NCBI RefSeq assembly: GCF_009649845.1 | Contig: NZ_WJIE01000004.1 | Span: 744,001-808,000, forward strand | Direction: 5' to 3' | DNA: 64,000 nt | DNA from: Polyangium spumosum | Lineage (GTDB): Bacteria > Myxococcota_A > Polyangia > Polyangiales > Polyangiaceae | Shown: positions 1 to 64,000 of the stretch, in pieces | How the letters are laid out: each line of letters opens with the position of its first letter | Numbering within the stretch: position 1 is the stretch's first letter | Translations under genes and position numbers: made by a program | Notes under the pieces: generated by a model | The model's input: the letters and a program-made list of their open reading frames with translations, nothing else | Database searches by the model: none | What the model was told of the DNA's origin: nothing

Positions 1-2
1 TC

Positions 3-791
3 ATGGGCGTGCCTTCGACCGGCATCGAGGTCGCGCGCACCGAGGAGAAGCTCGGGCACCTCGTCGAGGCGCACAAGGCCGCGCTCGAGGTCGCGCGTTC
101 GCCCGAGAAGCCGGGCGAACCGAAGCCGTTCACCGAGGCGCGCGAGGCCGCGAAGAAGCTCGCCGCGGAGCTCGAGACGCGCGTACCCACGATCACCGTC
201 GTCGTGCAAGGCGTGCCCGAGAGCGCGCCCGTCGAGGTGAAGATCAACGGCGTGCTCTTGCCGAGCGAGGCCGCGCGTGACGCACAACCGGTCAATCCGG
301 GCAAGCACGAGGTCTCGGCGGCGGCGACGGGCCTGCCGCCCGTGTCGAAGGAGGTCGAGGTCGCGGAGGCGCAGCGGCTCCGGGTCGCGCTCGCGCTCGG
401 CGACGCGGCTGCGTCGGGCGGCGGCAGCGACAAACCCGGCCGGCGCGTCTCGCCGCTCGTCTACGTCGGCTTCGGCGTCGGCGGCGCCGGGCTCATCGCG
501 GGGACGGTGACCGGCGTGCTCTCGCTCTCGCGCGCGGGCACCGTGGAAGATCTCTGCCCCGCGGGCACGTGTCCGACGCAAGCGGCGCTCGACGAAGCTA
601 CGCCCGTGAACGACTCTGCGAAGACGCTGGCCAACGTCTCCAACGTCGCCTTCGCGCTCGCCGTCGTGGGTGTCGGCGTCGGCGTGGCGGGGATCTTCCT
701 CTCGGGGGGCGAGGCCAGGAAGAGCCCCGAGCAGACCTCGCTGCGGCTCAACGTCGGGCCGACCGGGCTCGGGCTCGTCGGTCGGTTCTGA
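3..791 (+). CDS. TPR/PEGA-like membrane protein, probably 5'-truncated
   Basis: The visible part is 262 residues and probably continues upstream of the window, so the ATG at 3 need not be the true start. It shows an alpha-helical Ala/Glu/Lys-rich N-part (about 1-60), a PEGA-like beta segment beginning TITVVVQG with VKINGVLL (about 65-125), a Gly/Ser linker, and two hydrophobic segments near 150-172 and 210-232 separated by a loop with two cysteines (LCPAGTC). The helical repeat followed by the RVPTITV/VKING segment resembles the protein at 42600-43934, so the two look paralogous. It probably sits in the envelope; its function is unknown. Its stop codon abuts that of the kinase on the other strand. 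Confidence 0.75.
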   Translation: MGVPSTGIEVARTEEKLGHLVEAHKAALEVARSPEKPGEPKPFTEAREAAKKLAAELETRVPTITVVVQGVPESAPVEVKINGVLLPSEAARDAQPVNPGKHEVSAAATGLPPVSKEVEVAEAQRLRVALALGDAAASGGGSDKPGRRVSPLVYVGFGVGGAGLIAGTVTGVLSLSRAGTVEDLCPAGTCPTQAALDEATPVNDSAKTLANVSNVAFALAVVGVGVGVAGIFLSGGEARKSPEQTSLRLNVGPTGLGLVGRF

Positions 792-2921
792 TCAGCGCAG
801 GACACGAAGAGCGACGAGGAAGCCTGCCGCGACGACGGCGAGCAGCGCGACGATCATGAGCATCGTCGTCTGCTGCTTGCCCTTCTCGACCTCGGCGGGC
901 TTGTTCTGCTGCGTTGCCGTCGCGCTGCGCGCCGCGCCGCTCGTCGATCCGGCCGCGGGGCGCCTGCGCCAGGGTACGGGCGCGCGGAGCGGACGGACGC
1001 CGCCGGGTGGCGGGGCCGCGATTTGCTCCTCGGGTATCGGCGCGGGCGGGTGGAGCGGCGCAGCGGCGGGGATGCCGCTTCGTCGCTCGGGCGCTGCGGC
1101 GGGCTCGGCCGGGCGGGGCGGGATGTTCGACGTACGCTCGGGGCGCGTGGGCAGGGCGGAGATGCGCTCGGGGCGCGTGGGCAGGGCCGAGGTGCGATCC
1201 GTGCGGCCGGGCAGGACCGAGATGCGATCGCGCCCGCCGGGCACGATGGAGGGGCGGTCGGGGTTTCGACCGGGCAGGGCGGAGATACGATCGGCGCGGC
1301 CGGTACCGCCGGATGAGGTGGGTCGCTCCGAGCCCGTGGCGGCGGGCCGCTCGGAGCCGCTGCGTGTCGGCGCGGACGGGTGCTCCGAGGGGATACGCGC
1401 GGCGGCAGGCTCCTCGCGCGGGCCCGAGGGGAAGGTCGCGTCGAGGATCGGATCCGGCGGCAGCGAGCCCGCGTCGCTCGGCGGCTTGGGCGCGCGAATG
1501 GCGGAGGTCAGCGTCGCGTCGAGGATCGGATCCGGCGGCAGCGACGACGCCTCGTCCGGCTTCGCTGCGGGCTGCGAGGTGCTGATGGCGTCGAGCCGCG
1601 GCAACGTCGGCGGCTCGGAGAACGGCTGCGGGATGTTCTCCAGCGTCTTCGGCGGCTCGCTGATGGTCGCGGGCGGCTTCGCCTCCGGCATGGGCGGGGG
1701 CGTGGGCGCGGGCAAGGGCAGCGCCCTCGGCGCGGGCAGCGGCAGCGGCGGGATCGCGCTCTTCCGTTGCGTGCGCATGAACGGCATCGGCCGCTCGAGG
1801 CGACGCGTCGGCGTGTCGGGCGCGTCGTCGTCGTCGTCCGGCATCGCCTTGGGCAGCGCGCCTCTCGGGAGCACGTCCACGCGCATCGTCGCGGGCTCGT
1901 CGTCGACGACCTCGGGCGCTCGGTTCTGCGCGATCGGCGCCGTGGGCATGACGTCCGTCGTGTCCCAGCGCGGGCGGATGTTGCTCGCCGACAGCCCGTC
2001 GGCCACGCGCTCGAGCTCCGCGGCGAACGTGCGCGCGGTGGCGTAACGCTCGGCGGGCTCCTTCGCGAGGGCCTTCATCACGATCGCATCGAGCCCCGCA
2101 GGCAGCGCTTGTGTCGCGTGACGCGACGGCGGCTCCGGCACCTGGAAGGCGTGCGCGCGTGCCAGATCGAGCAGCGTCGTGATGTGATCGAAGGGCCCGC
2201 GCCCCGCGAGCAGCGTGTAGAGCACCATGCCCACGGCGTAGAGATCCGCGCGGCCGTCGACGGGCTTTCCGCGCGCTTGTTCGGGCGAGAAGAAGCGCGG
2301 CGTGCCCATCGCGATGCCTTCGGCCGTGGGGAACGCGAGCGGCAGGGGCGTGCTCTCCCCCGTCACGCTGACGACCTTGGCGACGCCGAAATCGAGCACC
2401 TTCACGAGGCGTCGCGCTCCCTCGGGCGCGTCGCACAGGAACAGGTTGTCGAGCTTGATGTCGCGATGCACGACGCCCGCGTCGTGCGCGGCGGCGAGGC
2501 CTGCGAGCGTCTGACGTACGACGTCGATCGCCTCGGCGACGGGGAAGAACCTCCGCTGCGCGAGCTCGTCGCGCAGATCCCGCCCGTACAGGCGCTCCAT
2601 CACGAGGAACGTGCGACCTTCGGCGGTCTGCCCGAAGTCCGTCACTTGCACGAGGTTCGGGTGCGTGATCTTCGCGAGCGCCTGCGCCTCGATCCGCATC
2701 CGGTCCACGTAATCGGCGCGGCTCGCGTGTCGCTCTTGCAGGAGCTTCACGACCACGCGTTTGCCGAGCGCGACGTGCTCCGCCTCCACCACGTCGCCCA
2801 TGCCTCCGCGGCCGAGCGGCGCGATGAAGCGGTACGGCGTCCCGTCCAGCAGCGTGGGGTTGTAGCCCTGGGGAGCGGCCGAAGGATCCGGCGGGCCGAT
2901 GGGGTTCTGGGCCGAGGTCAC
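792..2921 (-). CDS. transmembrane Ser/Thr protein kinase with repeat-rich tail
   Basis: This is a Hanks-type kinase of 709 residues with a GTG start. The Gly-rich loop GRGGMG is at 37-42, the ATP lysine at K59, HRDIKLDN from H152, DFG at 177-179 and GTPRFFSPEQ near 206-215, so the catalytic core looks complete. Residues about 300-680 are Pro/Arg/Ser-rich and disordered-looking. They contain SLPPDPILDAT twice and several 10-residue repeats of the type RPERISALPT. One hydrophobic segment at about 686-706 anchors the protein at its C-terminus with the kinase in the cytoplasm. Such kinases phosphorylate Ser/Thr in myxobacterial signalling; the substrate is not visible. Confidence 0.95.
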   Translation of the reverse strand: MTSAQNPIGPPDPSAAPQGYNPTLLDGTPYRFIAPLGRGGMGDVVEAEHVALGKRVVVKLLQERHASRADYVDRMRIEAQALAKITHPNLVQVTDFGQTAEGRTFLVMERLYGRDLRDELAQRRFFPVAEAIDVVRQTLAGLAAAHDAGVVHRDIKLDNLFLCDAPEGARRLVKVLDFGVAKVVSVTGESTPLPLAFPTAEGIAMGTPRFFSPEQARGKPVDGRADLYAVGMVLYTLLAGRGPFDHITTLLDLARAHAFQVPEPPSRHATQALPAGLDAIVMKALAKEPAERYATARTFAAELERVADGLSASNIRPRWDTTDVMPTAPIAQNRAPEVVDDEPATMRVDVLPRGALPKAMPDDDDDAPDTPTRRLERPMPFMRTQRKSAIPPLPLPAPRALPLPAPTPPPMPEAKPPATISEPPKTLENIPQPFSEPPTLPRLDAISTSQPAAKPDEASSLPPDPILDATLTSAIRAPKPPSDAGSLPPDPILDATFPSGPREEPAAARIPSEHPSAPTRSGSERPAATGSERPTSSGGTGRADRISALPGRNPDRPSIVPGGRDRISVLPGRTDRTSALPTRPERISALPTRPERTSNIPPRPAEPAAAPERRSGIPAAAPLHPPAPIPEEQIAAPPPGGVRPLRAPVPWRRRPAAGSTSGAARSATATQQNKPAEVEKGKQQTTMLMIVALLAVVAAGFLVALRVLR
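1120..1300. repeat. imperfect 30-bp tandem repeats inside kinase gene
   Basis: About five to six degenerate 30-bp units lie within the kinase tail, each encoding ten residues of the type RPERISALPT or RTDRTSALPT. One unit carries 3 extra bases, so the reading frame is preserved throughout. A separate 32-bp direct repeat (1435-1466 and 1513-1544, 78 bp apart) encodes the duplicated SLPPDPILDAT. Confidence 0.7.
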
Positions 2922-2994
2922 GGTCTCCGCCGATACTACTTCGTTCTTGCCCGCGCGGGTTGCCTTCTCCGTGCTCGTTTTTTGATCGGGACGG

Positions 2995-3387
2995 CTAGGT
3001 CACGAGCGCCTGGACCACCGCGGCGACGCCGAGCAGCGCGGCGAAGGCGATCCACACGAGCCCTGGGCCCCAGAGCTGCGCCGATGCCTTTCGTCGCGCG
3101 CGTTCGGGATCCCTCGGATCGTAGAGCACGAGCACCTCTGCGCCGATGCGCGTCTCGTCGCCGGCCTTGCGGGTCCGCTCGACGACCTCGACGTCGAGCC
3201 CGTCCTCCGTGCGGAAGCGTAGCCGCGGCGGCGGATCGTCGTCTTCTTGCTCGGCGGTCGTGTTCGCGACGACGCGCGCCGTCGCGAGCTTCCCCACGCG
3301 GACGAGCCTCCATGCCCGCGTGATCTCCACGAGACCCGCGAGCGCCGAGATCCCTGCGGCGAGGGAGATGCCGACGGGCGAGAACAT
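2995..3387 (-). CDS. DUF3592-like membrane protein
   Basis: This 130-residue protein has an N-terminal hydrophobic segment (about 5-20), a central soluble beta-rich part and a C-terminal hydrophobic segment (about 108-128). The middle includes GAEVLVLYDPRDPERAR, a motif shared with DUF3592 proteins (two helices flanking a small domain with V.Y.P..P). The family has no established function. It lies 12 bp downstream of the flavoprotein gene on the same strand and is probably co-transcribed with it. The family assignment is from memory. Confidence 0.75.
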   Translation of the reverse strand: MFSPVGISLAAGISALAGLVEITRAWRLVRVGKLATARVVANTTAEQEDDDPPPRLRFRTEDGLDVEVVERTRKAGDETRIGAEVLVLYDPRDPERARRKASAQLWGPGLVWIAFAALLGVAAVVQALVT

Positions 3388-3399
3388 CCGCGGGCGAGC

Positions 3400-4947
3400 T
3401 TAACCGAGGTCCTTGATCACGGCCTCGGCCGCGTTGTGGCCCGCGGCGCCGATCACCGCGCCGGCCGGGTGAGCGCCTGCGCTCGCGAGGTACAGGCCGG
3501 CGACGCCGAAGCGGTACGGCAAGCGTTCGGCGAAGCCGTAGCTGTTGTCCACGTGGTGGATGTGTCCGTACGTGATGCCGAAATGTCGCTCGATTCCCTG
3601 CGGCGAGAGCGCGAACGTGTCCTCGACGAGATCGGACGTGCCGGGCGCGAAGCGGTCGCAGAGCGAGAGCAGGTGCTTCACGTAGCCCGGGAGCACGTCG
3701 TCCCAGGAGCGGCCGTTCGCGAGCTCGTAGGGCACCCATTGCACGAAGAGCGCGGCGTTGTGGCGGCCCGCGTCGTCGCGCAGCGAGCCGTCGACGGCCG
3801 TGTGGATGTACATCTCGATCGTGGGGAACTCCGGGAGGCGGCCGGCCATCGCGTCGGCGTGGGCTTTTTGCAAGCACGCGAGCACCACGCTCTCCTCGGG
3901 CAAGAGGTGGATCGTCGCGCCGTACTGCCCGCGATCCTCGGGCAAACACATGAACGTCGGCAGCGCGCGGAGCGCCAGGTTCACCTTCATCGTCGTGCCC
4001 GGCCGCTGCACCTCGTCGAGGCGTCGCCAGAGCGCCGCGGGGAGGCGCTCCTTGCCGACGAGCCCGCGCGTCCGGTAGGGATCCGCGTTCGACACCACGA
4101 CCTTCGTGGCGATCCGCGATCCGTCCTCCAGCACGACCCCGCTCACCGCGCCGTCCGTCACCTCGATCGACGCGACCTTCGCGCCTTCGTGGATCGTCGC
4201 GCCCTCGGCGCGCGCCTTGTCCGCGAGCCTCTGCGACACCGTGCCCATGCCGCCTTCGACGACCATCCACGTGCCGTCGGCGCCGGGCAGGCGGCACATG
4301 TTGTGGACGAGGAAGTTCATGCCGGTGCCGGGCGAGTCGTAGCCGCCGGACACGCCCGAGAAGCCGTCGGTGACGGCGTACATCGCCTTGATGAGGTCAC
4401 TCCGGAACCCGAAGCGATCGAGGTAGTCGCCCACCGAGCCGCGGCACAGATCGACGAACGCCTTGCGCAGCGCGGGACGCACGTATTTCTCTGCCGTCTC
4501 CTCGATCGAGAGCGGCTCCTCGAGCCACGTGGGAGCGATGTCGTCGCGGAGCGCGGCGAGCTCCTGGTTCAGCGCGAAGTTCGCCTCCAGGTCCGCGTTG
4601 GAGAAGAACTCCAACATCTGCCGACGCATCGAGTCCGTGTCCGATCCGAAAAGCAGGTATTGACGGTCGGTCGTGGGAAGGAAGTAGTGCGGGTCACGCC
4701 GTTTCATCGGCAGATCCACGCCGAGCTTGGTGATGAGCTCCGGCGGGACGAGGCCGAGGAGGTACGCGCCCGTGGAAATGCCGAGCTTCGGGGCGCGGGC
4801 GAAAGGGAACTCCGTTTTCGTGGCGCCGCCGAGGGTGGGTTTTTCTTCCAGGACCAGAACCCGAAGCTTCCTGCGTGCGAGCAGGATGGCCGCCGTGAGG
4901 CCGTTGTGCCCCGCCCCCACGATCACGACGTCAGCGCGTTGTTCCAT
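3400..4947 (-). CDS. phytoene dehydrogenase-like FAD-dependent oxidoreductase
   Basis: The protein has 515 residues. The ATG at 4947 was chosen because it puts the dinucleotide-binding motif VVIVGAGHNGLTAA directly at the N-terminus; an upstream in-frame codon would add 15 unrelated residues. A second family segment, LEEKPTLGGATKTEFPF, follows at about 32-48. The C-terminal FAD segment LYLASAGAHPAGAVIGAAGHNAA fits the amine-oxidase/CrtI superfamily. These enzymes oxidise or desaturate carotenoids or related lipids using FAD. No carotenoid genes lie nearby, so the substrate is open. Confidence 0.9.
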   Translation of the reverse strand: MEQRADVVIVGAGHNGLTAAILLARRKLRVLVLEEKPTLGGATKTEFPFARAPKLGISTGAYLLGLVPPELITKLGVDLPMKRRDPHYFLPTTDRQYLLFGSDTDSMRRQMLEFFSNADLEANFALNQELAALRDDIAPTWLEEPLSIEETAEKYVRPALRKAFVDLCRGSVGDYLDRFGFRSDLIKAMYAVTDGFSGVSGGYDSPGTGMNFLVHNMCRLPGADGTWMVVEGGMGTVSQRLADKARAEGATIHEGAKVASIEVTDGAVSGVVLEDGSRIATKVVVSNADPYRTRGLVGKERLPAALWRRLDEVQRPGTTMKVNLALRALPTFMCLPEDRGQYGATIHLLPEESVVLACLQKAHADAMAGRLPEFPTIEMYIHTAVDGSLRDDAGRHNAALFVQWVPYELANGRSWDDVLPGYVKHLLSLCDRFAPGTSDLVEDTFALSPQGIERHFGITYGHIHHVDNSYGFAERLPYRFGVAGLYLASAGAHPAGAVIGAAGHNAAEAVIKDLG

Positions 4948-5096
4948 GGTTGGTCTCGTTAGCCCGCGTGCTCCCGTTTGTCCACGCGTCACGGCGCGGC
5001 AGAGCCCTGGATCGTCGGGGAAAAAGCACCTTACGCGACGCGTCGAAGCGTTCGCCGCCGTTTACCGGGCCTCCATGAAACCGTTAATGTCGCCGC

Positions 5097-6338
5097 ATGG
5101 CAGGCGAACGCGACGAAGAGAAGGACCCGGTCGAGGCCGAGGAGCCGAGCGAGGCCGAACCTTCGGCGAGCACGAAGGACGACGAACCGCAGGCCACGAC
5201 GTCGCGTGAAGAAGGAGCCAAGACGAGCGCCGAGCCGCCCCGCGCGGGCGCCGCGTGGGCGACGCCGTTCGTGCGGCTCGAGCGTGCGCTCACGTGGTTC
5301 GAATCGCGGCTTCTCTTCCTGGTCCTGCTCGCGCTCGTGTTCGCGCTCGTCGCGTGGATCTCGCTGCGTGGCCTCGCCTCGCCCGTGCAAGCGGACAACG
5401 CGGCGGGGACGGTCTTTCGGGCGCTGCTCGGCGCGGCGCTGCTCGGCGCGCTCGCGCGGTTCGGCACCAGCCGCGCCAGGATCGACGACGAGAAGAGGCG
5501 CGCGATCGTGACGGTCGTCGCGATGGCCATCGGCGTCGCGATCGCGCCGGCGTGGCGCGAGGTCGGCGTCGATCGCTTCGACGCGATCCTCAACTGGCTC
5601 CAGGAGGGCTCGTCGCTCACGCTCTTCGGCGGCCTGCGTGGCGTCGCCACGCGCCTCACCTTGCTCGTCGCGCTCATCGGCGCGTCGCTCGCCGCGGCGC
5701 GATCGAAGCACATCAACATCGACGTCGTGCTGCGCTTCATGCAGCCGAAGCTCCGCCCCTTCGTGCACGTCGCGGGCGCCCTCGCGACCGCCGCCGTCTG
5801 CTTCACCGCGGGCTTCGGGTTCTTCGATTACGTCTCGATCGAGGGCTTCGGCCAGCCCAAGGAGGCGCCGCTCGCCGAGAAGATCGCGGGCGTCCGGCGC
5901 GCCTCGTCGCTGCACTTCTTCGTCCTTCGCAAGCAGGTCGCGCTCGATCTGCGGGCCATGCCGGAGGTCGTCTTCAAAGGGGTCCGCTGGGACACTCCTT
6001 CACGGATGAACGGTCGCGCCTGGAACACGTGGCTCGACGAGGCAGGGTTTGGCGAGCGCTTCACCGCGGAGGAGCTCGTGATGATGAAGGCGCCGCCGGA
6101 GGCCGAGGAGCAGCCGCGCATCGCGGTCGTGAACCTGCCCGGGGAGAGCGCGCGTGGCTTGCTCATCCACGACATGAACCTCATGTGGCTCGTGGGCCTC
6201 TGGATGATCGGCCTGCGCGTGCTCCTGCGCGCGTTGCTCGTCGCGTCGGGCCACGCCTCGGTCGAGCCCGACGCCGAAGAGCCCGACGAGGACGACGAAC
6301 CCACCGCGCCTGCGGCGGCCGGGGAGGGAGCGCGATGA
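5097..6338 (+). CDS. TRAP transporter small permease (DctQ-like), enlarged
   Basis: This 413-residue membrane protein is encoded just before the TRAP large permease, with ATGA overlap (6335-6338). Residues 1-55 are acidic and hydrophilic. Hydrophobic segments follow near 73-92, 98-118, 137-155, 180-200, 217-240 and 355-380. A hydrophilic region of about 110 residues (about 245-355) separates the last two, making it about twice the length of ordinary DctQ (about 160-200 residues). By analogy with the family it forms the membrane complex of a secondary sodium-driven transporter together with DctM. The additional domain could contact the TatT lipoprotein; that is inference. Confidence 0.8.
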   Translation: MAGERDEEKDPVEAEEPSEAEPSASTKDDEPQATTSREEGAKTSAEPPRAGAAWATPFVRLERALTWFESRLLFLVLLALVFALVAWISLRGLASPVQADNAAGTVFRALLGAALLGALARFGTSRARIDDEKRRAIVTVVAMAIGVAIAPAWREVGVDRFDAILNWLQEGSSLTLFGGLRGVATRLTLLVALIGASLAAARSKHINIDVVLRFMQPKLRPFVHVAGALATAAVCFTAGFGFFDYVSIEGFGQPKEAPLAEKIAGVRRASSLHFFVLRKQVALDLRAMPEVVFKGVRWDTPSRMNGRAWNTWLDEAGFGERFTAEELVMMKAPPEAEEQPRIAVVNLPGESARGLLIHDMNLMWLVGLWMIGLRVLLRALLVASGHASVEPDAEEPDEDDEPTAPAAAGEGAR

Positions 6339-7990
6339 AGCCCTGGGTGATCGTCATCATCCTCCTCACGCTCGTGGGGATGCCGCTCTTCGCCGTGATG
6401 GGCGGCATCTCCATCCTGTCGTGGCTCGGCTCGGACATCGCCGATCAGCGCTTCGTGCGCTTCATCGCGGCGAACGTCCTCGAGGACAAGTTCTCGAATT
6501 CGCCGATCCTCGTCACGATCCCGCTCTTCACGTTCGTCGGTTACCTGATGGCCGAGTCGAAGACGCCCGACCGTATCGTGCGCGCGGCGTCGGCGGTGCT
6601 CGGGTGGATGCCGGGTGGCCTCGCGATCGTGTGCATCGTGGCGAGCGCGTTCTTCACGACGCTCACGGGCGGCAGCGGCGTCACGATCGTGGCCATCGGC
6701 GGCCTCCTGTATCCGGCGCTCCGGCGTCAGGGTTATTCGGAGCGGTTCACGCTCGGGCTCGTCACGACGGCGGGCGCGATGGGCCTGCTCTTCTTCCCGA
6801 GCCCGCTCGTGATGGTCTACGCCTTCATCGCGGGTGTCGACGTCACGCGCGCCTACAAGGCCACGTTCCCGCCGGGTTTGCTCCTCATGGTGCTGCTCTG
6901 CGGCTACGCCTTCTGGGAGGGGCTGCGCTCGGGCATCCCGCGCGCGCGCTTCGACGTCGACGAGGTCGGCAAGGCCCTCTGGCACGTGAAATGGGAGCTC
7001 GCGACGCCGCTGCTCGTGGGCCTCGGCCTCACGACGGGGCTCATGGAGCTCGACGAGAGCGCGGCGGCGGCGGCCGTCTACACGCTGATCGTGGAGGTCT
7101 TCGTCTACAAGGACCTCACGGGGCGCAAGGTCGTCAAGGTCGCGCGCGACGCGATGACGCTCTCGGGCGCGATCATCCTCATCCTCGCCATGGCCACGGC
7201 CATGACGAACTACATCATCCAGGAGCGCATCCCGCAGGCGATCCTCGAGTGGTTCACCACGCGCGGCATGAACGCGGCGTGGCAGTTCATCCTCGTCCTG
7301 AACGTCTTCCTCTTCATCCTCGGCATGCTGATGGACGCGTTCAGCGCGTTGCTCGTCGCGCTGCCGCTTTTGATCCCGCTCGCCGCGACGTTCCAGGTGA
7401 ACCCCTTCCACCTCGCGGTGATGTTCCTCCTGAACCTCGAGATCGCCTACGTGACCCCGCCCGTGGGCCTGAACCTCTTCATCTCGAGCTTCCGGTTCTC
7501 GCGCCCGATCGTCGACGTCTACCGCGTCGTCCTGCCCTTCGTCGCGCTGCTCGCGCTGGGGCTCGGGATCGTGCTCGTGGTGCCGTCCTTGTCGAGCTTC
7601 ACGATCGCGGGTGACGTCGCGCAGGCGCGGGCGCAGGCCGCGCAGAACGGCCTCCCGCCGCGCGACGCGTGGCTGCTCGAGTGCGTGCAAGAGGACACGA
7701 ACAACCTCAAGCCCTGCACGAAGGAAGACGTCGAGAAGTGGGGCGCGGACGGGATGGGCTTGGCGGCGAAGGAGCCCGAGAACCCCGCGCCCACCGGCGA
7801 CGTCGTACCCGCGGTGGACAGCGGCGAGGACGCGGGCGCGGGCTCGAACGAGATGGATGATCTGCTGAAGGAGATGCTCGGCGAGGGCGCGGCGGACGCC
7901 GGAGCGCCCGACGCGGAGGCGCCGAAGGAGGCGGATCCGATGGATGACTTGCTGAAGGAGATGCTCGAAGCGGGCAAGGACGGGGGCTGA
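6335..7990 (+). CDS. dctM: TRAP transporter large permease (DctM)
   Basis: The protein has 551 residues and starts at an ATG overlapping the dctQ-like stop codon, which suggests translational coupling. It has the many-helix pattern of the DctM family, with the helix-turn segment FFTTLTGGSGVTIVAIGGLLYPAL and the later segment NLEIAYVTPPVGLNLF, both typical of the substrate-translocating subunit. It probably imports an organic acid or hydrophobic ligand by sodium symport. After the last helix there is an unusual hydrophilic tail of about 125 residues, with the motif MDDLLKEML present twice, at 7855-7881 and 7939-7965. Confidence 0.92.
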   Translation: MKPWVIVIILLTLVGMPLFAVMGGISILSWLGSDIADQRFVRFIAANVLEDKFSNSPILVTIPLFTFVGYLMAESKTPDRIVRAASAVLGWMPGGLAIVCIVASAFFTTLTGGSGVTIVAIGGLLYPALRRQGYSERFTLGLVTTAGAMGLLFFPSPLVMVYAFIAGVDVTRAYKATFPPGLLLMVLLCGYAFWEGLRSGIPRARFDVDEVGKALWHVKWELATPLLVGLGLTTGLMELDESAAAAAVYTLIVEVFVYKDLTGRKVVKVARDAMTLSGAIILILAMATAMTNYIIQERIPQAILEWFTTRGMNAAWQFILVLNVFLFILGMLMDAFSALLVALPLLIPLAATFQVNPFHLAVMFLLNLEIAYVTPPVGLNLFISSFRFSRPIVDVYRVVLPFVALLALGLGIVLVVPSLSSFTIAGDVAQARAQAAQNGLPPRDAWLLECVQEDTNNLKPCTKEDVEKWGADGMGLAAKEPENPAPTGDVVPAVDSGEDAGAGSNEMDDLLKEMLGEGAADAGAPDAEAPKEADPMDDLLKEMLEAGKDGG

Positions 7991-8004
7991 TCCCGCGGGG
8001 ATCC

Positions 8005-8029
8005 GGGGCTCGCCCGCGAGGCGAGCCCC
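8005..8029. terminator. bidirectional hairpin terminator
   Basis: A perfect 10-bp inverted repeat (GGGGCTCGCC, 5-base loop, GGCGAGCCCC) lies in the 49-bp gap between the convergent dctM and tatT genes. There is no clear U-tract. It probably serves both transcripts. Confidence 0.7.
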
Positions 8030-8039
8030 TCGGCCTCGA

Positions 8040-8966
8040 TCAGAACCCGCACTCGCGCATGCGCACCTTCCCGAGGTAACGCGCGGCGCGGCGCTTCGCG
8101 ACCACGTTCGTCAGCCGTTGCTCCGGGAAGACGTCGCCGGCCTCGACGACCTCGGTCAGCGCTTTCACGTACGCGTCCTTGTCGCCCTTCAAGCAATGGT
8201 ATTTCGCGGCGTACTGCACCTGCGTCAGCAGCATCTTGCCGCCGTGGATGGCGATCGCCTGATCGAAGTGCTTCTTCGCGTCCTCGAGCTCGGCCATCGC
8301 GGTGCGCGCGTGGTACGCGCCGAGGATCGTGTGACCGCTGCCGTTCATGAACCTCGGATCGAGCGCGACCGATCGCTCCATGAGCGCGACGCCGATCCAC
8401 AGATCCGCGACGGCGGCGGGGTCCTCCTTCTGGACGTTCACCTTGCTGATCCACGCGTAGCCGGCCCAGAAGAGGGCAGGGGCGTCGCGCTCGGGATCCG
8501 TGAACTCTGCGGTGTACGCGCGGATCGTCTCGTCGTTCTTCCGCGCGTCCTCGAAGCCCGGGTGGTAGAGCGAGAGGAGCTGCAGCGCGTACTGCAGGCC
8601 GCGATCGTAGCCCGCGATCGCGCGGTTTTTCAGCGACAGATAACGCGGACCTTCGAGGCCCTCCTCGTCCTCGGCCTGCTCCATCTCGTCCTCGATGAAG
8701 GCGAACGTGCCGCTCGTCCAGCCCTTCGCGAGCATGTAGAGCGCGTCCTCGTTGTCCGGGGCGAGGTAATGCATGCCCTCGAACTGGCCGATGCCGTTGA
8801 AGGCGATCGTCTTCGCGACCTCGTAGTCGGTCATCGTGTCGATCGCCGCGGAGGCTTCGCGGGTGCCCGCGATCTGGCCTTCGAGGACCATCTGCTTGAT
8901 GCACCCCGTGCTCGATAGAGACAGGGCACAAAACGCGAGGGCGGAGAGGGTTTGGAAGGGACGCAC
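8040..8966 (-). CDS. tatT: TRAP-associated TPR lipoprotein TatT
   Basis: This 308-residue protein with a GTG start has a type II signal peptide and a lipobox ending SSTGC (C22). The rest is helical with TPR-like pairs, for example SLKNRAIAGYDRGLQYALQL, LMERSVALDPRFMNG and DAKKHFDQAIAIHGGK. This matches TatT, the lipoprotein known from Treponema pallidum Tp0956, which works with a TRAP binding protein and QM permeases and has a hydrophobic pore. Here it converges on the dctQ-dctM genes rather than sharing their operon. It lies 33 bp downstream of the aldolase/dehydrogenase gene, so it may be co-transcribed with that gene. Confidence 0.85.
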   Translation of the reverse strand: MRPFQTLSALAFCALSLSSTGCIKQMVLEGQIAGTREASAAIDTMTDYEVAKTIAFNGIGQFEGMHYLAPDNEDALYMLAKGWTSGTFAFIEDEMEQAEDEEGLEGPRYLSLKNRAIAGYDRGLQYALQLLSLYHPGFEDARKNDETIRAYTAEFTDPERDAPALFWAGYAWISKVNVQKEDPAAVADLWIGVALMERSVALDPRFMNGSGHTILGAYHARTAMAELEDAKKHFDQAIAIHGGKMLLTQVQYAAKYHCLKGDKDAYVKALTEVVEAGDVFPEQRLTNVVAKRRAARYLGKVRMRECGF

Positions 8967-8999
8967 GACGCGGATGGTACGTCGTGAGGCCCGCGCGAT

Positions 9000-11069
9000 T
9001 CAACGCGGGAACGCCGCGGCATTTCCTCCGTCGACCGTGATGACGCAGCCCGTCGTCGCCTCGGCCGTGGCGAGGTACAAAAAGGCCTGCGCCACGTCGG
9101 CCGCGGTCGTCTCGCGCCGGAGCAGGTTTGCCCGGAAATATTCATCCACGCCGACACCTCGCGCGCGGGCGCGGGCCTCGAGCATGCCGCCGGCGAAGAT
9201 GCCCGTGCGGATGCGGTCGGCGTTCACCGCGTTCGCGCGGATCCCGTAGGGCGCGAGATCCACGGCGTACTGGCGCATGAGCGCGACGAGGGCGGCCTTG
9301 GGGACGGCGTACGGGCCGAAATCCGGGCCCTGGTTGAAGGCGCTCTTCGACGCGTTGAAGAGGAGCACGCCGCCCGCGCCTTGCTGGATCATCACGTCGG
9401 CGGCGAACCGCGCGACGTTCTGGTGGCCGAGCAGGTTCAGCTCCAGCGAGGCGCGCAGCGAGCTGTCGCCTTGTTCCCCGTAGATCGGGCCCTCGAAGGC
9501 CGCCCCCGCGTTCGAAACGACGACGTCGAGCCCGCCGAAGCGCAGCGTCGACTTGCGGATCGCCGCGCGCGCCGCGTCCTTCGACGTCACGTCGCAGGGC
9601 AGGAGGAAGACCCGATCGCCGTGGGCATCGAGGAGCGGCTTGGCCGTCTGCTCCAGGGCCGCCTCGTCGCAATCGGTCATCGTCACGTGTGCGCCCGCCG
9701 CGAGCAACACGCGCGCCGTGGCGAGGCCGATCCCCGACGCCGCGCCCGTCACGAAGGCGACGTGCCGATCGAGCGGCTTGCCCCCGCCTGCGCTCTTCTT
9801 CAGCTTGGCTTGCTCGAGGCTCCAGTACTCCACGTCGAAGATGTCGAGCTCGCTCGCGGGCTCGTAGCCGGCGTTCGCCGTGGTCTGCTCGATGATGGCC
9901 GACGTGTGCTCGTAGATGTCCGCCGCGATCTCGGCGTCCTTGCGGCTCTTGCCCAGGGTGAGCGCGCCGAGGCCCTCGATGAGCACGACGCGCGGCCAGG
10001 GGTCGAGCTCCTTGCGATCGCCCGGTCGCATCGCCGAGCAGCGGCGGAAGTAGGCCCTGTAGCTCTCCGCGTAGGCCGAGATCGCGGCCTCGATCGTGGC
10101 CTTCGTCTTGAGTTTGTCGTCGGGGGAGAGCGGCGGCAGGAGCAGCGGCAGAGGCTTCGTGCGCAGCACGTGATCGGGCGTGGCCGGGCCCTTCTGCGAG
10201 ACCTCGTCGAGGTCGTCGCGGTCGCAGAACGCGAGAAGCTGCGGGCTCATGCGGAAGGAGCAGATCCAGCGCTCGCCGGAGGCGCGGGTGAGGGCGCCGC
10301 GGATCATCGGCGCGAGGCGCGCGCAGGCGTCGGGGGAGGGGCTCGAGAGCGTGCGCCGCGAGATGGCCGAGGCCTCTTCGAGCCAGCGCTCGGCGCGCGT
10401 CACGTTCGCGATCATGCGCTCGTAGCTCTCCAGCGCGGTGTCGCCCCACGTGAAGATCCCGTGCTTGTCGAGGATCATCACGTTCGGCTCGCGACCCGCG
10501 CGGCTCAGCGCTCGCCAGAGATCGGCGACCCTCTTCGCCAGCGCGAAGCCGGGCATCACGTAAGGGATGAAGAGCGCGCGATCGCCGAAGACCTCGCGCA
10601 CGAGCTTGCTCGATCCCGGCTGATCGACGACGGTGAGCACCGCGTCGGCGTGGGTGTGGTCGATGTACTTGAAGGGCAGGTAGGCGTGGAGCAGGGCCTC
10701 GACCGAGGGCGTCGGCGCGCTCGGCTCGAGCATGTGCGAGCGCAGGAGCGAGACCATCTGCTCGTCGGTCAAGCTCGGCAGCTCGCAGATACGGCGGAGC
10801 TGCGCGAGCCGGCAAGCGGGGAACCCGTCGGGCTCGATCGCGCCGAGATCCCAGCCGCTCCCCTTCACGTAGAGCACGTCGGTCACGTCGCCGACGAGCT
10901 CGGTCACCTTCGTCTTCACGGACGTGTTGCCGCCTCCGTGCAGGACGAGGTCCGGTTCCTGTCCGAGCAGGCGCGAGGTGTAGACGCGCAGGGCGAGATC
11001 CTCGCCCCAGCGCGGGCCGTACGTCTCGACGAACTGGGCGGCTTCTGCGGCGCGGTAGCGTGACTCCAC
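9000..11069 (-). CDS. bifunctional class II aldolase / short-chain dehydrogenase
   Basis: The protein has about 689 residues from the chosen GTG at 11069, which begins VESRYRAAEAAQFV, a typical start for this family; a GTG/ATG further up would add 22 unrelated residues. The N-terminal half is a class II aldolase/adducin domain with LHGGGNTSVK and the metal-site segment DHTHADAVL. From about residue 430 there is an SDR domain with TGAASGIG and the active-site YAVPK. Known relatives cleave sugar phosphates such as rhamnulose-1-phosphate and oxidise the resulting aldehyde. No sugar catabolic genes accompany it here, so the substrate is unknown. Confidence 0.9.
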   Translation of the reverse strand: MESRYRAAEAAQFVETYGPRWGEDLALRVYTSRLLGQEPDLVLHGGGNTSVKTKVTELVGDVTDVLYVKGSGWDLGAIEPDGFPACRLAQLRRICELPSLTDEQMVSLLRSHMLEPSAPTPSVEALLHAYLPFKYIDHTHADAVLTVVDQPGSSKLVREVFGDRALFIPYVMPGFALAKRVADLWRALSRAGREPNVMILDKHGIFTWGDTALESYERMIANVTRAERWLEEASAISRRTLSSPSPDACARLAPMIRGALTRASGERWICSFRMSPQLLAFCDRDDLDEVSQKGPATPDHVLRTKPLPLLLPPLSPDDKLKTKATIEAAISAYAESYRAYFRRCSAMRPGDRKELDPWPRVVLIEGLGALTLGKSRKDAEIAADIYEHTSAIIEQTTANAGYEPASELDIFDVEYWSLEQAKLKKSAGGGKPLDRHVAFVTGAASGIGLATARVLLAAGAHVTMTDCDEAALEQTAKPLLDAHGDRVFLLPCDVTSKDAARAAIRKSTLRFGGLDVVVSNAGAAFEGPIYGEQGDSSLRASLELNLLGHQNVARFAADVMIQQGAGGVLLFNASKSAFNQGPDFGPYAVPKAALVALMRQYAVDLAPYGIRANAVNADRIRTGIFAGGMLEARARARGVGVDEYFRANLLRRETTAADVAQAFLYLATAEATTGCVITVDGGNAAAFPR

Positions 11070-11135
11070 GCCGCGTTCATACCACGGGAGGCAGGCGGGA
11101 CGAACGAGCTCGGAGCCGCTCGATCGAGGGGACAA

Positions 11136-11168
11136 ACCCGGGCGCGCCGCGGGACGGAGCGCCCGGGT
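11136..11168 (-). terminator. hairpin terminator after ahcY
   Basis: ACCCGGGCGC (11136-11145) pairs perfectly with GCGCCCGGGT (11159-11168). On the minus strand a short TTT follows the stem. It lies 9 bp beyond the ahcY stop codon. Confidence 0.7.
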
Positions 11169-11176
11169 GGTCTTCC

Positions 11177-12487
11177 TCAGTACCGGTAGTTTTCCGGCTT
11201 GAACGGGCCCTCGACGGGCACGCCGATGTAGTCGGCCTGATCCTTCGTGAGCGTCGACAGCTCCACGCCGAGCTTGGCGAGGTGCAGCGCGGCGACCTTC
11301 TCATCGAGCTTCTTCGGCAGCAGGTGCACGCCGAGCGGGTACTTCTCGGTCCAGAGGGCGATCTGGGCGAGGACCTGGTTCGAGAACGAGGTCGACATCA
11401 CGAACGACGGGTGGCCCGTGGCGCAGCCGAGGTTCACGAGCCTCCCGCGGGCGAGCACGATGAGGCGCTTGCCGTCGGGGAAGATGAAGTGATCGACCTG
11501 CGGCTTGATGTTCTCCTCTTTGATCTCGGGGTTCGTCTCGAGCCAGGCGATCTGGATCTCGGAGTCGAAGTGGCCGATGTTGCAGAGGATCGCCTCGTCC
11601 TTCATCCGCTGCATGTGCTCGGCGCGGACGACGTCCTTGCAGCCCGTCGCGGTCACGAAGATGTCGCCCACGTGCGCGACCGACTCGAGCGTGCGGACCT
11701 CGTAGCCCTCCATCGCGGCTTGCAGCGCGCAGATCGGGTCGATCTCCGTGACGATGACGCGCGCGCCGAGGCCGCGGAGCGACTGCGCGCAGCCCTTGCC
11801 GACGTCGCCGTAGCCGCAGACGACCGCGACCTTGCCCGCGAACATCACGTCCGTCGCGCGCTTGATGCCGTCGCCGAGCGACTCGCGGCAGCCGTAGAGG
11901 TTGTCGAACTTCGACTTCGTGACCGAGTTGTTCACGTTGAACGACGGCACGCGCAGCAGGCCCTTGCGGTGCATGTCGTAGAGCCGGTTGACGCCCGTCG
12001 TCGTCTCCTCGCTGATGCCGCGCACCGGATCCGGGCCCTCGAAGAGCTGCGGGTACTTCTCGTGGACCATCGTGGTCAGGTCACCGCCGTCGTCGAGGAT
12101 CATGTTCGGGCCTTTGCCGCCCTCGAAGGCGTAGAGCTGCTGCTCGATGCACCAGTCGTACTCCTCGAGCGTCTCGCCCTTCCAGGCGAAGACCGGCACG
12201 CCCGTCGCCGCGATCGCCGCGGCCGCGTGATCCTGCGTCGAGTAGATGTTGCAGCTCGTCCAGGTCACCTCGGCGCCGAGCTCGCGCAAGGTCTCGATCA
12301 GGACCGCGGTCTGGATGGTCATGTGCAGGCAGCCCGCGATACGAGCGCCCGCGAGGGGCTTCGACTTGCCGTACTCGGCGCGCAGCGCCATGAGGCCGGG
12401 CATCTCCTTCTCGGCGATGCGGATCTCCTTGCGGCCCCAGTCGGCGAGGCTGAGATCGGCGACCTTGAAGCGGGGTTTTTCGCTCAT
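11177..12487 (-). CDS. ahcY: adenosylhomocysteinase
   Basis: This 436-residue enzyme hydrolyses S-adenosylhomocysteine to adenosine and homocysteine, clearing the inhibitory product of methyl-transfer reactions. The Rossmann motif [16 protein letters not shown] is present, as are [13 protein letters not shown] near the N-terminus and the family C-terminal KPENYRY. The length is normal. The ATG at 12487 overlaps the stop of the upstream ArsR-methyltransferase gene (ATGA), so the two are translationally coupled. A hairpin terminator follows the gene. Confidence 0.98.
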
Positions 12488-13533
12488 CGTGTCCTCTTGT
12501 CCATCTCGGCGGTCCGTGTGGTTCCCTCGCTGCGCCGACCGACCAGAAGCTGCCAGACGAGGTGCCTGTCCGGGCCATCTCCCTGCCATGCGCGTGGGAG
12601 ACGGCGAATCGTCACGTCCGAGAGACCCGCGTCCACGGCGAGCCGCCGCAGGGTCTCGGGATCGAAGCCTTGCCAGAGATCGGCCTCCTGCTCGCAGAGG
12701 GCCTGATCGTCGTGCGCCTCGTAGTCGAGCACGCACACCGCGCCACCCTGGGGGCGCGCGAGATCCGAGAGCGCGGCCATCGCGCGGGCCGGCTTCGGCG
12801 CGTGATGCAAGACGCGCGCGGCGAACACCACGTCCGCGCCGCCCGCATCAGCCGCCCTCGAAGCGACCACGTCGCGCAGCGCGGGCGCGTCGTATTCGCC
12901 CTGCACGAGCTCCACGTTCGCGAGCTCGCGCCGCCGGATGCGCTCCTCCGCGAGCGCGAGCTGCGCCTCGGCGCGATCCACCGCGATCACCCGATCGAAG
13001 AGCGGCGAGAGCACCTCGAGCAGCGCGCCGTCGCCCGTGCCCACGTCCACCGCGAGGGCGCGATGCGCGAGGAGCGGCGCGAACGCCGCGAGATACGCGC
13101 CGAGCTCGAGCGGCGGGCCGGACCGCGAGGGCCTCCCGCCGCGCGCAAAAAACTCACGCGTCGCGGCGTCGCGACCGGCGATCACCTCGCCGATCCGCTC
13201 CATCGCCCCGTCGGCCTCGCAGGCGGCCGTCCCGGCCCGCACCGCGTCGGCCACCACGGGATCCGTCGCGGCGCCAGGCGAGAGCCGGAGCAACGTCCAC
13301 GTGCCTTGCTTGCGCGCGAGCAAGAGCCCCGCGTCCCGGAGCGCCGCGGCGTGCCGCGAGATCTTCGGCTGACCTTCCCGGAGCAGCTCCGAGAGCTCCC
13401 CGACGCCGAGCTCCTCGGCCGCTGCCAGCGCGAGCAGCCGCGGGCGCACCGGATCGGCCAGGAGCCGGTAGAGCTCCCACCGGCTCGCGGCGTCCGAGGG
13501 CAGACGCCCCCCCGGGCCCATCGGGTCGTGCAT
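12484..13533 (-). CDS. ArsR-type regulator fused to SAM-dependent methyltransferase
   Basis: This 349-residue protein is in two parts. Residues about 15-95 form an ArsR/SmtB winged helix ([38 protein letters not shown]). Residues about 140-335 form a class I methyltransferase with the SAM motif [15 protein letters not shown] and [14 protein letters not shown]. The ATG at 13533 is preceded by AGGA at 5 bases; a GTG one codon upstream is possible. Coupling to ahcY suggests it regulates the SAM cycle. Known parallel: the ArsR-family regulator SahR senses S-adenosylhomocysteine. I infer that the methyltransferase-like domain here senses SAM or SAH. Confidence 0.9.
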
Positions 13534-13543
13534 CACGGTCCTT

Positions 13544-13576
13544 GCTATATGCGTTCATGCGCATGCATGCAAGAAC
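13544..13576 (-). promoter_or_regulatory. candidate promoter and operator of arsR-ahcY operon
   Basis: On the minus strand TTGCAT (13567-13572) and TATAGC (13544-13549) are 17 bp apart, a good sigma-70-like arrangement. An imperfect dyad at 13553-13576 overlaps it, with outer arms GTTC/GAAC and inner TGC/GCA. Transcription would begin close to 13537, giving an almost leaderless message. This fits autorepression by the ArsR protein but is unproven. Confidence 0.45.
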
Positions 13577-13658
13577 GTTCCGTCCCGAGCTCCTGCTTTC
13601 GTAACTACTTCAATAACTGCGCGCGTTTCTGCCTTGGAAAACCATCCGGTTCTGTGCT

Positions 13659-14942
13659 TCATCCGCCAAAGTTCTTGACCGCTCGCTCCATCCGCCCCTC
13701 TTCCGCGCGGCTGAGCAGGCCCACGGCGACCGTGGTCATCCGCTCGGGACGGAATATACGCTGGGCGGCGTCGCGCACGTCGGCGATCGTCACGCTGGCG
13801 AGCTCCTCGTGCCGCGCCATCGGCGTCCGGGCGATGTCCGCGAAGGCGGCGAGGCCGTAGAAGCTCGCGATGGCGTCGGCGTCGTCGAGCATGGCCTCCA
13901 CGGACCAGAGGTGGCGGTTCTTCGCCTTGTCGAGCTCCTCGGGCGTGGGCCCGTGCGAGGCGAGCTCGTGCACGAGGGCGAAGATCTCCTTGAGCACCAC
14001 GGTCGCACGCTCGTGCGCCGCGCCCGCGGCGATGTCGACGACCCCGTCGTCCTCGTACGCCTCGAACATGCCCGACACGTCGTAACAGAGGCCGAGCCTG
14101 TCGCAGATGCGCTCGTAGAGGCGCGTCGACATGCCGTCGTCGAGCACGCGCAGGAGCATCTCCACGGCCGGCTCGAGCTTGTCCTTCTCGCTCACCGCGC
14201 GGAACGCGACGCGGAGCTCCGTCTGGCTCGACTGGTTCTCGATGAACTCGAAGCGCGGCTTCTTCTGTCCGTTCGGCGGCGGCGCCGCGCTGATGCGGCT
14301 GCCCCTGGGCATCGGCGCAAACGCACGCTCGGCCGCCTTGATCACGCGCTCCGGGTCGAGGTTGCCCGACAGGCAGAGGACGGCGTTCGACGTCGTGTAA
14401 TGGCGCGCGTGGTGGGCGCGCAGCATCGGCTCGTCGAAGAGCGCGAGCGTGTCGAGGCCGCCCGTGATCGTGTAGCCGAGCGGGTGCTCCTGGTACATCA
14501 GCGCGCGCGCGAGGTTGTCGGCGTCGATGATGCGCCCGTCGTCGTCGAGGTCCTCGAGGATCTCCTCGCGCACGATGCCGCGCTCGATCTCGAGATCCGA
14601 GAAGCGCGGCACCGTCGTCACTTCGCCGAGCAGCGCGATCACCTGCTCGAAGTTCCGCGGCGGAACCGAGATGCTCATCACGCCGTGATCCACGTAGGTC
14701 GCGGCGTAGAGCGTCCCGCCGAGGCGCTCGAACGCGAGGGCCTGCGCGTGGGCCGACGGGAGATCCTTCGTCCCCCGGAAGACCATGTGTTCAAGGAAGT
14801 GCGAAATTCCGTTCGTCCGTGCGGTCTCGAAACGCGAGCCCGTACGCAGGAACAACGCCGCGACCGCGCGGTGTACGCTCGGCTGCGGCACGATGACGAG
14901 CGGCAGCCCGTTCGGGAGGACGAGGTCGTGGTGGATCAGCAT
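13659..14942 (-). CDS. M16-family zinc metalloprotease
   Basis: This 427-residue insulinase-type peptidase has the inverted zinc motif HFLEH at 48-52 and the third ligand glutamate in VREEILED (about 126-127), all present. The C-terminal domain has the family segment RLYERICDRLGLCYDVSG. GAGGG lies 3 bases ahead of the ATG. It lacks an evident signal peptide, so it may act in the cytoplasm or periplasm on peptides or misfolded proteins. The gene lies just downstream of the parvulin chaperone gene on the same strand, suggesting a shared protein-quality role. Confidence 0.95.
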   Translation of the reverse strand: MLIHHDLVLPNGLPLVIVPQPSVHRAVAALFLRTGSRFETARTNGISHFLEHMVFRGTKDLPSAHAQALAFERLGGTLYAATYVDHGVMSISVPPRNFEQVIALLGEVTTVPRFSDLEIERGIVREEILEDLDDDGRIIDADNLARALMYQEHPLGYTITGGLDTLALFDEPMLRAHHARHYTTSNAVLCLSGNLDPERVIKAAERAFAPMPRGSRISAAPPPNGQKKPRFEFIENQSSQTELRVAFRAVSEKDKLEPAVEMLLRVLDDGMSTRLYERICDRLGLCYDVSGMFEAYEDDGVVDIAAGAAHERATVVLKEIFALVHELASHGPTPEELDKAKNRHLWSVEAMLDDADAIASFYGLAAFADIARTPMARHEELASVTIADVRDAAQRIFRPERMTTVAVGLLSRAEEGRMERAVKNFGG

Positions 14943-14977
14943 CCGCCCTCACGAATGATGCATCCGGGCCCGTTCCG

Positions 14978-16738
14978 CTACTGTCCCAGGTCCTCGCCGG
15001 CCTCGTTCTTCGGCTTCGCTTCCGTCGTGAACTCCGAGCCGCCGAACTTGATCTCCGTCCCGAGCGTGTTCCGGAGCCGCTGGATGTAAGCGACGAGGGC
15101 GTCCTCCTGCTTCTGGACGAGGAACTGGGCCATGTAGTCGTCGCGGTTCTTCTCCCAGTCCTCCTTCGAGGCGGGCTTCTTCTCCTTCAGGACCATCACG
15201 GCGTAGCCGTTGAAGAGCTGGACAATCTCGTCCGCGGGCTGGCCCGGCTTGTCCAGCTTGAAGGCGAGCGAGGCGGCGTTCGAGCCGGGCATCACGCCCG
15301 GGATGGGGCTGCCCGAGCTGTTGAAGGGCAGGCTCGACTCGACGACGGGGCGATGCGGGTGCTTGCGCGCGGGCGAATCGGCCGCGGCCTCGTCCTTCTT
15401 CTCGCCGTCCTTCTTCTCGTCCTTCTTGGCCTTGCCGTCTTTTTTCTCGTCCTTCGCGCCGAGCTTCGCCTCGAGCTCCACGAGGTACGCCTCGACCGCC
15501 TCGTCGAGCGTCTTGCCGCCCTTCACCGCGGCGAGGATCGTCTTCGCGGCCTCGGCCGAGAGGCGCTCGGTCTCGAACTTGAGGTAGAGCTCCTCGTCGA
15601 CCTCGGCGCGGCCGATGGTCTCGGCCTCGAGGTCCTTCGCGATCTTGTCGACGAGCACGAGGTGATACCCGAACTCGCTCTCGACGATATCCGTCACCTT
15701 GCCGGGCTCGGCCTTGAGCATCGCGTCCTCGAAGGGCTTGACCATCTTGCCCTTCGTCACGCAGCCGAGCAGGCCGCCGCGCTCCGCGCTGCCGTCCTCG
15801 CTCATCGCGCGCGCCACGTCGGCGAAGCTCTCGCCCTTGTCGAGCCGCGCCTTCGCCTGCTCGATCTTCTCCTTGGCCTTCTTCTTGGCCTCGGTCGGGT
15901 CGCTCGCCTCCTGATCGATCTTCGCGAGGATGTGGCGCGTCACGCGGCACTCGGGCAGGTACGAGGCCTTGCGCGAGCTCCACTGGCGCTCCTCCTCCTC
16001 CTTGTTCAGCGCGACCCACGCGTCGATCGCCTTCTGCGACTTGTCGGCCACGAGATCGGCGAAGAAACGTTTGTCGAGGCGGACGTAGGAGACCGAGGCC
16101 GTCGACTTGTCCTGGTTGTACCGATCAAACGCCTCGTTCTCGCCCACGACCACGCGCGAGCGGACGAGGTCACGCATACGCGCCGCGATGAGCTCTTCCT
16201 TCTGGTACTCGCGGAAATCCTGCGGGCTCATCTTCGCGATGAGGCGGACCTCACGCTCGTACGCTTTGAGGTCGAACTTCCCCGTCTGCCGGTTCTTCAC
16301 GTTCAGCATCCGGACCATGCCGAGGCCCCTGTACGAGGGCCCGCGAGGATCGAGCACGCGACCGTCGGGCATGGTGATGGGCGCGAGGGGCATCGAGACG
16401 TGCATCCGGCCCGAGGTGAGCGCCTCGTTGAGCTCGTCGTCGGAGATGGTGATCCCGAGCCGCTTCGCGTCCTCGTTCAGGAGGTGCCGCTCGATCAGCC
16501 CCTCGGCCGCGATCCTGCGGAAGTTCAACTGACGCAAGATCTCCGCGTCGGCGCGCGGCGCGAGCATGCGGTACGAGGCCCAGTAATGGCCCGACGGGAT
16601 GCAGTTCCCGCGGATCTCCACGGCGCACCTCGCCGACTCGACCACCTGCTGTCCCGCGTTCGGATTGAAACCGATGATGAAGACGACGGCGATGGCGATG
16701 ACGGCGAAGCCGCCCAGGATGCTTGTCAACTTGTTCAC
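14978..16738 (-). CDS. membrane-anchored peptidyl-prolyl isomerase (SurA/PpiD-like)
   Basis: The protein has 586 residues from the GTG at 16738, which has GGAG upstream and begins right at the membrane anchor (KLTSILGGFAVIAIAVVFIIGF, about 3-25). A TTG at 16819 would add 27 residues without a ribosome site. A SurA-N-like helical region follows. The parvulin (rotamase) domain is near 265-375, with RHILAKID, FADVARAMSED, RGGLLGCV and SEFGYHLVLVDKI. After a Lys/Glu/Asp-rich linker (about 430-460) a second C-terminal segment follows. It probably folds outer-membrane or secreted proteins in the periplasm. Confidence 0.88.
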   Translation of the reverse strand: MNKLTSILGGFAVIAIAVVFIIGFNPNAGQQVVESARCAVEIRGNCIPSGHYWASYRMLAPRADAEILRQLNFRRIAAEGLIERHLLNEDAKRLGITISDDELNEALTSGRMHVSMPLAPITMPDGRVLDPRGPSYRGLGMVRMLNVKNRQTGKFDLKAYEREVRLIAKMSPQDFREYQKEELIAARMRDLVRSRVVVGENEAFDRYNQDKSTASVSYVRLDKRFFADLVADKSQKAIDAWVALNKEEEERQWSSRKASYLPECRVTRHILAKIDQEASDPTEAKKKAKEKIEQAKARLDKGESFADVARAMSEDGSAERGGLLGCVTKGKMVKPFEDAMLKAEPGKVTDIVESEFGYHLVLVDKIAKDLEAETIGRAEVDEELYLKFETERLSAEAAKTILAAVKGGKTLDEAVEAYLVELEAKLGAKDEKKDGKAKKDEKKDGEKKDEAAADSPARKHPHRPVVESSLPFNSSGSPIPGVMPGSNAASLAFKLDKPGQPADEIVQLFNGYAVMVLKEKKPASKEDWEKNRDDYMAQFLVQKQEDALVAYIQRLRNTLGTEIKFGGSEFTTEAKPKNEAGEDLGQ

Positions 16739-16902
16739 GTGCTCGAGCTCCGCATCCGGCGTGGCGAGGTCAGACGCCTCGCAGGGATCAACCGAGGCCC
16801 CGGCATAGCACGAGTTCAAGCGAGAGGCGCTGGGGGAGAGGCCCGTTCAACCACGTCGAACGGCTCGACCGCCCGGCGCGTGATGAGTAAGCTGCCGGTC
16901 CC

Positions 16903-17409
16903 ATGGCCACCCCGAAAAACATGTTGCCGGATTGCGGGCTCTACCTGACGTCGCAGCCGCTCCCGGGCAACGAGCAGAAGGTCCCTGCCAACTCCATCGT
17001 CTACTTCCACAACCACTCGGACAGCGGCCTTCCGCAGGTCATCACGCCCGACCACAACATCCACAACCGCTGGCATTTCCACGGCCCGGGCATCGAGTTC
17101 CGCGGCCTGAACTGGGCCAGCACGTTGAAGCGGCTCACGCCCGAGGGCTTCTACACCCTGCGTCGCGAGCTCACGTTCGACGGTGGATCGTGGCCGAAGG
17201 GCGCGATCGTCCAGCTCGGCTACACCCGCGAAGGGGACCCGATCCTCTTCATCGGCCGCGTCCGCTCCCGCCTCGAGGAGAACGACCTGTTCTTCTCGGA
17301 CAAGGGCCTCAAGCTGAAGCGTGATCAGCTCAACGTCCTCGAGCCCGCGCCCGTGTACCAGGAGCCCGACGACGGCTCGAGCGGACACGCCCCGAACGCC
17401 ACGCATTGA
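16903..17409 (+). CDS. conserved hypothetical protein
   Basis: This 168-residue soluble protein has no signal peptide or membrane segment. It is rich in His and aromatic residues in the N-half (YFHNHSDSG, HNIHNRWHFHGPG) and looks beta-rich. The His pattern might bind a metal but matches no motif I can name. Codon use is normal for the window. It is transcribed divergently from the parvulin gene and lies 75 bp ahead of the PilZ gene. I cannot assign a function. Confidence 0.8.
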   Translation: MATPKNMLPDCGLYLTSQPLPGNEQKVPANSIVYFHNHSDSGLPQVITPDHNIHNRWHFHGPGIEFRGLNWASTLKRLTPEGFYTLRRELTFDGGSWPKGAIVQLGYTREGDPILFIGRVRSRLEENDLFFSDKGLKLKRDQLNVLEPAPVYQEPDDGSSGHAPNATH

Positions 17410-17484
17410 GCCCAGGGCGAAATCGAGCGGAAAAACCGTACGTAGGCTGACAAGGCGAGGCCGGCTGCTACGCTCCCGAGTCTC

Positions 17485-17841
17485 GTGAAACGCCGTTCCT
17501 TGACGCCTACGACTTGTGCTCCTCCCTCCACGGCCGGCCTCCGCCGCCGCACCTCGTCGCGCCGCCCGTTCACCGAGCGGGTGGTGCTGCGGCGAGGGGA
17601 GAGGGAGGTGCACGGCTTTGCGCTCAACATCAGCCTGGGAGGCCTGCGCGCGATCCTCGACGAGCCCGTGGGCCTCGGCGAGTGCTTCGAGGTGGGCCTG
17701 GGCGACGAGGGATCGCGCTGCGGTCGCGTCGTCTGGATCCAGGAGGAGCTCGGCGGCGCGATCGTGGGGCTCGCGTTCCTCGACGCGGGGATCACGATGG
17801 GCGACGCCGAACCGACCCTTGACGTTTCTTCACGAAGTTGA
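17485..17841 (+). CDS. PilZ-domain protein
   Basis: This 118-residue protein with a GTG start has both halves of the c-di-GMP binding signature: an Arg-rich segment (LRRRTSSRRPFTERV) followed about 20 residues later by NISLGGLRA. The domain occupies about 24-105, essentially the whole protein. It probably responds to cyclic di-GMP, which the HD-GYP protein at 38407-39897 would degrade. The partner is unknown. Confidence 0.85.
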   Translation: MKRRSLTPTTCAPPSTAGLRRRTSSRRPFTERVVLRRGEREVHGFALNISLGGLRAILDEPVGLGECFEVGLGDEGSRCGRVVWIQEELGGAIVGLAFLDAGITMGDAEPTLDVSSRS

Positions 17842-17891
17842 GAGCCTTGGGCCCGGTCCAAATCCATCGGGGGGCCCGGAACGATCGGACG

Positions 17892-18317
17892 ATGCCGACG
17901 CCGGCCGAAGTCAAAAAAGCTTTGATCGCTGCAGGGTTCGAGGTGTACCGCACGCGCGGTGACGTCGTGCACGTCGCCGAGCGCGCGCGGGAGAACCTCA
18001 TCATGGACTCGGGCGTCCGCGTGCACGCGGGCGAGGTCGCGGTGAGCCTCGTGCTCCGCGCGCAGCGCAGCGATTTCCCGCACGACGCCGAGGACGTGAT
18101 GTTCGAGCGCGCCAGGCAGCTCGGCGTGGCCGCGAAAGAGCGCGGGTACGCCGAGGTCGCGACGCACGTCACGCGCCTGCCGGACCCGAGCGACGAGGAG
18201 CGCACGCTCGATAGCTGGTTCGAGGTCTCCTTCGAGAAGCGGGTGGCGGGGCTCGACGAGGCGATGGCCGAGGTCGGCTTCGCGCTCTCGCTCGAGAAGG
18301 CGGCGTCGCGGACGTAG
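17892..18317 (+). CDS. conserved hypothetical protein
   Basis: This is a 141-residue soluble protein. The ATG at 17892 is preferred because the 18 residues upstream of it look non-coding. It contains EVKKALIAAGFEVYRTRGDV near the N-terminus, a helix-turn pattern, and ends in a mixed alpha/beta region. Its TAG stop shares one base with the GTG start of dinG (TAGTG), so the two are translationally coupled and may work together. I do not recognise the family. Confidence 0.75.
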   Translation: MPTPAEVKKALIAAGFEVYRTRGDVVHVAERARENLIMDSGVRVHAGEVAVSLVLRAQRSDFPHDAEDVMFERARQLGVAAKERGYAEVATHVTRLPDPSDEERTLDSWFEVSFEKRVAGLDEAMAEVGFALSLEKAASRT

Positions 18318-20359
18318 TGAGCTACGACGACGACGAGCTCGACGAGCCGCAAGAAGCGTCGAAGAGGGAAGGGCGCGCGCGAAAATGGCTCGGCCCGGAG
18401 GGGCCGCTCGCGCGGGCGTTCGAGGGCTACGAAGATCGCGAGGGGCAACTCGCGATGGCCGACGCGGTGGAGCGCGCGCTCGACGAGGATCGGGTGCTGC
18501 TCTGCGAGGCGGGCACGGGCACGGGAAAGACACTCGCGTACCTCGTCCCGGCGATCCTGAGCGGTCGCAAGGTCGTGATCTCCACCGCGACGAAGGCGCT
18601 CGAAGAGCAGATCTTCGCGAAGGATCTGCCGCTCGTCGCGGAATACCTGGGCCTCCGCGTCTCGGCCGCGCTCGTGAAGGGGCTCGGCAACTACCTCTGC
18701 CTGCGGCGTTTCGACGAGTTACGCACGAGCCCCGAGTCGCAACACGACCCGGGCGTCCTGCGTTCGTTGCCCGTCGTGGAGGCGTGGGCGCGGGACACGG
18801 AGAGCGGGGATCTCGCGGAGCTCGTGACGCTCGCGGAGTCGGATCCGATCCGCCGCGAGGTGTGCTCGTCGAGCGAGACGCGGATCGGAGCGGCGTGCCC
18901 GTTCTTCGAGAAGTGCTTCGTCACGCGCATGAAACGCGAGGCCGAGGAGGCGCGCGTGCTCGTGGTGAACCACCACCTCTTCTTCGCGGATCTCTCGCTG
19001 AAGCTCGGGCGCGGCAACGTGCCGGGCGCGGGCGCGCTGCCGCCGTACGACGCGGTGATCTTCGACGAGGCGCACGAGCTCGAGGACATCGCGACGGAGT
19101 TTTTTGGCACGCGCATCTCCGGGGCTCGCGTCGACTCGATGCTGCGAGACGCCGATCGCGCGTTCATCGCGAGCGGGCTCGCCGATCGGATCCTCGGCCG
19201 AGGGGAGGGGACCGCGATCGTGGCGCTCGTGCGGGAGGCGGCCGATCGCTTCTTCGCGAGGCTCGCGCAGGCCGGAGGAGACGAGGCGCGCGAGGGCCGC
19301 GTGGAGCTGCGGCGCGAGGTGTGGGCGGGTGAGCTGCTCGACGCGTATCACCACTTCGACGAGGCGCTCGAGGCGCTCGCGGGTTACGCGTCGGCGCACG
19401 CGATCACGGAGGCGGTCGCGCTCGTGGGGACGCGTGCGGAGACGTTACGCGCGGACGCGGCGAAGATCGTGGACGGCAAGTCGAACCAGGTGACGTGGGT
19501 CGAGGTGCGATCACGCTCCGTGTCGGTGGGCGCGTCGGCCGTGGACGTCGGGTGGCTCTTCCGCGAGGGGATCTTCGAGCGGATCGGCGGCGTCGTGCTC
19601 ACGAGCGCGACGATGACGGCGAAGGCGGGGGACTTTCGTTTCTTGCGCACGCGCCTCGGCCTCGACGAGCGCCTCACCGTGCCCGTCGACGAGCTCGTCG
19701 TGCCGTCGCCCTTCGACTACGCCTCGCGCGCATTGCTCTACACGCCGCGGGATCTGCCGGAGGCCTCCGATCCCGCGTTCCTCGCCGCGTCCGCCGATCG
19801 GATCGTCGAGCTCGTCGGCATCGTGGGGGGTGGCGCGTTTGTTCTTTGCACCTCCAACCGTTCCATGGTCGCGCTCGGCCGCGCGCTCGCGGGCAGGGTG
19901 CCGGGGCCGCTCATGGTGCAGGGGCAGGCGCCGAAGCGGATGCTGCTCTCGAAGTTCCGCGCGGCGCACCACGCGGTCCTCGTGGCCACGATGAGCTTCT
20001 GGGAGGGCGTGGACGTGCCCGGCGACGCGCTCCGGCTCGTGGTGATCGACAAGATCCCCTTCGCCGTGCCCACGGATCCGGTGGTCGTCGCGCGATCGCA
20101 GGCGATCGAGCAGGCGGGGCACTCGCCCTTCGCCACGTACACCGTGCCGCAGGCGGCCATCACGCTGAAGCAAGGGTTCGGTCGGCTGATCCGGACGCGG
20201 CAGGATCGCGGGATCGTGGCGATCCTCGACAGGCGGGTGAAGACGCGTGGCTACGGCGCGCTCTTGCTCGACGGGTTGCCGCCGGCCGCGCGCACCGAGC
20301 GCATCGACGAGGTCAGAGCTTTCTGGTCGAAGCTGCTCGCGGAGGACGCGGCGGACTAG
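18317..20359 (+). CDS. dinG: DinG-type ATP-dependent DNA helicase
   Basis: This is a 680-residue superfamily 2 (XPD-like) helicase. Walker A is EAGTGTGKT at 64-72 and the DEAH box is at 250-253. Cysteines C128, C183, C194 and C200 are placed as the 4Fe-4S cluster of XPD/DinG. C-terminal motifs include MSFWEGVDVPGD and QGFGRLIRTRQDRG. Such enzymes unwind DNA with 5'-3' polarity, resolving R-loops or G-quadruplexes. The GTG start overlaps the preceding stop, and the stop codon overlaps that of the convergent CapA-like gene within CTAG. Confidence 0.96.
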   Translation: MSYDDDELDEPQEASKREGRARKWLGPEGPLARAFEGYEDREGQLAMADAVERALDEDRVLLCEAGTGTGKTLAYLVPAILSGRKVVISTATKALEEQIFAKDLPLVAEYLGLRVSAALVKGLGNYLCLRRFDELRTSPESQHDPGVLRSLPVVEAWARDTESGDLAELVTLAESDPIRREVCSSSETRIGAACPFFEKCFVTRMKREAEEARVLVVNHHLFFADLSLKLGRGNVPGAGALPPYDAVIFDEAHELEDIATEFFGTRISGARVDSMLRDADRAFIASGLADRILGRGEGTAIVALVREAADRFFARLAQAGGDEAREGRVELRREVWAGELLDAYHHFDEALEALAGYASAHAITEAVALVGTRAETLRADAAKIVDGKSNQVTWVEVRSRSVSVGASAVDVGWLFREGIFERIGGVVLTSATMTAKAGDFRFLRTRLGLDERLTVPVDELVVPSPFDYASRALLYTPRDLPEASDPAFLAASADRIVELVGIVGGGAFVLCTSNRSMVALGRALAGRVPGPLMVQGQAPKRMLLSKFRAAHHAVLVATMSFWEGVDVPGDALRLVVIDKIPFAVPTDPVVVARSQAIEQAGHSPFATYTVPQAAITLKQGFGRLIRTRQDRGIVAILDRRVKTRGYGALLLDGLPPAARTERIDEVRAFWSKLLAEDAAD

Positions 20360-22629
20360 TTCACGGTGAACGTTCGATGCCCGAGCGTGACGCCGAGGTT
20401 GCCCACGCCCGCGGCCACGTTCGTGAAGCGCACGTGGCTCCAGTTGTTCGGCGCGGGGATCGCGAACCCGTACTGCGCGTAGCTCGAGCTCTTCTCCCAG
20501 TGGATGAGGCTGAAGTCGTCCACGAAGAGGCGCCCCTCGCCCGTCGCCGGGGGCACGAGCCGGAAGTAGAAGCGCGCGCTCGTCGCGGTCGACGCCGCCG
20601 TGACGTTGACGACGAACTGCGTCCATCCGTACGTGCCCGCCGTCTTCGTGAACGAGTCCGTCTGGCTGAGCAGCGCCCCGCTGTCGCTGTACATGCGCGT
20701 CGTCATCGTGAAGGCGCCCGCGTTGTCGCCGCGGACCCAGCCGGTGAACGTGAGCTTCGCGCCGGCGGGGAAGGGGACGCGGTGCCGGCTGTAGACCTGG
20801 ATCTCCGACATGTTCGAGGAGTTCCGGAGCATCACGAGCGCGCCCATGCCGCTGCGCGTGACGCTGTTCGCCACGTAGCGGACCGCGCTCTGATCCCACG
20901 CGTGTCCTTCGCTGAAATCGCCGTCCACGTCGAGGTCCTCGAAGTCCCCGTGGAGCAGGATCTCGCGGCCCCACTCGACCGTCGCGCTCGCGTTCGCCTT
21001 CACGTACGAGAGCGAGTCCGACGGCGCCGAGCGCGTGAACGCGATGGGGCCCGTCGCCCCGCTCGTCACCGGCGCGTTGATCGCCTGGTTCGTCGACATC
21101 GTCGTGTACTGCGACGACGAACGCAGCGCGACGATCCGGTGCCCCGCGGGGAACACCACGGCGCCGGAGAGCCCGTCCGTGATGTTCTGGCCGACCGGGC
21201 TCCTGGGCAGGTAGGTCGACAGGTGCGCGAAATGGCGCCCCGCGCGCGCGAGCCCTTCCCCCGCGACGAGCTTCGGCACGTAGCCCTCGATCGTGATCGG
21301 GATGAGATCCAGCCGCGCGACGTCGAAGCCGCCGCCCGGTAGCACGTCGACGTCGGCGACGGCGAGGAAGGACGTGAAGGTCTCGTACTGATCCTGATCG
21401 AAGACGAAGTTGCCGAGGGACATCATCACGAAGCGCGGGCCCGTGCCGGGGTTGACGAGGCCGATGCCCTGGGCCGTGTGCGTGTGGTGCGCGACGACCA
21501 TCCCCGCGCCACGCTTCACGAGTGACACGAACTTCGAACGCATCGGGTTCGACGGGTACTCGGAGTACTCGATGCCGCCGTGGATCATGGGGATCGCGAA
21601 GCGCGCGGGTGTCTCGTCGTCGATGAACGCGTTCATGTTCGCCGCCGACGCCTCGAGCGCGCCGGCCTTGTCCGGATCACGAGCGACGAGCAGGTAGTCG
21701 AGCTCCGTCGAGCCGTCCGAGACCAGCTCGGCGAAGCCCTGCATCGCGAGCGGCACGTTGTTCAGCGTGCGGTAGATCGTGGAGGCCTTCGCGTCCGACT
21801 CGTCCGCGCCCACGCCACACCAGTCGAACCCCGCGTTCGAGACGTGGAGCATCGAGTCGGTCACGCCGTCCGTGAGGAAGTCGAAGATGTGGTTGTTCGC
21901 CATGTCGACGCCGTCGATGCCCGCATACGTCAGGCCCGCGAGCGTCTCGGGGTACGAGAAGAACGTGTAGTCCTTGTACGGATGCGGCGTGTCCGCGTTC
22001 GAGGTGACCGGGGACTCGAGGTTCACCATCGAGTGGTCGGCGGCGGAGACGGCGTCGCGCACGTAGGCGAAGATGGCCTGCGCGTCGGCGGCGCGGGTCG
22101 CGGGGCGGATGAGGTCACCGGTCTCGCCCTCGATGCCGTCGTTGTCGAGGTCGACGAAGCGACGGCCCATCATGGTGTCGCCGCCGAAGAGGAGCCGCAC
22201 GCGGCCCGTCTTCAGCGGGTTCATGGAGACCGTGCCCGTGCTCGTGACGGTCTCGCTCGTGGGCCGGTGCAGATCGACCGGGACGATCTCGCTGTAATGG
22301 CCGGACGCGGTGATCTTGAGCAGCACGTTCCGGCGCTTGAGGCCCGTGAGGGTGAAGCCGCCGGAGGCGCTCGTGGTCGTGGTTTTTCCCGCGTTCGACG
22401 CGCCGTCGCCCCAGGCGACGACCGTGACCGTGGCGCCCGCGATGGCCTGCCCCGAGCGGTTCTTGACCGTGCCCGAGAGCGAGATGGGGGTCTGCGCGTA
22501 CGTCGTGTCGAACGTCGCCTCGGTCGTGTCGAACTGGTAAGGCTGCGCGCGCGTGACGTTCGGCACGAAGGCGCTCGCCACGCCGAGGAGCACGAGCCCT
22601 GCCCGAAGGTGTCTACCGGTGATCGCCAT
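20356..22629 (-). CDS. secreted CapA-like metallophosphatase
   Basis: The protein has 757 residues from the ATG at 22629, which heads a signal peptide (HLRAGLVLLGVASAFVPNVTRA). Domain order: a carboxypeptidase-regulatory-like beta domain (about 45-140), then a CapA/PGA_cap metallophosphatase domain (about 150-480) with LLFGGDTMMGRR, NLESPVTS, MANNHIFD and VVAHHTHTAQG. A beta-sandwich region (about 555-710) follows, possibly carbohydrate-binding. The metal ligands of the family appear present. CapA proteins are tied to poly-gamma-glutamate or capsule synthesis, but no pga/cap genes are nearby. Confidence 0.9.
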   Translation of the reverse strand: MAITGRHLRAGLVLLGVASAFVPNVTRAQPYQFDTTEATFDTTYAQTPISLSGTVKNRSGQAIAGATVTVVAWGDGASNAGKTTTTSASGGFTLTGLKRRNVLLKITASGHYSEIVPVDLHRPTSETVTSTGTVSMNPLKTGRVRLLFGGDTMMGRRFVDLDNDGIEGETGDLIRPATRAADAQAIFAYVRDAVSAADHSMVNLESPVTSNADTPHPYKDYTFFSYPETLAGLTYAGIDGVDMANNHIFDFLTDGVTDSMLHVSNAGFDWCGVGADESDAKASTIYRTLNNVPLAMQGFAELVSDGSTELDYLLVARDPDKAGALEASAANMNAFIDDETPARFAIPMIHGGIEYSEYPSNPMRSKFVSLVKRGAGMVVAHHTHTAQGIGLVNPGTGPRFVMMSLGNFVFDQDQYETFTSFLAVADVDVLPGGGFDVARLDLIPITIEGYVPKLVAGEGLARAGRHFAHLSTYLPRSPVGQNITDGLSGAVVFPAGHRIVALRSSSQYTTMSTNQAINAPVTSGATGPIAFTRSAPSDSLSYVKANASATVEWGREILLHGDFEDLDVDGDFSEGHAWDQSAVRYVANSVTRSGMGALVMLRNSSNMSEIQVYSRHRVPFPAGAKLTFTGWVRGDNAGAFTMTTRMYSDSGALLSQTDSFTKTAGTYGWTQFVVNVTAASTATSARFYFRLVPPATGEGRLFVDDFSLIHWEKSSSYAQYGFAIPAPNNWSHVRFTNVAAGVGNLGVTLGHRTFTVN

Positions 22630-22890
22630 GTCCGCTCCGTCCCGTCCTTGTGAGGTCGAACAGGGGACCGGAGAGCGCTCGCGGCGATGCAAGAGGGACC
22701 CGGATCGACGGGGAGCGCTCGAAGGGCCCCGTAGCAAATTTCAGTCTTTTCCGGGTGAGCCGAGCCCGTCAATCGTTCGCGCCCGGGACCCTCGTTTGGT
22801 TAGCGCAAACGCTGCGTAGAAACACGGAATGGCCTCCGTGTTCGCAGAGATGTCGAAATTTCATGAATAGGCTGGACGGAGAACCGTGGC

Positions 22891-25359
22891 TCAGGCGCGG
22901 AGCGTGGCGCCGAATCGGGCGTGGACGGTCTCGAAGACGGCCTTGTTCCGCCGGTCGACCTCCTCGTCCGTGAGCGTGCGGGCCTTGTCGGGGTCGGTCG
23001 CGGCGCGTGGATCGCGGTAGACGACGTGGAAGGCGAGGGAGCGGTGGCCCGCGGGGATGCTGCCGCCGCGGAAGACGTCGAAGACCTCCACGGACTCGCA
23101 GAGCTCGCCGCCCGCCTCGCGGATGGCCGCCGCGACCGCGCCCGCCTCGACCTCGTCACGCACGGTCAGCGCGATGTCACGCGTCGCCGCGGGCAAGGTC
23201 GGGATCGGGCGGTACTGCGGCCGCGCAGCGCCCACCTCGGCGAGCGCGCGTAGATCGAGCTCGACGAGGACCGCGGGGCCGCCGAGGTCGAGCTTGTCGA
23301 CGACGTCGGGGTGCAGGACGCCGAAGGCGCCGACGACGCGGCCCTTCACGAGGATGTTCCCCGCCGCGCGCGGGTGCAGGTACGGCGCGCGTGAGGCCTC
23401 GGGCTGGTGCGCGACGGTCGCTTCTTCATGGGTCACGCGCTCGACGATCTCGAGCGCGACGCCCTTCGCGTCGTACACGTCGACCTCGACCGGCTTCTGC
23501 AGCGGCGAGCGGCGGTAGCCGGCGAGGACCGCGGCGAACGAGGGGGCCTCGTCGGCGAGCGGCGCCTGCGCAGGATCGGCGAGGAAACGCGCGCCGACCG
23601 TGAAGAGCCGGGCGTCCTGGACGCCGTGCCTGCGGGCGCGCCGCACGGCCTCGAGCAGGCCCGGGAGCAACGAGGTGCGCATCACGGAGCGATCCTGCGT
23701 GAGCGGGTTCAAGAGGCGGAACGGCGCCGGCGGCAGGCCGAGCGCCTCGATCTCCTCGGGCGAGACGAAGCCGTAGGTGATCGCCTCGGACAAACCCACC
23801 GCGACGGCCGCGCCACGGACGCGGAGCGCGAGGTCGAAGGCGTGGCGCGGGGGCTGGGGCCGGAGCGCGGGGAGCACGGTCGGCACGGTGCCGAGGCCAC
23901 GCACGCGCACGATCTCCTCGACGAGATCCGCCTCGCCGGCGATGTCGGGCCGATGTGACGGCGGGACGACGTCGGCGTACGCGGCCTCGCCCTCGCCGTG
24001 CGTCGCGCGGATCTCGAAGCCGAGCCGCGCGAGGATGTCGGTCGCCTCGGGGAGCGGGACCTCCACGCCGAGCAGCGCGTTCATGCGCGCCGCGCGCAGG
24101 CGCACGGGCTCGCGGGGCGGGATCTTCGAGCCGGCGAGGATCGGCTCGCGCGCCGCCGCGCCACCCGCGAGCTCCGTGAGCAGCGTCGTCGCGTAGGCGA
24201 GGGCGTCCTCGAGCGAGCCGTGATCGACGCCGCGTTCGAAGCGATGGCTCGACTCGGTGTGCATGCCGTGCCTGCGCGCGGTGCGCCGGACGCCACGCGG
24301 CGCGAAGTAGGCGCACTCGAGCAGCACGCGCGTGGTGCTCGAGTGGATCTCGCTGTCCGCGCCGCCCATGATGCCGGCGAGCGCGGTCGGCCCCTCGGCG
24401 TCCGCGATGACGAGGTCGTCGGCGTCGAGCTTGCGATCCTCGCCGTCGAGCGTCTTCAGGGGTTCACCCGGCGCGGCGCGGCGCACGATGATCTGGCCGC
24501 CGCGCACGTCGCTCAGATCGAACGCGTGCATCGGCTGTCCGTACTCGAGCAGCACGAGGTTCGTCACGTCGACGACGTTCGAGATCGAACGCACGCCGAG
24601 GCTCTCGAGCCGGTACCGCAACCACGTGGGCGAGGGGCCGATCGTCACGTCGAGCACGAGGCCCGCGCCGTACCGCGGGCAACGCTCGGTGTCGTCGATC
24701 CGCACGGAGACATGGCGCGAGACGGCCTCGCCTTCGGCGAAACGCGCAGGGGCTCTCGGCGTGGGCCGCTTCCACGGCAGGTTGAAGAGCGCGGCGATCT
24801 CGCGGGCGAGGCCGATGTGGCCGAGCGCGTCGGGACGGTTGGGGGTCAAACCAAGGTGGAGGATGTAGTCGTGCACCTCGGGCATGGCCTCGCGCAGCGG
24901 CGTGCCGGGCGCGGCGAGGCCCTTCGGCAGGATCAGGATCCCCGCGTCCTCTTCCTTGCTCGCGACGGCGGAGAGGCCGAGCTCGCGCTCGGAGCAGAGC
25001 ATGCCCTCGCTGACGACGCCGCCGATCTCGCGCGGCGTGAGCGTCATGTTCACGGCCGGCAGGTGGGCGCCGAGGGGCGCGAATGCGACGAGCCCGCCCG
25101 GCTCGGGCACGTTCGGCGCGCCGCAGACGATCTTCTGCTCCGCGCCGCCGCGGTTGATCGTGACGAGCTTGAGCTTCGCCCGCGACGGGTGCGGCTCGAA
25201 GGACAGCACCTCGGCCACGACGAGCGTCTTCGTGCCCTCGCCGAACTCGGTGATCGCCTCGACCTCGATGCCTGCGTGCGTCAAGCGCCGCCCGATCTCC
25301 TCGGGGGAAGCATCGAGGCCGGGGACGAGCTCGCGAATCCAGCGGTAAGAGGCTTTCAT
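22891..25359 (-). CDS. pheT: phenylalanine--tRNA ligase beta subunit
   Basis: This 822-residue protein is of normal length for bacterial PheT. It starts MKASYRWIRELVPGLD and has the EMAP/OB tRNA-binding domain with KIVCGAPNV. The B3/B4 and B5 domains follow, and the anticodon-binding FDX-ACB domain is at the end (PIPTLPAATRDIALTV). With PheS it charges tRNA-Phe and edits misacylated Tyr-tRNA. pheS, usually immediately upstream, is absent from this window; an ABC export operon and a terminator lie there instead. Confidence 0.98.
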   Translation of the reverse strand: MKASYRWIRELVPGLDASPEEIGRRLTHAGIEVEAITEFGEGTKTLVVAEVLSFEPHPSRAKLKLVTINRGGAEQKIVCGAPNVPEPGGLVAFAPLGAHLPAVNMTLTPREIGGVVSEGMLCSERELGLSAVASKEEDAGILILPKGLAAPGTPLREAMPEVHDYILHLGLTPNRPDALGHIGLAREIAALFNLPWKRPTPRAPARFAEGEAVSRHVSVRIDDTERCPRYGAGLVLDVTIGPSPTWLRYRLESLGVRSISNVVDVTNLVLLEYGQPMHAFDLSDVRGGQIIVRRAAPGEPLKTLDGEDRKLDADDLVIADAEGPTALAGIMGGADSEIHSSTTRVLLECAYFAPRGVRRTARRHGMHTESSHRFERGVDHGSLEDALAYATTLLTELAGGAAAREPILAGSKIPPREPVRLRAARMNALLGVEVPLPEATDILARLGFEIRATHGEGEAAYADVVPPSHRPDIAGEADLVEEIVRVRGLGTVPTVLPALRPQPPRHAFDLALRVRGAAVAVGLSEAITYGFVSPEEIEALGLPPAPFRLLNPLTQDRSVMRTSLLPGLLEAVRRARRHGVQDARLFTVGARFLADPAQAPLADEAPSFAAVLAGYRRSPLQKPVEVDVYDAKGVALEIVERVTHEEATVAHQPEASRAPYLHPRAAGNILVKGRVVGAFGVLHPDVVDKLDLGGPAVLVELDLRALAEVGAARPQYRPIPTLPAATRDIALTVRDEVEAGAVAAAIREAGGELCESVEVFDVFRGGSIPAGHRSLAFHVVYRDPRAATDPDKARTLTDEEVDRRNKAVFETVHARFGATLRA

Positions 25360-25421
25360 GACCCCTGCGGCCTAAAACGCATCCCCCCGAGATTCAAGCG
25401 TTCTCGCGCGACAAAAGCCGA

Positions 25422-25450
25422 AGGCCCCGTTCCGGGTGGGAACGGGGCCT
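25422..25450 (-). terminator. strong hairpin terminator of ABC export operon
   Basis: AGGCCCCGTTCC (25422-25433) and GGAACGGGGCCT (25439-25450) form a perfect 12-bp stem with a 5-base loop. On the minus strand TTTT occurs soon after. It separates the DUF4340 gene from pheT. Confidence 0.85.
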
Positions 25451-25479
25451 CCGTGTGTCCTCAGCCTAAAGGCGCCGGA

Positions 25480-26556
25480 TCACTCGAGCTCGGGAGGCGC
25501 GCCGTGGCCGTGGCCGTCGTCCTCCCCGTGCTCGTCCTTCTTTTCGTCCTTCTTCTTGTCGTCGGACTTCTCGAACTTGGCGCGGTCCGCCGTCGCCCAG
25601 TCGCCCGACCAGGACGAGATCACGTAGACCGTGCCGTCCGCGCCCTCTTTCTGGGCGAAGCGGCTCGATCCCTTGCTCGTCTTGCCGACCTTGACCGTGA
25701 TGTCGCCGGCGTTGTCCTTCAGCTTGATCTGGACCACGCCGCCGTTCGTCTCGGCCGCATCGAGCCCGGTGTCCGATTTCTCGTCACCGAAGTCCTCCGC
25801 GGTCAGGGACTTGTACGCGCGCAGCATGTCCTTGACCTTGGCCTCGTCGAACTTCTCCCACTTCGTCTCGGCCTTGCCGAGCTTGCCCTTGTCGCGCTTC
25901 GCGTACGAGCCGGACCACTTCCCGTCGTTCTGCGAGAAGCTGAACTGGCCGTTCGCGTTGGTCACGGACACCTGGATCGCGTTCGCGTCCTCGAACTTGA
26001 GGATCGACGTCTCGCGCCAGTTCTTGACCTCACGCGTGTAGAGGAAGCTCGAGTAGCCGCCGACCACCCACGCGCCGTCCTTGCCGCCGACACGCGCGAG
26101 CTGGCCACGAGAGCCGCTCTTGCCGAAGTAGGCGTCGAAGACCTTGCCGTCGCCCTTGTAGGCGACGACGTGGACGCCCTTCTCGTCGTCGAGCTCGTAC
26201 TGCTTGTAGGTGCCCGTCCCGCGGTCGATGCTCTCCTTGACCTTGATCTCCTTCAAGTTGTCGAGGAGCGACCGCACGTTCGAAGCGTTCGCCTTGGCGG
26301 TCACGGGGGAGATGACCTCCCACGCGTCGCCCTTCTTCTCCAGCGTGACGTTCGACTTGTCGGCGTTCTTGATCTCGATCTTGGTGATCGCCTCGACGTC
26401 CTCCTTCGAGGGCGCGAGGGCCGGGAAGTCGGCCGTCGCCGCGGTCGCGGAGTGGGCCGAGAGCTCCTTCTGCTTCGTCTGCCTCGTGGCGTAGAGGCCT
26501 CCGCCGAGGGCCGCGAGGACGCCGATGGCCACGTAGATCTTGTGCTCGGTCTTCAT
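25480..26556 (-). CDS. DUF4340-domain protein of ABC export operon
   Basis: This 358-residue protein has an N-terminal membrane anchor (IYVAIGVLAALGGGLYATR, about 7-25). A Lys/Asp-rich soluble beta-domain repeat follows, for example ITKIEIKNADKSNVTLEKKGDAWEV trimmed across 57-81. The tail is charged and ends with His/Gly residues. DUF4340 proteins are regularly encoded last in operons with GldA/F/G-like ABC-2 exporters, as here, 18 bp after the GldG-like gene. It probably has an extracytoplasmic role in that complex; the substrate is unknown. Confidence 0.88.
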   Translation of the reverse strand: MKTEHKIYVAIGVLAALGGGLYATRQTKQKELSAHSATAATADFPALAPSKEDVEAITKIEIKNADKSNVTLEKKGDAWEVISPVTAKANASNVRSLLDNLKEIKVKESIDRGTGTYKQYELDDEKGVHVVAYKGDGKVFDAYFGKSGSRGQLARVGGKDGAWVVGGYSSFLYTREVKNWRETSILKFEDANAIQVSVTNANGQFSFSQNDGKWSGSYAKRDKGKLGKAETKWEKFDEAKVKDMLRAYKSLTAEDFGDEKSDTGLDAAETNGGVVQIKLKDNAGDITVKVGKTSKGSSRFAQKEGADGTVYVISSWSGDWATADRAKFEKSDDKKKDEKKDEHGEDDGHGHGAPPELE

Positions 26557-26574
26557 GGGTCTCCTTCGTCTTCG

Positions 26575-28413
26575 TCAGTCGAGTCGGATGGATTCCCGCG
26601 CGTTCTCACGCCGCCACCAGCGGAAGAGGCCGAACGCCGCGAAGAGCAAGGGGCCGAAGAGCGTGAGCGACCACTGCACGCGCGTCTGCGTCTTCTTGCG
26701 CTCGAGGCGGTACTCCTCGGCCTTCTTCGTCGCCGTCGCCTCGTCGTCCGTCGCGTCGAGCTTCGGCGCCTCGATGTTCGCGTACGTGAGCTTCGGCTCC
26801 TGGAGGAGCTTCGCGCTCGTCGCGATGAGGTCGCTGTCGCCGCTCATCCAGTCGAGGACGTTCTTGAACGCGAGGATCGTCGCCGTGAGGTAGTTCTGGG
26901 CGTACGGCATCGAGAGCATCTGCAGATCCTCGTCGCCGCCCATGCCGCCCATCATCGCCATCTGCGGCGGCATCGGGGGCGGGTTGCCCGAGCGCGCGTA
27001 GGGGTTCGCGAGGAACTGCGAGGCGCTGATCACGAGCAGGCGGCTCTTGTCCTTCGACTCGGCCGGCGCCTCGATGCCCTCACCCGCGCCGAACGCGCTC
27101 TTGATCTTGCCCTCGAGCGCGACGGCCATCGCACGCTGGCCGTACTCGCCCTTGGGCTTGGCCTGGGCCGAGAACTTGAGGTCGATCGCGTCGGAGGTGT
27201 CGATCGTGCTGCGCGGCGTGGAGCGAGCGACGACCTTCATCTGCGCGCCCGGCTGCTTCTCCGGGTGCGGGACGAGCGTCGAGGGGAAGGGGAACGCGAG
27301 CTCCTCGATGCGGAAGAAGCCGGCGAACGACGAGTCGAGCGTCTGCTCGGCCTCGTTGAGGCCGTCGACGTGCTGCGCGTGCGCCATGCCGTAGCCGATG
27401 ATGCCGACGACCTGGCCCGTCTGCGTCGGGACCGCGATCCGGACGGGGCGGCCCCAGTCCATGATCGCTTCCTTCTTCATCTCGACGCCGTAGCCGTCGA
27501 GCAGTTTGTCCAGGCCGTGGAGGTTCAGCTCGGCCTTCATCGCCGCGTCGGAGGCCTTGAGGTTCACGGCGCCCGCGATCACGACGACCGACTTGTTCCC
27601 CTCCATGAGGAACTGGTCGATGCGGCGGAGCTCCTTCTCGGTGTAGTCCTTCGCGGGCTGCGTGATGATGATGCCCGCGAGCTCCTTGTTGATCTCGGCG
27701 TCGCCGTTCTGAAGGTCGACCTCCTCGATCTTGTAGAAGGGCAACGCCTGGTCGAGGATGCCCTTCATCGAGGGCCCGCCGCCGCGGCCGGGCTGCGCCG
27801 CCACGAGGTTCGTGTCGGTCAGCTTGATCTCGTCCTTGCCCGTGATGACGCCGTATTTCTGGTAGACGTTGTCGGCGCGGTCGCGGATCTCCCGGATCTT
27901 GTTGGTGATCCAGAACTCGAGCCCCTGCGACTGGTCGGCGGAGAGGACCGGGATCGCCTCCTTCTCGCTGCCGTACTTGAAGGCGATGCCCATGTAGCCG
28001 CGCGTGATCGTGGCCGAATCCTGGCCCGTCTCGCTGCCCTCGCCGAGCACCACTTCCTGGAGCCCCGCCTCCTTCGCCGCCGTCTTCTGCTCCTCGGTCT
28101 TCGCCTCGACGAGCGTGTACTTGAACTTGCCGCTGCCGGCCCGCTCGTACTCGTTCATGAGGTCGACGAGGTCCTGGATGAACGCCTCCTGCTTGGGGCC
28201 GCCGCGGGTGATGTAGACATCGACCGCGAGGTCCTGCTTGAGGCCCTCGGACACGAGGCGCGCAGAGCCCTTCGAGAGCGTGAACCGCTCGTTCTTCGTC
28301 ACGTCGATGCGCTTGTTCATGCCAAACGCGATGACGTTCGCGACGACGAGAATCGCCGCGACGAGGACGAGATAAACGCCGGTCGTCGCTTTGGCCTTGG
28401 TCTTGCGTTCCAT
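26575..28413 (-). CDS. GldG-like ABC transporter auxiliary membrane protein
   Basis: This 612-residue protein has a strong ribosome site (GGAGGAAGG). A membrane helix lies near 12-32, a large extracytoplasmic region follows, and a second helix lies near 577-597. The N-terminal segment IDVTKNERFTLSKGSARLV is typical of GldG/ABC_transp_aux proteins (conserved D.T....TLS). A Met/Pro-rich loop (PPPMPPQMAMMGGMGG) lies near 490. It is encoded between the permease and the DUF4340 gene. In Bacteroidetes GldA/F/G support gliding; elsewhere the same set is an exporter of unknown substrate. Confidence 0.9.
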   Translation of the reverse strand: MERKTKAKATTGVYLVLVAAILVVANVIAFGMNKRIDVTKNERFTLSKGSARLVSEGLKQDLAVDVYITRGGPKQEAFIQDLVDLMNEYERAGSGKFKYTLVEAKTEEQKTAAKEAGLQEVVLGEGSETGQDSATITRGYMGIAFKYGSEKEAIPVLSADQSQGLEFWITNKIREIRDRADNVYQKYGVITGKDEIKLTDTNLVAAQPGRGGGPSMKGILDQALPFYKIEEVDLQNGDAEINKELAGIIITQPAKDYTEKELRRIDQFLMEGNKSVVVIAGAVNLKASDAAMKAELNLHGLDKLLDGYGVEMKKEAIMDWGRPVRIAVPTQTGQVVGIIGYGMAHAQHVDGLNEAEQTLDSSFAGFFRIEELAFPFPSTLVPHPEKQPGAQMKVVARSTPRSTIDTSDAIDLKFSAQAKPKGEYGQRAMAVALEGKIKSAFGAGEGIEAPAESKDKSRLLVISASQFLANPYARSGNPPPMPPQMAMMGGMGGDEDLQMLSMPYAQNYLTATILAFKNVLDWMSGDSDLIATSAKLLQEPKLTYANIEAPKLDATDDEATATKKAEEYRLERKKTQTRVQWSLTLFGPLLFAAFGLFRWWRRENARESIRLD

Positions 28414-28423
28414 GGCCTTCCTC

Positions 28424-29161
28424 CTACGCCCACTTCCGACGCTCGAGCGCGCGGAACGCCGCCATCAGGCAGCCCACGGTGATCGAGGCGAAGTAGACGA
28501 TGTCACGGGTGTTGATCATGCCCTTGGCGAAGGGCACGAGGCGGGTGTCGAAGCTGATGAAAGAGATCGCCTCACGCAGCCAGGGCGTGGGCATCTTGTC
28601 GGCGACGCTGCCCACCATGTGGAGCGCGAAGAGCGTCACGAACGTGATGAAAAACGCGACCGTCTGGCTCTCCGCGAGCGCCGAGATGAGCAGGCCGATC
28701 GAGACCGCCGCGGCGCTGTAGAGCAGGAGGCCGAGGTAGCCCGAGTAGACCGGGCCCATGTCGAGCGGGCCGAGATCCCACGGCTTCCAGAACATCATGA
28801 GCGGGTAGAGCAGCGTCGAGGCGACGAGCAGGAGCACGAGCCCCAGCGCCCCGAGGAACTTGCCCAGGATCACCTCGTGATCCTTGACGGGCAGCGTGAT
28901 CAGCATCTCGAGCGTGCCCGAGCGCTTCTCCTCCGCGAGGAGGCGCATCGTCACGACGGGGATGATCAGGAACGACAAACCCCGCGGCGCCTGCGCGAAG
29001 ATCTGCACGAGCGAGGCCCGGTCCTGCTGCCAGAAGCCGCCCCCGAACTCGAAGAACACGAAGCCCAGGAGGATCAGCCCGAGGCAGATCACGACGTAGG
29101 CGAGCGTCGAGTCGAAGTTCGAGCGGAACTCGCGCTTCGCGATGATGAATGTGGTGCCCAT
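28424..29161 (-). CDS. ABC-2 type permease (GldF-like)
   Basis: This is a 245-residue permease with about six hydrophobic segments (near 17-37, 60-80, 105-125, 140-165, 172-195 and 222-238). The cytoplasmic segment LLAEEKRSGTLEMLITLPV is the hallmark of GldF/ABC-2 permeases (EE...GT.E.L...P). It starts 6 bp after the ATPase gene and ends 10 bp before the GldG-like gene, so the four genes form one operon. Confidence 0.92.
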   Translation of the reverse strand: MGTTFIIAKREFRSNFDSTLAYVVICLGLILLGFVFFEFGGGFWQQDRASLVQIFAQAPRGLSFLIIPVVTMRLLAEEKRSGTLEMLITLPVKDHEVILGKFLGALGLVLLLVASTLLYPLMMFWKPWDLGPLDMGPVYSGYLGLLLYSAAAVSIGLLISALAESQTVAFFITFVTLFALHMVGSVADKMPTPWLREAISFISFDTRLVPFAKGMINTRDIVYFASITVGCLMAAFRALERRKWA

Positions 29162-29167
29162 CGGCGT

Positions 29168-30337
29168 TCAGCCCTTCTTCTTCTTGTCGTCCTCGTCGGA
29201 CTCGTCTTCGTCCTCGTCCTCGTCGGACGCGTCCTCGTCGGACTCGTCTTCGTCGGACTCGTCTTCGTCCTCGTCCTCGTCTTCCTCTTCGGCGGCCGAC
29301 GCTTCGTCCTCGTCCTCGTCCTCGTCGACGATGGGACGGCCGCGATCGCGGCGCTCGTCGTGCTTCGTGAGCGCCTTGAACACGTCCTCGAGCTTCTGCG
29401 CCTCGCGCCGCATCTCGAGCATGAGCCAGCCCTTCGAGACCACGAGCTGGAAGATCTCCGGCCGGATGTCGCCGTCCTGCGCGCCCATGAGCTGGAAGCT
29501 GTGCGCGCGATCGTCCGTCGGGAGCTCGATCACGCTCGTCACGCCGGGCAGCTTCTCGAGCGCCGCCTGCACCTCCTCGGCGCTCGGCGCCTTCTTCGCG
29601 GGGCCTCCCTCGAAGATGCGCTTCTCGTGCACCTGCACGACGTAGCGGACCTTGCCGGTCCTCGCGCGGATCTCCTCGAGCGGCCCGTCGGCGACGATGC
29701 GCCCCTTCGAGACGATGATGGCGCGCGCGCACGCCTGCTCGACCTCGGAGAGGTTGTGCGTCGACAGGAGGATCGTGCGCTCCTTGCCGATCTCCTGGAT
29801 GTACTTGATGACCTCGGCCTTCTCGTTCGGGTCGAGGTCGCTCGTCGGCTCGTCGAGGATGAGAATGGGCGGGTCGTGCACGAGCGCCTGGGCGAGGCCG
29901 ACGCGCTGCCTGTAGCCGTGCGACAGGTCGCGGATGTCCTTGCCGAGGCTCGTGGCGAGACCGCAGATCTCGACGATCCCCTTCATGCGCTTCTTGAACG
30001 TGGACGTCTCGAGCCCACGCATCTCCGCGACGAAGCTCAGGTACTCCCAGACGTTCATTTCCCCGTAGAGGGGAGCGCGCTGGGGCAGGTAGCCGATCTT
30101 CTTGCGGACCTCGAGGGGATCGTCGAATACGTCGTAGCCATGCACCCGCGCCGTCCCGCCGGTGGCGGAAATGAAGCAGGTGAGGATGCGCATCGTCGTG
30201 GACTTGCCGGCGCCGTTCGGGCCGAGAAAGCCCACCACCTCCCCGCGGTGGACCTCGAAGCTCACCTTGTCGAGCGCGCGAAACGCCCCGTATCGCTTGG
30301 TGAGCCCATTGGCCTCGATCATCACGTCGGTAGACAA
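29168..30337 (-). CDS. ABC transporter ATP-binding protein with acidic tail (GldA-like)
   Basis: The protein has 389 residues. The TTG at 30337 is chosen because AGGAGG sits 5 bases before it; the ATG at 30322 is too far from that site. Walker A is GPNGAGKST (39-47), Walker B is ILILDEPTSDLDP, and the signature is the variant LSHGYRQRVGLAQAL rather than LSGGQ. After the ATPase, at about residues 315-389, there is a nearly pure Asp/Glu/Ser tail ending in KKKKG. It powers the export complex encoded downstream. Confidence 0.93.
   Translation of the reverse strand: MSTDVMIEANGLTKRYGAFRALDKVSFEVHRGEVVGFLGPNGAGKSTTMRILTCFISATGGTARVHGYDVFDDPLEVRKKIGYLPQRAPLYGEMNVWEYLSFVAEMRGLETSTFKKRMKGIVEICGLATSLGKDIRDLSHGYRQRVGLAQALVHDPPILILDEPTSDLDPNEKAEVIKYIQEIGKERTILLSTHNLSEVEQACARAIIVSKGRIVADGPLEEIRARTGKVRYVVQVHEKRIFEGGPAKKAPSAEEVQAALEKLPGVTSVIELPTDDRAHSFQLMGAQDGDIRPEIFQLVVSKGWLMLEMRREAQKLEDVFKALTKHDERRDRGRPIVDEDEDEDEASAAEEEDEDEDEDESDEDESDEDASDEDEDEDESDEDDKKKKG
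29175..29325. repeat. low-complexity Asp/Glu-coding microsatellite
   Basis: This stretch is dominated by GTCCTC, GTCTTC and GGACTC hexamers (plus strand) and encodes the acidic ABC-ATPase tail with DEDEDES and DESDE repeats. Its composition suggests replication slippage and length variation between strains. Confidence 0.7.
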
Positions 30338-30784
30338 TCCGACCTCCTTCGGTAGAGCGCGCACCTCGCGCCCCTTTGTCGCTGCACGGTGAAACCAGTT
30401 GGGGGTCCGCCAGAGCCGCACGGCGGCGCCCCATGCCTCGGGATCTCGGCGTTCTCGTCGATCTACCCCGAGTGAACGGCGCGCATCCTAGCGGTGGGCG
30501 GATCCGTGTCAACGCCATGGTGACGTTGATCGCGCGGCCCAAACCCCCAGCGAACCGCTTTATTCCCGGCCGCACGTCGAGATTTGTGTGTTCCGTCATA
30601 CGCGATTTGGGCGTCAGGCGCGGAAGCGGCGAGGGACGCGGAAGGGGAGGCGGGGCTGGAAGACACGGGCGGCGCGGAAGCGGCGAACGGCGCGGAAGCC
30701 GAGAGCACGGGCGAGGGGTGGGGGGCGCGTGTTAGGTTCGGGCATCTTTCTTCGACGCCGCGAGCGGCGAGCAGGAGGTCCTTC
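30338..30784. other. intergenic region between divergent genes
   Basis: This 447-bp stretch should carry the promoters of the ABC export operon (leftward) and the lipoprotein (rightward). The only structure I see is a GCGCGGAAGCGGCGA direct repeat at 30618-30632 and 30672-30686, plus a partial copy at 30690. No convincing gene or hairpin terminator was found. Confidence 0.4.
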
Positions 30785-31885
30785 ATGTCCCTTCGAAAGC
30801 ACTGGTCTTTTCTCGGTACGAGCGCGGCGTGCGTGCTCGGGTTCTGTGTCCTCGCGACGGCGTGTCGAACGGAGGAGAACAACAACCCCACGGGCGGCAA
30901 CGAGGGCGGCAGCGGCGCGACAGGCCCCACGGGCCCCGGCGGCAACGGCGGCGCGGGCGGCGGCACGGGCGGCGGCGGCGGGGACGGCGGCGGCGGCGGA
31001 GCGGCGGCGTGTGACGGCAAGGAGGTGACGATCGAGCAGATCACCAACGCGAACGCCGCCGGCGCGGTGGGCAAGGGGACGCCCGTGAAGGTGAAGGGCG
31101 CCGTCGCCATGAGCCACAAGTTCCTCGTCTCGCAGAGCAACGCCGGCAACTGCCTCTGGGGCGTGTTCGTGTCGGCGCCGGGCCTCGCGGAGACGAAGGA
31201 GTACTCCGGCGTGATGGTGCTGAGCTACGGCGTGCCCGCGTCGATCCCGCCGGGCGGCAACAAGGCGTACTGCCCGAAGCTCTCGAACTACTTCGAGAAC
31301 GATCCGCTGCCGGGCGACGCGATCCCGGACGACGTGAAGCCGGGCGACGTGCTCGACATCACGGGCGTGGCCGATTCGTTCCTGCTCGCGGCCTGCGCGA
31401 ACGAGATGAACGGCAGCCAGGTGCCGCAGACGCAGATCGCGTTCACGTGCTCGGTGACGAAGACGGGGACGGCGCCCGTGCCCGCGCCGCACGTGTTCAC
31501 GGACGTGGCGGACATGACGAAGCTCGGCTCGCCGACGGACAAGGCCTTCCACGACGCGTGGGGCGGCGTGAAGGTTCGGGTCCAGAACGTGAAACCCGTG
31601 CCGCAGCCGGACCCGGAGGGCGGGATGACCGAGGTCGTCGTCGGCGACTTCGGCGCGATCAAGCTGATGGACTCGAACCTCGAGGTCGGCGACAAGATCT
31701 ATTATCGCGGCTACGACAAGAACGATTGCTACAACGCGCCGGTGTTCTCGGACGTCAATATGACGTTCAATACGATCGACGGGTTCAGCTACCTCAGCTA
31801 TTGCACCTGGGGCCTGCAGCCGAACGCGAAATGCGCCGATTTCGATCCGAAGAGCGAGGACTGCGGTAGCTTGACCTGTCCGTGA
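30785..31885 (+). CDS. Gly-rich secreted lipoprotein
   Basis: This 366-residue protein has AGGAGG 6 bases before the ATG. The signal peptide ends in the lipobox VLATAC. A Gly/Thr/Asn-rich linker of about 45 residues follows (for example GGAGGGTGGGGGDGGGGG). The mature domain is cysteine-containing and beta-rich. Such Gly-rich spacers are common in surface lipoproteins of Polyangiales. The domain is not one I can name and its role is unknown. Confidence 0.85.
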   Translation: MSLRKHWSFLGTSAACVLGFCVLATACRTEENNNPTGGNEGGSGATGPTGPGGNGGAGGGTGGGGGDGGGGGAAACDGKEVTIEQITNANAAGAVGKGTPVKVKGAVAMSHKFLVSQSNAGNCLWGVFVSAPGLAETKEYSGVMVLSYGVPASIPPGGNKAYCPKLSNYFENDPLPGDAIPDDVKPGDVLDITGVADSFLLAACANEMNGSQVPQTQIAFTCSVTKTGTAPVPAPHVFTDVADMTKLGSPTDKAFHDAWGGVKVRVQNVKPVPQPDPEGGMTEVVVGDFGAIKLMDSNLEVGDKIYYRGYDKNDCYNAPVFSDVNMTFNTIDGFSYLSYCTWGLQPNAKCADFDPKSEDCGSLTCP

Positions 31886-31988
31886 CGAGGCGCGCCGCCG
31901 AGGCCCCGGACGCACGCCCATCCCGCATCCGGGGCCCGGCGCGTATCTCTATCCCCCACGCCCCGATCCCGAGTACGCTCCGGTCATC

Positions 31989-33848
31989 ATGGCCGTTCGC
32001 CGTACGACCGCAGCGACGAGGCCGAGCCCCTCGCTCCAGGCGCTGCTCGGCCTCTCCGGTCTGCTCGCGCGCGGAAAGGCCGGCGGTTTGCTCTCCGAGG
32101 CGCTCGCCCTCGTGCTCGAAGGCGTGGGCGCGTCGCGCGGCGCCGCGTACGAGGCGAGCGACGACGGGCTCGAGCTGAAGGCGGACGTCGGGCTGCCCGC
32201 GACGCTCCGCGCCTACATCAGAACGTTCCCGAGCTCCGAGGTGCCCTGGTTTCCAGCGCAGACGGCCGCGAAGAAGAGGCGCGTCGTCACGGAGACGGAG
32301 GCCCAGAAGGCGCTCGCCGGGCGCATCGATCCGGATCTCGTCGGCAGCGCAGGCTGGGCGACGATCGCCGCAGCGCCCATCCTGATCGGCCGGGACGTGC
32401 TCGGCGTGCTGGTCGTGGCGGCGTCGGCGCCGGAAATGCTCTCGCCGGAGGCGCCGTTCGTGCTGGAGACGGCCGCGAACATGCTCGCGCTCTCGATGGC
32501 GCACGAGAAGGCGCGCGAGCACGCCGCGGCCCTCGTGGAGGCGACGAAGGTCGCGGGGGACTCGCACGAGGGGAGGGGCGCGGACGCGAAGCTCGCGCGG
32601 CTCGCGATCCTGGGCTCGCTCGCGGCGGGGTTCGCCGACGAGATGCGCTGGCCGCTGTCCTCGCTGGGCACGCAGCTCGAGGAGCAGGAGAAGCTCATCG
32701 GCCACCTGCGCGTGCGTTTCCCGGGCGTGGCCTCGGCCCTCGACGATCTCGCGCGGATCCAGGACGAAGCCACGACGGCCCTGCGCTTCGCGCGCACCGC
32801 GGGGACGCGGCTGCTCTCCGCGCTGGAGGACTCGAGCGCCGAGCCCGTGGACCTCGAGGATCTCGCGCACGAGGCGGCCGCCCTCGTCGAGCCCACCGCG
32901 CGCGGAAAAAACGTCGATCTGCTGGTGACGGTCATGCACGGCACGGCGCCTGTCGTGGTGGGGAAGCGGAGTGATCTCGGTCAGCTCCTGCTCGCGCTGA
33001 TCACGAACGGCGTGGAGGCCTGCGCGGCCGCCGCCGCTGCGGCGAGCACGAAGGCCGGCGAGGGGGAGCAGAAGCCGCTCGTTTGTGTGGCCATCACGCG
33101 CGAGATGGATCGGGTGGTGGTGCGCGTCGAGGACGCGGGGCCAGGCATCCCGCCCGACGTGCGGGCCCGGATCTTCGATCCCTTCTTCACGACGAAAAAA
33201 GACGCGCTCGGGATCGGGCTCACGCTGGCGCGGCAGGTCGCGGCGTCACACGGCGGGGCGCTGGAGCTGGATCGGTCCGAGCTCGGAGGCGCGCTCGTGC
33301 GGGTCGTGCTCCCGGCGGCGCCAGCGGACGTCGTGGTGCTGCGGGATCAACCACCGCCGCCGTCGCGACGAAAGCCGTTGTTCGACGCCTCCGAGGCCGT
33401 GATCGCGCCCTCGTCGCCCATCCACAGCCCGTCCACGGCGCGTGACGGCTGGACCTCCGCCCCGAAGCCGATCGAGCAAAGGAAGTCCCGGCGGCCCGTC
33501 CGCGCGCCCGTCCCGATCCCGAACGCGCTCGTGGTCACGGCGGACACGGACGTCTGCGCGCCGACGCAGCGGGTGCCGCGGACGCCGTCGGGAGGGCACG
33601 CCGCGCAGACGCCGAAGGTCCCGGACGTGGCGCCGGCGTGCGTATCGAGGACGACGGCGCCACGCGTGACCATCGTGTCGTCACCGGGCCGCGCGCAGGA
33701 CTCGTCGCAGATGGCGACGCAAAAGCTGCCGCCGAAGGTGGCCCGGACGAACCTGACGCCGGGCGGCAGCCTGGTGCCGACCGACCGGGTGCCCGAAGCG
33801 CCACGAAGGGCGCCGCGATCACGAAGGTCGAAAGAATCGCCTCAATAA
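31989..33848 (+). CDS. GAF-domain sensor kinase lacking the phospho-accepting histidine
   Basis: This 619-residue soluble protein has a GAF-like domain (about 15-170), a coiled DHp-like region (about 200-280), a HATPase_c domain (about 320-443) and a disordered Pro/Arg-rich tail. The ATPase boxes are intact: ITNGVEA (N-box), VEDAGPGIPP, IFDPFFTTK and LGIGLTLA. At the H-box, where relatives have AGVAHEI..PL, the sequence is AGFADEMRWPL, with D217 (GAC at 32637-32639) in place of His. It may not autophosphorylate in the usual way. No response regulator is adjacent. Confidence 0.9.
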   Translation: MAVRRTTAATRPSPSLQALLGLSGLLARGKAGGLLSEALALVLEGVGASRGAAYEASDDGLELKADVGLPATLRAYIRTFPSSEVPWFPAQTAAKKRRVVTETEAQKALAGRIDPDLVGSAGWATIAAAPILIGRDVLGVLVVAASAPEMLSPEAPFVLETAANMLALSMAHEKAREHAAALVEATKVAGDSHEGRGADAKLARLAILGSLAAGFADEMRWPLSSLGTQLEEQEKLIGHLRVRFPGVASALDDLARIQDEATTALRFARTAGTRLLSALEDSSAEPVDLEDLAHEAAALVEPTARGKNVDLLVTVMHGTAPVVVGKRSDLGQLLLALITNGVEACAAAAAAASTKAGEGEQKPLVCVAITREMDRVVVRVEDAGPGIPPDVRARIFDPFFTTKKDALGIGLTLARQVAASHGGALELDRSELGGALVRVVLPAAPADVVVLRDQPPPPSRRKPLFDASEAVIAPSSPIHSPSTARDGWTSAPKPIEQRKSRRPVRAPVPIPNALVVTADTDVCAPTQRVPRTPSGGHAAQTPKVPDVAPACVSRTTAPRVTIVSSPGRAQDSSQMATQKLPPKVARTNLTPGGSLVPTDRVPEAPRRAPRSRRSKESPQ

Positions 33849-34411
33849 CCCCAGACGTATTCGGCGCGGAGGAAAGCGCCGATCATCTGGTCGTAGCCGC
33901 CCTTCGGGCCGAGGAGGAGCACGCCGTAGCGGCCCGAGGCGCCCAGCGTGAAGCTGCGGGTGACCTGGTAGTCGACGCCAACCAACCCGGACAGGCCGAG
34001 GCGGCCGCTCGTGCAGCCGGTCTCGCCGGCCGCGCCGCACGGGTCGAGCGCCGAGACGGCATACCCGCCGGCCATGACGCCCGCCCAGGGGACCCAGCGC
34101 AGGACATCGATGACGTATCCAATGCCGACGCCGCCTCCGGCGAGCAGGACGGGCGTCTGACCCGGCGCGATGCTGCCGTCGACCTGGACCATCAAATTGA
34201 AGGCGTCGCTGAGGCCGTACGTGCCGTGCACGGCCGCGCCGACGCCGTGCAGCGAGGTCGCCGTGGTCGGAATGCTGCCGCCGGGCAGGAGGAGCGAATA
34301 CCCGAGCCCGCCGCCGACGTGCCACTGCCGCTCGTACGCCTCGGCCTCGGGCGCGAGGGCCAGGATGGACAGCATCGAAGCAAGGAGCCAGGGCGCGCGG
34401 GACCGTCGCAT
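33842..34411 (-). CDS. small outer-membrane beta-barrel-like protein
   Basis: The protein has 189 residues from the ATG at 34411; a GTG at 34429 is also possible. A signal peptide (APWLLASMLSILALAPEAEA) is followed by Gly/aromatic-rich strands of the kind seen in 8-strand barrels (WHVGGGLGYSLLLPGG, FTLGASGRYGVLLLG). The C-terminus is the barrel-type sequence AEYVWGY. The function is unknown. The stop region overlaps the kinase gene on the other strand by 7 bp. Confidence 0.8.
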   Translation of the reverse strand: MRRSRAPWLLASMLSILALAPEAEAYERQWHVGGGLGYSLLLPGGSIPTTATSLHGVGAAVHGTYGLSDAFNLMVQVDGSIAPGQTPVLLAGGGVGIGYVIDVLRWVPWAGVMAGGYAVSALDPCGAAGETGCTSGRLGLSGLVGVDYQVTRSFTLGASGRYGVLLLGPKGGYDQMIGAFLRAEYVWGY

Positions 34412-34432
34412 CGCAGAGAGCGATAGCACCTT

Positions 34433-36580
34433 TTACAGGTCGAGGTGCCGCGCGAGCTCGATCCGGGTCGGATCCGAGGCGACGCCCCGCAAGAAACGAT
34501 AACGCGCCTCCCAGCGCGACGCGGCCTCGGCGTCGCCACGCACGCGCGCCGCGTCCGCGCGGGCGAAGGCATACGAGCGGAGCGAGAAGCGGCGCGTGTC
34601 GAAGGCCGAGGCCGCGTCGAGCCAGACCTCGACGTCCCCTTCGGAAGGATCGAGCAAGCGACCCGCGAGCACGAGGTGCACGCCGAGCCAGGGCGGAGCA
34701 TCGCCGCGATCCCGGAGCGCCGCGAAGCGCCCCGCGCGGCGGAGCTCGGGATCCGCGCCCGCGAGGCCCACCCAGCCGTCGAGCGCGCGCGCGACACGCG
34801 CCGATTGCGCGGCCACGTCGCCAGCTCGATACACTTCAAGCGGGTTGCCGAAGCCGATCCACACGAGCGCGGCTCCCGCCTCGACGTCCTGCCACGAAGG
34901 CGGCGGCGCGGTCCTCGCGCCGAGCGCCGCCAGGAGCCAGCGCGCCCGCGCCGCGAGCAGGAGGTCGCGCGAAGCCTCCGCGCGTTGCTCGCCTCGCTCG
35001 GCCGAGCTCCGCGCTTCCTCGCGCTTGCCGAGCGCCATCGCGAGCTCCGCCCGCTGGATCGCCACCGCCGCGGGGACACGTGGATCCGCGGCTCCGCCCG
35101 CTCGGTCGTCCTTCGCGGGCACGTCGTCCACGGCGAGCTCGTCGAACGCCTTCTCGCGGTCGCCGCCGAGCCGGAACACGTTCGACCGCAGCAGCGCGCG
35201 CCCGTGTGGCCCCAGCCGGAGCGCGGTCGCGGCCTCGTCCGCGGCGTTCGCCCCGCCCTCGACGTCGCCCTCCCGCGCGAGCGCCGCCGCCGCTTCGAGC
35301 CAGAGCGCGCCCCGCGCCGCGACGAGCGCCTCGGCCGTCGCGCGGCTCGTCCCGCCCTTGGGCGCGTGCAGCTTCGCCTCGAGGCCGAGGACCCCGCGCG
35401 CCGCCGCCACGAACGTCGCCCCCGGCACCACGGGCGCCGGGTCCGCGTCGCCGAGCGCGGGCCTCCGCTCGGCGAGCCACTCGGTCGCGGTCCACGCGAT
35501 CGGCGCGGCGAGCGGCTCCTCGTCGTCGCGGGCCTTCGCGAGCCGCGCGACGTCCTCCGCGTCGAGCTCCGCGCCCGCCGCGAGGAGCGCCGCGAGCAGC
35601 GCGACACGCACGCCCGGGCCGCGGGGACCCCGCTCGAGGAGCGACTTTCCTGCCGCGATCGCCGATTGCAACGGCTCGGTCGCCTCGCCGTTCGCGTGGG
35701 TCGTGGCCAGCCGGAGCCGGAGCAGCGCGCGTTGCTCGATCGCGTCCGCGCCTCCCGCCTGAGGGTTTTGCGGCATCGGCGGCGGCGATTTTCCGGCGCG
35801 CGCGGCGCAGGCGACAAGCAGCGCGCGCACCTCGCCGAAATCACGCGCCATTCCTTCGTATCGCCGCGACGCCCGATCGTCTTGCACGAACGGCAGCATC
35901 TCGAAGCCGCGCGCTGGATCGTCGCCCAGGCCCATGCAGAGCACCGCGGCGATCGCCGTGCGGCTGTCGTGATCCCGCGGGTCGAACTCGGCGTATTTCC
36001 GCGCGAGGGCCTCGGCGCGTTTTGGATCGGCCTCGAGCAGCGCCGCGCGTAGCGCCGCGATCCGCACCCGGAGATCGAGCCACTGCTCGCCCCGCGCGAG
36101 CAGCGTGCGGCGATCCCCCAGAGCGTCCGCCTCCCGCCCCACGTCCGGCGCGCCGACCGAGCGGCCGAGCTCGTCGAACGTCACGCGCTGCGATCCGCTC
36201 CGCACCACCGTGGCCTGTTGCTCGAGCTCCTCCGCCGCCTTGGCCAGGCCCTCCGCCGACGGCACGGACGCGGCCGCGTCGACGTACCTGGCGTGCGCGA
36301 TCCGCGCGTTGAGCTCCTCCGCCCGGTAACGCGCGCGGTCCGAGGTCGTCGGCATCCGCGCCGGCAGGATCATCCACTCCACGAGCTCGCCGCAGGCTGG
36401 CTGATCGGGGCCACGTGGCGCCTCGTACGACGCGAGGCAGGCCTTCGCCTCGCGGGTCCCGTGGGCGAGCATGATCTCCGGAACGGTCACGGACGCGGCC
36501 GCGGCCGTGGCCACGACGGCGACGCCGGCGAGCGCGGCCATCCGCGCCTTGCCGAGCTGCCTTTGCCGTGTCGCGCCCAT
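34433..36580 (-). CDS. large helical-repeat protein with N-terminal anchor
   Basis: This is a 715-residue, Ala/Arg-rich protein with one N-terminal hydrophobic segment (MAALAGVAVVATAAAASVTV, about 14-33). The rest is alpha-helical with irregular TPR-like pairs (RAELAMALGKREEARSSAERG, ALAREGDVEGGANAADEAAT). No catalytic motif is visible. It probably forms a scaffold on the periplasmic side. It lies 21 bp upstream of the barrel-like gene on the same strand, so the two may act together in the envelope. Confidence 0.85.
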   Translation of the reverse strand: MGATRQRQLGKARMAALAGVAVVATAAAASVTVPEIMLAHGTREAKACLASYEAPRGPDQPACGELVEWMILPARMPTTSDRARYRAEELNARIAHARYVDAAASVPSAEGLAKAAEELEQQATVVRSGSQRVTFDELGRSVGAPDVGREADALGDRRTLLARGEQWLDLRVRIAALRAALLEADPKRAEALARKYAEFDPRDHDSRTAIAAVLCMGLGDDPARGFEMLPFVQDDRASRRYEGMARDFGEVRALLVACAARAGKSPPPMPQNPQAGGADAIEQRALLRLRLATTHANGEATEPLQSAIAAGKSLLERGPRGPGVRVALLAALLAAGAELDAEDVARLAKARDDEEPLAAPIAWTATEWLAERRPALGDADPAPVVPGATFVAAARGVLGLEAKLHAPKGGTSRATAEALVAARGALWLEAAAALAREGDVEGGANAADEAATALRLGPHGRALLRSNVFRLGGDREKAFDELAVDDVPAKDDRAGGAADPRVPAAVAIQRAELAMALGKREEARSSAERGEQRAEASRDLLLAARARWLLAALGARTAPPPSWQDVEAGAALVWIGFGNPLEVYRAGDVAAQSARVARALDGWVGLAGADPELRRAGRFAALRDRGDAPPWLGVHLVLAGRLLDPSEGDVEVWLDAASAFDTRRFSLRSYAFARADAARVRGDAEAASRWEARYRFLRGVASDPTRIELARHLDL

Positions 36581-36663
36581 CTGGCGCCCTTCTTAGCTGA
36601 TCTTCTGCCCCGGCTGCACGCACGAGCGACGGAAATCGAGGCTGCTTCCGCGACTTTGGGGCG

Positions 36664-37272
36664 TCAGACCACCGTCGCCGCCACCGCGATCCCGGCCGCG
36701 ATCGAGCCGAGGCCGGCGAGGGCCTGCAGGCGCGGGGCGAGGGAAGGGGCGACGCGGGTGAGCGAGCGCATCGGCCAGGCCACGAGCGCGGCGATGAGCG
36801 CCATGCCGAGGACCGAGGCGAGCCCGAACACGCCGACGAACACGAGCGCGGCCGTGCGGCCCTGCATCGTGCTCGCGACGAGCAACGTGAGCGCCGCCGT
36901 GCCCGAGGCGCCGTGCACGAGCCCGACCAGCAGCGGCCGCTTGACCGTCTTCGGCGGCGCGGCGTCCTCCGCGGGCTTCTGCCGGCGCGAGACGAGCGCG
37001 CCGATCCCGAGCCCGACGAGCATCACGGCGACGGCGATGTCGAGCGCCAAGGCGAGCCCCGGGGGCACGGTCGCGCCGGAGGCCACGAGCGCGCCGCCGG
37101 CGAGCACCATCACGGCCCCGTGCCCGAGCCCCCACAACGCCCCGGACCAGGCCGCTCGCGCGACCGTACCGCCGCGCGCCACGAAGGTGCACACGGCCGC
37201 CACGTGATCCGCCTCGAATGCATGCTTGAGCCCGAGCCCAAGGCCGAGGACGCTCGCCGCCAACACGGACAT
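36664..37272 (-). CDS. Ni/Co transporter-like membrane protein (HoxN/NicO/UreH superfamily)
   Basis: This 202-residue protein has six predicted membrane helices. The first carries GLKHAFEADHVAAV, the H....DH signature that binds the metal in HoxN-type nickel and cobalt permeases. A second conserved segment, GLVHGASGTAAL, has the His and Gly residues of UreH-like proteins. The length fits UreH-like/NicO members rather than full HoxN (about 340). It could import Ni or Co or serve as an exporter. No urease or hydrogenase genes are near. Confidence 0.85.
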   Translation of the reverse strand: MSVLAASVLGLGLGLKHAFEADHVAAVCTFVARGGTVARAAWSGALWGLGHGAVMVLAGGALVASGATVPPGLALALDIAVAVMLVGLGIGALVSRRQKPAEDAAPPKTVKRPLLVGLVHGASGTAALTLLVASTMQGRTAALVFVGVFGLASVLGMALIAALVAWPMRSLTRVAPSLAPRLQALAGLGSIAAGIAVAATVV

Positions 37273-37341
37273 GGGCGGGACCGTAGCACAGCCCGCGCAG
37301 CGTGTGTCACGCGTGTTGGTTTTTCCGGAGCTCGGCGAGGG

Positions 37342-37572
37342 TCACCAGGGTGGGCGCCCCGAGGGCGGGGGCGGGGGCGGCTTGCCCTGGAACGAGAGCC
37401 CGCAGTCCTCGCAGACGATGGCGACGTCGATCCCGTCGAGGAACGGGTTCTGCCGGCGCCGCGGAGGCGCGCCCCGGCCGCCGCAGCGTGGACAACGCTC
37501 GAGCGACGACGGATCCAGCGACGTCTGGATGACGGCAGCCTGGCGAGGCGGAGGTGAAGACCGGGACCCCAC
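37342..37572 (-). CDS. small zinc-ribbon-like hypothetical protein
   Basis: This is a 76-residue reading frame with a GTG start and two CxxC pairs, CPRCGGRG and CEDCG, which could bind zinc. It ends in a Pro-rich tail (PPPPPPSGRPP). No ribosome site is obvious and other frames overlap it, so it may not be a gene. Confidence 0.5.
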   Translation of the reverse strand: MGSRSSPPPRQAAVIQTSLDPSSLERCPRCGGRGAPPRRRQNPFLDGIDVAIVCEDCGLSFQGKPPPPPPSGRPPW

Positions 37573-37609
37573 GAGTCACGAGGATCGCATGAAGCGAGCT
37601 CCCGCGGAA

Positions 37610-38407
37610 TCAGCCGGAGGCGGGCTTTTTTTGCTCGGCGGGGCCCGAGGAGGATCGGGCTTCCCCCGTCAGCGCGCGCTCCAGATCGGATACGTCCGAC
37701 ATGTCCTCGACGCGCGAGACGGAGACGTCGAGCCCGCGTGAGAGGATCTCGTGGCACCCGAGCGCGACGTCACGCACGGAGGGCGCGTTCCCCGTGAGCT
37801 CCTCGATCGACGTGACGCCGTGGTCGCGGATCCCGCAGGGCACGATGAGCTGAAAGGCGCGGAGATCCACGTTCAGGTTGAACGCGAAGCCGTGCATCGT
37901 GACCCATCGCGTGAGGCGCACGCCGATCGCGCCGAGCTTCGCGAGCTCGCTCGCCCAGGGCGCGCCGGCCCACTCGGTGGGTTTGTCGCGATCGGCCCAC
38001 ACGCCGATGAGCCCGTCGACGACGCCCGCCTCGACCCCGAGATCACGCGCGAGCAGGATCATCACCTCCGCGAGGGATCGGACGTAGCGGCGCACGTCGC
38101 ATCGATCGGGCCTGAGATCGAGGATCGGATAACACACGAGCTGACCGGGCCCGTGGTAGGTGACGTCGCCGCCGCGGCCCGTCTGCACGAGATCGACGCC
38201 GAGCTCGGCGAGCGCCTCCTTGCCACGAAGGACGTTGCCCTCGTCGGCGGCGCGGCCGAGCGTGACGACGGGCTCGTGCTCGACGAGCAGGATGATGTCC
38301 TCGATGTGCCCGTCCGCGCGGAGGGCGACGAGGTGCCGCTGGAGCTCGTGGATCGGCTCGTAGCGCCGTCGACCGAGGAAAACCGCCTTCGCGTGCCTTG
38401 CGCCCAC
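37610..38407 (-). CDS. lipB: octanoyl-ACP:protein octanoyltransferase
   Basis: This 265-residue enzyme transfers octanoate from acyl carrier protein to lipoyl domains, the first step of lipoic acid synthesis. The family motifs GRGGDVTYHGPGQLV (from about 77), LIGVWAD and VTMHGFAFNLNVDL are present. The catalytic pair is C191 (VPCGI) and K157. The GTG at 38407 overlaps the TAG of the HD-GYP gene (TAGTG), so translation is coupled. Beyond about residue 225 there is a short Ser/Glu-rich extension. lipA is not in the window. Confidence 0.95.
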   Translation of the reverse strand: MGARHAKAVFLGRRRYEPIHELQRHLVALRADGHIEDIILLVEHEPVVTLGRAADEGNVLRGKEALAELGVDLVQTGRGGDVTYHGPGQLVCYPILDLRPDRCDVRRYVRSLAEVMILLARDLGVEAGVVDGLIGVWADRDKPTEWAGAPWASELAKLGAIGVRLTRWVTMHGFAFNLNVDLRAFQLIVPCGIRDHGVTSIEELTGNAPSVRDVALGCHEILSRGLDVSVSRVEDMSDVSDLERALTGEARSSSGPAEQKKPASG

Positions 38408-39897
38408 TACTCCGGCACCTTGTCTCCGGCGCTGCGCCGCTCGTCGCGGTAGCCCTCGATCTTGTCGGTGAAGTTCGCAGCGACCTCGGGATCGAACTGC
38501 GATCCGGAGCATCGCTCGATCTCGGCGACGGCGACCTCGTGCGGCAGCGCGCGGCGATAGGATCGGTCGCTCGTCATGGCGTCGTAGGTGTCGGCCACGG
38601 CGATGATGCGCGCGATGATGGGGATCTCGTTGCCCTTCATCTTGAGCGGATACCCGCGCCCGTCCCAGCGCTCGTGGTGCAGGTGCACGCCCGGGATGAG
38701 CGGGTGCAGGAACTTGATGGGATCGAGGATGTCGCGGCCGTAGACGGGGTGCTTCTTGAAGACCTCGTACTCGTCCTGCGTGAGCTTGCCGGGCTTGTTG
38801 AGGTTGAGCACGCAGCCGATCTTGCCGATGTCGTGCATCAGCGCGCTCTGCCGGACGATCTCGATCTCGAACGCGGAGAGGCCGAGCTGCCTGGCGAGGA
38901 AGACCGCGTAGAGCGCCACGCGATCCGAGTGGCCCGACGTGTAACGGTCCATCTTGTCGATGGCCTTCGCGAGGCCCTGGATCGTCTGCTGGAACGTGGC
39001 CTGCAGGTCCTGGTAGAGCCGCGCGTTCTCGATCGCGGCGGCGGCGCGCGAGGCGATGATACTGAGCAGCTTGCGTTGCCCCTCCTCGAAGCGCCGCCCC
39101 TTGGAGAACGACGCGAGCGCGATGAAGCCCATGAAGCGCTGGCCGATGCGCAGCGGCACCGCGACGAGCGAGTAGAGCGGCACCTCCGGCGGGGCCGAGA
39201 AGAACTTCAGCCCGCGCGGGCCCTGCTCGAGCAGCGTCGCCTCGGCGCGCAGGTGCACGGCGATCTTGTCGTGATCGAGCGCGCCGATCGCCGCGTCCTC
39301 GGGGAGCTGCGGGCCGCGGATGTGTTGCCGCTCGAAGAGCCCGCCCTCGCCGTCGTCGAGCCACGTGGACACGAGATCGCTGCGCACCTCCGACAGGCAA
39401 CTCTCGGCCACGGTCTCGAGCACCTGATCGAGCGAGAGGCTCGCCTGGATGGCCTCGCTGACCTTGTACAGGCCGAGCGCCTCGCGCAGGCGCAGGTTCT
39501 CCGCGGCCATGCGTTGCTTCTCGAGCCCGCGCTGCACGACGTGGACCACCTCGTCGAGCTTGAAGGGCTTGAGCACGTAGTCGTACGCGCCGCGCTTCAT
39601 CGCGTCGATCGCCGTCTCGACCGTGCCGAACCCCGTCATGATCACGGTGAGCGCGTCGGGCGAGGTCTTGCCGATCTCGTCGAGGAGCTGGATGCCGCCC
39701 ATCTTCGGCATCTTGAGGTCGCTGATGATGAGGTCGTAGTGCGACTTCGTGAGCTCACCGAGCGCGGCGTTGCCGTCCTCGGCCGTGCGCACGATGTAGC
39801 CCTCCATGCCCAGGAAATCCGCCAGCATGTCGCGGATCACCTTCTCGTCGTCGACCACGAGGATACGCGGGCGCTCTTCCGTGAGTTGAGACGGCAC
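38407..39897 (-). CDS. response regulator with GAF and HD-GYP domains
   Basis: This 496-residue protein with a GTG start has three domains: receiver domain (about 10-125) with phosphorylatable D60 in ISDLKMP; GAF domain (about 145-295); HD-GYP domain (about 305-485) with HSDRV, HDIGK (355-359) and the complete HHERWDGRGYP (407-417). HD-GYP enzymes hydrolyse cyclic di-GMP to GMP, here probably controlled by phosphorylation and by the GAF ligand. No partner histidine kinase is adjacent. It shares one base with the lipB start. Confidence 0.95.
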   Translation of the reverse strand: MPSQLTEERPRILVVDDEKVIRDMLADFLGMEGYIVRTAEDGNAALGELTKSHYDLIISDLKMPKMGGIQLLDEIGKTSPDALTVIMTGFGTVETAIDAMKRGAYDYVLKPFKLDEVVHVVQRGLEKQRMAAENLRLREALGLYKVSEAIQASLSLDQVLETVAESCLSEVRSDLVSTWLDDGEGGLFERQHIRGPQLPEDAAIGALDHDKIAVHLRAEATLLEQGPRGLKFFSAPPEVPLYSLVAVPLRIGQRFMGFIALASFSKGRRFEEGQRKLLSIIASRAAAAIENARLYQDLQATFQQTIQGLAKAIDKMDRYTSGHSDRVALYAVFLARQLGLSAFEIEIVRQSALMHDIGKIGCVLNLNKPGKLTQDEYEVFKKHPVYGRDILDPIKFLHPLIPGVHLHHERWDGRGYPLKMKGNEIPIIARIIAVADTYDAMTSDRSYRRALPHEVAVAEIERCSGSQFDPEVAANFTDKIEGYRDERRSAGDKVPE

Positions 39898-39949
39898 GGG
39901 CCGAGCCTACCAGATGTCGTGGAAAGTTTCGGGCGAGATGAATCCGCCG

Positions 39950-42241
39950 TCAGTCGTCGTCCGAGACGATGGCGTGACGGATCGTGCGAGGAGACTCGTC
40001 GAGCTCGGGGACGGCCTCGGTCGGCGCCTCCGTGATCGTCGGTGATGGCAGGCCACCCGGCGGCGCGTACGAGGCCGGCTGCGGATGGGAGGGAGGCGAC
40101 GCGTACGACGGCGGCGACGCGAACGAGTCGGGCGACGCGTACGACATCGGCTCGGCGAGCGAGTCCGGCGGGTACGAGGGCGGCGGCGGCGCGAGCTCGT
40201 TCGGCGCCGGGGCGATCGCGGGCTGCGTGCCTCGATCGAGCGGCCGCGGCGGCGGGAGCGGCGCGGGCGAAGGCTCGCCCGGCAGCATCGAGGAGGCGCG
40301 GTTCTCGCCGAGCGCGTGCTTCTGCTCGAGGAACTTGATCACGGACGAGCCCGTCGCGCGCTCGAGCGACGCGCGCAGATCCCCTGGCAACGTCGACTCG
40401 ATGAGCAGCTTCGCGCCCGTGCGTGGGTGCACGATCTCGATGCGGATGAGGTGCACGAACGAGCGATCGAGGCCGTGCTTCTCCTCGAAGTAGCGGTTCG
40501 TGGGCACGTGGCCGTAGCGCTCGTCGCCGAGCACGGGGTGACCGATCGCCGCGAGGTGACGGCGGATCTGGTGCGGCCTGTGTCCGTCGGGGATCACGCG
40601 CAGGATCGAGTGACCCGAGGCCACGGCGAGCCTGCGGTAACGCGTCCTCGCCATGTAGCTGCGCCCGCCCTCGCGCAGGTCACGCGCGATGGCGCCCTTC
40701 GTCGGCGTGACGCCCTTCGCGGCGACGAGGTAGATCAGCCGCCCGCTCGTGGCGAGCGCCGTCGTCCAGAGCTGCCGCGCCACCTCGTTCCGCGCGAAGA
40801 TGCAGAGGCCGCTCGTCCCGGTGTCGAGCTTGTTCACCACCTTGAGGTTCGACACGCCCGGCAAGCGCAAGCAGCGCTGCATGAGCGAGCCGAGGTACTC
40901 CGGCTGGTTCTCCACCGGCTCGTGCGGGCCCTTCTCGACCACGATGACGTCGTCGTCCTCGTAGATCACCCGCGGCTGCGCCGGCGGCGCCCGCTTGAGC
41001 ACCGCCACCGTCTCGACCTCCTCCGTCAGCGGGATCATGTCGATCGGGATGAGCTCGCTCGACGTGTAGCCGAGGCGGCTGAAGTGATCGAGGTCCCGCG
41101 CGAGCGTGTCCGGATCACACGACACGTAGATGCAGAGCGGCGCGCCGAGCCGCGCGATCGCCTCGCGCGCCGCGGGCGAGACCCCGCGCCGCGGCGGGTT
41201 CATCACCACGGCGTCGAACTTCTCGTTGTTCGCGAGCAGCGAGTTGACCACGTCGGCCGCGTCGCCGACGCGCGCGTCGAGCTTGCCGAGCCCCTGCGCC
41301 TCCGCCGCCGCGCGCGCGTTGTTCACCGCCGGCGCGAACGACTCCACCATCGTCACGATGTTCTTCGCGTGCGAGAGCGCGATCGAGATCGCGCCCGATC
41401 CGCCGTACAGATCGAGCACGCGCGGCTGCCTGCGGTTCGTGCCCGTCTCGTCGATGAGGAGCTGCATGTCGAGCGAGGCGATCTCGCGCGTGATGAGCGC
41501 GTGCACGCGTGACGCCTGGCCCCGGTGCACCTGCACGAACGAGCCGAACGAGGCCACGTGGTACGTCGGCCCGATGCGGTCCTCCGCGTGTGGCACGCCG
41601 TCGAGCACCATCGTCTCCGGCCCGAGGATCTGCGGCGCGTCCGCCTCGTGCAGGTTCGCCGCGATGCCCACGACGCGCGGCAGGAGCGCCCGGATCGCGC
41701 GCCCCGCCTCCTTCAGCTCGTCCCGCGAGGGCACGCGATCTCGCTGCAGCACGAAGGTGAGGAGCACGCCGACGCGGTTGCCTTGCGCCGTCGTCGTCGT
41801 CTCGGGCAGCGCCGTCGTGCCGGGCATGTGCACCTCACGCAGATCGATCGCGCGCAGCACGCCTCCGCCGTGTGGCTCGTACGGCAAGAGCAGCCCGCGC
41901 GCCTCCGGCGGCGGCGACGCGATGAGCCCACGCAGCGCCGTCGTCACCTCGGCGAGCGCGGGCGCGAGCACGCGGCAGTTCGGGATGTCGATCACGTCGT
42001 GGTTGCCGGAGCGACCGTAGAGGCCGATCCCGCCCGCGTGCGACACGATGAGCTTCGCGCGCCCGCGGTAGCCGACGATCTGATCACCGGGCACGACCTG
42101 GCGCGTGTACAGAAGCTCGAGCGCCGGGTAGTGCACGATCGCGCTCACCACGCGCGCGCGCTTGGTCGTGAGCTGCTGGGCGTAGTCCATCCCGATGAGC
42201 GGGCAGCCGCCGCATTGCTCGGCGTGCACGCACTCGATCAT
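39950..42241 (-). CDS. fused RNA methyltransferase (RlmD/TrmA type) and RluA-type pseudouridine synthase
   Basis: The protein has 763 residues from the ATG at 42241; an ATG at 42370 would add a low-GC3 stretch. The N-part is a 4Fe-4S SAM methyltransferase of the RlmD/TrmA family with cluster cysteines C4, C10, C13 and C89, the SAM motif LDLYGGSGAISIAL, NPPR and catalytic C375 in SCDPDTLARD. From about 422 it continues as an RluA-like synthase with NKLDTGTSG (D473; the usual His-Arg of HRLD is Asn-Lys) and RPHQIRRHLAAIGHP. The last about 110 residues are Pro/Ser/Tyr repeats. It probably modifies rRNA or tRNA at two bases. Confidence 0.88.
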   Translation of the reverse strand: MIECVHAEQCGGCPLIGMDYAQQLTTKRARVVSAIVHYPALELLYTRQVVPGDQIVGYRGRAKLIVSHAGGIGLYGRSGNHDVIDIPNCRVLAPALAEVTTALRGLIASPPPEARGLLLPYEPHGGGVLRAIDLREVHMPGTTALPETTTTAQGNRVGVLLTFVLQRDRVPSRDELKEAGRAIRALLPRVVGIAANLHEADAPQILGPETMVLDGVPHAEDRIGPTYHVASFGSFVQVHRGQASRVHALITREIASLDMQLLIDETGTNRRQPRVLDLYGGSGAISIALSHAKNIVTMVESFAPAVNNARAAAEAQGLGKLDARVGDAADVVNSLLANNEKFDAVVMNPPRRGVSPAAREAIARLGAPLCIYVSCDPDTLARDLDHFSRLGYTSSELIPIDMIPLTEEVETVAVLKRAPPAQPRVIYEDDDVIVVEKGPHEPVENQPEYLGSLMQRCLRLPGVSNLKVVNKLDTGTSGLCIFARNEVARQLWTTALATSGRLIYLVAAKGVTPTKGAIARDLREGGRSYMARTRYRRLAVASGHSILRVIPDGHRPHQIRRHLAAIGHPVLGDERYGHVPTNRYFEEKHGLDRSFVHLIRIEIVHPRTGAKLLIESTLPGDLRASLERATGSSVIKFLEQKHALGENRASSMLPGEPSPAPLPPPRPLDRGTQPAIAPAPNELAPPPPSYPPDSLAEPMSYASPDSFASPPSYASPPSHPQPASYAPPGGLPSPTITEAPTEAVPELDESPRTIRHAIVSDDD

Positions 42242-42599
42242 CGTCGACGGGATCTCGCCGGCTCGGAGGGTCCGACGCGTGGGATTCGAAAGAATACCCC
42301 GCGCGGTCCCTCCGGCCCCGGGGGTTGCATCGGGCCCATTCGGCCCGTTTTTCCCTGCGCCTGGGTCCATCGGCGGTAGATTACAAGCGTCACTCGGGGA
42401 CGTCGAAGCAGGAAAACTCGCGGCCCATCGTTTTCTTCGTCGGGCGGGGAATCTCACCACCGGACGGTCGGGGCCGGGCCCTGGGTTGGCCTCGGCAGGG
42501 GCCGGACGAGGGCGGTGGTAACTTTGTCGTCACGCCCGCTCGGGCCCGCGTAGGATGCGGACCGCGAGGGCGATGGCAGCCCGCGTGATCGACCGAGCC
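42242..42599. other. intergenic region between divergent genes
   Basis: This 358-bp stretch lies between divergently transcribed genes. It may carry the 5' ends of both (alternative starts at 42370 leftward and 42555 or 42573 rightward). I see no clear promoter, hairpin or RNA gene. Confidence 0.35.
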
Positions 42600-43934
42600 A
42601 TGCCGAAGAGGCGTACCAGCGCCGCACCTCGTGACGGACGAACGGGCCGTCCCGGGCCAACCTTCCTCCGGCGCCTCGTCGGGGCTGGTCTCGTCGCCGC
42701 CGCCGCGCTCTCCACCATGCATGCGCGCGCGGCGCCCGGGGACGCCCAGGCCCGCCAGGGCATCACGCTCGCCCGCAAGGGAGACTGCGCGGCCGCCCTC
42801 CCGCTGCTCGAGGAGGCCGAGGGCATCCGCCATCGGCCCGAGACCGCCGTCGCGCTCGCGGGTTGTTACGAGATGGCGGCCGAGCTCCTCCAGGCGAGCG
42901 TCCTCTACGGCGTCGTCGCGGAGGAGCCGCCCGCTCGATCCCACACGCGCGCCGATCGCGTGGCCATCCAGATCGCGAAGAAGAAGCTCCGCGACATCGA
43001 GCCTCGTATCCCGACGCTCACGTTCGTCATCCCCGAGGGCTACGAGGGCGTCGTCATCACGATCGACGGCGAGCCGCTGGAGCCGCCGACCGCGCCGCAG
43101 AAGGTCGATCCCGGCGACGAGCTCGCGGTCGTGATGAAGGCCAAGGGCCGCAAGGAGCGCAAGGAGACCATCACCCTCGAAGAGCGCGAGCGCCGCGTCG
43201 TCACGCTCGATCTCGCCCCGCTCGGCGGCGCCGCGCGGCCCGGCCCCATCGTCCCGTCCAAGGAGCCGCGCCTCTGGGTCGGCGCGTCGTACCGCGGCTA
43301 CGTCATCCCGCGCTTCGCCATGAACATCTTCGGCGACGGCGGTCGCACCATGATCGCGCCGGGCGGAGCGCTCACGCTCGTGCGCCCCTCGGGCCCGCTC
43401 GACATCTCCTTTTCGCTCGGCTACGCGGCCTTCTTCCTGCCGCCCACGCCCTTCAAGTCGCGCGGCACCCCCGACACCGAGTACGAGATCATCCAGGCCG
43501 ACCTCTCGTCCTTGCAGGCCTCCGTCGAGCTCGTCTGGAACATCCCGCTCGACGCCCGCCAGCGCTTCCGCTTCCGCATCGGCGGTGGCCTCGGCGTCGG
43601 TTACACCTTCATGGGCGAGCTCTACCGCACGCAGGCGTACCCGCCCGGCTTCACGCCCGGTGATCCCTACACGTACCAGCCTTGCACCGCGCCGAACGAT
43701 CCGCCGGGCAGCTTCCGTTACTGCAACCAGCTCGACAAGGACGCCGATCACTACAACGGCTACGTCGAGCCAAACTGGTTCGCCGGAGGCGCGCGCCCGC
43801 TCGTGTACCCGTGGGTCGTCCTGCCCATGCTCGGCCTCTCGTTCCGGCCGACGCCGCGTGTCTCGATCGACCTCGAGATCGCGCCGACCCTCTCGGGCCT
43901 GCTCACCGGCCTCGGCGTGCGCCTCGGCCTCTGA
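42600..43934 (+). CDS. TPR/PEGA-like barrel-ended envelope protein
   Basis: The protein has 444 residues from the ATG at 42600 (42555 and 42573 also in frame). A basic N-region and signal peptide (LVGAGLVAAAALSTMHARA) lead to a TPR-like region (about 45-105; RKGDCAAALPLLEEAEG). A PEGA-like segment follows (TLTFVIPEGYEGVVITIDGE), then a C-terminal half rich in aromatic and Gly residues of beta-barrel type, with NIPLDARQRFRFRIGGGLG. The N-part matches the protein at 3-791 in layout and motifs. The role is unknown. Its 3' end overlaps the protease gene on the opposite strand by 32 bp. Confidence 0.82.
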   Translation: MPKRRTSAAPRDGRTGRPGPTFLRRLVGAGLVAAAALSTMHARAAPGDAQARQGITLARKGDCAAALPLLEEAEGIRHRPETAVALAGCYEMAAELLQASVLYGVVAEEPPARSHTRADRVAIQIAKKKLRDIEPRIPTLTFVIPEGYEGVVITIDGEPLEPPTAPQKVDPGDELAVVMKAKGRKERKETITLEERERRVVTLDLAPLGGAARPGPIVPSKEPRLWVGASYRGYVIPRFAMNIFGDGGRTMIAPGGALTLVRPSGPLDISFSLGYAAFFLPPTPFKSRGTPDTEYEIIQADLSSLQASVELVWNIPLDARQRFRFRIGGGLGVGYTFMGELYRTQAYPPGFTPGDPYTYQPCTAPNDPPGSFRYCNQLDKDADHYNGYVEPNWFAGGARPLVYPWVVLPMLGLSFRPTPRVSIDLEIAPTLSGLLTGLGVRLGL

Positions 43935-44829
43935 TCCTCCGCGCGCCCACGAACACGAGCGCGACACACGCGATCACCTCCGCCGCGCCCCTCGTCCCGT
44001 CCTCGCCCGGCGCGCTCACGCTGCAGTCCCCCTCCGTCTGCTTCGCCGCGCACTCCGGCGAGAACCCGTGCCGCGGGATCGGGTTGCACCGCTCCTTGTC
44101 GATCGGCTCTCCCGTCGGCGGATACGCCTCGCAGATCGCCGCGATGTCGTCCGCCGCGAGCGTACGCGGCAGGATGCTGCCCGACGTGTAGGTCGGCCAC
44201 ATCGTCGCGTTCGCGTCCTCCGCGTGCGCGATCCCGAGGAAGTGCCCCGCCTCGTGCGTCATCACGCTGAGCAGATCCATCTGCACCGTCTCCGGATCGT
44301 CGGTGAGCGTGAACGGAAAGCCGGCCGTGTTGACCTCGATGTCCGCGTCGAAGATCTCGCCCGTCCGCGTGCTGAACGTCACCGTCGTCAGCGCGATGTT
44401 GTGCGGCCCGTCCGGGTGCGTCCAGGCCGCGTCGCGGAAGACCACCACGTTCGTGTTGCCCGCGGTCTGGTTGTACTCGACGCGATCACACTGCACGGGC
44501 CCGGCGTTCATCACGTGGATGTTCGGCGGCCCCGGCAGCACCGTCTCGCACACGGGCTCCTCCCACGCGCGGAACGACCGCTCCACGAGCGCCTCCGCCT
44601 GCGCGAACGAGACCTCCTCCGACGCGTCCACCTGCACGCTCACGCTCACGCACGGCCGCATCCACGCGAGCGGCTTGCACGCCGGATCGTCCCAAGGCGG
44701 CGGCCCGCAGAGCTGCCCCTCGGCGCACGTCGACGCGCGGCAGTACGCGAGCGCCTCTCCCGCGACAGCGCTCATCGCGAGCGCCGCCCCGAGCGCGAAC
44801 GTGAAGGCGAGCCGAGGCGAAGCGCGCAT
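43903..44829 (-). CDS. secreted matrixin-like metalloprotease with MYXO-CTERM-like tail
   Basis: This 308-residue protein has AGGAG before the ATG at 44829. The signal peptide ends in AVAGEALA. The metzincin zinc motif is MTHEAGHFLGIAH, a complete HExxHxxGxxH, followed by ATMWP as the candidate Met-turn. The N-part is Cys-rich. The C-terminus has a DCSV motif, a membrane segment (AAEVIACVALVFVGARRIR) and a basic tail, a layout like the MYXO-CTERM sorting signal, so it may be surface-anchored. It lies 8 bp downstream of cyaY. Confidence 0.88.
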   Translation of the reverse strand: MRASPRLAFTFALGAALAMSAVAGEALAYCRASTCAEGQLCGPPPWDDPACKPLAWMRPCVSVSVQVDASEEVSFAQAEALVERSFRAWEEPVCETVLPGPPNIHVMNAGPVQCDRVEYNQTAGNTNVVVFRDAAWTHPDGPHNIALTTVTFSTRTGEIFDADIEVNTAGFPFTLTDDPETVQMDLLSVMTHEAGHFLGIAHAEDANATMWPTYTSGSILPRTLAADDIAAICEAYPPTGEPIDKERCNPIPRHGFSPECAAKQTEGDCSVSAPGEDGTRGAAEVIACVALVFVGARRIRGRGARRGR

Positions 44830-44837
44830 GGCGGCTC

Positions 44838-45173
44838 CTAACGAGGGAGCTCGACGGGGCTGCCGAGCTTGCGCGACAGGACGCCCTCCACGGTCGTCCA
44901 GAGCTCCGCCCCGTCCTTCGAGGCCTGCCAGCGCGCGCCCCCCTCGCGTGGATCGAAGTGCCAGGCGGTCCGCTCGGCGGCCATCCAGATCTGCCGCGCC
45001 GCGCGGTGGCTGTTGATGACGTACTTCGTCCCGTCCCCGAACTCGACCGTGAGGACCCCCATCTGCAGATCGACCTCGAGCCCGTCCACGCCGTCGAGCG
45101 CCCGCTCGAGCAGACGCAGCGTGTCGTCCGCGGCCCGTTCGAAGTCCCGCTCCGAGATGCCCTCGCTGCTCAT
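44838..45173 (-). CDS. cyaY: frataxin-like iron-binding protein CyaY
   Basis: This 111-residue protein is of normal CyaY length. Residues 8-33 are acidic (DFERAADDTLRLLERALDG) and the beta-sheet segments LTVEFGDGTKYVINSHRAARQIWMAA and WHFDP are typical of frataxin. CyaY binds iron and modulates iron-sulfur cluster assembly. It is co-directional with the matrixin-like gene 8 bp downstream. No isc/suf genes are nearby. Confidence 0.9.
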   Translation of the reverse strand: MSSEGISERDFERAADDTLRLLERALDGVDGLEVDLQMGVLTVEFGDGTKYVINSHRAARQIWMAAERTAWHFDPREGGARWQASKDGAELWTTVEGVLSRKLGSPVELPR

Positions 45174-45279
45174 GGCCCGAACCTACCTCGACCACCGTCG
45201 AGCGCCAAGCGACCGCGCCCCGCTTTCGTTTGGCCGATGGATTGACTAGGATGGCGAGCCACCCGAGGACCCTTTCCGC

Positions 45280-46815
<1,536 letters not shown>

Positions 46816-46823
46816 AGGGGAGA

Positions 46824-46930
46824 TTGGGGCGTCGCCCCAAACCCCAGGAGGGGGCTGTCCGCCCCCTCCACCCCCGACCAGGCACGGCCTGGAGCGAGGG
46901 TGGATGAACTGCGCATTGCGCAGTTCATCC
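46824..46930. repeat. cluster of four hairpins, REP-like element and terminator
   Basis: Four consecutive inverted repeats lie between convergent genes. They are TTGGGGC/GCCCCAA (46824-46840), GGAGGGGGC/GCCCCCTCC (46847-46869), CCAGGC/GCCTGG (46878-46892) and a perfect 13-bp stem GGATGAACTGCGC/GCGCAGTTCATCC with a 3-base loop (46902-46930). The last is well placed as a bidirectional terminator. The block resembles dispersed palindromic repeats of high-GC genomes. Confidence 0.7.
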
Positions 46931-46945
46931 AGCGGGAGCGGAGAG

Positions 46946-47704
46946 TCAGCCGTTCGTGTCCGACTTCGATTTCCGCGTCGCCCGCGCCGCCGCCTCGGCC
47001 CGAAGCTTCGCCATTGCATCGAGCAGCGGCGCGAGCAAGGTTTTTCCTTCCTGGAGTCTCGCCGTCTCGGACCGCTTCGCCCGGCTCGACACGTAGCGCC
47101 GGAGCCGCACCATCAGCTCCACCCAATCCGTCTCCGCGTCGCGCCCGGCGCCGACGTGCTTGCGCTTGTCCGTACGCGCCTTCTCCACCTCGGCGAGCAG
47201 CGCGTCACTCTTGTCGAGCGCCGTCTCCCATTTCTCCAGCCATATCGAAGGCAATTCGATGGCCGTGAGTGTCGCCGCGTGCTCCGGGGACCGGAGGATG
47301 ACCAGCGTTTCCCGGCAGATTCGATTTTCGTCGGCGATGGGATCGTCCACGTGCGCGAGGCCATCGGGGAAGGCGGCCTGGTGGACGGCGGCGGCCTGGA
47401 GCGCGAAGGGGCTCGTACGACGACGCGCCTCGATGTCGATGTAACTCTCGATATGGCGATACCAGGTATCGACCTCGTCATCCGCGCTGGCGAGTTGTGC
47501 GAGCCGCGCCGTACGCTCCGCCTCCGCGAGCACGTTCCCCGTGACGTGCGCGTCGAGCTCGTCGACGACCTCCGCGCATTCGTCGATATACGCGTCGAGC
47601 GCAGGCTCCGGGGGGCCTTTCACGGCGCGCGCGGTGAGGTTGTCCTTGAGCTTTTTGGCGATATCGCGCTTCTCGGCGCGCGGAATCTGATCGAGCTTGG
47701 CCAT
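46946..47704 (-). CDS. hypothetical protein, charged and helical
   Basis: The protein has 252 residues. The ATG at 47704 is preceded by AGGA and begins MAKLDQIPRAEKRDIAKKL. It is largely alpha-helical and charged, with no signal peptide or membrane segment (DRIP-like pattern SEPHAATL and a Lys-rich C-terminus RATRKSKSDTNG). I recognise no domain. It reads away from the 43-bp repeat array, which lies upstream of its start. Confidence 0.8.
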   Translation of the reverse strand: MAKLDQIPRAEKRDIAKKLKDNLTARAVKGPPEPALDAYIDECAEVVDELDAHVTGNVLAEAERTARLAQLASADDEVDTWYRHIESYIDIEARRRTSPFALQAAAVHQAAFPDGLAHVDDPIADENRICRETLVILRSPEHAATLTAIELPSIWLEKWETALDKSDALLAEVEKARTDKRKHVGAGRDAETDWVELMVRLRRYVSSRAKRSETARLQEGKTLLAPLLDAMAKLRAEAAARATRKSKSDTNG

Positions 47705-47792
47705 AGGTCCTCGTGGATCCCCCCGAACGTAACGCGACCTTATCAGCGCGCTCCGCAAGGTGCAACACATCCGATGGAGGGAGGACGGTCGG

Positions 47793-48136
47793 AATGTTGC
47801 TGGTTGGTTCCTCCCTCGGGGAGGAGAGCGGGCGGAACGTTCCGAGGAGCTTCGTCCCTCGGGGAGGAGAGCGGAGGGAACGTTCCGAGGAGCTTCCTCC
47901 CCTGGGGAGGCGAGGGGAGGGAACGTTTCGAGGAGCTTCCTCCCCTGGGGAGGAGAGCGGAGGGAACGTTCCGAGGAGCTTCCTCCCCTGGGGAGGAGGC
48001 CGAAGGAGACGTCTCCTGCGGGCTCCTCCTCCAGGGCGACGGCGCTGGGGGAGGGTCGGAGGTGCTTCCTCTTCGAAGGAGGAGGTCGAAGGGAACGTTT
48101 CGAGCGTGGTCCCCGCGAAGCGAGGTTCCTCCTTGC
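47793..48136. repeat. 43-bp tandem repeat array, eight units
   Basis: Eight units begin at 47793, 47836, 47879, 47922, 47965, 48008, 48051 and 48094, exactly 43 bp apart. Units 2-5 are nearly identical; units 1, 6, 7 and 8 diverge. Each good unit starts with AACGTTCCGAGGAGCTTC and holds a second dyad CTCCCCTGGGGAG. Because 43 is not a multiple of three, the array is unlikely to be coding. It lies between divergent genes, with the lipoprotein toxin gene downstream. Confidence 0.9.
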
Positions 48137-48258
48137 TCCGTTCCTTTCCCCTGATGGACCATGATCCCGAGGAAGACCGCAGGCTCGCTCACCGGCGCGG
48201 GGGGCGCGGAGGCTGTCAAGGAGATTCGTAGGGGCGGGCCCTGGGGTCGTCCACGGAC

Positions 48259-48275
48259 AGGGTAGGTCCTACCCT
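48259..48275. promoter_or_regulatory. perfect palindrome upstream of toxin gene
   Basis: AGGGTAGG, a single T, then CCTACCCT form a perfect 8-bp inverted repeat. It lies 122 bp before the start of the lipoprotein toxin gene and could be an operator or a small hairpin. Confidence 0.4.
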
Positions 48276-48397
48276 CCCCCATAGGGGTTGCGCGTTCGCC
48301 GGGCGATCCGGCACAAGGATCGCCAGGAACAACGCAGGCCCGCGCACGGCGCCACGGGGGTGGCTTGGTGTGGCCTGCCCGAACGAAGGGGGCCGTC

Positions 48398-49648
48398 ATG
48401 GCCTCGATTGTATCGATCCGCCTGCGGGGCGTGCTGCTCGCCGCGCTCGTCGTGCTCTTGCTCGTCATGACCGGGTGCGCCCCGTCGCGCGACCCGATCA
48501 TGGCCCGGGTCTTCGAGGCGCCGAACGTCATTCACGTCTGCGTGCGTCCGCCGAACGTGCCGAAGAATCAGGCTTCCTGGGCGCTCACCGCCAGCGGCAG
48601 TCCCCTCACCGCGCCCTCGGACGTGGACATCGCGAGGCGAAATGGCCTCGCGGTGTACGTCTTCGACCCGAATGCCCCTCCCCGGAGCGCGAAGCTCTTG
48701 CCGATTCCGCATCATCGGCTCGAATGCCCGGCGCCGCCGAAGCCTCGTGTCGTCGTGGCGAAGGTGGAGGGTGAGGGCGAGAAGAAGAAAGAGGAGACCA
48801 AAAAGGCCGAGCCCTCGAAGCCGAAGCCGCGGCCGATTGCGAAGCGGATCGAGCGGTGTCCCGAGGCGGGGCAGGCGCGGCGGCGCGGCGGCACGGGCCC
48901 CCGTACCTGCACGAGGGTCCTCATCAAGCGGCCCAGCCCGGAGCCCGTCGTCGTCGCGGAGAGCCGGCCGCGCCCGGTCGAGCCGCCCCTGCCAAAGCAT
49001 CCGAGCGAGATAGACCCGGGTGAAGTAAGGGTATATGAGACCTGGAGGTTGCCGCCGGAGGACGCGGCGCTGCTCGACCGAGCCTACGAGTGCGCCCAGG
49101 GAGTTTGCCATGCCCGGCACAAGAACTTCACGCCGAACGCGGGGAAGCCCGCCGGGAAGCACCATGGGCAATCGTTGGCGACGGCGAGCGGGAGCGTCGG
49201 GGGAGCGAAAATACCCCGGCCCGTGCGAACCACGACCGTCAAGACGAGGACGAAGACGGTCGCGAAGCCGAATGGTGGGGCGCGGGGCGAGGGGTCACCG
49301 GCGAATGCGGGCGCGGCGGCGAATGGGAAGAAGGTGCCGAATCCGGACGGCAAGAAGGGCGGGAAGGCGCATCAAGACAAGGTGCGGGAGGTCGAGAAGG
49401 ACATCGAGAAGCGCAACCTCAAGCCGAAGACGGAGTATCCCGTCGACACCCCGGGCGGCGAGAAAAAGAGGCGCTACGTGGACGTCGCCGGGCTTGACAA
49501 GAAAACGGAGCAGCCTGTGGAGTTCCACCAGGTCGGAAAACAAACCAAGGACGGTCGGCCGGTGTCGCGTGAACGGAAGCCGCTCGACGAAGTGGAGCGC
49601 GCGAGTGGCCTGCGGCCGAAGTTTCACCCCTACAACAAGGAGAAGTGA
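48398..49648 (+). CDS. lipoprotein toxin with C-terminal nuclease-like domain (SitA-like)
   Basis: The protein has 416 residues; AAGGGGG precedes the ATG at 48398. A type II signal peptide ends in the lipobox LVMTGC. A long Pro/Lys/Arg-rich low-complexity spacer (about 110-310) follows. The C-terminal domain is 319-416 and has HQDKVREVEKDI, TPGGEKKRRYVDV, VEFHQVGKQT and SRERKPLDEV. D362, E375, Q378 and K381 are candidates for a PD-(D/E)XK-type nuclease site. Domain order and an adjacent immunity gene match SitA lipoprotein toxins of myxobacteria, delivered to kin by outer-membrane exchange. The nuclease activity is inferred. Confidence 0.75.
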   Translation: MASIVSIRLRGVLLAALVVLLLVMTGCAPSRDPIMARVFEAPNVIHVCVRPPNVPKNQASWALTASGSPLTAPSDVDIARRNGLAVYVFDPNAPPRSAKLLPIPHHRLECPAPPKPRVVVAKVEGEGEKKKEETKKAEPSKPKPRPIAKRIERCPEAGQARRRGGTGPRTCTRVLIKRPSPEPVVVAESRPRPVEPPLPKHPSEIDPGEVRVYETWRLPPEDAALLDRAYECAQGVCHARHKNFTPNAGKPAGKHHGQSLATASGSVGGAKIPRPVRTTTVKTRTKTVAKPNGGARGEGSPANAGAAANGKKVPNPDGKKGGKAHQDKVREVEKDIEKRNLKPKTEYPVDTPGGEKKRRYVDVAGLDKKTEQPVEFHQVGKQTKDGRPVSRERKPLDEVERASGLRPKFHPYNKEK

Positions 49649-50163
49649 CGAACACCATGGGACACCAGTCAGGCTTCTACCTCACGCCCAAGGACAAGGC
49701 GGACCTCGAGCAGAGGCTTCGGGAAAAGACGGACTTCATCATCCTTCTCGATGAGTCCCCCACGGCGTCGCCTCGTGTCGTGGACTCGCTGAACTTCTCC
49801 GAGCCCGACAACCCGTGGTGGAGCAAGTACCTCGCGCGGCCCGAGGACCTCGACAAGATCACGACGCGCCACGTGAAAACGCAGGGGTATTGGACTGTGG
49901 AGTACCTGTTTTCGCCCGTGCTCGAGTTCAGCGGCTGCTTCTTCGATGGAAAGATCCTGCGGAGGGGACGCGTGTACTACGTCGACGGGTTTTATGGTCC
50001 GGACGGCGGCTGGGTGGAGAAGAGCGAGGCGTTCCGGAAGTGGGCCAGGATGGTGCATACGACCATCAAGAAGTCGTTGAAGCGCCGTGATTCGCAGTAT
50101 GTCGAATACATCGGCGCGGACGCCCAGGCGTGGGTCGACGCCGGAGGACAGCTCGTCAACTGA
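49645..50163 (+). CDS. probable cognate immunity protein
   Basis: This 172-residue soluble protein is encoded directly after the toxin gene. The GTG at 49645 overlaps the toxin TGA (GTGA); an ATG at 49657 is possible. There is no signal peptide. Segments include FYLTPKDKADLEQRL, CFFDGKILRRGRVYYVDGFY and SEAFRKWARMV. I recall similar proteins beside toxins in Myxococcus and Corallococcus, where they are taken to protect the producer. The role rests on position and this resemblance. Confidence 0.7.
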   Translation: MTNTMGHQSGFYLTPKDKADLEQRLREKTDFIILLDESPTASPRVVDSLNFSEPDNPWWSKYLARPEDLDKITTRHVKTQGYWTVEYLFSPVLEFSGCFFDGKILRRGRVYYVDGFYGPDGGWVEKSEAFRKWARMVHTTIKKSLKRRDSQYVEYIGADAQAWVDAGGQLVN

Positions 50164-50352
50164 CGTGGGCAGCCTGTAAACGGAGCCCCGGCGCATCGTC
50201 GGGTCGAGCCGCACGCCCCTTCCCACGCCCGCCTCCGCCGCCGCAGTACCGCCCTCCAAGCCAGGACCCCCGAAGGAGGGCTGCGCCCCATGAGCAGAAC
50301 AGAGCACCGATTAGGGGATAACTACAAGAAAAACCATCCGTAGGAGAGCATC

Positions 50353-50685
50353 GTGGCAACGGAAGAGATCTTCGAGAGCTGTGTTCGGTCCGCAGGCGAT
50401 CTTGCAGGCGTGTTCGAGTACAACGGGGAGACTGGCTACTTCTACCTTTACGCGACGGGGGCTGCTGGCGAAGCACGTGTGCTCGATGCCATTCATGTTG
50501 TATCCGGCGAGGTCAGCTTCACGGCATCGGATATCGCGATCGAGTGGGAGCAGGGCGAGACACGCGTTGGTCTATTCATTCGTGGCCAACTGCGAGCGTC
50601 GTTCGACGCCACGAACATGACCAAGCTGGGCGAAACTCCTCGCAAAGAGCCGCAGCGCGCGACGCCGAAGAAGAGGAGCAAGTGA
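50353..50685 (+). CDS. DUF2251-like protein, possible orphan immunity factor
   Basis: This 110-residue soluble protein with a GTG start has AGGAG 7 bases upstream. Segments such as VFEYNGETGYFYLYA and VLDAIHVV resemble DUF2251 as I remember it. The tail is basic (KEPQRATPKKRSK). It follows the immunity gene after 190 bp and precedes the toxin-gene ghost, which suggests it was the immunity gene of a lost toxin. Confidence 0.65.
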   Translation: MATEEIFESCVRSAGDLAGVFEYNGETGYFYLYATGAAGEARVLDAIHVVSGEVSFTASDIAIEWEQGETRVGLFIRGQLRASFDATNMTKLGETPRKEPQRATPKKRSK

Positions 50686-50728
50686 AACCGCTTCAAGCGG
50701 AGGACGAGGGGAACATCCGCCACACCGC

Positions 50729-50788
50729 CGTCCGCCGAACGTGCCGAAGTCGCAGGCTTCCTGGGCGATCACCGCCAGCGGCAGTCCC
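50729..50788 (+). pseudogene. 60-bp fragment duplicated from toxin gene
   Basis: This stretch matches 48545-48604 in the toxin gene (about residues 50-69) with four mismatches in 60 bp: three adjacent at the AAT/TCG triplet and one C/A. It still reads RPPNVPKSQASWAITASGSP but has no start or continuation. It lies between the DUF2251-like gene and the symporter gene and is a remnant of another toxin-gene copy. Confidence 0.8.
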
Positions 50789-50811
50789 CACCTGCTAACC
50801 TCCGCGCTCCC

Positions 50812-52215
50812 GTGCCTCCCCATCGCCTCCCCATCGCCCTCGCCGTCGCGGGTTACCTCCTCGCCCTCCTGCTCGCCGGCACCTTCGTCTCCCGGCGCTC
50901 CGGGGGCTTCTCCGGCTACGTCACGGGCGGCGGCAAGATCCCCGCGTGGATGCTCGCCCTCTCCTTCATGGCGAACTTCGTCAGCTCGAACTCCTTCGTC
51001 GGACATGCCGGCAAGAGCTACCAGGTCGGCCTCGGCTGGTGTGTCGTCGGTGGCTTCCTCGTCGTCGCCTGCGCCCTCTCCTTCCACCTCTTCGCCCCTC
51101 GTTTCGCCGAATTCGGACGCACGAACGGCGCCCTCACGCTCCCCGACTTCTTCGAGCGCCGCTTCGGATCCCGCCCGCTCGCCGTCTTCGTCCAGTGGAT
51201 CGTCGTCGCCACGACCCTGCTCTACGTCCTCGCCGTCCTGCGCGGCACCGCCCTCGTCGTCGCCTCCGGCCTCGGCCTCTCCTATTCCGCTTCGCTGTGC
51301 GCCGTGTACGGCGTCACCCTCGTGTATTGCCTGCTCGGCGGGTTCTGGGCCGACGTGCTCACGGACGTCGTGCAATCGTTCGTCTTGCTCGCCGGCGCGG
51401 GCCTGCTCTTCGTCGCCGTCCTCTTCGCCGCGCCCGCGCCTGCGGCGCCCGCGCCTCCGCCGCTCCGCCCGCTCTCCGTCGCGGAGCTCGTCGCGGTGGG
51501 CCTCTCCGGCGCCGTCAAGCTCGTCGCCGATCCCAAGCAGGTCATGGTCTTTTATGCCTTCGGCGACGCCACGCGGGCCCGCCGCTTCCGGCATTTTGCA
51601 CCGCTCTTGCTCCTCGTCGTCCTCGGTTGCCTCTTCCCGATTGGTTACCTCGCGCGGACGCTCTTGCCCCTCGTGCGGGACGCCGACGAGGTCGTCCCTC
51701 GCCTCGTCTTCGAGCGAGGCCTGCTCGGCTCGGCCTTCGGATCCGTCTTCCTCGTCGCGCTGCTCGCCGCCTCGATGTCCTCGCTCGACTCGGCCCTGCT
51801 CGTCGTCGCCTCTTGCCTCGAAAAACACGTCGTCGCCCCGCTCGCTCGTCGCGAGCCGAGCGAGCGCCACACGCGCCTGATCCTCTTCCTCGTCGCGACC
51901 CTCGTCCTCGCGCTCTCCTTTCGCCCGCTCGGCGACATCGTCTCCCTCTCCACCCTCGCGGGCGCGCTGCTCGGCGCCTCGCTCTTGCCCCTCCTTTGCG
52001 TGGGCCTCTTCGGGCCGCCGATCCCGCCGCGTGTCGCCCTTTGGTCCCTCACGCTCGGCCTCGTGGGGGCCCTCGCCGGCAAGCTCGCGCCACGCGCGCT
52101 CGGCCTGCGTTCGCCCTGGCTGCAGGACATCTTCGTGGGCCTGCTCCTCGCGACCTTGCCCCTCGCCGTCCATGGGCTCTTCGACCGCCGCCGCCCCGCT
52201 TCCGTTTCCACCTGA
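50812..52215 (+). CDS. sodium:solute symporter family protein
   Basis: This 467-residue membrane protein with a GTG start has about 12-13 hydrophobic helices. SSS-family segments include GYVTGGGKIPAWMLALSFMA near the N-terminus, SFVGHAGKSYQVGLGW, and LLAASMSSLDSALLVVAS, which carries the conserved sodium-site serines of helix 8. It probably uses the sodium gradient to import a small solute, possibly a sugar, amino acid or pantothenate-like compound. It follows the toxin ghost without a regulatory gene. Confidence 0.88.
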   Translation: MPPHRLPIALAVAGYLLALLLAGTFVSRRSGGFSGYVTGGGKIPAWMLALSFMANFVSSNSFVGHAGKSYQVGLGWCVVGGFLVVACALSFHLFAPRFAEFGRTNGALTLPDFFERRFGSRPLAVFVQWIVVATTLLYVLAVLRGTALVVASGLGLSYSASLCAVYGVTLVYCLLGGFWADVLTDVVQSFVLLAGAGLLFVAVLFAAPAPAAPAPPPLRPLSVAELVAVGLSGAVKLVADPKQVMVFYAFGDATRARRFRHFAPLLLLVVLGCLFPIGYLARTLLPLVRDADEVVPRLVFERGLLGSAFGSVFLVALLAASMSSLDSALLVVASCLEKHVVAPLARREPSERHTRLILFLVATLVLALSFRPLGDIVSLSTLAGALLGASLLPLLCVGLFGPPIPPRVALWSLTLGLVGALAGKLAPRALGLRSPWLQDIFVGLLLATLPLAVHGLFDRRRPASVST

Positions 52216-52367
52216 AGGCGCTCCGGCCACGACGCACCGGGGCGTGGCCCGGACGTACGAGGACGGCGAAATTCAAGAAATGGCCCCGATCCGCCGTGGA
52301 GTTTCCACATTCTGCGGGTCAGACTCCTCCCTGGAACACGTGACTTCTTTTCTTCCGGGGGGCTTGC

Positions 52368-52805
52368 ATGGACACGAATCGAGTATTCGTGCGGATGGCG
52401 GCGCTCGTGGCCTGGGCAGGGCTCGCCGCATGTGGTGATCTGGAGAGGATCGAGCAGCGGACGGGCCGCGGCATTCCCGAGCTCACCACGAGCTCCGACG
52501 GCAGCGTCGGCGCCGCGGCGGTGGGACCCGGGGGCGCCTTCGGAATGGGCGGCGCCGGAGGGGCGGAGCCAGGTGATGGCGGCGCTGCAGGCGCCGGCGG
52601 TGGCGGCGGCGGAAGCGGCGGCGGCGGCGGCGGAAGCGGCGGCGGAAGCGGCGGCGGCGGCGGCGGAAGCGGCGGCGAAAGCGGCGGCGGCGGCGGCGGT
52701 GGCCGCGGCGGAAGCGGCGGTGGCGGCGGCGCCGGTGGAATCGACGTTGCGCAACCTGAGCGAATCGCCCCGCGCGATCTGCGCAAGCGCCTCTTGCACA
52801 AATAG
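52368..52805 (+). CDS. Gly/Ser-rich lipoprotein, possibly truncated
   Basis: This 145-residue protein has GGGGGG 5 bases upstream of the ATG. The lipobox LAAC (C22) follows a short signal peptide. Residues about 75-125 are almost only Gly and Ser, encoded by repeats of GGCGGCGGCGGAAGC. The last 22 residues (GIDVAQPERIAPRDL...) are charged and short. Proteins with this linker normally carry a folded domain after it, so a frameshift in the repeat may have cut the gene. Confidence 0.6.
   Translation: MDTNRVFVRMAALVAWAGLAACGDLERIEQRTGRGIPELTTSSDGSVGAAAVGPGGAFGMGGAGGAEPGDGGAAGAGGGGGGSGGGGGGSGGGSGGGGGGSGGESGGGGGGGRGGSGGGGGAGGIDVAQPERIAPRDLRKRLLHK
52600..52735. repeat. GGC/GGAAGC microsatellite
   Basis: Repeated GGCGGC and GGAAGC units encode the Gly/Ser linker of the lipoprotein. 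The pattern is prone to slippage. Confidence 0.7.
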
Positions 52806-52934
52806 CGCGACGAAAAACACGCGGCGCCTCGAACCTCCTTATATGCATGCGCCCGGTTCGTCCTCGCGCCTGCCTGGCACGCTCGCTGCTCATGCGCCCT
52901 CCGGGCCCGCGGGGCGGGCTCGAGGGAGGTCCAC

Positions 52935-55900
52935 GTGAGACGGCCGAATCGAGTATTTCTCCTCTGCGCGCCGGCCCTCGCCACGGCGATCGTCTGCTTT
53001 GGCAGCGATGCGCTCGCGCAGGGCAACGCCACCATTTCGGGCAAGGTCATCAACGCCGCGACGAACCAGCCGGTCCCCGACGTCGTCGTCACGGCCACCT
53101 CGCCCGCGCTCCAGGGCGAAGAGATCGCCGTGACGGACAAGGCAGGCAATTACCGCCTCTCGAGCCTGCCACCCGGCGACGCGTACGTCATTCGCGCCGA
53201 CGCCGGCACCGCCTATCGACCTTATGCCTCCAGGCCCTTCACGCTCCGCGCCGGCGGCGCGGCCCTCGTCCAGATCCAGATCCTCCCCGACGTCGTCGAC
53301 GACAGCGTCGAGATCCTCGTGGAAGTCGCCGCGCCGACCATCGATTACACGACCGGCGTCAAGACCAGCGTCGGGCCCGAGTTCACCCGGCGCGTCCCGA
53401 CGAACCCGCCGACGGGCAAAGGCGGCGCGACCCGCTCCTTCGAGGGCCTCGCCACCATCGCCCCCGGCACCTTCACCGACACCTACGGCGTCTCCGTCAA
53501 TGGCACGACCTCGCCCGAGAACGGCTTCGTCATCGACGGCCTCTCCGCCAACGACGCCGCCTTCGGTATCCTCGGCACCCCGCTCTCCAGCGAGTTCGTC
53601 CGCGAGGTCAACGTCATCACGGCCGGTTATCTGCCCGAATACGGCCGCTCGATCGGCGGCGTCATGGATGTCGTCACGAAGAGCGGCTCGAACGAGTTCC
53701 ACGGCTCCTTCTTCAGCGCCATCACCCCCGGCGCGCTCGAGGGCGAGCGCAACATCATCCCTCGCCAGGGCAGCACCATCCAGACCAACCCGAGCCTCGC
53801 GACCATCCAGGACATCGGCTTCGAGCTCGGCGGCCCCATCCTGCGCGACAAACTCTGGTTCTTCACCGGCATGAGCCTCGCCATTCAGAAGACGCGCCTC
53901 GACCGCACCCTGAACAAGCTCCTCTACGTCGAGAACCAGGACGGCACGCCGGTGCTCGACGACATGGGAAACCCCACGCCGATCCTCGATCCCAAGACCG
54001 GCTTCCAGCGCACCGAGCTCCTGCCGGGGACGAGCGCCACGCGATTCGCCACGAGCCGCACGTATCAATACATCGGCAAGCTCACGTGGAAGGCGAGCCA
54101 GGATCATACCGTCTCGCTCTCGGTCTTCGGCGTACCCCAGACGTCCGGCGGCAACGGCGATTATCCGTTCAACCTGCAGACCGGCGGCGCGGGGGTGAAC
54201 ATCACCGGGCCTTATTCGGCGTTCGGCGGGATCAGCGAGGCATTCACGAACAACGTGGTCCTGAAGACGTCGTCGTCCTTCGCCGACAAGAAGTACCTGC
54301 TCGACACCACGATCGGCTGGGTCCACGGCTCGCTCGTGGAGGCGGCCGCCGACGGCAGCGGCGTCGCGGACATCGGCACGCCGGGCACGATGGCGAACAT
54401 CCCGAGCGTCGCCTGGCGCAAGTCCACCGGCGGGCGTTACCCGATCACCGAATTCGAGACCCTCCCCGCGGCCGCGCTGGCCATGTGCGCGCCCGGCGGC
54501 GACCAGGAGATCGCGTCGCTTTATTGCCCCGTCGTCAACTACTTCACGGGCGGACCCGGCATCCTGCGCAGGGCCACCCAGAACCGCGTCCAGGGCCGCG
54601 CCATCTTCACGGCGATCGGCAACCTCCTCGGCCAGCACATCCTCAAGGCCGGCGTCGATTTCGAGTTCCTCGACTACACGAGCGCCCGCGGCATGAGCGG
54701 CGGCAACGCGTTCCGGGAGTCCGCGGACGGCTCCTATTTCCTGGACGCGCGCCGGTTCGGCTTCCTCGCGGGCCCCGACCGGCCCGTCTTCCTGAACTCG
54801 TTCTCCACCACCTCGCAGTCCATCACCGTCGGCGGGTTCATCCAGGATAGCTGGAACATCATGGATCGCGTGACCCTGAACCTCGGCGTCCGCTACGACG
54901 CGCAGGTCGTCACGGGCAATGACGGTCGTATCGGCATGACCCTGCCGAACCAGTGGTCGCCCCGCGTCGGCGTGATCTGGGATCCGACCCGGAAGGGCCG
55001 CGCCAAGGTCTTCGGCAATTTCGCGCGGTTCTACCAGGCCATCACCCTGAACCTCGTCGACCGCTCCTTCCCCGGCGAGCTCCAGGTCTACTCCCTCCGG
55101 GGCGCGAGCGCCTGCGACCCGCGAAACCCCCAGCATGTCAGCGGCGCCTGCGACGACCCGCAGAACCTCGTCACGATCAACGGGAGCACGGATCCCAACC
55201 GCAAATTCGGCGCTGCCGGCTCCGATCGTGTGCCCGTGGATCCGGACATCAAGCCTCAGTCCTCCGATCAGTTCGTCATCGGAGGCGAATACGAGCTCTT
55301 CACCGGCGCGCGTCTCGGCGGCGCTTACACGCACCAGTCGCTCAACTACGCGGTCGAGGACATGAGCCGCGACGAGGCGAACACCTACTTCATCGGCAAC
55401 CCGGGCCACGGCATCGCCAAGGACTTCCCCGAGGCCGTCCGCGATTACGACTCGTTCATGATCTTCTTCGAGAAGGCGTTCGCGAACCGCTGGCTCGCGC
55501 AGGCGAGTTACACCGCGTCTTACCTCCGCGGCAACCTCGCCGGCCTCTTTCGGCCCGAGACCCAGCAGCTCGATCCGAACATCAACTCCGATTTCGACCT
55601 CATCTCGCTCCTGCCGAACCGCGAGGGCCCGCTCCCCGGCGACAGGACCCATTCCATCAAGGTCTTCGGCGCGAAGGAGTTCGTGCTCCCGGGCGACATC
55701 ACGGTGAGCGTCGGCGGCAGCTACACCGCCCGCTCGGGTACGCCCATCAACGTCCTCGGCGCGCACCCGCAATACCTCACGGGCGAGGTCTTCATCCTGC
55801 CGCGCGGCGAGGGCGGGCGGACGCCGTGGGTCCATTCGATCGACACGAACGTCACGGCGGGCCTGAAGCTCGGCAAGGACCAGGCCGTCACCTTCGGCGT

Positions 55901-56138
55901 CGATATCTTCAACCTCTTCAACTTCCAGGCCGTCACCGGCGTCGATTCGAATTACACGTTCGCCGACGTCCGGCCCATCGCCGGGGGAAAGACGTCCGAT
56001 CTCCCGGAGGCGCAGGGCAAGCTCGTGTACTGGGACGGCGAGCCGTTCCGGGACGTCGACAAGAACCCCAACTTCGGCAATCCCGCGGGCTTCCAGCTCC
56101 CGCGCCAGGTCCGCTTCAACGCCCGGGTGACCTTCTAA
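52935..56138 (+). CDS. Oar-like TonB-dependent receptor
   Basis: This 1067-residue protein with a GTG start has GGAGGT 4 bases before. The signal peptide ends in SDALAQ. Domain order: a carboxypeptidase-regulatory-like beta domain (about 28-115), a plug domain (about 130-260) with NGFVIDGLSAND, EYGRSIGGVMDVVTKSGSNEFHG, then a large C-terminal beta-barrel ending in RFNARVTF. Such Oar-type receptors take up or adhere to large ligands at the outer membrane, powered by TonB. The following lipoprotein gene lies 23 bp downstream, so the two may form a receptor pair. Confidence 0.93.
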   Translation: MRRPNRVFLLCAPALATAIVCFGSDALAQGNATISGKVINAATNQPVPDVVVTATSPALQGEEIAVTDKAGNYRLSSLPPGDAYVIRADAGTAYRPYASRPFTLRAGGAALVQIQILPDVVDDSVEILVEVAAPTIDYTTGVKTSVGPEFTRRVPTNPPTGKGGATRSFEGLATIAPGTFTDTYGVSVNGTTSPENGFVIDGLSANDAAFGILGTPLSSEFVREVNVITAGYLPEYGRSIGGVMDVVTKSGSNEFHGSFFSAITPGALEGERNIIPRQGSTIQTNPSLATIQDIGFELGGPILRDKLWFFTGMSLAIQKTRLDRTLNKLLYVENQDGTPVLDDMGNPTPILDPKTGFQRTELLPGTSATRFATSRTYQYIGKLTWKASQDHTVSLSVFGVPQTSGGNGDYPFNLQTGGAGVNITGPYSAFGGISEAFTNNVVLKTSSSFADKKYLLDTTIGWVHGSLVEAAADGSGVADIGTPGTMANIPSVAWRKSTGGRYPITEFETLPAAALAMCAPGGDQEIASLYCPVVNYFTGGPGILRRATQNRVQGRAIFTAIGNLLGQHILKAGVDFEFLDYTSARGMSGGNAFRESADGSYFLDARRFGFLAGPDRPVFLNSFSTTSQSITVGGFIQDSWNIMDRVTLNLGVRYDAQVVTGNDGRIGMTLPNQWSPRVGVIWDPTRKGRAKVFGNFARFYQAITLNLVDRSFPGELQVYSLRGASACDPRNPQHVSGACDDPQNLVTINGSTDPNRKFGAAGSDRVPVDPDIKPQSSDQFVIGGEYELFTGARLGGAYTHQSLNYAVEDMSRDEANTYFIGNPGHGIAKDFPEAVRDYDSFMIFFEKAFANRWLAQASYTASYLRGNLAGLFRPETQQLDPNINSDFDLISLLPNREGPLPGDRTHSIKVFGAKEFVLPGDITVSVGGSYTARSGTPINVLGAHPQYLTGEVFILPRGEGGRTPWVHSIDTNVTAGLKLGKDQAVTFGVDIFNLFNFQAVTGVDSNYTFADVRPIAGGKTSDLPEAQGKLVYWDGEPFRDVDKNPNFGNPAGFQLPRQVRFNARVTF

Positions 56139-56161
56139 CCGTGCCTACGAGGAGACGAACC

Positions 56162-56968
56162 ATGAAGAGAGGTCCTTCCTTCCTTGCTGCCGTGATCCTC
56201 GCGCTCGGCGCGGCGATGTTCGGCTCGGCTTCGTGCTCGCAGCCGCCGATCCAGTGCGTCGCCGGGCACGGGCCATTCATCGCGAAATACACGCTCGTAG
56301 AGGGGACGGGCACGTGCGCCGATCTCGTCGGCGAGGAGATCGGCGTCGCCACGTTCCTCGCGCCAAACGCCGATGGCACGGGCGCCGATTACGACGCACG
56401 TAGCATCGCGGTCCAATCCGACACGTTCGGCGGGCTCGTCCAGGAGCGCGAGGGCCTCGGGGCAGGGGAGGACGACCTGCCTTACGCGCTCGGCGCGTAC
56501 ACGACGAACCCCGACGAGCGTGATCTCTGCTTCGCCGGAGGCGCCGCCGGGACGGCCGCGCTCGCCCCCGCCGAGCTCGATTTGCCGGAGGCCGAGGTCA
56601 TGGACAGCATGGGGAACCCGATCACGTTACCCGCCCGCAGATTGCGACAAACCTGGGAGGACCTCTCCCTTTACGTCACCGCGGCCGCGCCGGGCACGCA
56701 GATGGTCGGCACGATGACGTACGAGGACCTCATCGAGGGCTGCTCGGCGACGTACACGTTCGTCGCGCTTTTCCCCGCGGTGCCATGCGCGAAGGCCGGC
56801 CCGGACGGCGAACCCACGAACGAGCCGGACGACGCGCTCTGCGATCCGGAGGGCAACGCCGCCGAGGGCCGCACCCCGTCCGGGATCAACCCCGATTACC
56901 GCGTGAAATGTGATCCCACGCTGCTTTATTGCGTGCTCGACGAGCCCCCGCGCGCCGCGCCCCGATGA
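56162..56968 (+). CDS. lipoprotein partner of TonB-dependent receptor
   Basis: This 268-residue protein has GAGGAG upstream of the ATG. A signal peptide with lipobox SASC is followed by a Cys-containing beta-rich domain (IQCVAGHGPFIAKYTLVEG, GEEIGVATFLAPN). I do not recognise a domain. The 23-bp spacing to the receptor gene suggests a surface lipoprotein helping the barrel, a common pairing in Polyangiales. The stop abuts that of the channel gene on the other strand. Confidence 0.85.
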   Translation: MKRGPSFLAAVILALGAAMFGSASCSQPPIQCVAGHGPFIAKYTLVEGTGTCADLVGEEIGVATFLAPNADGTGADYDARSIAVQSDTFGGLVQEREGLGAGEDDLPYALGAYTTNPDERDLCFAGGAAGTAALAPAELDLPEAEVMDSMGNPITLPARRLRQTWEDLSLYVTAAAPGTQMVGTMTYEDLIEGCSATYTFVALFPAVPCAKAGPDGEPTNEPDDALCDPEGNAAEGRTPSGINPDYRVKCDPTLLYCVLDEPPRAAPR

Positions 56969-59662
56969 TCAAGCGACGCCCGCGTCCGACGGGAGCCCGG
57001 CCCGGCGGAACGCGGGTGGTCGGTCGCGCACCGCCCGGAGCTCCGGCTCCTCGAGATCACGGCTCTCGGCGAGCGCGTAGAGCGCCACGATCTCCGACAG
57101 ATCGAAGACCCGATCCCGCGGCGGGTTGAGCAGCACCTCGAGCGGCTCGTTCTCCTTCGCGTCCGCGCTCCGGAGCTCGATCGCGATCGGGATCACCTGC
57201 CTCGGCGCGAGCGCCTCCCGCAGCTCGTCGAACCGCGCCGAGCCCTTCGCGACGGCCGCGAGCGCGCCCGGCTCGAGCCGCACGATCTCCTGCCCGTACT
57301 CGCCGAGGATCTCGTCGTAGAGCGCCGTCACGCCCGGCACGAAGGCGCTGTGCACCATGAAGTAGTTCTTGATCCGGTCGGTGCTCACGAGCGAGAGCCG
57401 CAGCCGATCCGCGGAGGCGAACCCGCATCTCTTCGCGTCCACGAGCCTGCGCGCGTGCTCGCCCTTCTGCACCGAGGCGAACTCCGCGAGCACGTGCAGC
57501 CGCTCGCCCCGCGCGAGCTCGCCCCGCTCGAGCGCCCCCACGAACCGGAGGAGCCGCATCGTCGTGCGCGCGTCCCGATCGACCGCGTCGGGCTCGCTGA
57601 GGAAGATGACCGCGCCGACAGGCCCGCCCTTCTTCGCGCACGCGACCGCAAACGAGGCGAGATCCTGCCCGCGGTGCGTGTACACCGTCACCTGTCCGCC
57701 GTGCTCGAGCGGCATCGTCACGCCCTCGCGCCCCGGCGGCGGCGCGTCCCGCCCGAGGCCGAGGCCGAGCGACGCGAGGCGCGCCGCGAGCGGCAAACGC
57801 TCGTCGCCGCGCTCGCCGAGCACGAGCGTCGCCGAGACCCCGGGCATGAACCGCGCGAGCTCACGCACCATCGACGGCAAGGCCGCGCTGTACCCCACGA
57901 CGAGCACGCGCGAGAGCAGCCCACGCGCCATCTGCGTGTCCTCGGCCCACGTGTGCACCTCGGGCCGCGGAGACGTGTGCTCGCGGCCGAGCGGCGCGAC
58001 GCCGCGCCCCATCACGAGATCCCGCCCGTACTTGCGCAGCGGCGCGTACGTCGCGGTGACGCCGATGATCCCGCGGAGCAGCTTCGTCGGGATCTTGCCC
58101 GCGCGCGCGCCGAGCTTCCACGCGCCCGAGTCCTCCTCCGGATCGCGGAGCGGGTTCAGCCATTGCTCGAGGTTCGCCACGGGCACGAGCCCCCGCGTCC
58201 GCCGCGGCGCCTCCTCGCCGAGGAAGACCCCGGTCAAGAGCACGCCGCGCTCCTCGTACGCCGCGCGCGCGAGCCGTTCGAACGAGACGAACCCGCCCGC
58301 GTCGCCGAGCGCCTCGATCGCCTCGGCCTCGCCGGGCTCGACGAACAAGTGCGTGTAGAACTCGGACCCGTCCGCCGTCATGAGGTCCGTGTACAGCGCC
58401 TCGACCCCCGGCGTGACGAGGTGCTGGCACAAAAAAAGCCCGAGGAAACGCGGCATGTCGAGCGGGAACGTATGAGGCCCGCCGATCGCCATCACGAGCG
58501 CGCTGTTCTCGCTCTCCACCACCTCGACGAAGACCTGCGCGTCGGCGTTCTGCGCGCGGAACGAGGCCAGCGTCATCGTCGTCACCGCGTCCGCGTCGGG
58601 CCCTGCGTCCGCGCGCGAGAGCAGGATCGCGCGCTTCGCCGACGCCGCCGACACCCGCCCGAGCGCGTCCGGATCCGAGCCGTCGCCCTCGCGGTACATC
58701 ACCCAGCGCATCATCGGCTCGTAGAGGTAGCCGGGCGGAGCCTCCGTCGTCCCGAGCAGCGCCATGCGCGGCAGCGCGTGCCTGCGCGGCCTCGCCCCGC
58801 GCCCGCGTAACCATTGCAGGATCTCCGCCGGCCGGAAGGCGCTGCGCAACATGCGGTTGCGCTCGTAGAGCCGCGCGAACTCCCGCACGAGCATCTCCGC
58901 GTCGTGCACGGGCCCGATGACGAGCGAGTGCTGGTGGTAGTCGACCGGGCGCCGCCGCTCGGCCCGCACGACCTGATCGACGATGTTCGATCCGATGCCG
59001 ATGATGAACGACACCACGAACACGCCCACGATCGTGAGCCCCAGCGAGAGCACCGCGATCGGCGCCGGCACCTTGATCGTCCCGACCAGGTTGTCCGGGC
59101 TCTCGAGCTGCCGGAACGCCCACCACACCCGATCGAAAAAATCGGCGTCCGCGTCGAGCCCGCTGCCCGTGTAGTCGTAGCGGACCGCGAGGTGATCGAG
59201 CACCACCGCCGCGCCGAACGCGAGCGACCAGACGGCCACGGTCACGAGCGCGAACTGCTGGAGCTGCTCGCGCCGGGTCACGATCGAGTACACGTCGGCC
59301 GCGAGCTCGCGCGCGAACCGCAAGAGCAGCAGGAGCCGCGCGAGCCGGAGCGAGAGCAGCGGCGCGACGTACCGCCCGTCGCCCATCTGCTCGAAGGGCA
59401 AGAAGCTCAGGAGCGCGAGCAGATCGACGACGAGGAAGAACCATTCGAAGCGCCGGATCTCCTCGCGGGGCCTCTTGAGCGCGAGGAAGCGCAGCGCGAG
59501 CTCGAGCGAGAAGATCAGGAGGAAGGCGGGCCGGAGCGCGCTCTCCACCCGGGGCAGGGGCAGGAGCGAGACGATGATGCAGAGCGCGAGCCCGATCTTG
59601 ATCGGACGCTTGTCGAGCAGCGCGGCGACGCGATGCGGGAGGCTCGGTGCCCGAGGGGCCAT
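56969..59662 (-). CDS. CASTOR/POLLUX-like ion channel with cytosolic RCK-like domains
   Basis: This 897-residue protein has six hydrophobic helices in about 1-230, including an Arg-rich S4-like helix (RLARLLLLLRFAREL). A pore loop between the last two (VWWAFRQLESPDNLVG) lacks the TVGYG of potassium channels. The cytosolic part has two RCK/TrkA-N-like Rossmann regions (SLVIGPVHDAEM; VLVVGYSAALPSMVREL). The layout matches the plant CASTOR/POLLUX family and bacterial relatives. Ion selectivity cannot be read from the sequence. The stop codon is contiguous with that of the upstream lipoprotein. Confidence 0.85.
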   Translation of the reverse strand: MAPRAPSLPHRVAALLDKRPIKIGLALCIIVSLLPLPRVESALRPAFLLIFSLELALRFLALKRPREEIRRFEWFFLVVDLLALLSFLPFEQMGDGRYVAPLLSLRLARLLLLLRFARELAADVYSIVTRREQLQQFALVTVAVWSLAFGAAVVLDHLAVRYDYTGSGLDADADFFDRVWWAFRQLESPDNLVGTIKVPAPIAVLSLGLTIVGVFVVSFIIGIGSNIVDQVVRAERRRPVDYHQHSLVIGPVHDAEMLVREFARLYERNRMLRSAFRPAEILQWLRGRGARPRRHALPRMALLGTTEAPPGYLYEPMMRWVMYREGDGSDPDALGRVSAASAKRAILLSRADAGPDADAVTTMTLASFRAQNADAQVFVEVVESENSALVMAIGGPHTFPLDMPRFLGLFLCQHLVTPGVEALYTDLMTADGSEFYTHLFVEPGEAEAIEALGDAGGFVSFERLARAAYEERGVLLTGVFLGEEAPRRTRGLVPVANLEQWLNPLRDPEEDSGAWKLGARAGKIPTKLLRGIIGVTATYAPLRKYGRDLVMGRGVAPLGREHTSPRPEVHTWAEDTQMARGLLSRVLVVGYSAALPSMVRELARFMPGVSATLVLGERGDERLPLAARLASLGLGLGRDAPPPGREGVTMPLEHGGQVTVYTHRGQDLASFAVACAKKGGPVGAVIFLSEPDAVDRDARTTMRLLRFVGALERGELARGERLHVLAEFASVQKGEHARRLVDAKRCGFASADRLRLSLVSTDRIKNYFMVHSAFVPGVTALYDEILGEYGQEIVRLEPGALAAVAKGSARFDELREALAPRQVIPIAIELRSADAKENEPLEVLLNPPRDRVFDLSEIVALYALAESRDLEEPELRAVRDRPPAFRRAGLPSDAGVA

Positions 59663-59726
59663 CGCGCCGCAGCATAGACCAGGCCGCCCCGCCGGCGATC
59701 GGCCAGGGAGCGTCGGCGCGGCACAA

Positions 59727-59754
59727 TTGACGTAGCGTCACGTTTCGAGACGTG
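59727..59754 (+). promoter_or_regulatory. overlapping dyads upstream of Grx-BolA genes
   Basis: TTGACG (59727-59732) resembles a -35 box. TGACG/CGTCA (59728-59740) and CACGT/ACGTG (59739-59754) are two overlapping inverted repeats, 30-56 bp before the glutaredoxin gene. They could bind a redox or iron-sulfur regulator. No good -10 is visible. Confidence 0.4.
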
Positions 59755-59783
59755 CGAGAGTCCCGGCCGATCGAGGGAAACAG

Positions 59784-60716
59784 ATGAATCTCAGTGAACC
59801 GCTCAAGCAGCGTATCGAGGCGCTCGTCCGCTCCGACCGCGTCGTGCTCTTCATGAAGGGCTCGCGCAGGTTCCCGCAATGTGGGTTCTCCGGCGCCGTC
59901 GTGCAGATCCTCGACGAGGTGATCGAGACATACACGACGGTGAACGTCCTCGAAGATCCCGAGATTCGCGAGGGCGTCAAGGCGTACGCGAGCTGGCCCA
60001 CGATCCCGCAGGTTTACATCGACGGCGAGTTCGTCGGCGGGGCCGACATCGTCCGGGAGATGCGCGAGAGCGGCGAGCTCGCGCAGAAGCTCGGGGGCGC
60101 GAAGGGCGGCGAGCCGAAGGCGCTCACGCTCACGCTCTCGGAGGCGGCCAAGCGCGCGGTCGTCGAGGCCGCGAAGGACGCGGATCCGGGCGAGCTGCTC
60201 CGCTTCGAGGTGAGCCCCCGCTTCGAGTATGGCCTGTTTTTTGGCCCGCGCGCCCCGGGCGACGTCGAGGTCGACGCGGGCGGCATCACGGTGCTCGTCG
60301 ACGCGGCGAGCGCGCGCCGGGCGGACGGGGTCCGCGTCGATTTCGTGGAGGGGCCGGAGGGCGCGGGCTTCAAGATCGACAACCCCAACGAGCCGCCGCG
60401 CGTCCGTCAGCTCTCCGTGCGCAAGCTGAAGGAGATGCTCGACGCCGGCGAGAGCTTCGAGCTCGTCGACGTGCGCACCGAGAGGGAGCGCGCGATCGCG
60501 TGGATCGAGCAGGCGAAGCTGCTCGATCAGGCCGAGCTCGAGCGGCTCTCCGCCCTGCCCAGGGACACGGCGATCGTCTTCCATTGCCATCACGGCGGCC
60601 GGAGCCGCTCGGCGGCCGAGGCGTTCGTCGGGCGAGGTTTCTCCAGAGTGTACAATCTGGAGGGGGGCATCGACGCCTGGGCGGTCGTCATCGACCCCTC
60701 GGTTGCGCGATATTGA
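59784..60716 (+). CDS. monothiol glutaredoxin fused to A-type-like and rhodanese domains
   Basis: This 310-residue protein has three domains. A Grx4-type monothiol glutaredoxin (1-105) has CGFS at 33-36 and WPTIPQVYIDGEFVGG for glutathione and cluster binding. An A-type-carrier-like domain (about 112-205) has LTLSEAAKRAVVEAA and GFKIDNPNEPP but lacks the cluster cysteines of IscA. A rhodanese domain (about 210-310) has the active-site loop CHHGGRS with C268. It probably handles iron-sulfur clusters or sulfur. BolA, its usual partner, is encoded 22 bp downstream. Confidence 0.9.
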   Translation: MNLSEPLKQRIEALVRSDRVVLFMKGSRRFPQCGFSGAVVQILDEVIETYTTVNVLEDPEIREGVKAYASWPTIPQVYIDGEFVGGADIVREMRESGELAQKLGGAKGGEPKALTLTLSEAAKRAVVEAAKDADPGELLRFEVSPRFEYGLFFGPRAPGDVEVDAGGITVLVDAASARRADGVRVDFVEGPEGAGFKIDNPNEPPRVRQLSVRKLKEMLDAGESFELVDVRTERERAIAWIEQAKLLDQAELERLSALPRDTAIVFHCHHGGRSRSAAEAFVGRGFSRVYNLEGGIDAWAVVIDPSVARY

Positions 60717-60738
60717 AGAGAATGGGTAGGGAGGCGCC

Positions 60739-60999
60739 GTGTCGTACCACATGACCACGTTCCAGGGCTCGATCCCCGCGGCGATCGAGCAGGCCATCAA
60801 GGAAAAGATCAACGACGCCGTGGTGGAGGTGCAGGGCGGGGGAGGGCATTTCGAGATCTCCGTCACGAGCAAGGTCTTCGCGGGCAAGAGCACGCTCGAG
60901 AAGCACCGCCTCGTCCTCGGCGCGATCGCGCACCTCATGGCGGGCAACGACGCCCCCGTGCACGCCGTCGACAAACTGAATACCAAAGTCCCCTCGTGA
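60739..60999 (+). CDS. BolA/IbaG family protein
   Basis: This 86-residue protein with a GTG start has GGGAGG 4 bases before it. Family motifs are VVEVQGGGGHFEISV and FAGKSTLEKHRLVLGAIAHLM. The His residues in the GGGHF and KHRLV segments are those that ligate a cluster with CGFS glutaredoxins. The adjacent monothiol glutaredoxin supports a Grx-BolA complex for iron sensing or cluster transfer. Confidence 0.93.
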   Translation: MSYHMTTFQGSIPAAIEQAIKEKINDAVVEVQGGGGHFEISVTSKVFAGKSTLEKHRLVLGAIAHLMAGNDAPVHAVDKLNTKVPS

Positions 61000-61050
61000 C
61001 GACCCCGGGCGCGCGCCGCTGCGAGCGTGCGCCCGAACGACGGAGGCCCC

Positions 61051-61326
61051 ATGACGAACCTCGTCCTCCGCGCGCTCCTTTACTCCTCCCTCGGATTCGC
61101 GCTCGGCTGGGCGCACGCGAAGGCCATCGCCGAAGGTGAGCGGATCTTCCGGGAGACGGGCGAGCGGGCGCGTCCCACGGTCATCTTCGTGCTCCGCCTC
61201 GTCCTGCTCTGCGTCGCATTCGGCGTGATCGGCAAGGCGGGGTCGATGCCATTCCTCGCGGCGCTCCTCGGCTTCGTCGTCGCGCGGCTCGTTCGCCGTC
61301 GCACATCGAATGCGCCAAATAAGTGA
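61051..61326 (+). CDS. small two- or three-helix membrane protein, AtpR-like
   Basis: The protein has 91 residues from the ATG at 61051, which is preceded by GGAGG; a GTG at 61027 would add eight. Hydrophobic segments lie near 5-20, 42-62 and 65-80. The C-half (VLRLVLLCVAFGVIG, AALLGFVVAR) resembles AtpR of N-type ATP synthase operons, but no atp genes are near. Alternatively it is an AtpI/CDP-like unclassified protein. Confidence 0.6.
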   Translation: MTNLVLRALLYSSLGFALGWAHAKAIAEGERIFRETGERARPTVIFVLRLVLLCVAFGVIGKAGSMPFLAALLGFVVARLVRRRTSNAPNK

Positions 61327-61447
61327 CACTTCTGGATACCACTGTACGGCTGGCTGATGTCGTTATAGACAGGGCTCTCTGCCACCCGTTTCTCCCGCGA
61401 GGTTGCCCGGAACGTGGCATATCTCGCTCCTCGGAAAAACGGGCGTC

Positions 61448-62737
61448 ATGGAGGAGCTCCCGGTGGACGTGCAAGAAATCCAGGCATTGCAGGAAGAGGC
61501 CGAGCGGCTCCGCGCGCGCGTGACCGAGCTCGAAGCGGCCCTCGCGGCCGCGACCCGTCGCGTGACCCTCCACGAGGCGTTCCTCGAGGACCTCCCCGTC
61601 CCGGTCGTCGTCACCGACGCCGCGGGGGTGGTGGTCGAAATCAACAAAAAGAGCCGCGAGTCGCTCGGCGTCCCCTCGCGGGAGCTCGTGGTCGGCAAGC
61701 ACAACGTGCTCCACAATCCCAGCTCGGCGGCCTCGGGTTATACCGGGTACATCGAGAGGGCCCTGCGTGGCGAGGCCTTCGTCACGCCGCCCACTTCGTA
61801 CGATGTAGCCGATACGGGGTTCGGGCGGAAGCGCGAGGTGCGCTGGGCGGAGAACGCGTTCCAGCCCATCGACGTCGACGGCGAGCGGTACGTGCTCTCG
61901 GTGAACGTCGACGTGACCGAGCGGGTCCGGGCGCTGCGCGCGCAGGAGGAGAGCCAGCAGTTCTTGCGCGGGATCGTCGAGAATGCGCCCTCGCTCGTGT
62001 ACGTGAAGGATCTCGCGGGCCGTTATCTGCTGGTCAATAACCAGTTCGAGCAGTTCGCCCACATGGACCGCGCGTCTATCCTCGGAATGACGGACGCCGA
62101 GCTCTTCGGGGAGCACGCCGAGGAGTACATGGAAGCCGACGGGCGCGTGGCCCGGACGGGGACGCCCCTCGTGCGCGAGGACGTGCTCCCCATGGGCGAC
62201 CGCGTCGCCACCTACGTGACGACGAAGTTCCCGCTGCAGGACATCGCGGACAAGACCATCGCCGTGTGCAGCATCTCGGTCGACGTCACCGAGCAAAAAG
62301 AAGCCGAGGCGCGGGCGCGAAAGCTCCAGGACGAGGTGATGTCCCTGCAGGAGGCCACGCTGCGGGCCCTCTCGACGCCGCTCCTGCCGATCGCCGAGGG
62401 CGTCGTGGTGATGCCGCTCATCGGCAACATCGACGCTCGCCGCGCCGAGCAGGTGCTCGAGACGTTGCTCCCCGGCATCGTGGAGAACCACGCGTCGATC
62501 GTCATCCTCGACGTCACCGGCGTGCCGGTCGTCGACGCGCAGGTCGCGAACGCGCTCGTGCAAGCGGCGCGCGCGGTCGAGCTGCTCGGGGCCGAGGTCG
62601 TCCTGACGGGCATCCAGCCGGCGATGGCCCGCACGCTGGTCGACATCGGCATCGAGCTCGGCCGCATCCGGACCCAGAGCACCCTCCGCGGCGGGATCGC
62701 CATCGCGCTCGCCCGCGGCGCGCGAACCAGGCGCTAA
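61448..62737 (+). CDS. PAS-PAS-STAS regulator (RsbR-like)
   Basis: The protein has 429 residues from the ATG at 61448. An N-terminal coiled coil (LQEEAERLRARVTELEAAL, about 14-33) precedes two PAS domains (about 40-160 and 170-300) and a C-terminal STAS domain (about 315-425). STAS motifs are VVVMPLIGNID, VILDVTGVPVVDAQVA and GIQPAMARTLVD; the Thr sites of RsbR-type proteins are present. In known systems such proteins form stressosomes with RsbS and RsbT. Neither is in the window, so its output is unknown. Confidence 0.9.
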   Translation: MEELPVDVQEIQALQEEAERLRARVTELEAALAAATRRVTLHEAFLEDLPVPVVVTDAAGVVVEINKKSRESLGVPSRELVVGKHNVLHNPSSAASGYTGYIERALRGEAFVTPPTSYDVADTGFGRKREVRWAENAFQPIDVDGERYVLSVNVDVTERVRALRAQEESQQFLRGIVENAPSLVYVKDLAGRYLLVNNQFEQFAHMDRASILGMTDAELFGEHAEEYMEADGRVARTGTPLVREDVLPMGDRVATYVTTKFPLQDIADKTIAVCSISVDVTEQKEAEARARKLQDEVMSLQEATLRALSTPLLPIAEGVVVMPLIGNIDARRAEQVLETLLPGIVENHASIVILDVTGVPVVDAQVANALVQAARAVELLGAEVVLTGIQPAMARTLVDIGIELGRIRTQSTLRGGIAIALARGARTRR

Positions 62738-63702
62738 TCGCCCTCCTTCACGGAGAGCGCCTCCTTGGCCATTTCCTCGTAACTCATGCGCCGGACGCGC
62801 GCGAGCTCCGCGTCGTCGTATTGCCGGGCCATGAACTCCTTGCCCACGCCCCCCAGGCGGCCGAGCAGATCCCCGAGCAAGGCGCCCGCGAGCGGGTGAT
62901 CGACCCCGTCCTGCAAGACCCGCAAGAACCGGGTGAAGGGCCGCCGCGACGTCTCCTCCTTGCGGCCGAGGAGCTGCATCCGCTTGAACGCGTCCCGGAG
63001 CCGTCTCCCCTGCGGATCGACGAAGCTCATCGGATCGAGGAACACGTCGCGGATGAACGGGTGCCCGTGATAAAGCATGTTCACGAACGCCTTCGCCCCC
63101 CGCGCCCGCTCCGCGAGCGAGAGCGACGTCTCGCGCTCGGCCATCCGCCGCTCGTAGGCCTCGGAGCCGTAATACTCCGCCATGTGATAGTCGATCGCGA
63201 TGTGGCGCGACTCGTCGCGGTTGATGAGCGTCATCGCCTCCTGGCTCATCTCGTCGTGCACGAAATCGTTGATCGACCGGAGGAGCGCGATGTCCAGGAT
63301 GAGCTCCCCCGCCACGATGTAGGCGTTCGCCACGTCGTCGCTCAGGTAATGAATCGCGTCCACGAAATGCGGCGCGAACGCCGTCAGGCTCTCGCTCTGC
63401 CGGTACATCCTGTAATGGTGCACGTCGTAGAAATCGGCGAGCATCTGCGCCGCGTGCGAGTGCCGCACCTCGTCGACGACGAACGTCCGGAAGATGGCCT
63501 TCAGCGTCGGAGCCGTGACGCGCCGCTCCTGCTCGCGGAAGAGCGCGCCCGCGAGCCGCTCGATCCCGGCCATGTCCGTGAAGAGCTGCACGATCGCGAT
63601 CTCGTCCTCCCGCGACATGGGCCGCGGCTTGCGGCTCCAGTCGAGGTCGCCGACGCGCCACTGATCACGCCGGCAGTTCTCCAGCATCCGCTCGAGGTCC
63701 AT
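62734..63702 (-). CDS. ferritin-like di-iron protein
   Basis: This 322-residue helical protein has two ExxH pairs, E78/H81 (DEVRH) and E164/H167 (DESRH), with E48 and E133 as further ligands. That is the classical four-helix di-iron arrangement of R2-like and AurF-like oxygenases. The substrate is unknown. Its stop codon overlaps that of the STAS-protein gene within CTAA. Confidence 0.85.
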   Translation of the reverse strand: MDLERMLENCRRDQWRVGDLDWSRKPRPMSREDEIAIVQLFTDMAGIERLAGALFREQERRVTAPTLKAIFRTFVVDEVRHSHAAQMLADFYDVHHYRMYRQSESLTAFAPHFVDAIHYLSDDVANAYIVAGELILDIALLRSINDFVHDEMSQEAMTLINRDESRHIAIDYHMAEYYGSEAYERRMAERETSLSLAERARGAKAFVNMLYHGHPFIRDVFLDPMSFVDPQGRRLRDAFKRMQLLGRKEETSRRPFTRFLRVLQDGVDHPLAGALLGDLLGRLGGVGKEFMARQYDDAELARVRRMSYEEMAKEALSVKEGD

Positions 63703-63794
63703 GCCCGTCAGGATACCCCTCGTTATCGACCCGGTAAAGCGCCCGACGGAGGGCGCACACGCGCCCCGGGCACCCCGCTTGCGTTCGTCGGGGC

Positions 63795-64000
63795 ATGACC
63801 CCGACCCGCGTTATCGAGACGACCCGAACGGAAGAGAAGAACCCGGCCAGACCACCCGAGCGGCCCGGAGCGCCGCCCGCGGAGGATCCGAACATCCGCA
63901 AGGGCCCGATCGAGGATCCGCGCATCCGCAAGGGCCCGATCGAGGATCCGCGCATCCGCAAGGGCCCGATCGAGGATCCGCGGCCCCCGAGCCCCGTCCC
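63795..64000 (+). CDS. protein with 10-residue repeats, 3'-truncated by window end
   Basis: The frame starts at the ATG at 63795 and runs off the window. The N-terminus is MTPTRVIETTRTEEKNPARP. From 63882 there are three exact or near-exact 30-bp units (starts 63882, 63912, 63942) encoding EDPRIRKGPI, and a fourth begins at 63972. No good ribosome site is seen, so the start is uncertain. The opposite strand is also open but less plausible. Confidence 0.5.
   Translation, partial: MTPTRVIETTRTEEKNPARPPERPGAPPAEDPNIRKGPIEDPRIRKGPIEDPRIRKGPIEDPRPPSPV
63882..63985. repeat. 30-bp in-frame tandem repeat
   Basis: Units of 30 bp begin at 63882, 63912, 63942 and 63972. Units 2 and 3 are identical; unit 1 differs by AAC for CGC. 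Each encodes EDP(R/N)IRKGPI. Confidence 0.85.

Follow-up and report, generated by a model that had tools for sequence, protein, structure and literature searches.

A Polyangium RNA methyltransferase fused to a pseudouridine synthase fold with an altered active site

Introduction

In Escherichia coli, U747 of 23S rRNA is methylated by RlmC, which is described as having no TRAM domain (PMC6235398), and the introduction of PMC7226160 places m5U747 chiefly in beta-, epsilon- and gammaproteobacteria. Among the pseudouridine synthases, the base-flipping arginine is needed in both RluA and RluB: as reported in the RluB paper (PMC3919597), RluA with lysine or methionine at this position was inactive, and RluB with alanine had 0.6% activity. 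Here, we describe a gene of Polyangium spumosum in which an m5U methyltransferase is joined to a synthase fold of this kind. The gene lies in a window of 64,000 nucleotides (contig NZ_WJIE01000004.1, positions 744,001 to 808,000), to which unprefixed coordinates below refer. The fusion is described nowhere in the literature searched, which took in few subscription journals.

Results

The fusion gene and its domains

The whole fusion gene occupies 39950..42370 on the minus strand. An earlier proposal had the gene start at ATG 42241 (ORF 42241->39950, stop-free, 763 aa), and the residue numbers used here count from that codon. The true start is probably ATG 42370, which would give a protein of 806 aa with an N-terminal extension of 43 residues (42242..42370, minus strand), because an upstream stretch RTL(R/K)AGE(I/V)P and a similarly placed ATG are common to 11 of the 12 named loci inspected from Polyangium, Sorangium, Byssovorax and Minicystis, with L063 as the exception. 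The minus strand then encodes an RlmC/RlmD-like m5U methyltransferase without a TRAM match (residues 1-417, 40991..42241), a fold of the RluA/TruC-type pseudouridine synthases (PUS; residues 420-628, 40358..40984) and a proline-rich tail that is predicted to be disordered (about residues 654-763, 39953..40282). A first-pass annotation had read the protein as an RlmD/TrmA-type methyltransferase joined to an RluA-like domain, and this is borne out by a single ORF in which both Pfam domains exceed their cut-offs (tRNA_U5-meth_tr, 34 bits against 23; PseudoU_synth_2, 46.9 bits against 26.8). The AlphaFold2 model, based on an alignment of 38 proteins, is a confident two-domain fold with a mean pLDDT of 85.5 and a pTM of 0.83. 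Disorder in the modelled tail begins at about residue 655, and pLDDT is below 50 for residues 661-763.

The next gene, a receiver-GAF-HD response regulator (38407..39897, minus strand), lies 52 bases downstream, and a relative of it starts within 300 bases downstream of the fusion in 19 of the 80 named loci (the best 80 of at least 487 relatives). A scan for regulatory sites returned no promoter-like sites and two terminator-like sites, against 1.2 expected.

The methyltransferase half

The Fe-S cysteines C4, C10, C13 and C89, the catalytic nucleophile C375 (codon 41117..41119, minus strand, YVSCDPDTLARDL) and the general base E410 are all present, which agrees with the annotation's claim of intact 4Fe-4S cysteines and a catalytic C375. 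C375, E410, R382, D383 and C89 are conserved in all 74 aligned fusions, C10 and C13 in 73 of 74 (one row is truncated) and C4 in 71 of 74. The fusions L027 and L098 have no first Fe-S cysteine, and Met or Asp is aligned there. Judged from its sequence, this half is very likely an active member of the RlmC/RlmD superfamily, an Fe-S enzyme that uses SAM to make m5U in RNA.

Structure comparison matched residues 3-419 of the model to spRlmCD with U747 RNA (Z 44.2), and the scores of the methyltransferase against RumA (Z 39.8) and TrmA (Z 35.0) were close behind, so the best match does not name the target site. The protein fell under all RlmC/RlmD equivalog cut-offs. It is filed only as RlmC-like, and not as RlmC, because it scored 134.5 bits on the RlmC model NF002910, which has a cut-off of 558; on the RlmD model TIGR00479 it scored 152.4 bits, which exceeds its RlmC score and is below the cut-off of 183.55, and on the RlmD model NF009639 it scored 124.1 bits. 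The Pfam search of the 763-aa protein, without the 43-residue extension, gave no TRAM match at E 1. The first Fe-S cysteine is residue 4, or residue 47 counting from the longer start, and the model aligns to spRlmCD only from spRlmCD residue 68-71 onward. In the methyltransferase tree, the 21 fused rows fell on one side of a branch, but with a support of 76/37 and several long branches this placement is weak.

The synthase half

The annotation had also pointed out D473 in an NKLD motif instead of HRLD. We confirmed the motif (residues 470-473, 40823..40834, minus strand) and read NKLD in all six Polyangium genomes. The Polyangium synthase half keeps the catalytic Asp473, Tyr504 and the motif-III Arg560, and has Lys471 for the base-flipping Arg. 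Sorangium has Ala at this position, and the close relatives Byssovorax and Minicystis have fusions with the HRLD motif. Residues 421-631 of the model matched the RluC catalytic domain with Z 26.9. The half has the family fold, and its catalytic membership in the RluA family is doubtful, since the Arg that is needed in RluA and RluB (PMC3919597) is Lys471. The annotation's prediction of two modifications close together in one RNA is thus only partly borne out: the methyltransferase site is intact, but a second modification by the synthase half is doubtful.

Among the 74 aligned fusions, the synthase Asp is kept in 58 and missing in 16, Arg and Asp are kept together in 40, and the tetrad of Arg, Asp, Tyr/Phe and motif-III Arg is complete in 38, which suggests that the family probably includes working synthases. 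The alignment omits L119 (frame broken between the halves), L023 (a duplicate of L095), the short ORFs L096, L121 and L131, and further fusions from the 39-genome sample described below, and its columns are uncertain for the most degenerate synthase halves. As a control, we used 75 other RluA/RsuA-type domains of the relatives, made up of 68 places among the matches listed and seven from the Polyangium spumosum genome. Arg and Asp were present in 75/75 of these, Tyr in 75/75 and the motif-III Arg in 71/75, and none had Lys or Ala at the base-flipping position. The difference from the fusions in retention of Arg and Asp gave a Fisher p of 3e-13, which is nominal because the rows are related. 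The controls lean to stronger matches. Several are Polyangium orthologs, and a second fusion, described below, also matches the places of at least three (L207, L213 and L216).

The synthase halves of 18 fusions, picked for intact-looking sites, formed one group (100/97) beside TruC (86/83), and a single capture of the synthase by the methyltransferase is therefore likely. On a tree of the methyltransferase half, the state of the synthase Asp changed ten times, with at least seven of the changes forced by starred branches; this is a quick tree with SH-aLRT only, and the changes do not distinguish loss from gain. One relative, L114, has an altered synthase site and is not matched by the Pfam PUS domain; it was still modelled as a two-domain fold (pLDDT 90.8, pTM 0.89), though with intact relatives in its alignment. 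On contig G010:C22, two copies of the m5U fusion (L023 and L041) lie about 38 kb apart, and the PUS motifs are altered in both.

Distribution of the fusion

The annotation had suggested a survey of other genomes. The fusion is complete in all six Polyangium genomes searched, including that of Polyangium spumosum, with identities of 97-100%. Both halves were spanned in 22 of 39 genomes sampled around it (the six Polyangium and 16 others), and G013, with a degenerate synthase half, brought the number with the fusion to 23. Among the named loci, the best 80 of at least 487 confirmed relatives, 69 have both halves in one ORF. Most of these fusion loci carry myxobacterial or deltaproteobacterial labels; L102 and L115 are labelled only as a (proteo)bacterium, L120 as Planctomycetota and L124 as Thermodesulfobacteriota, and labels of metagenome-assembled genomes (MAGs) are possibly wrong. 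In a sample of 78 genomes of the class, 15 matched at E 1e-35 or better; the match reached into both halves in nine and covered the methyltransferase alone in six.

Nine of the 80 named loci have the methyltransferase alone, and no PUS-like ORF was found in the flanks available; L122, the one of them that was read, has a TRAM-like N-terminus by eye. The stretches fetched around the six methyltransferase-only relatives from the class sample (L149-L154) likewise held no PUS-like ORF. The five whose ORF was read (those other than L153) are all TRAM-like by eye, and Pfam gave no TRAM hit in L149, the one of them that was scanned. In L129 a PUS ORF adjoins the methyltransferase, but it belongs to a different PUS-methyltransferase fusion: this deltaproteobacterial MAG has, at 4424-5986, an RlmD-like gene followed by a PUS-Methyltrans_SAM fusion with an SRLD motif.

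Selection on the two halves

Across the six Polyangium genomes, the 209 codons of the synthase half included 46 with synonymous changes only and none that varied in amino acid. The corresponding counts were 106 and 13 in the methyltransferase half (Fisher p 0.02, with related rows treated as independent) and 38 and 21 in the tail. The dN/dS ratios were 0.005 for the synthase half, 0.058 for the methyltransferase half and 0.175 for the tail (residues 640-763), and those of stand-alone Polyangium synthases were 0.171 (TruC-like, n=4) and 0.143 (RluD-like, n=6). In Sorangium, which has Ala, the synthase half had a ratio of 0.095 and the methyltransferase half 0.147. The two halves were equal (0.180 and 0.182) in the HRLD pair of Byssovorax and Minicystis, and such strong constraint is thus not general to the fusion. 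Given the very strong purifying selection on the Polyangium synthase half, NKLD may have changed specificity, as the annotation had supposed.

The same genome encodes a second fusion, in which an N-terminal PUS domain is joined to an RlmI/RlmK-like methyltransferase (Methyltrans_SAM; G000:C15:81820-83520, equivalent to L046 1421-3121). In all six Polyangium genomes, Glu takes the place of its catalytic Asp and motif III is not recognisable, whereas, of the 21 other relatives in which the PUS region is readable, 16 keep both, as judged by eye from the alignment. Within Polyangium the dN/dS was 0.225 for its synthase half and 0.093 for its methyltransferase. The weaker constraint on this synthase half within the genus sets the m5U fusion apart.

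The target RNA

The Polyangium spumosum genome encodes TrmFO (517.8 bits, cut-off 428.65) and TruB, the synthase of Psi55. Its second m5U methyltransferase, L009, is RlmD-like, fitting the RlmD model NF009639 (203.5 bits) better than the RlmC model NF002910 (71.9 bits); its TRAM match of 18.3 bits is below the cut-off of 21. With U54 covered by TrmFO and U1939 by the RlmD-like protein, elimination leaves U747 in helix 35 of 23S rRNA, and we put the chance that this is the methyltransferase target at about even. A TrmA role at T54 was dropped, as PF05958 had only two matches in the genome and TrmFO is present.

In the 23S rRNA of Polyangium spumosum, positions 746 and 747 are both U. The same holds for all seven fusion-bearing genomes with readable rRNA and for 10 of the 11 genomes with readable 23S rRNA overall. 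This is consistent with U747 as the target and is not proof, because three of the four fusion-free genomes with readable rRNA also have UU. In G012, which has no match to the m5U fusion, the helix 35 loop (L142) reads GCUGCAAAA, with C at 746.

Discussion

We propose that the protein is an active RlmC-like methyltransferase, with U747 as the inferred site, and that its PUS fold, no longer catalytic, has been retained as a module that holds the RNA, and consider this proposal as a whole to have an even chance of being correct. A methyltransferase without TRAM would carry a C-terminal, TruC-related PUS fold. This fold would be catalytically silent in Polyangium, where Lys471 replaces Arg even though Asp473, Tyr504 and Arg560 remain, and it would be retained to bind or position RNA for the methyltransferase, perhaps occupying the place of TRAM in RlmD and RlmCD. 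The sequences and the model display intact methyltransferase residues, a two-domain fold, loss of the Arg and very strong conservation, and across the fusions the methyltransferase sites are kept in 74/74 as against 40/74 for the synthase Arg and Asp. The lack of any amino-acid change in the Polyangium synthase half means that the domain matters, through catalysis with Lys or through RNA holding. Since relatives with broken sites still model as a two-domain fold (L114), RNA holding is favoured over Lys catalysis, and we regard this role for the Polyangium fold as somewhat likelier to be right than wrong; the conservation also fits an active enzyme that has adapted to Lys.

Such an enzyme would be bifunctional, making m5U and a nearby pseudouridine, for instance at U746 beside U747, with Lys471 in a retuned site. 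The retained D473, Y504 and R560, the dN/dS of 0.005 and the HRLD motif of the close relatives Byssovorax and Minicystis all fit this explanation, as do the adjacent uridines in helix 35 of the organism's own rRNA. None of the six stand-alone paralogs scored in the genome reached the cut-off for RluA, which makes Psi746, but this says little because the RluC, RluD and TruC cut-offs were missed too. However, Lys at the base-flipping position was reported to inactivate RluA (PMC3919597), and neither Lys nor Ala occurs there in the 75 other domains among the matches listed. The synthase half is also nearer to TruC (86/83) than to RluA, and U746 does not follow the state of the synthase site, because three fusion genomes with a broken site (G013, G017 and G019) keep it. 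The TruC grouping and the persistence of U746 lower the case for adjacent m5U747 and Psi746, and we consider a bifunctional enzyme unlikely.

The opposite view, that the synthase half is vestigial in Polyangium and heading for loss, could draw on the ten Asp changes across the quick family tree, at least seven of them forced. It is very improbable in our judgement, as no amino acid has changed in 209 synthase codons across six genomes and the half is more tightly constrained than the TruC-like and RluD-like synthases or the synthase half of the second fusion. On this dN/dS contrast, plain decay of the Polyangium half was rejected. Whichever account of the synthase half is right, the methyltransferase may act elsewhere, on U1939 of 23S rRNA, tRNA or tmRNA. 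The RlmC and RlmD family models overlap in their scores, dual-site RlmCD enzymes are described (PMC6235398), and the synthase half is TruC-like, the TruC models being named for a tRNA synthase; TrmFO and the RlmD-like protein already cover the two best-known other sites, and we hold such a target to be possible, with the balance tilted against it.

Extending our proposal of an RNA-holding module to the Polyangia, we suggest tentatively, with a confidence just short of even, that an m5U rRNA methyltransferase acquired an RluA/TruC-type synthase which, in several lineages independently, went from enzyme to a fixed, RNA-holding stand-in for TRAM; in Polyangium, silencing would have struck the synthase halves of both methyltransferase fusions, which are unrelated to each other. 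The fusions range from members whose synthase site looks intact to members in which it is fully broken, all on one methyltransferase scaffold, and this natural series lets one ask what the fold of a modification enzyme does beyond catalysis. The fusion also points to where m5U747 in myxobacteria might come from. To label such proteins bifunctional would mislead for many members of the family.

Compared with RlmC, RlmD and RlmCD (COG2265), the fusion has the same fold and catalytic residues and the four Fe-S cysteines, and adds the C-terminal PUS fold and the disordered tail while scoring below every equivalog cut-off. It resembles E. coli RlmC, as described in PMC6235398, in being without TRAM, and differs from RlmD and RlmCD, whose N-terminal TRAM has no match in its 763 aa. 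With TruC, RluC and RluA (PF00849) it shares the fold, the Asp, the Tyr and the motif-III Arg, and its synthase half lies beside the TruC group in the tree; it differs from them in Lys for Arg, in its methyltransferase partner and in the absence of the Asp from 16/74 fusions. The second Polyangium fusion also combines a PUS domain with an RNA methyltransferase and has had catalytic residues replaced in the genus, but its PUS domain is N-terminal and faster evolving (dN/dS 0.225), and its partner is Methyltrans_SAM. Vibrio cholerae TrcP, as described in PMC9553926, likewise carries a C-terminal RluA-family PUS domain on another enzyme that changes RNA bases; there the partner is a cytidine deaminase, both sites are active and the substrate is tRNA-Tyr.
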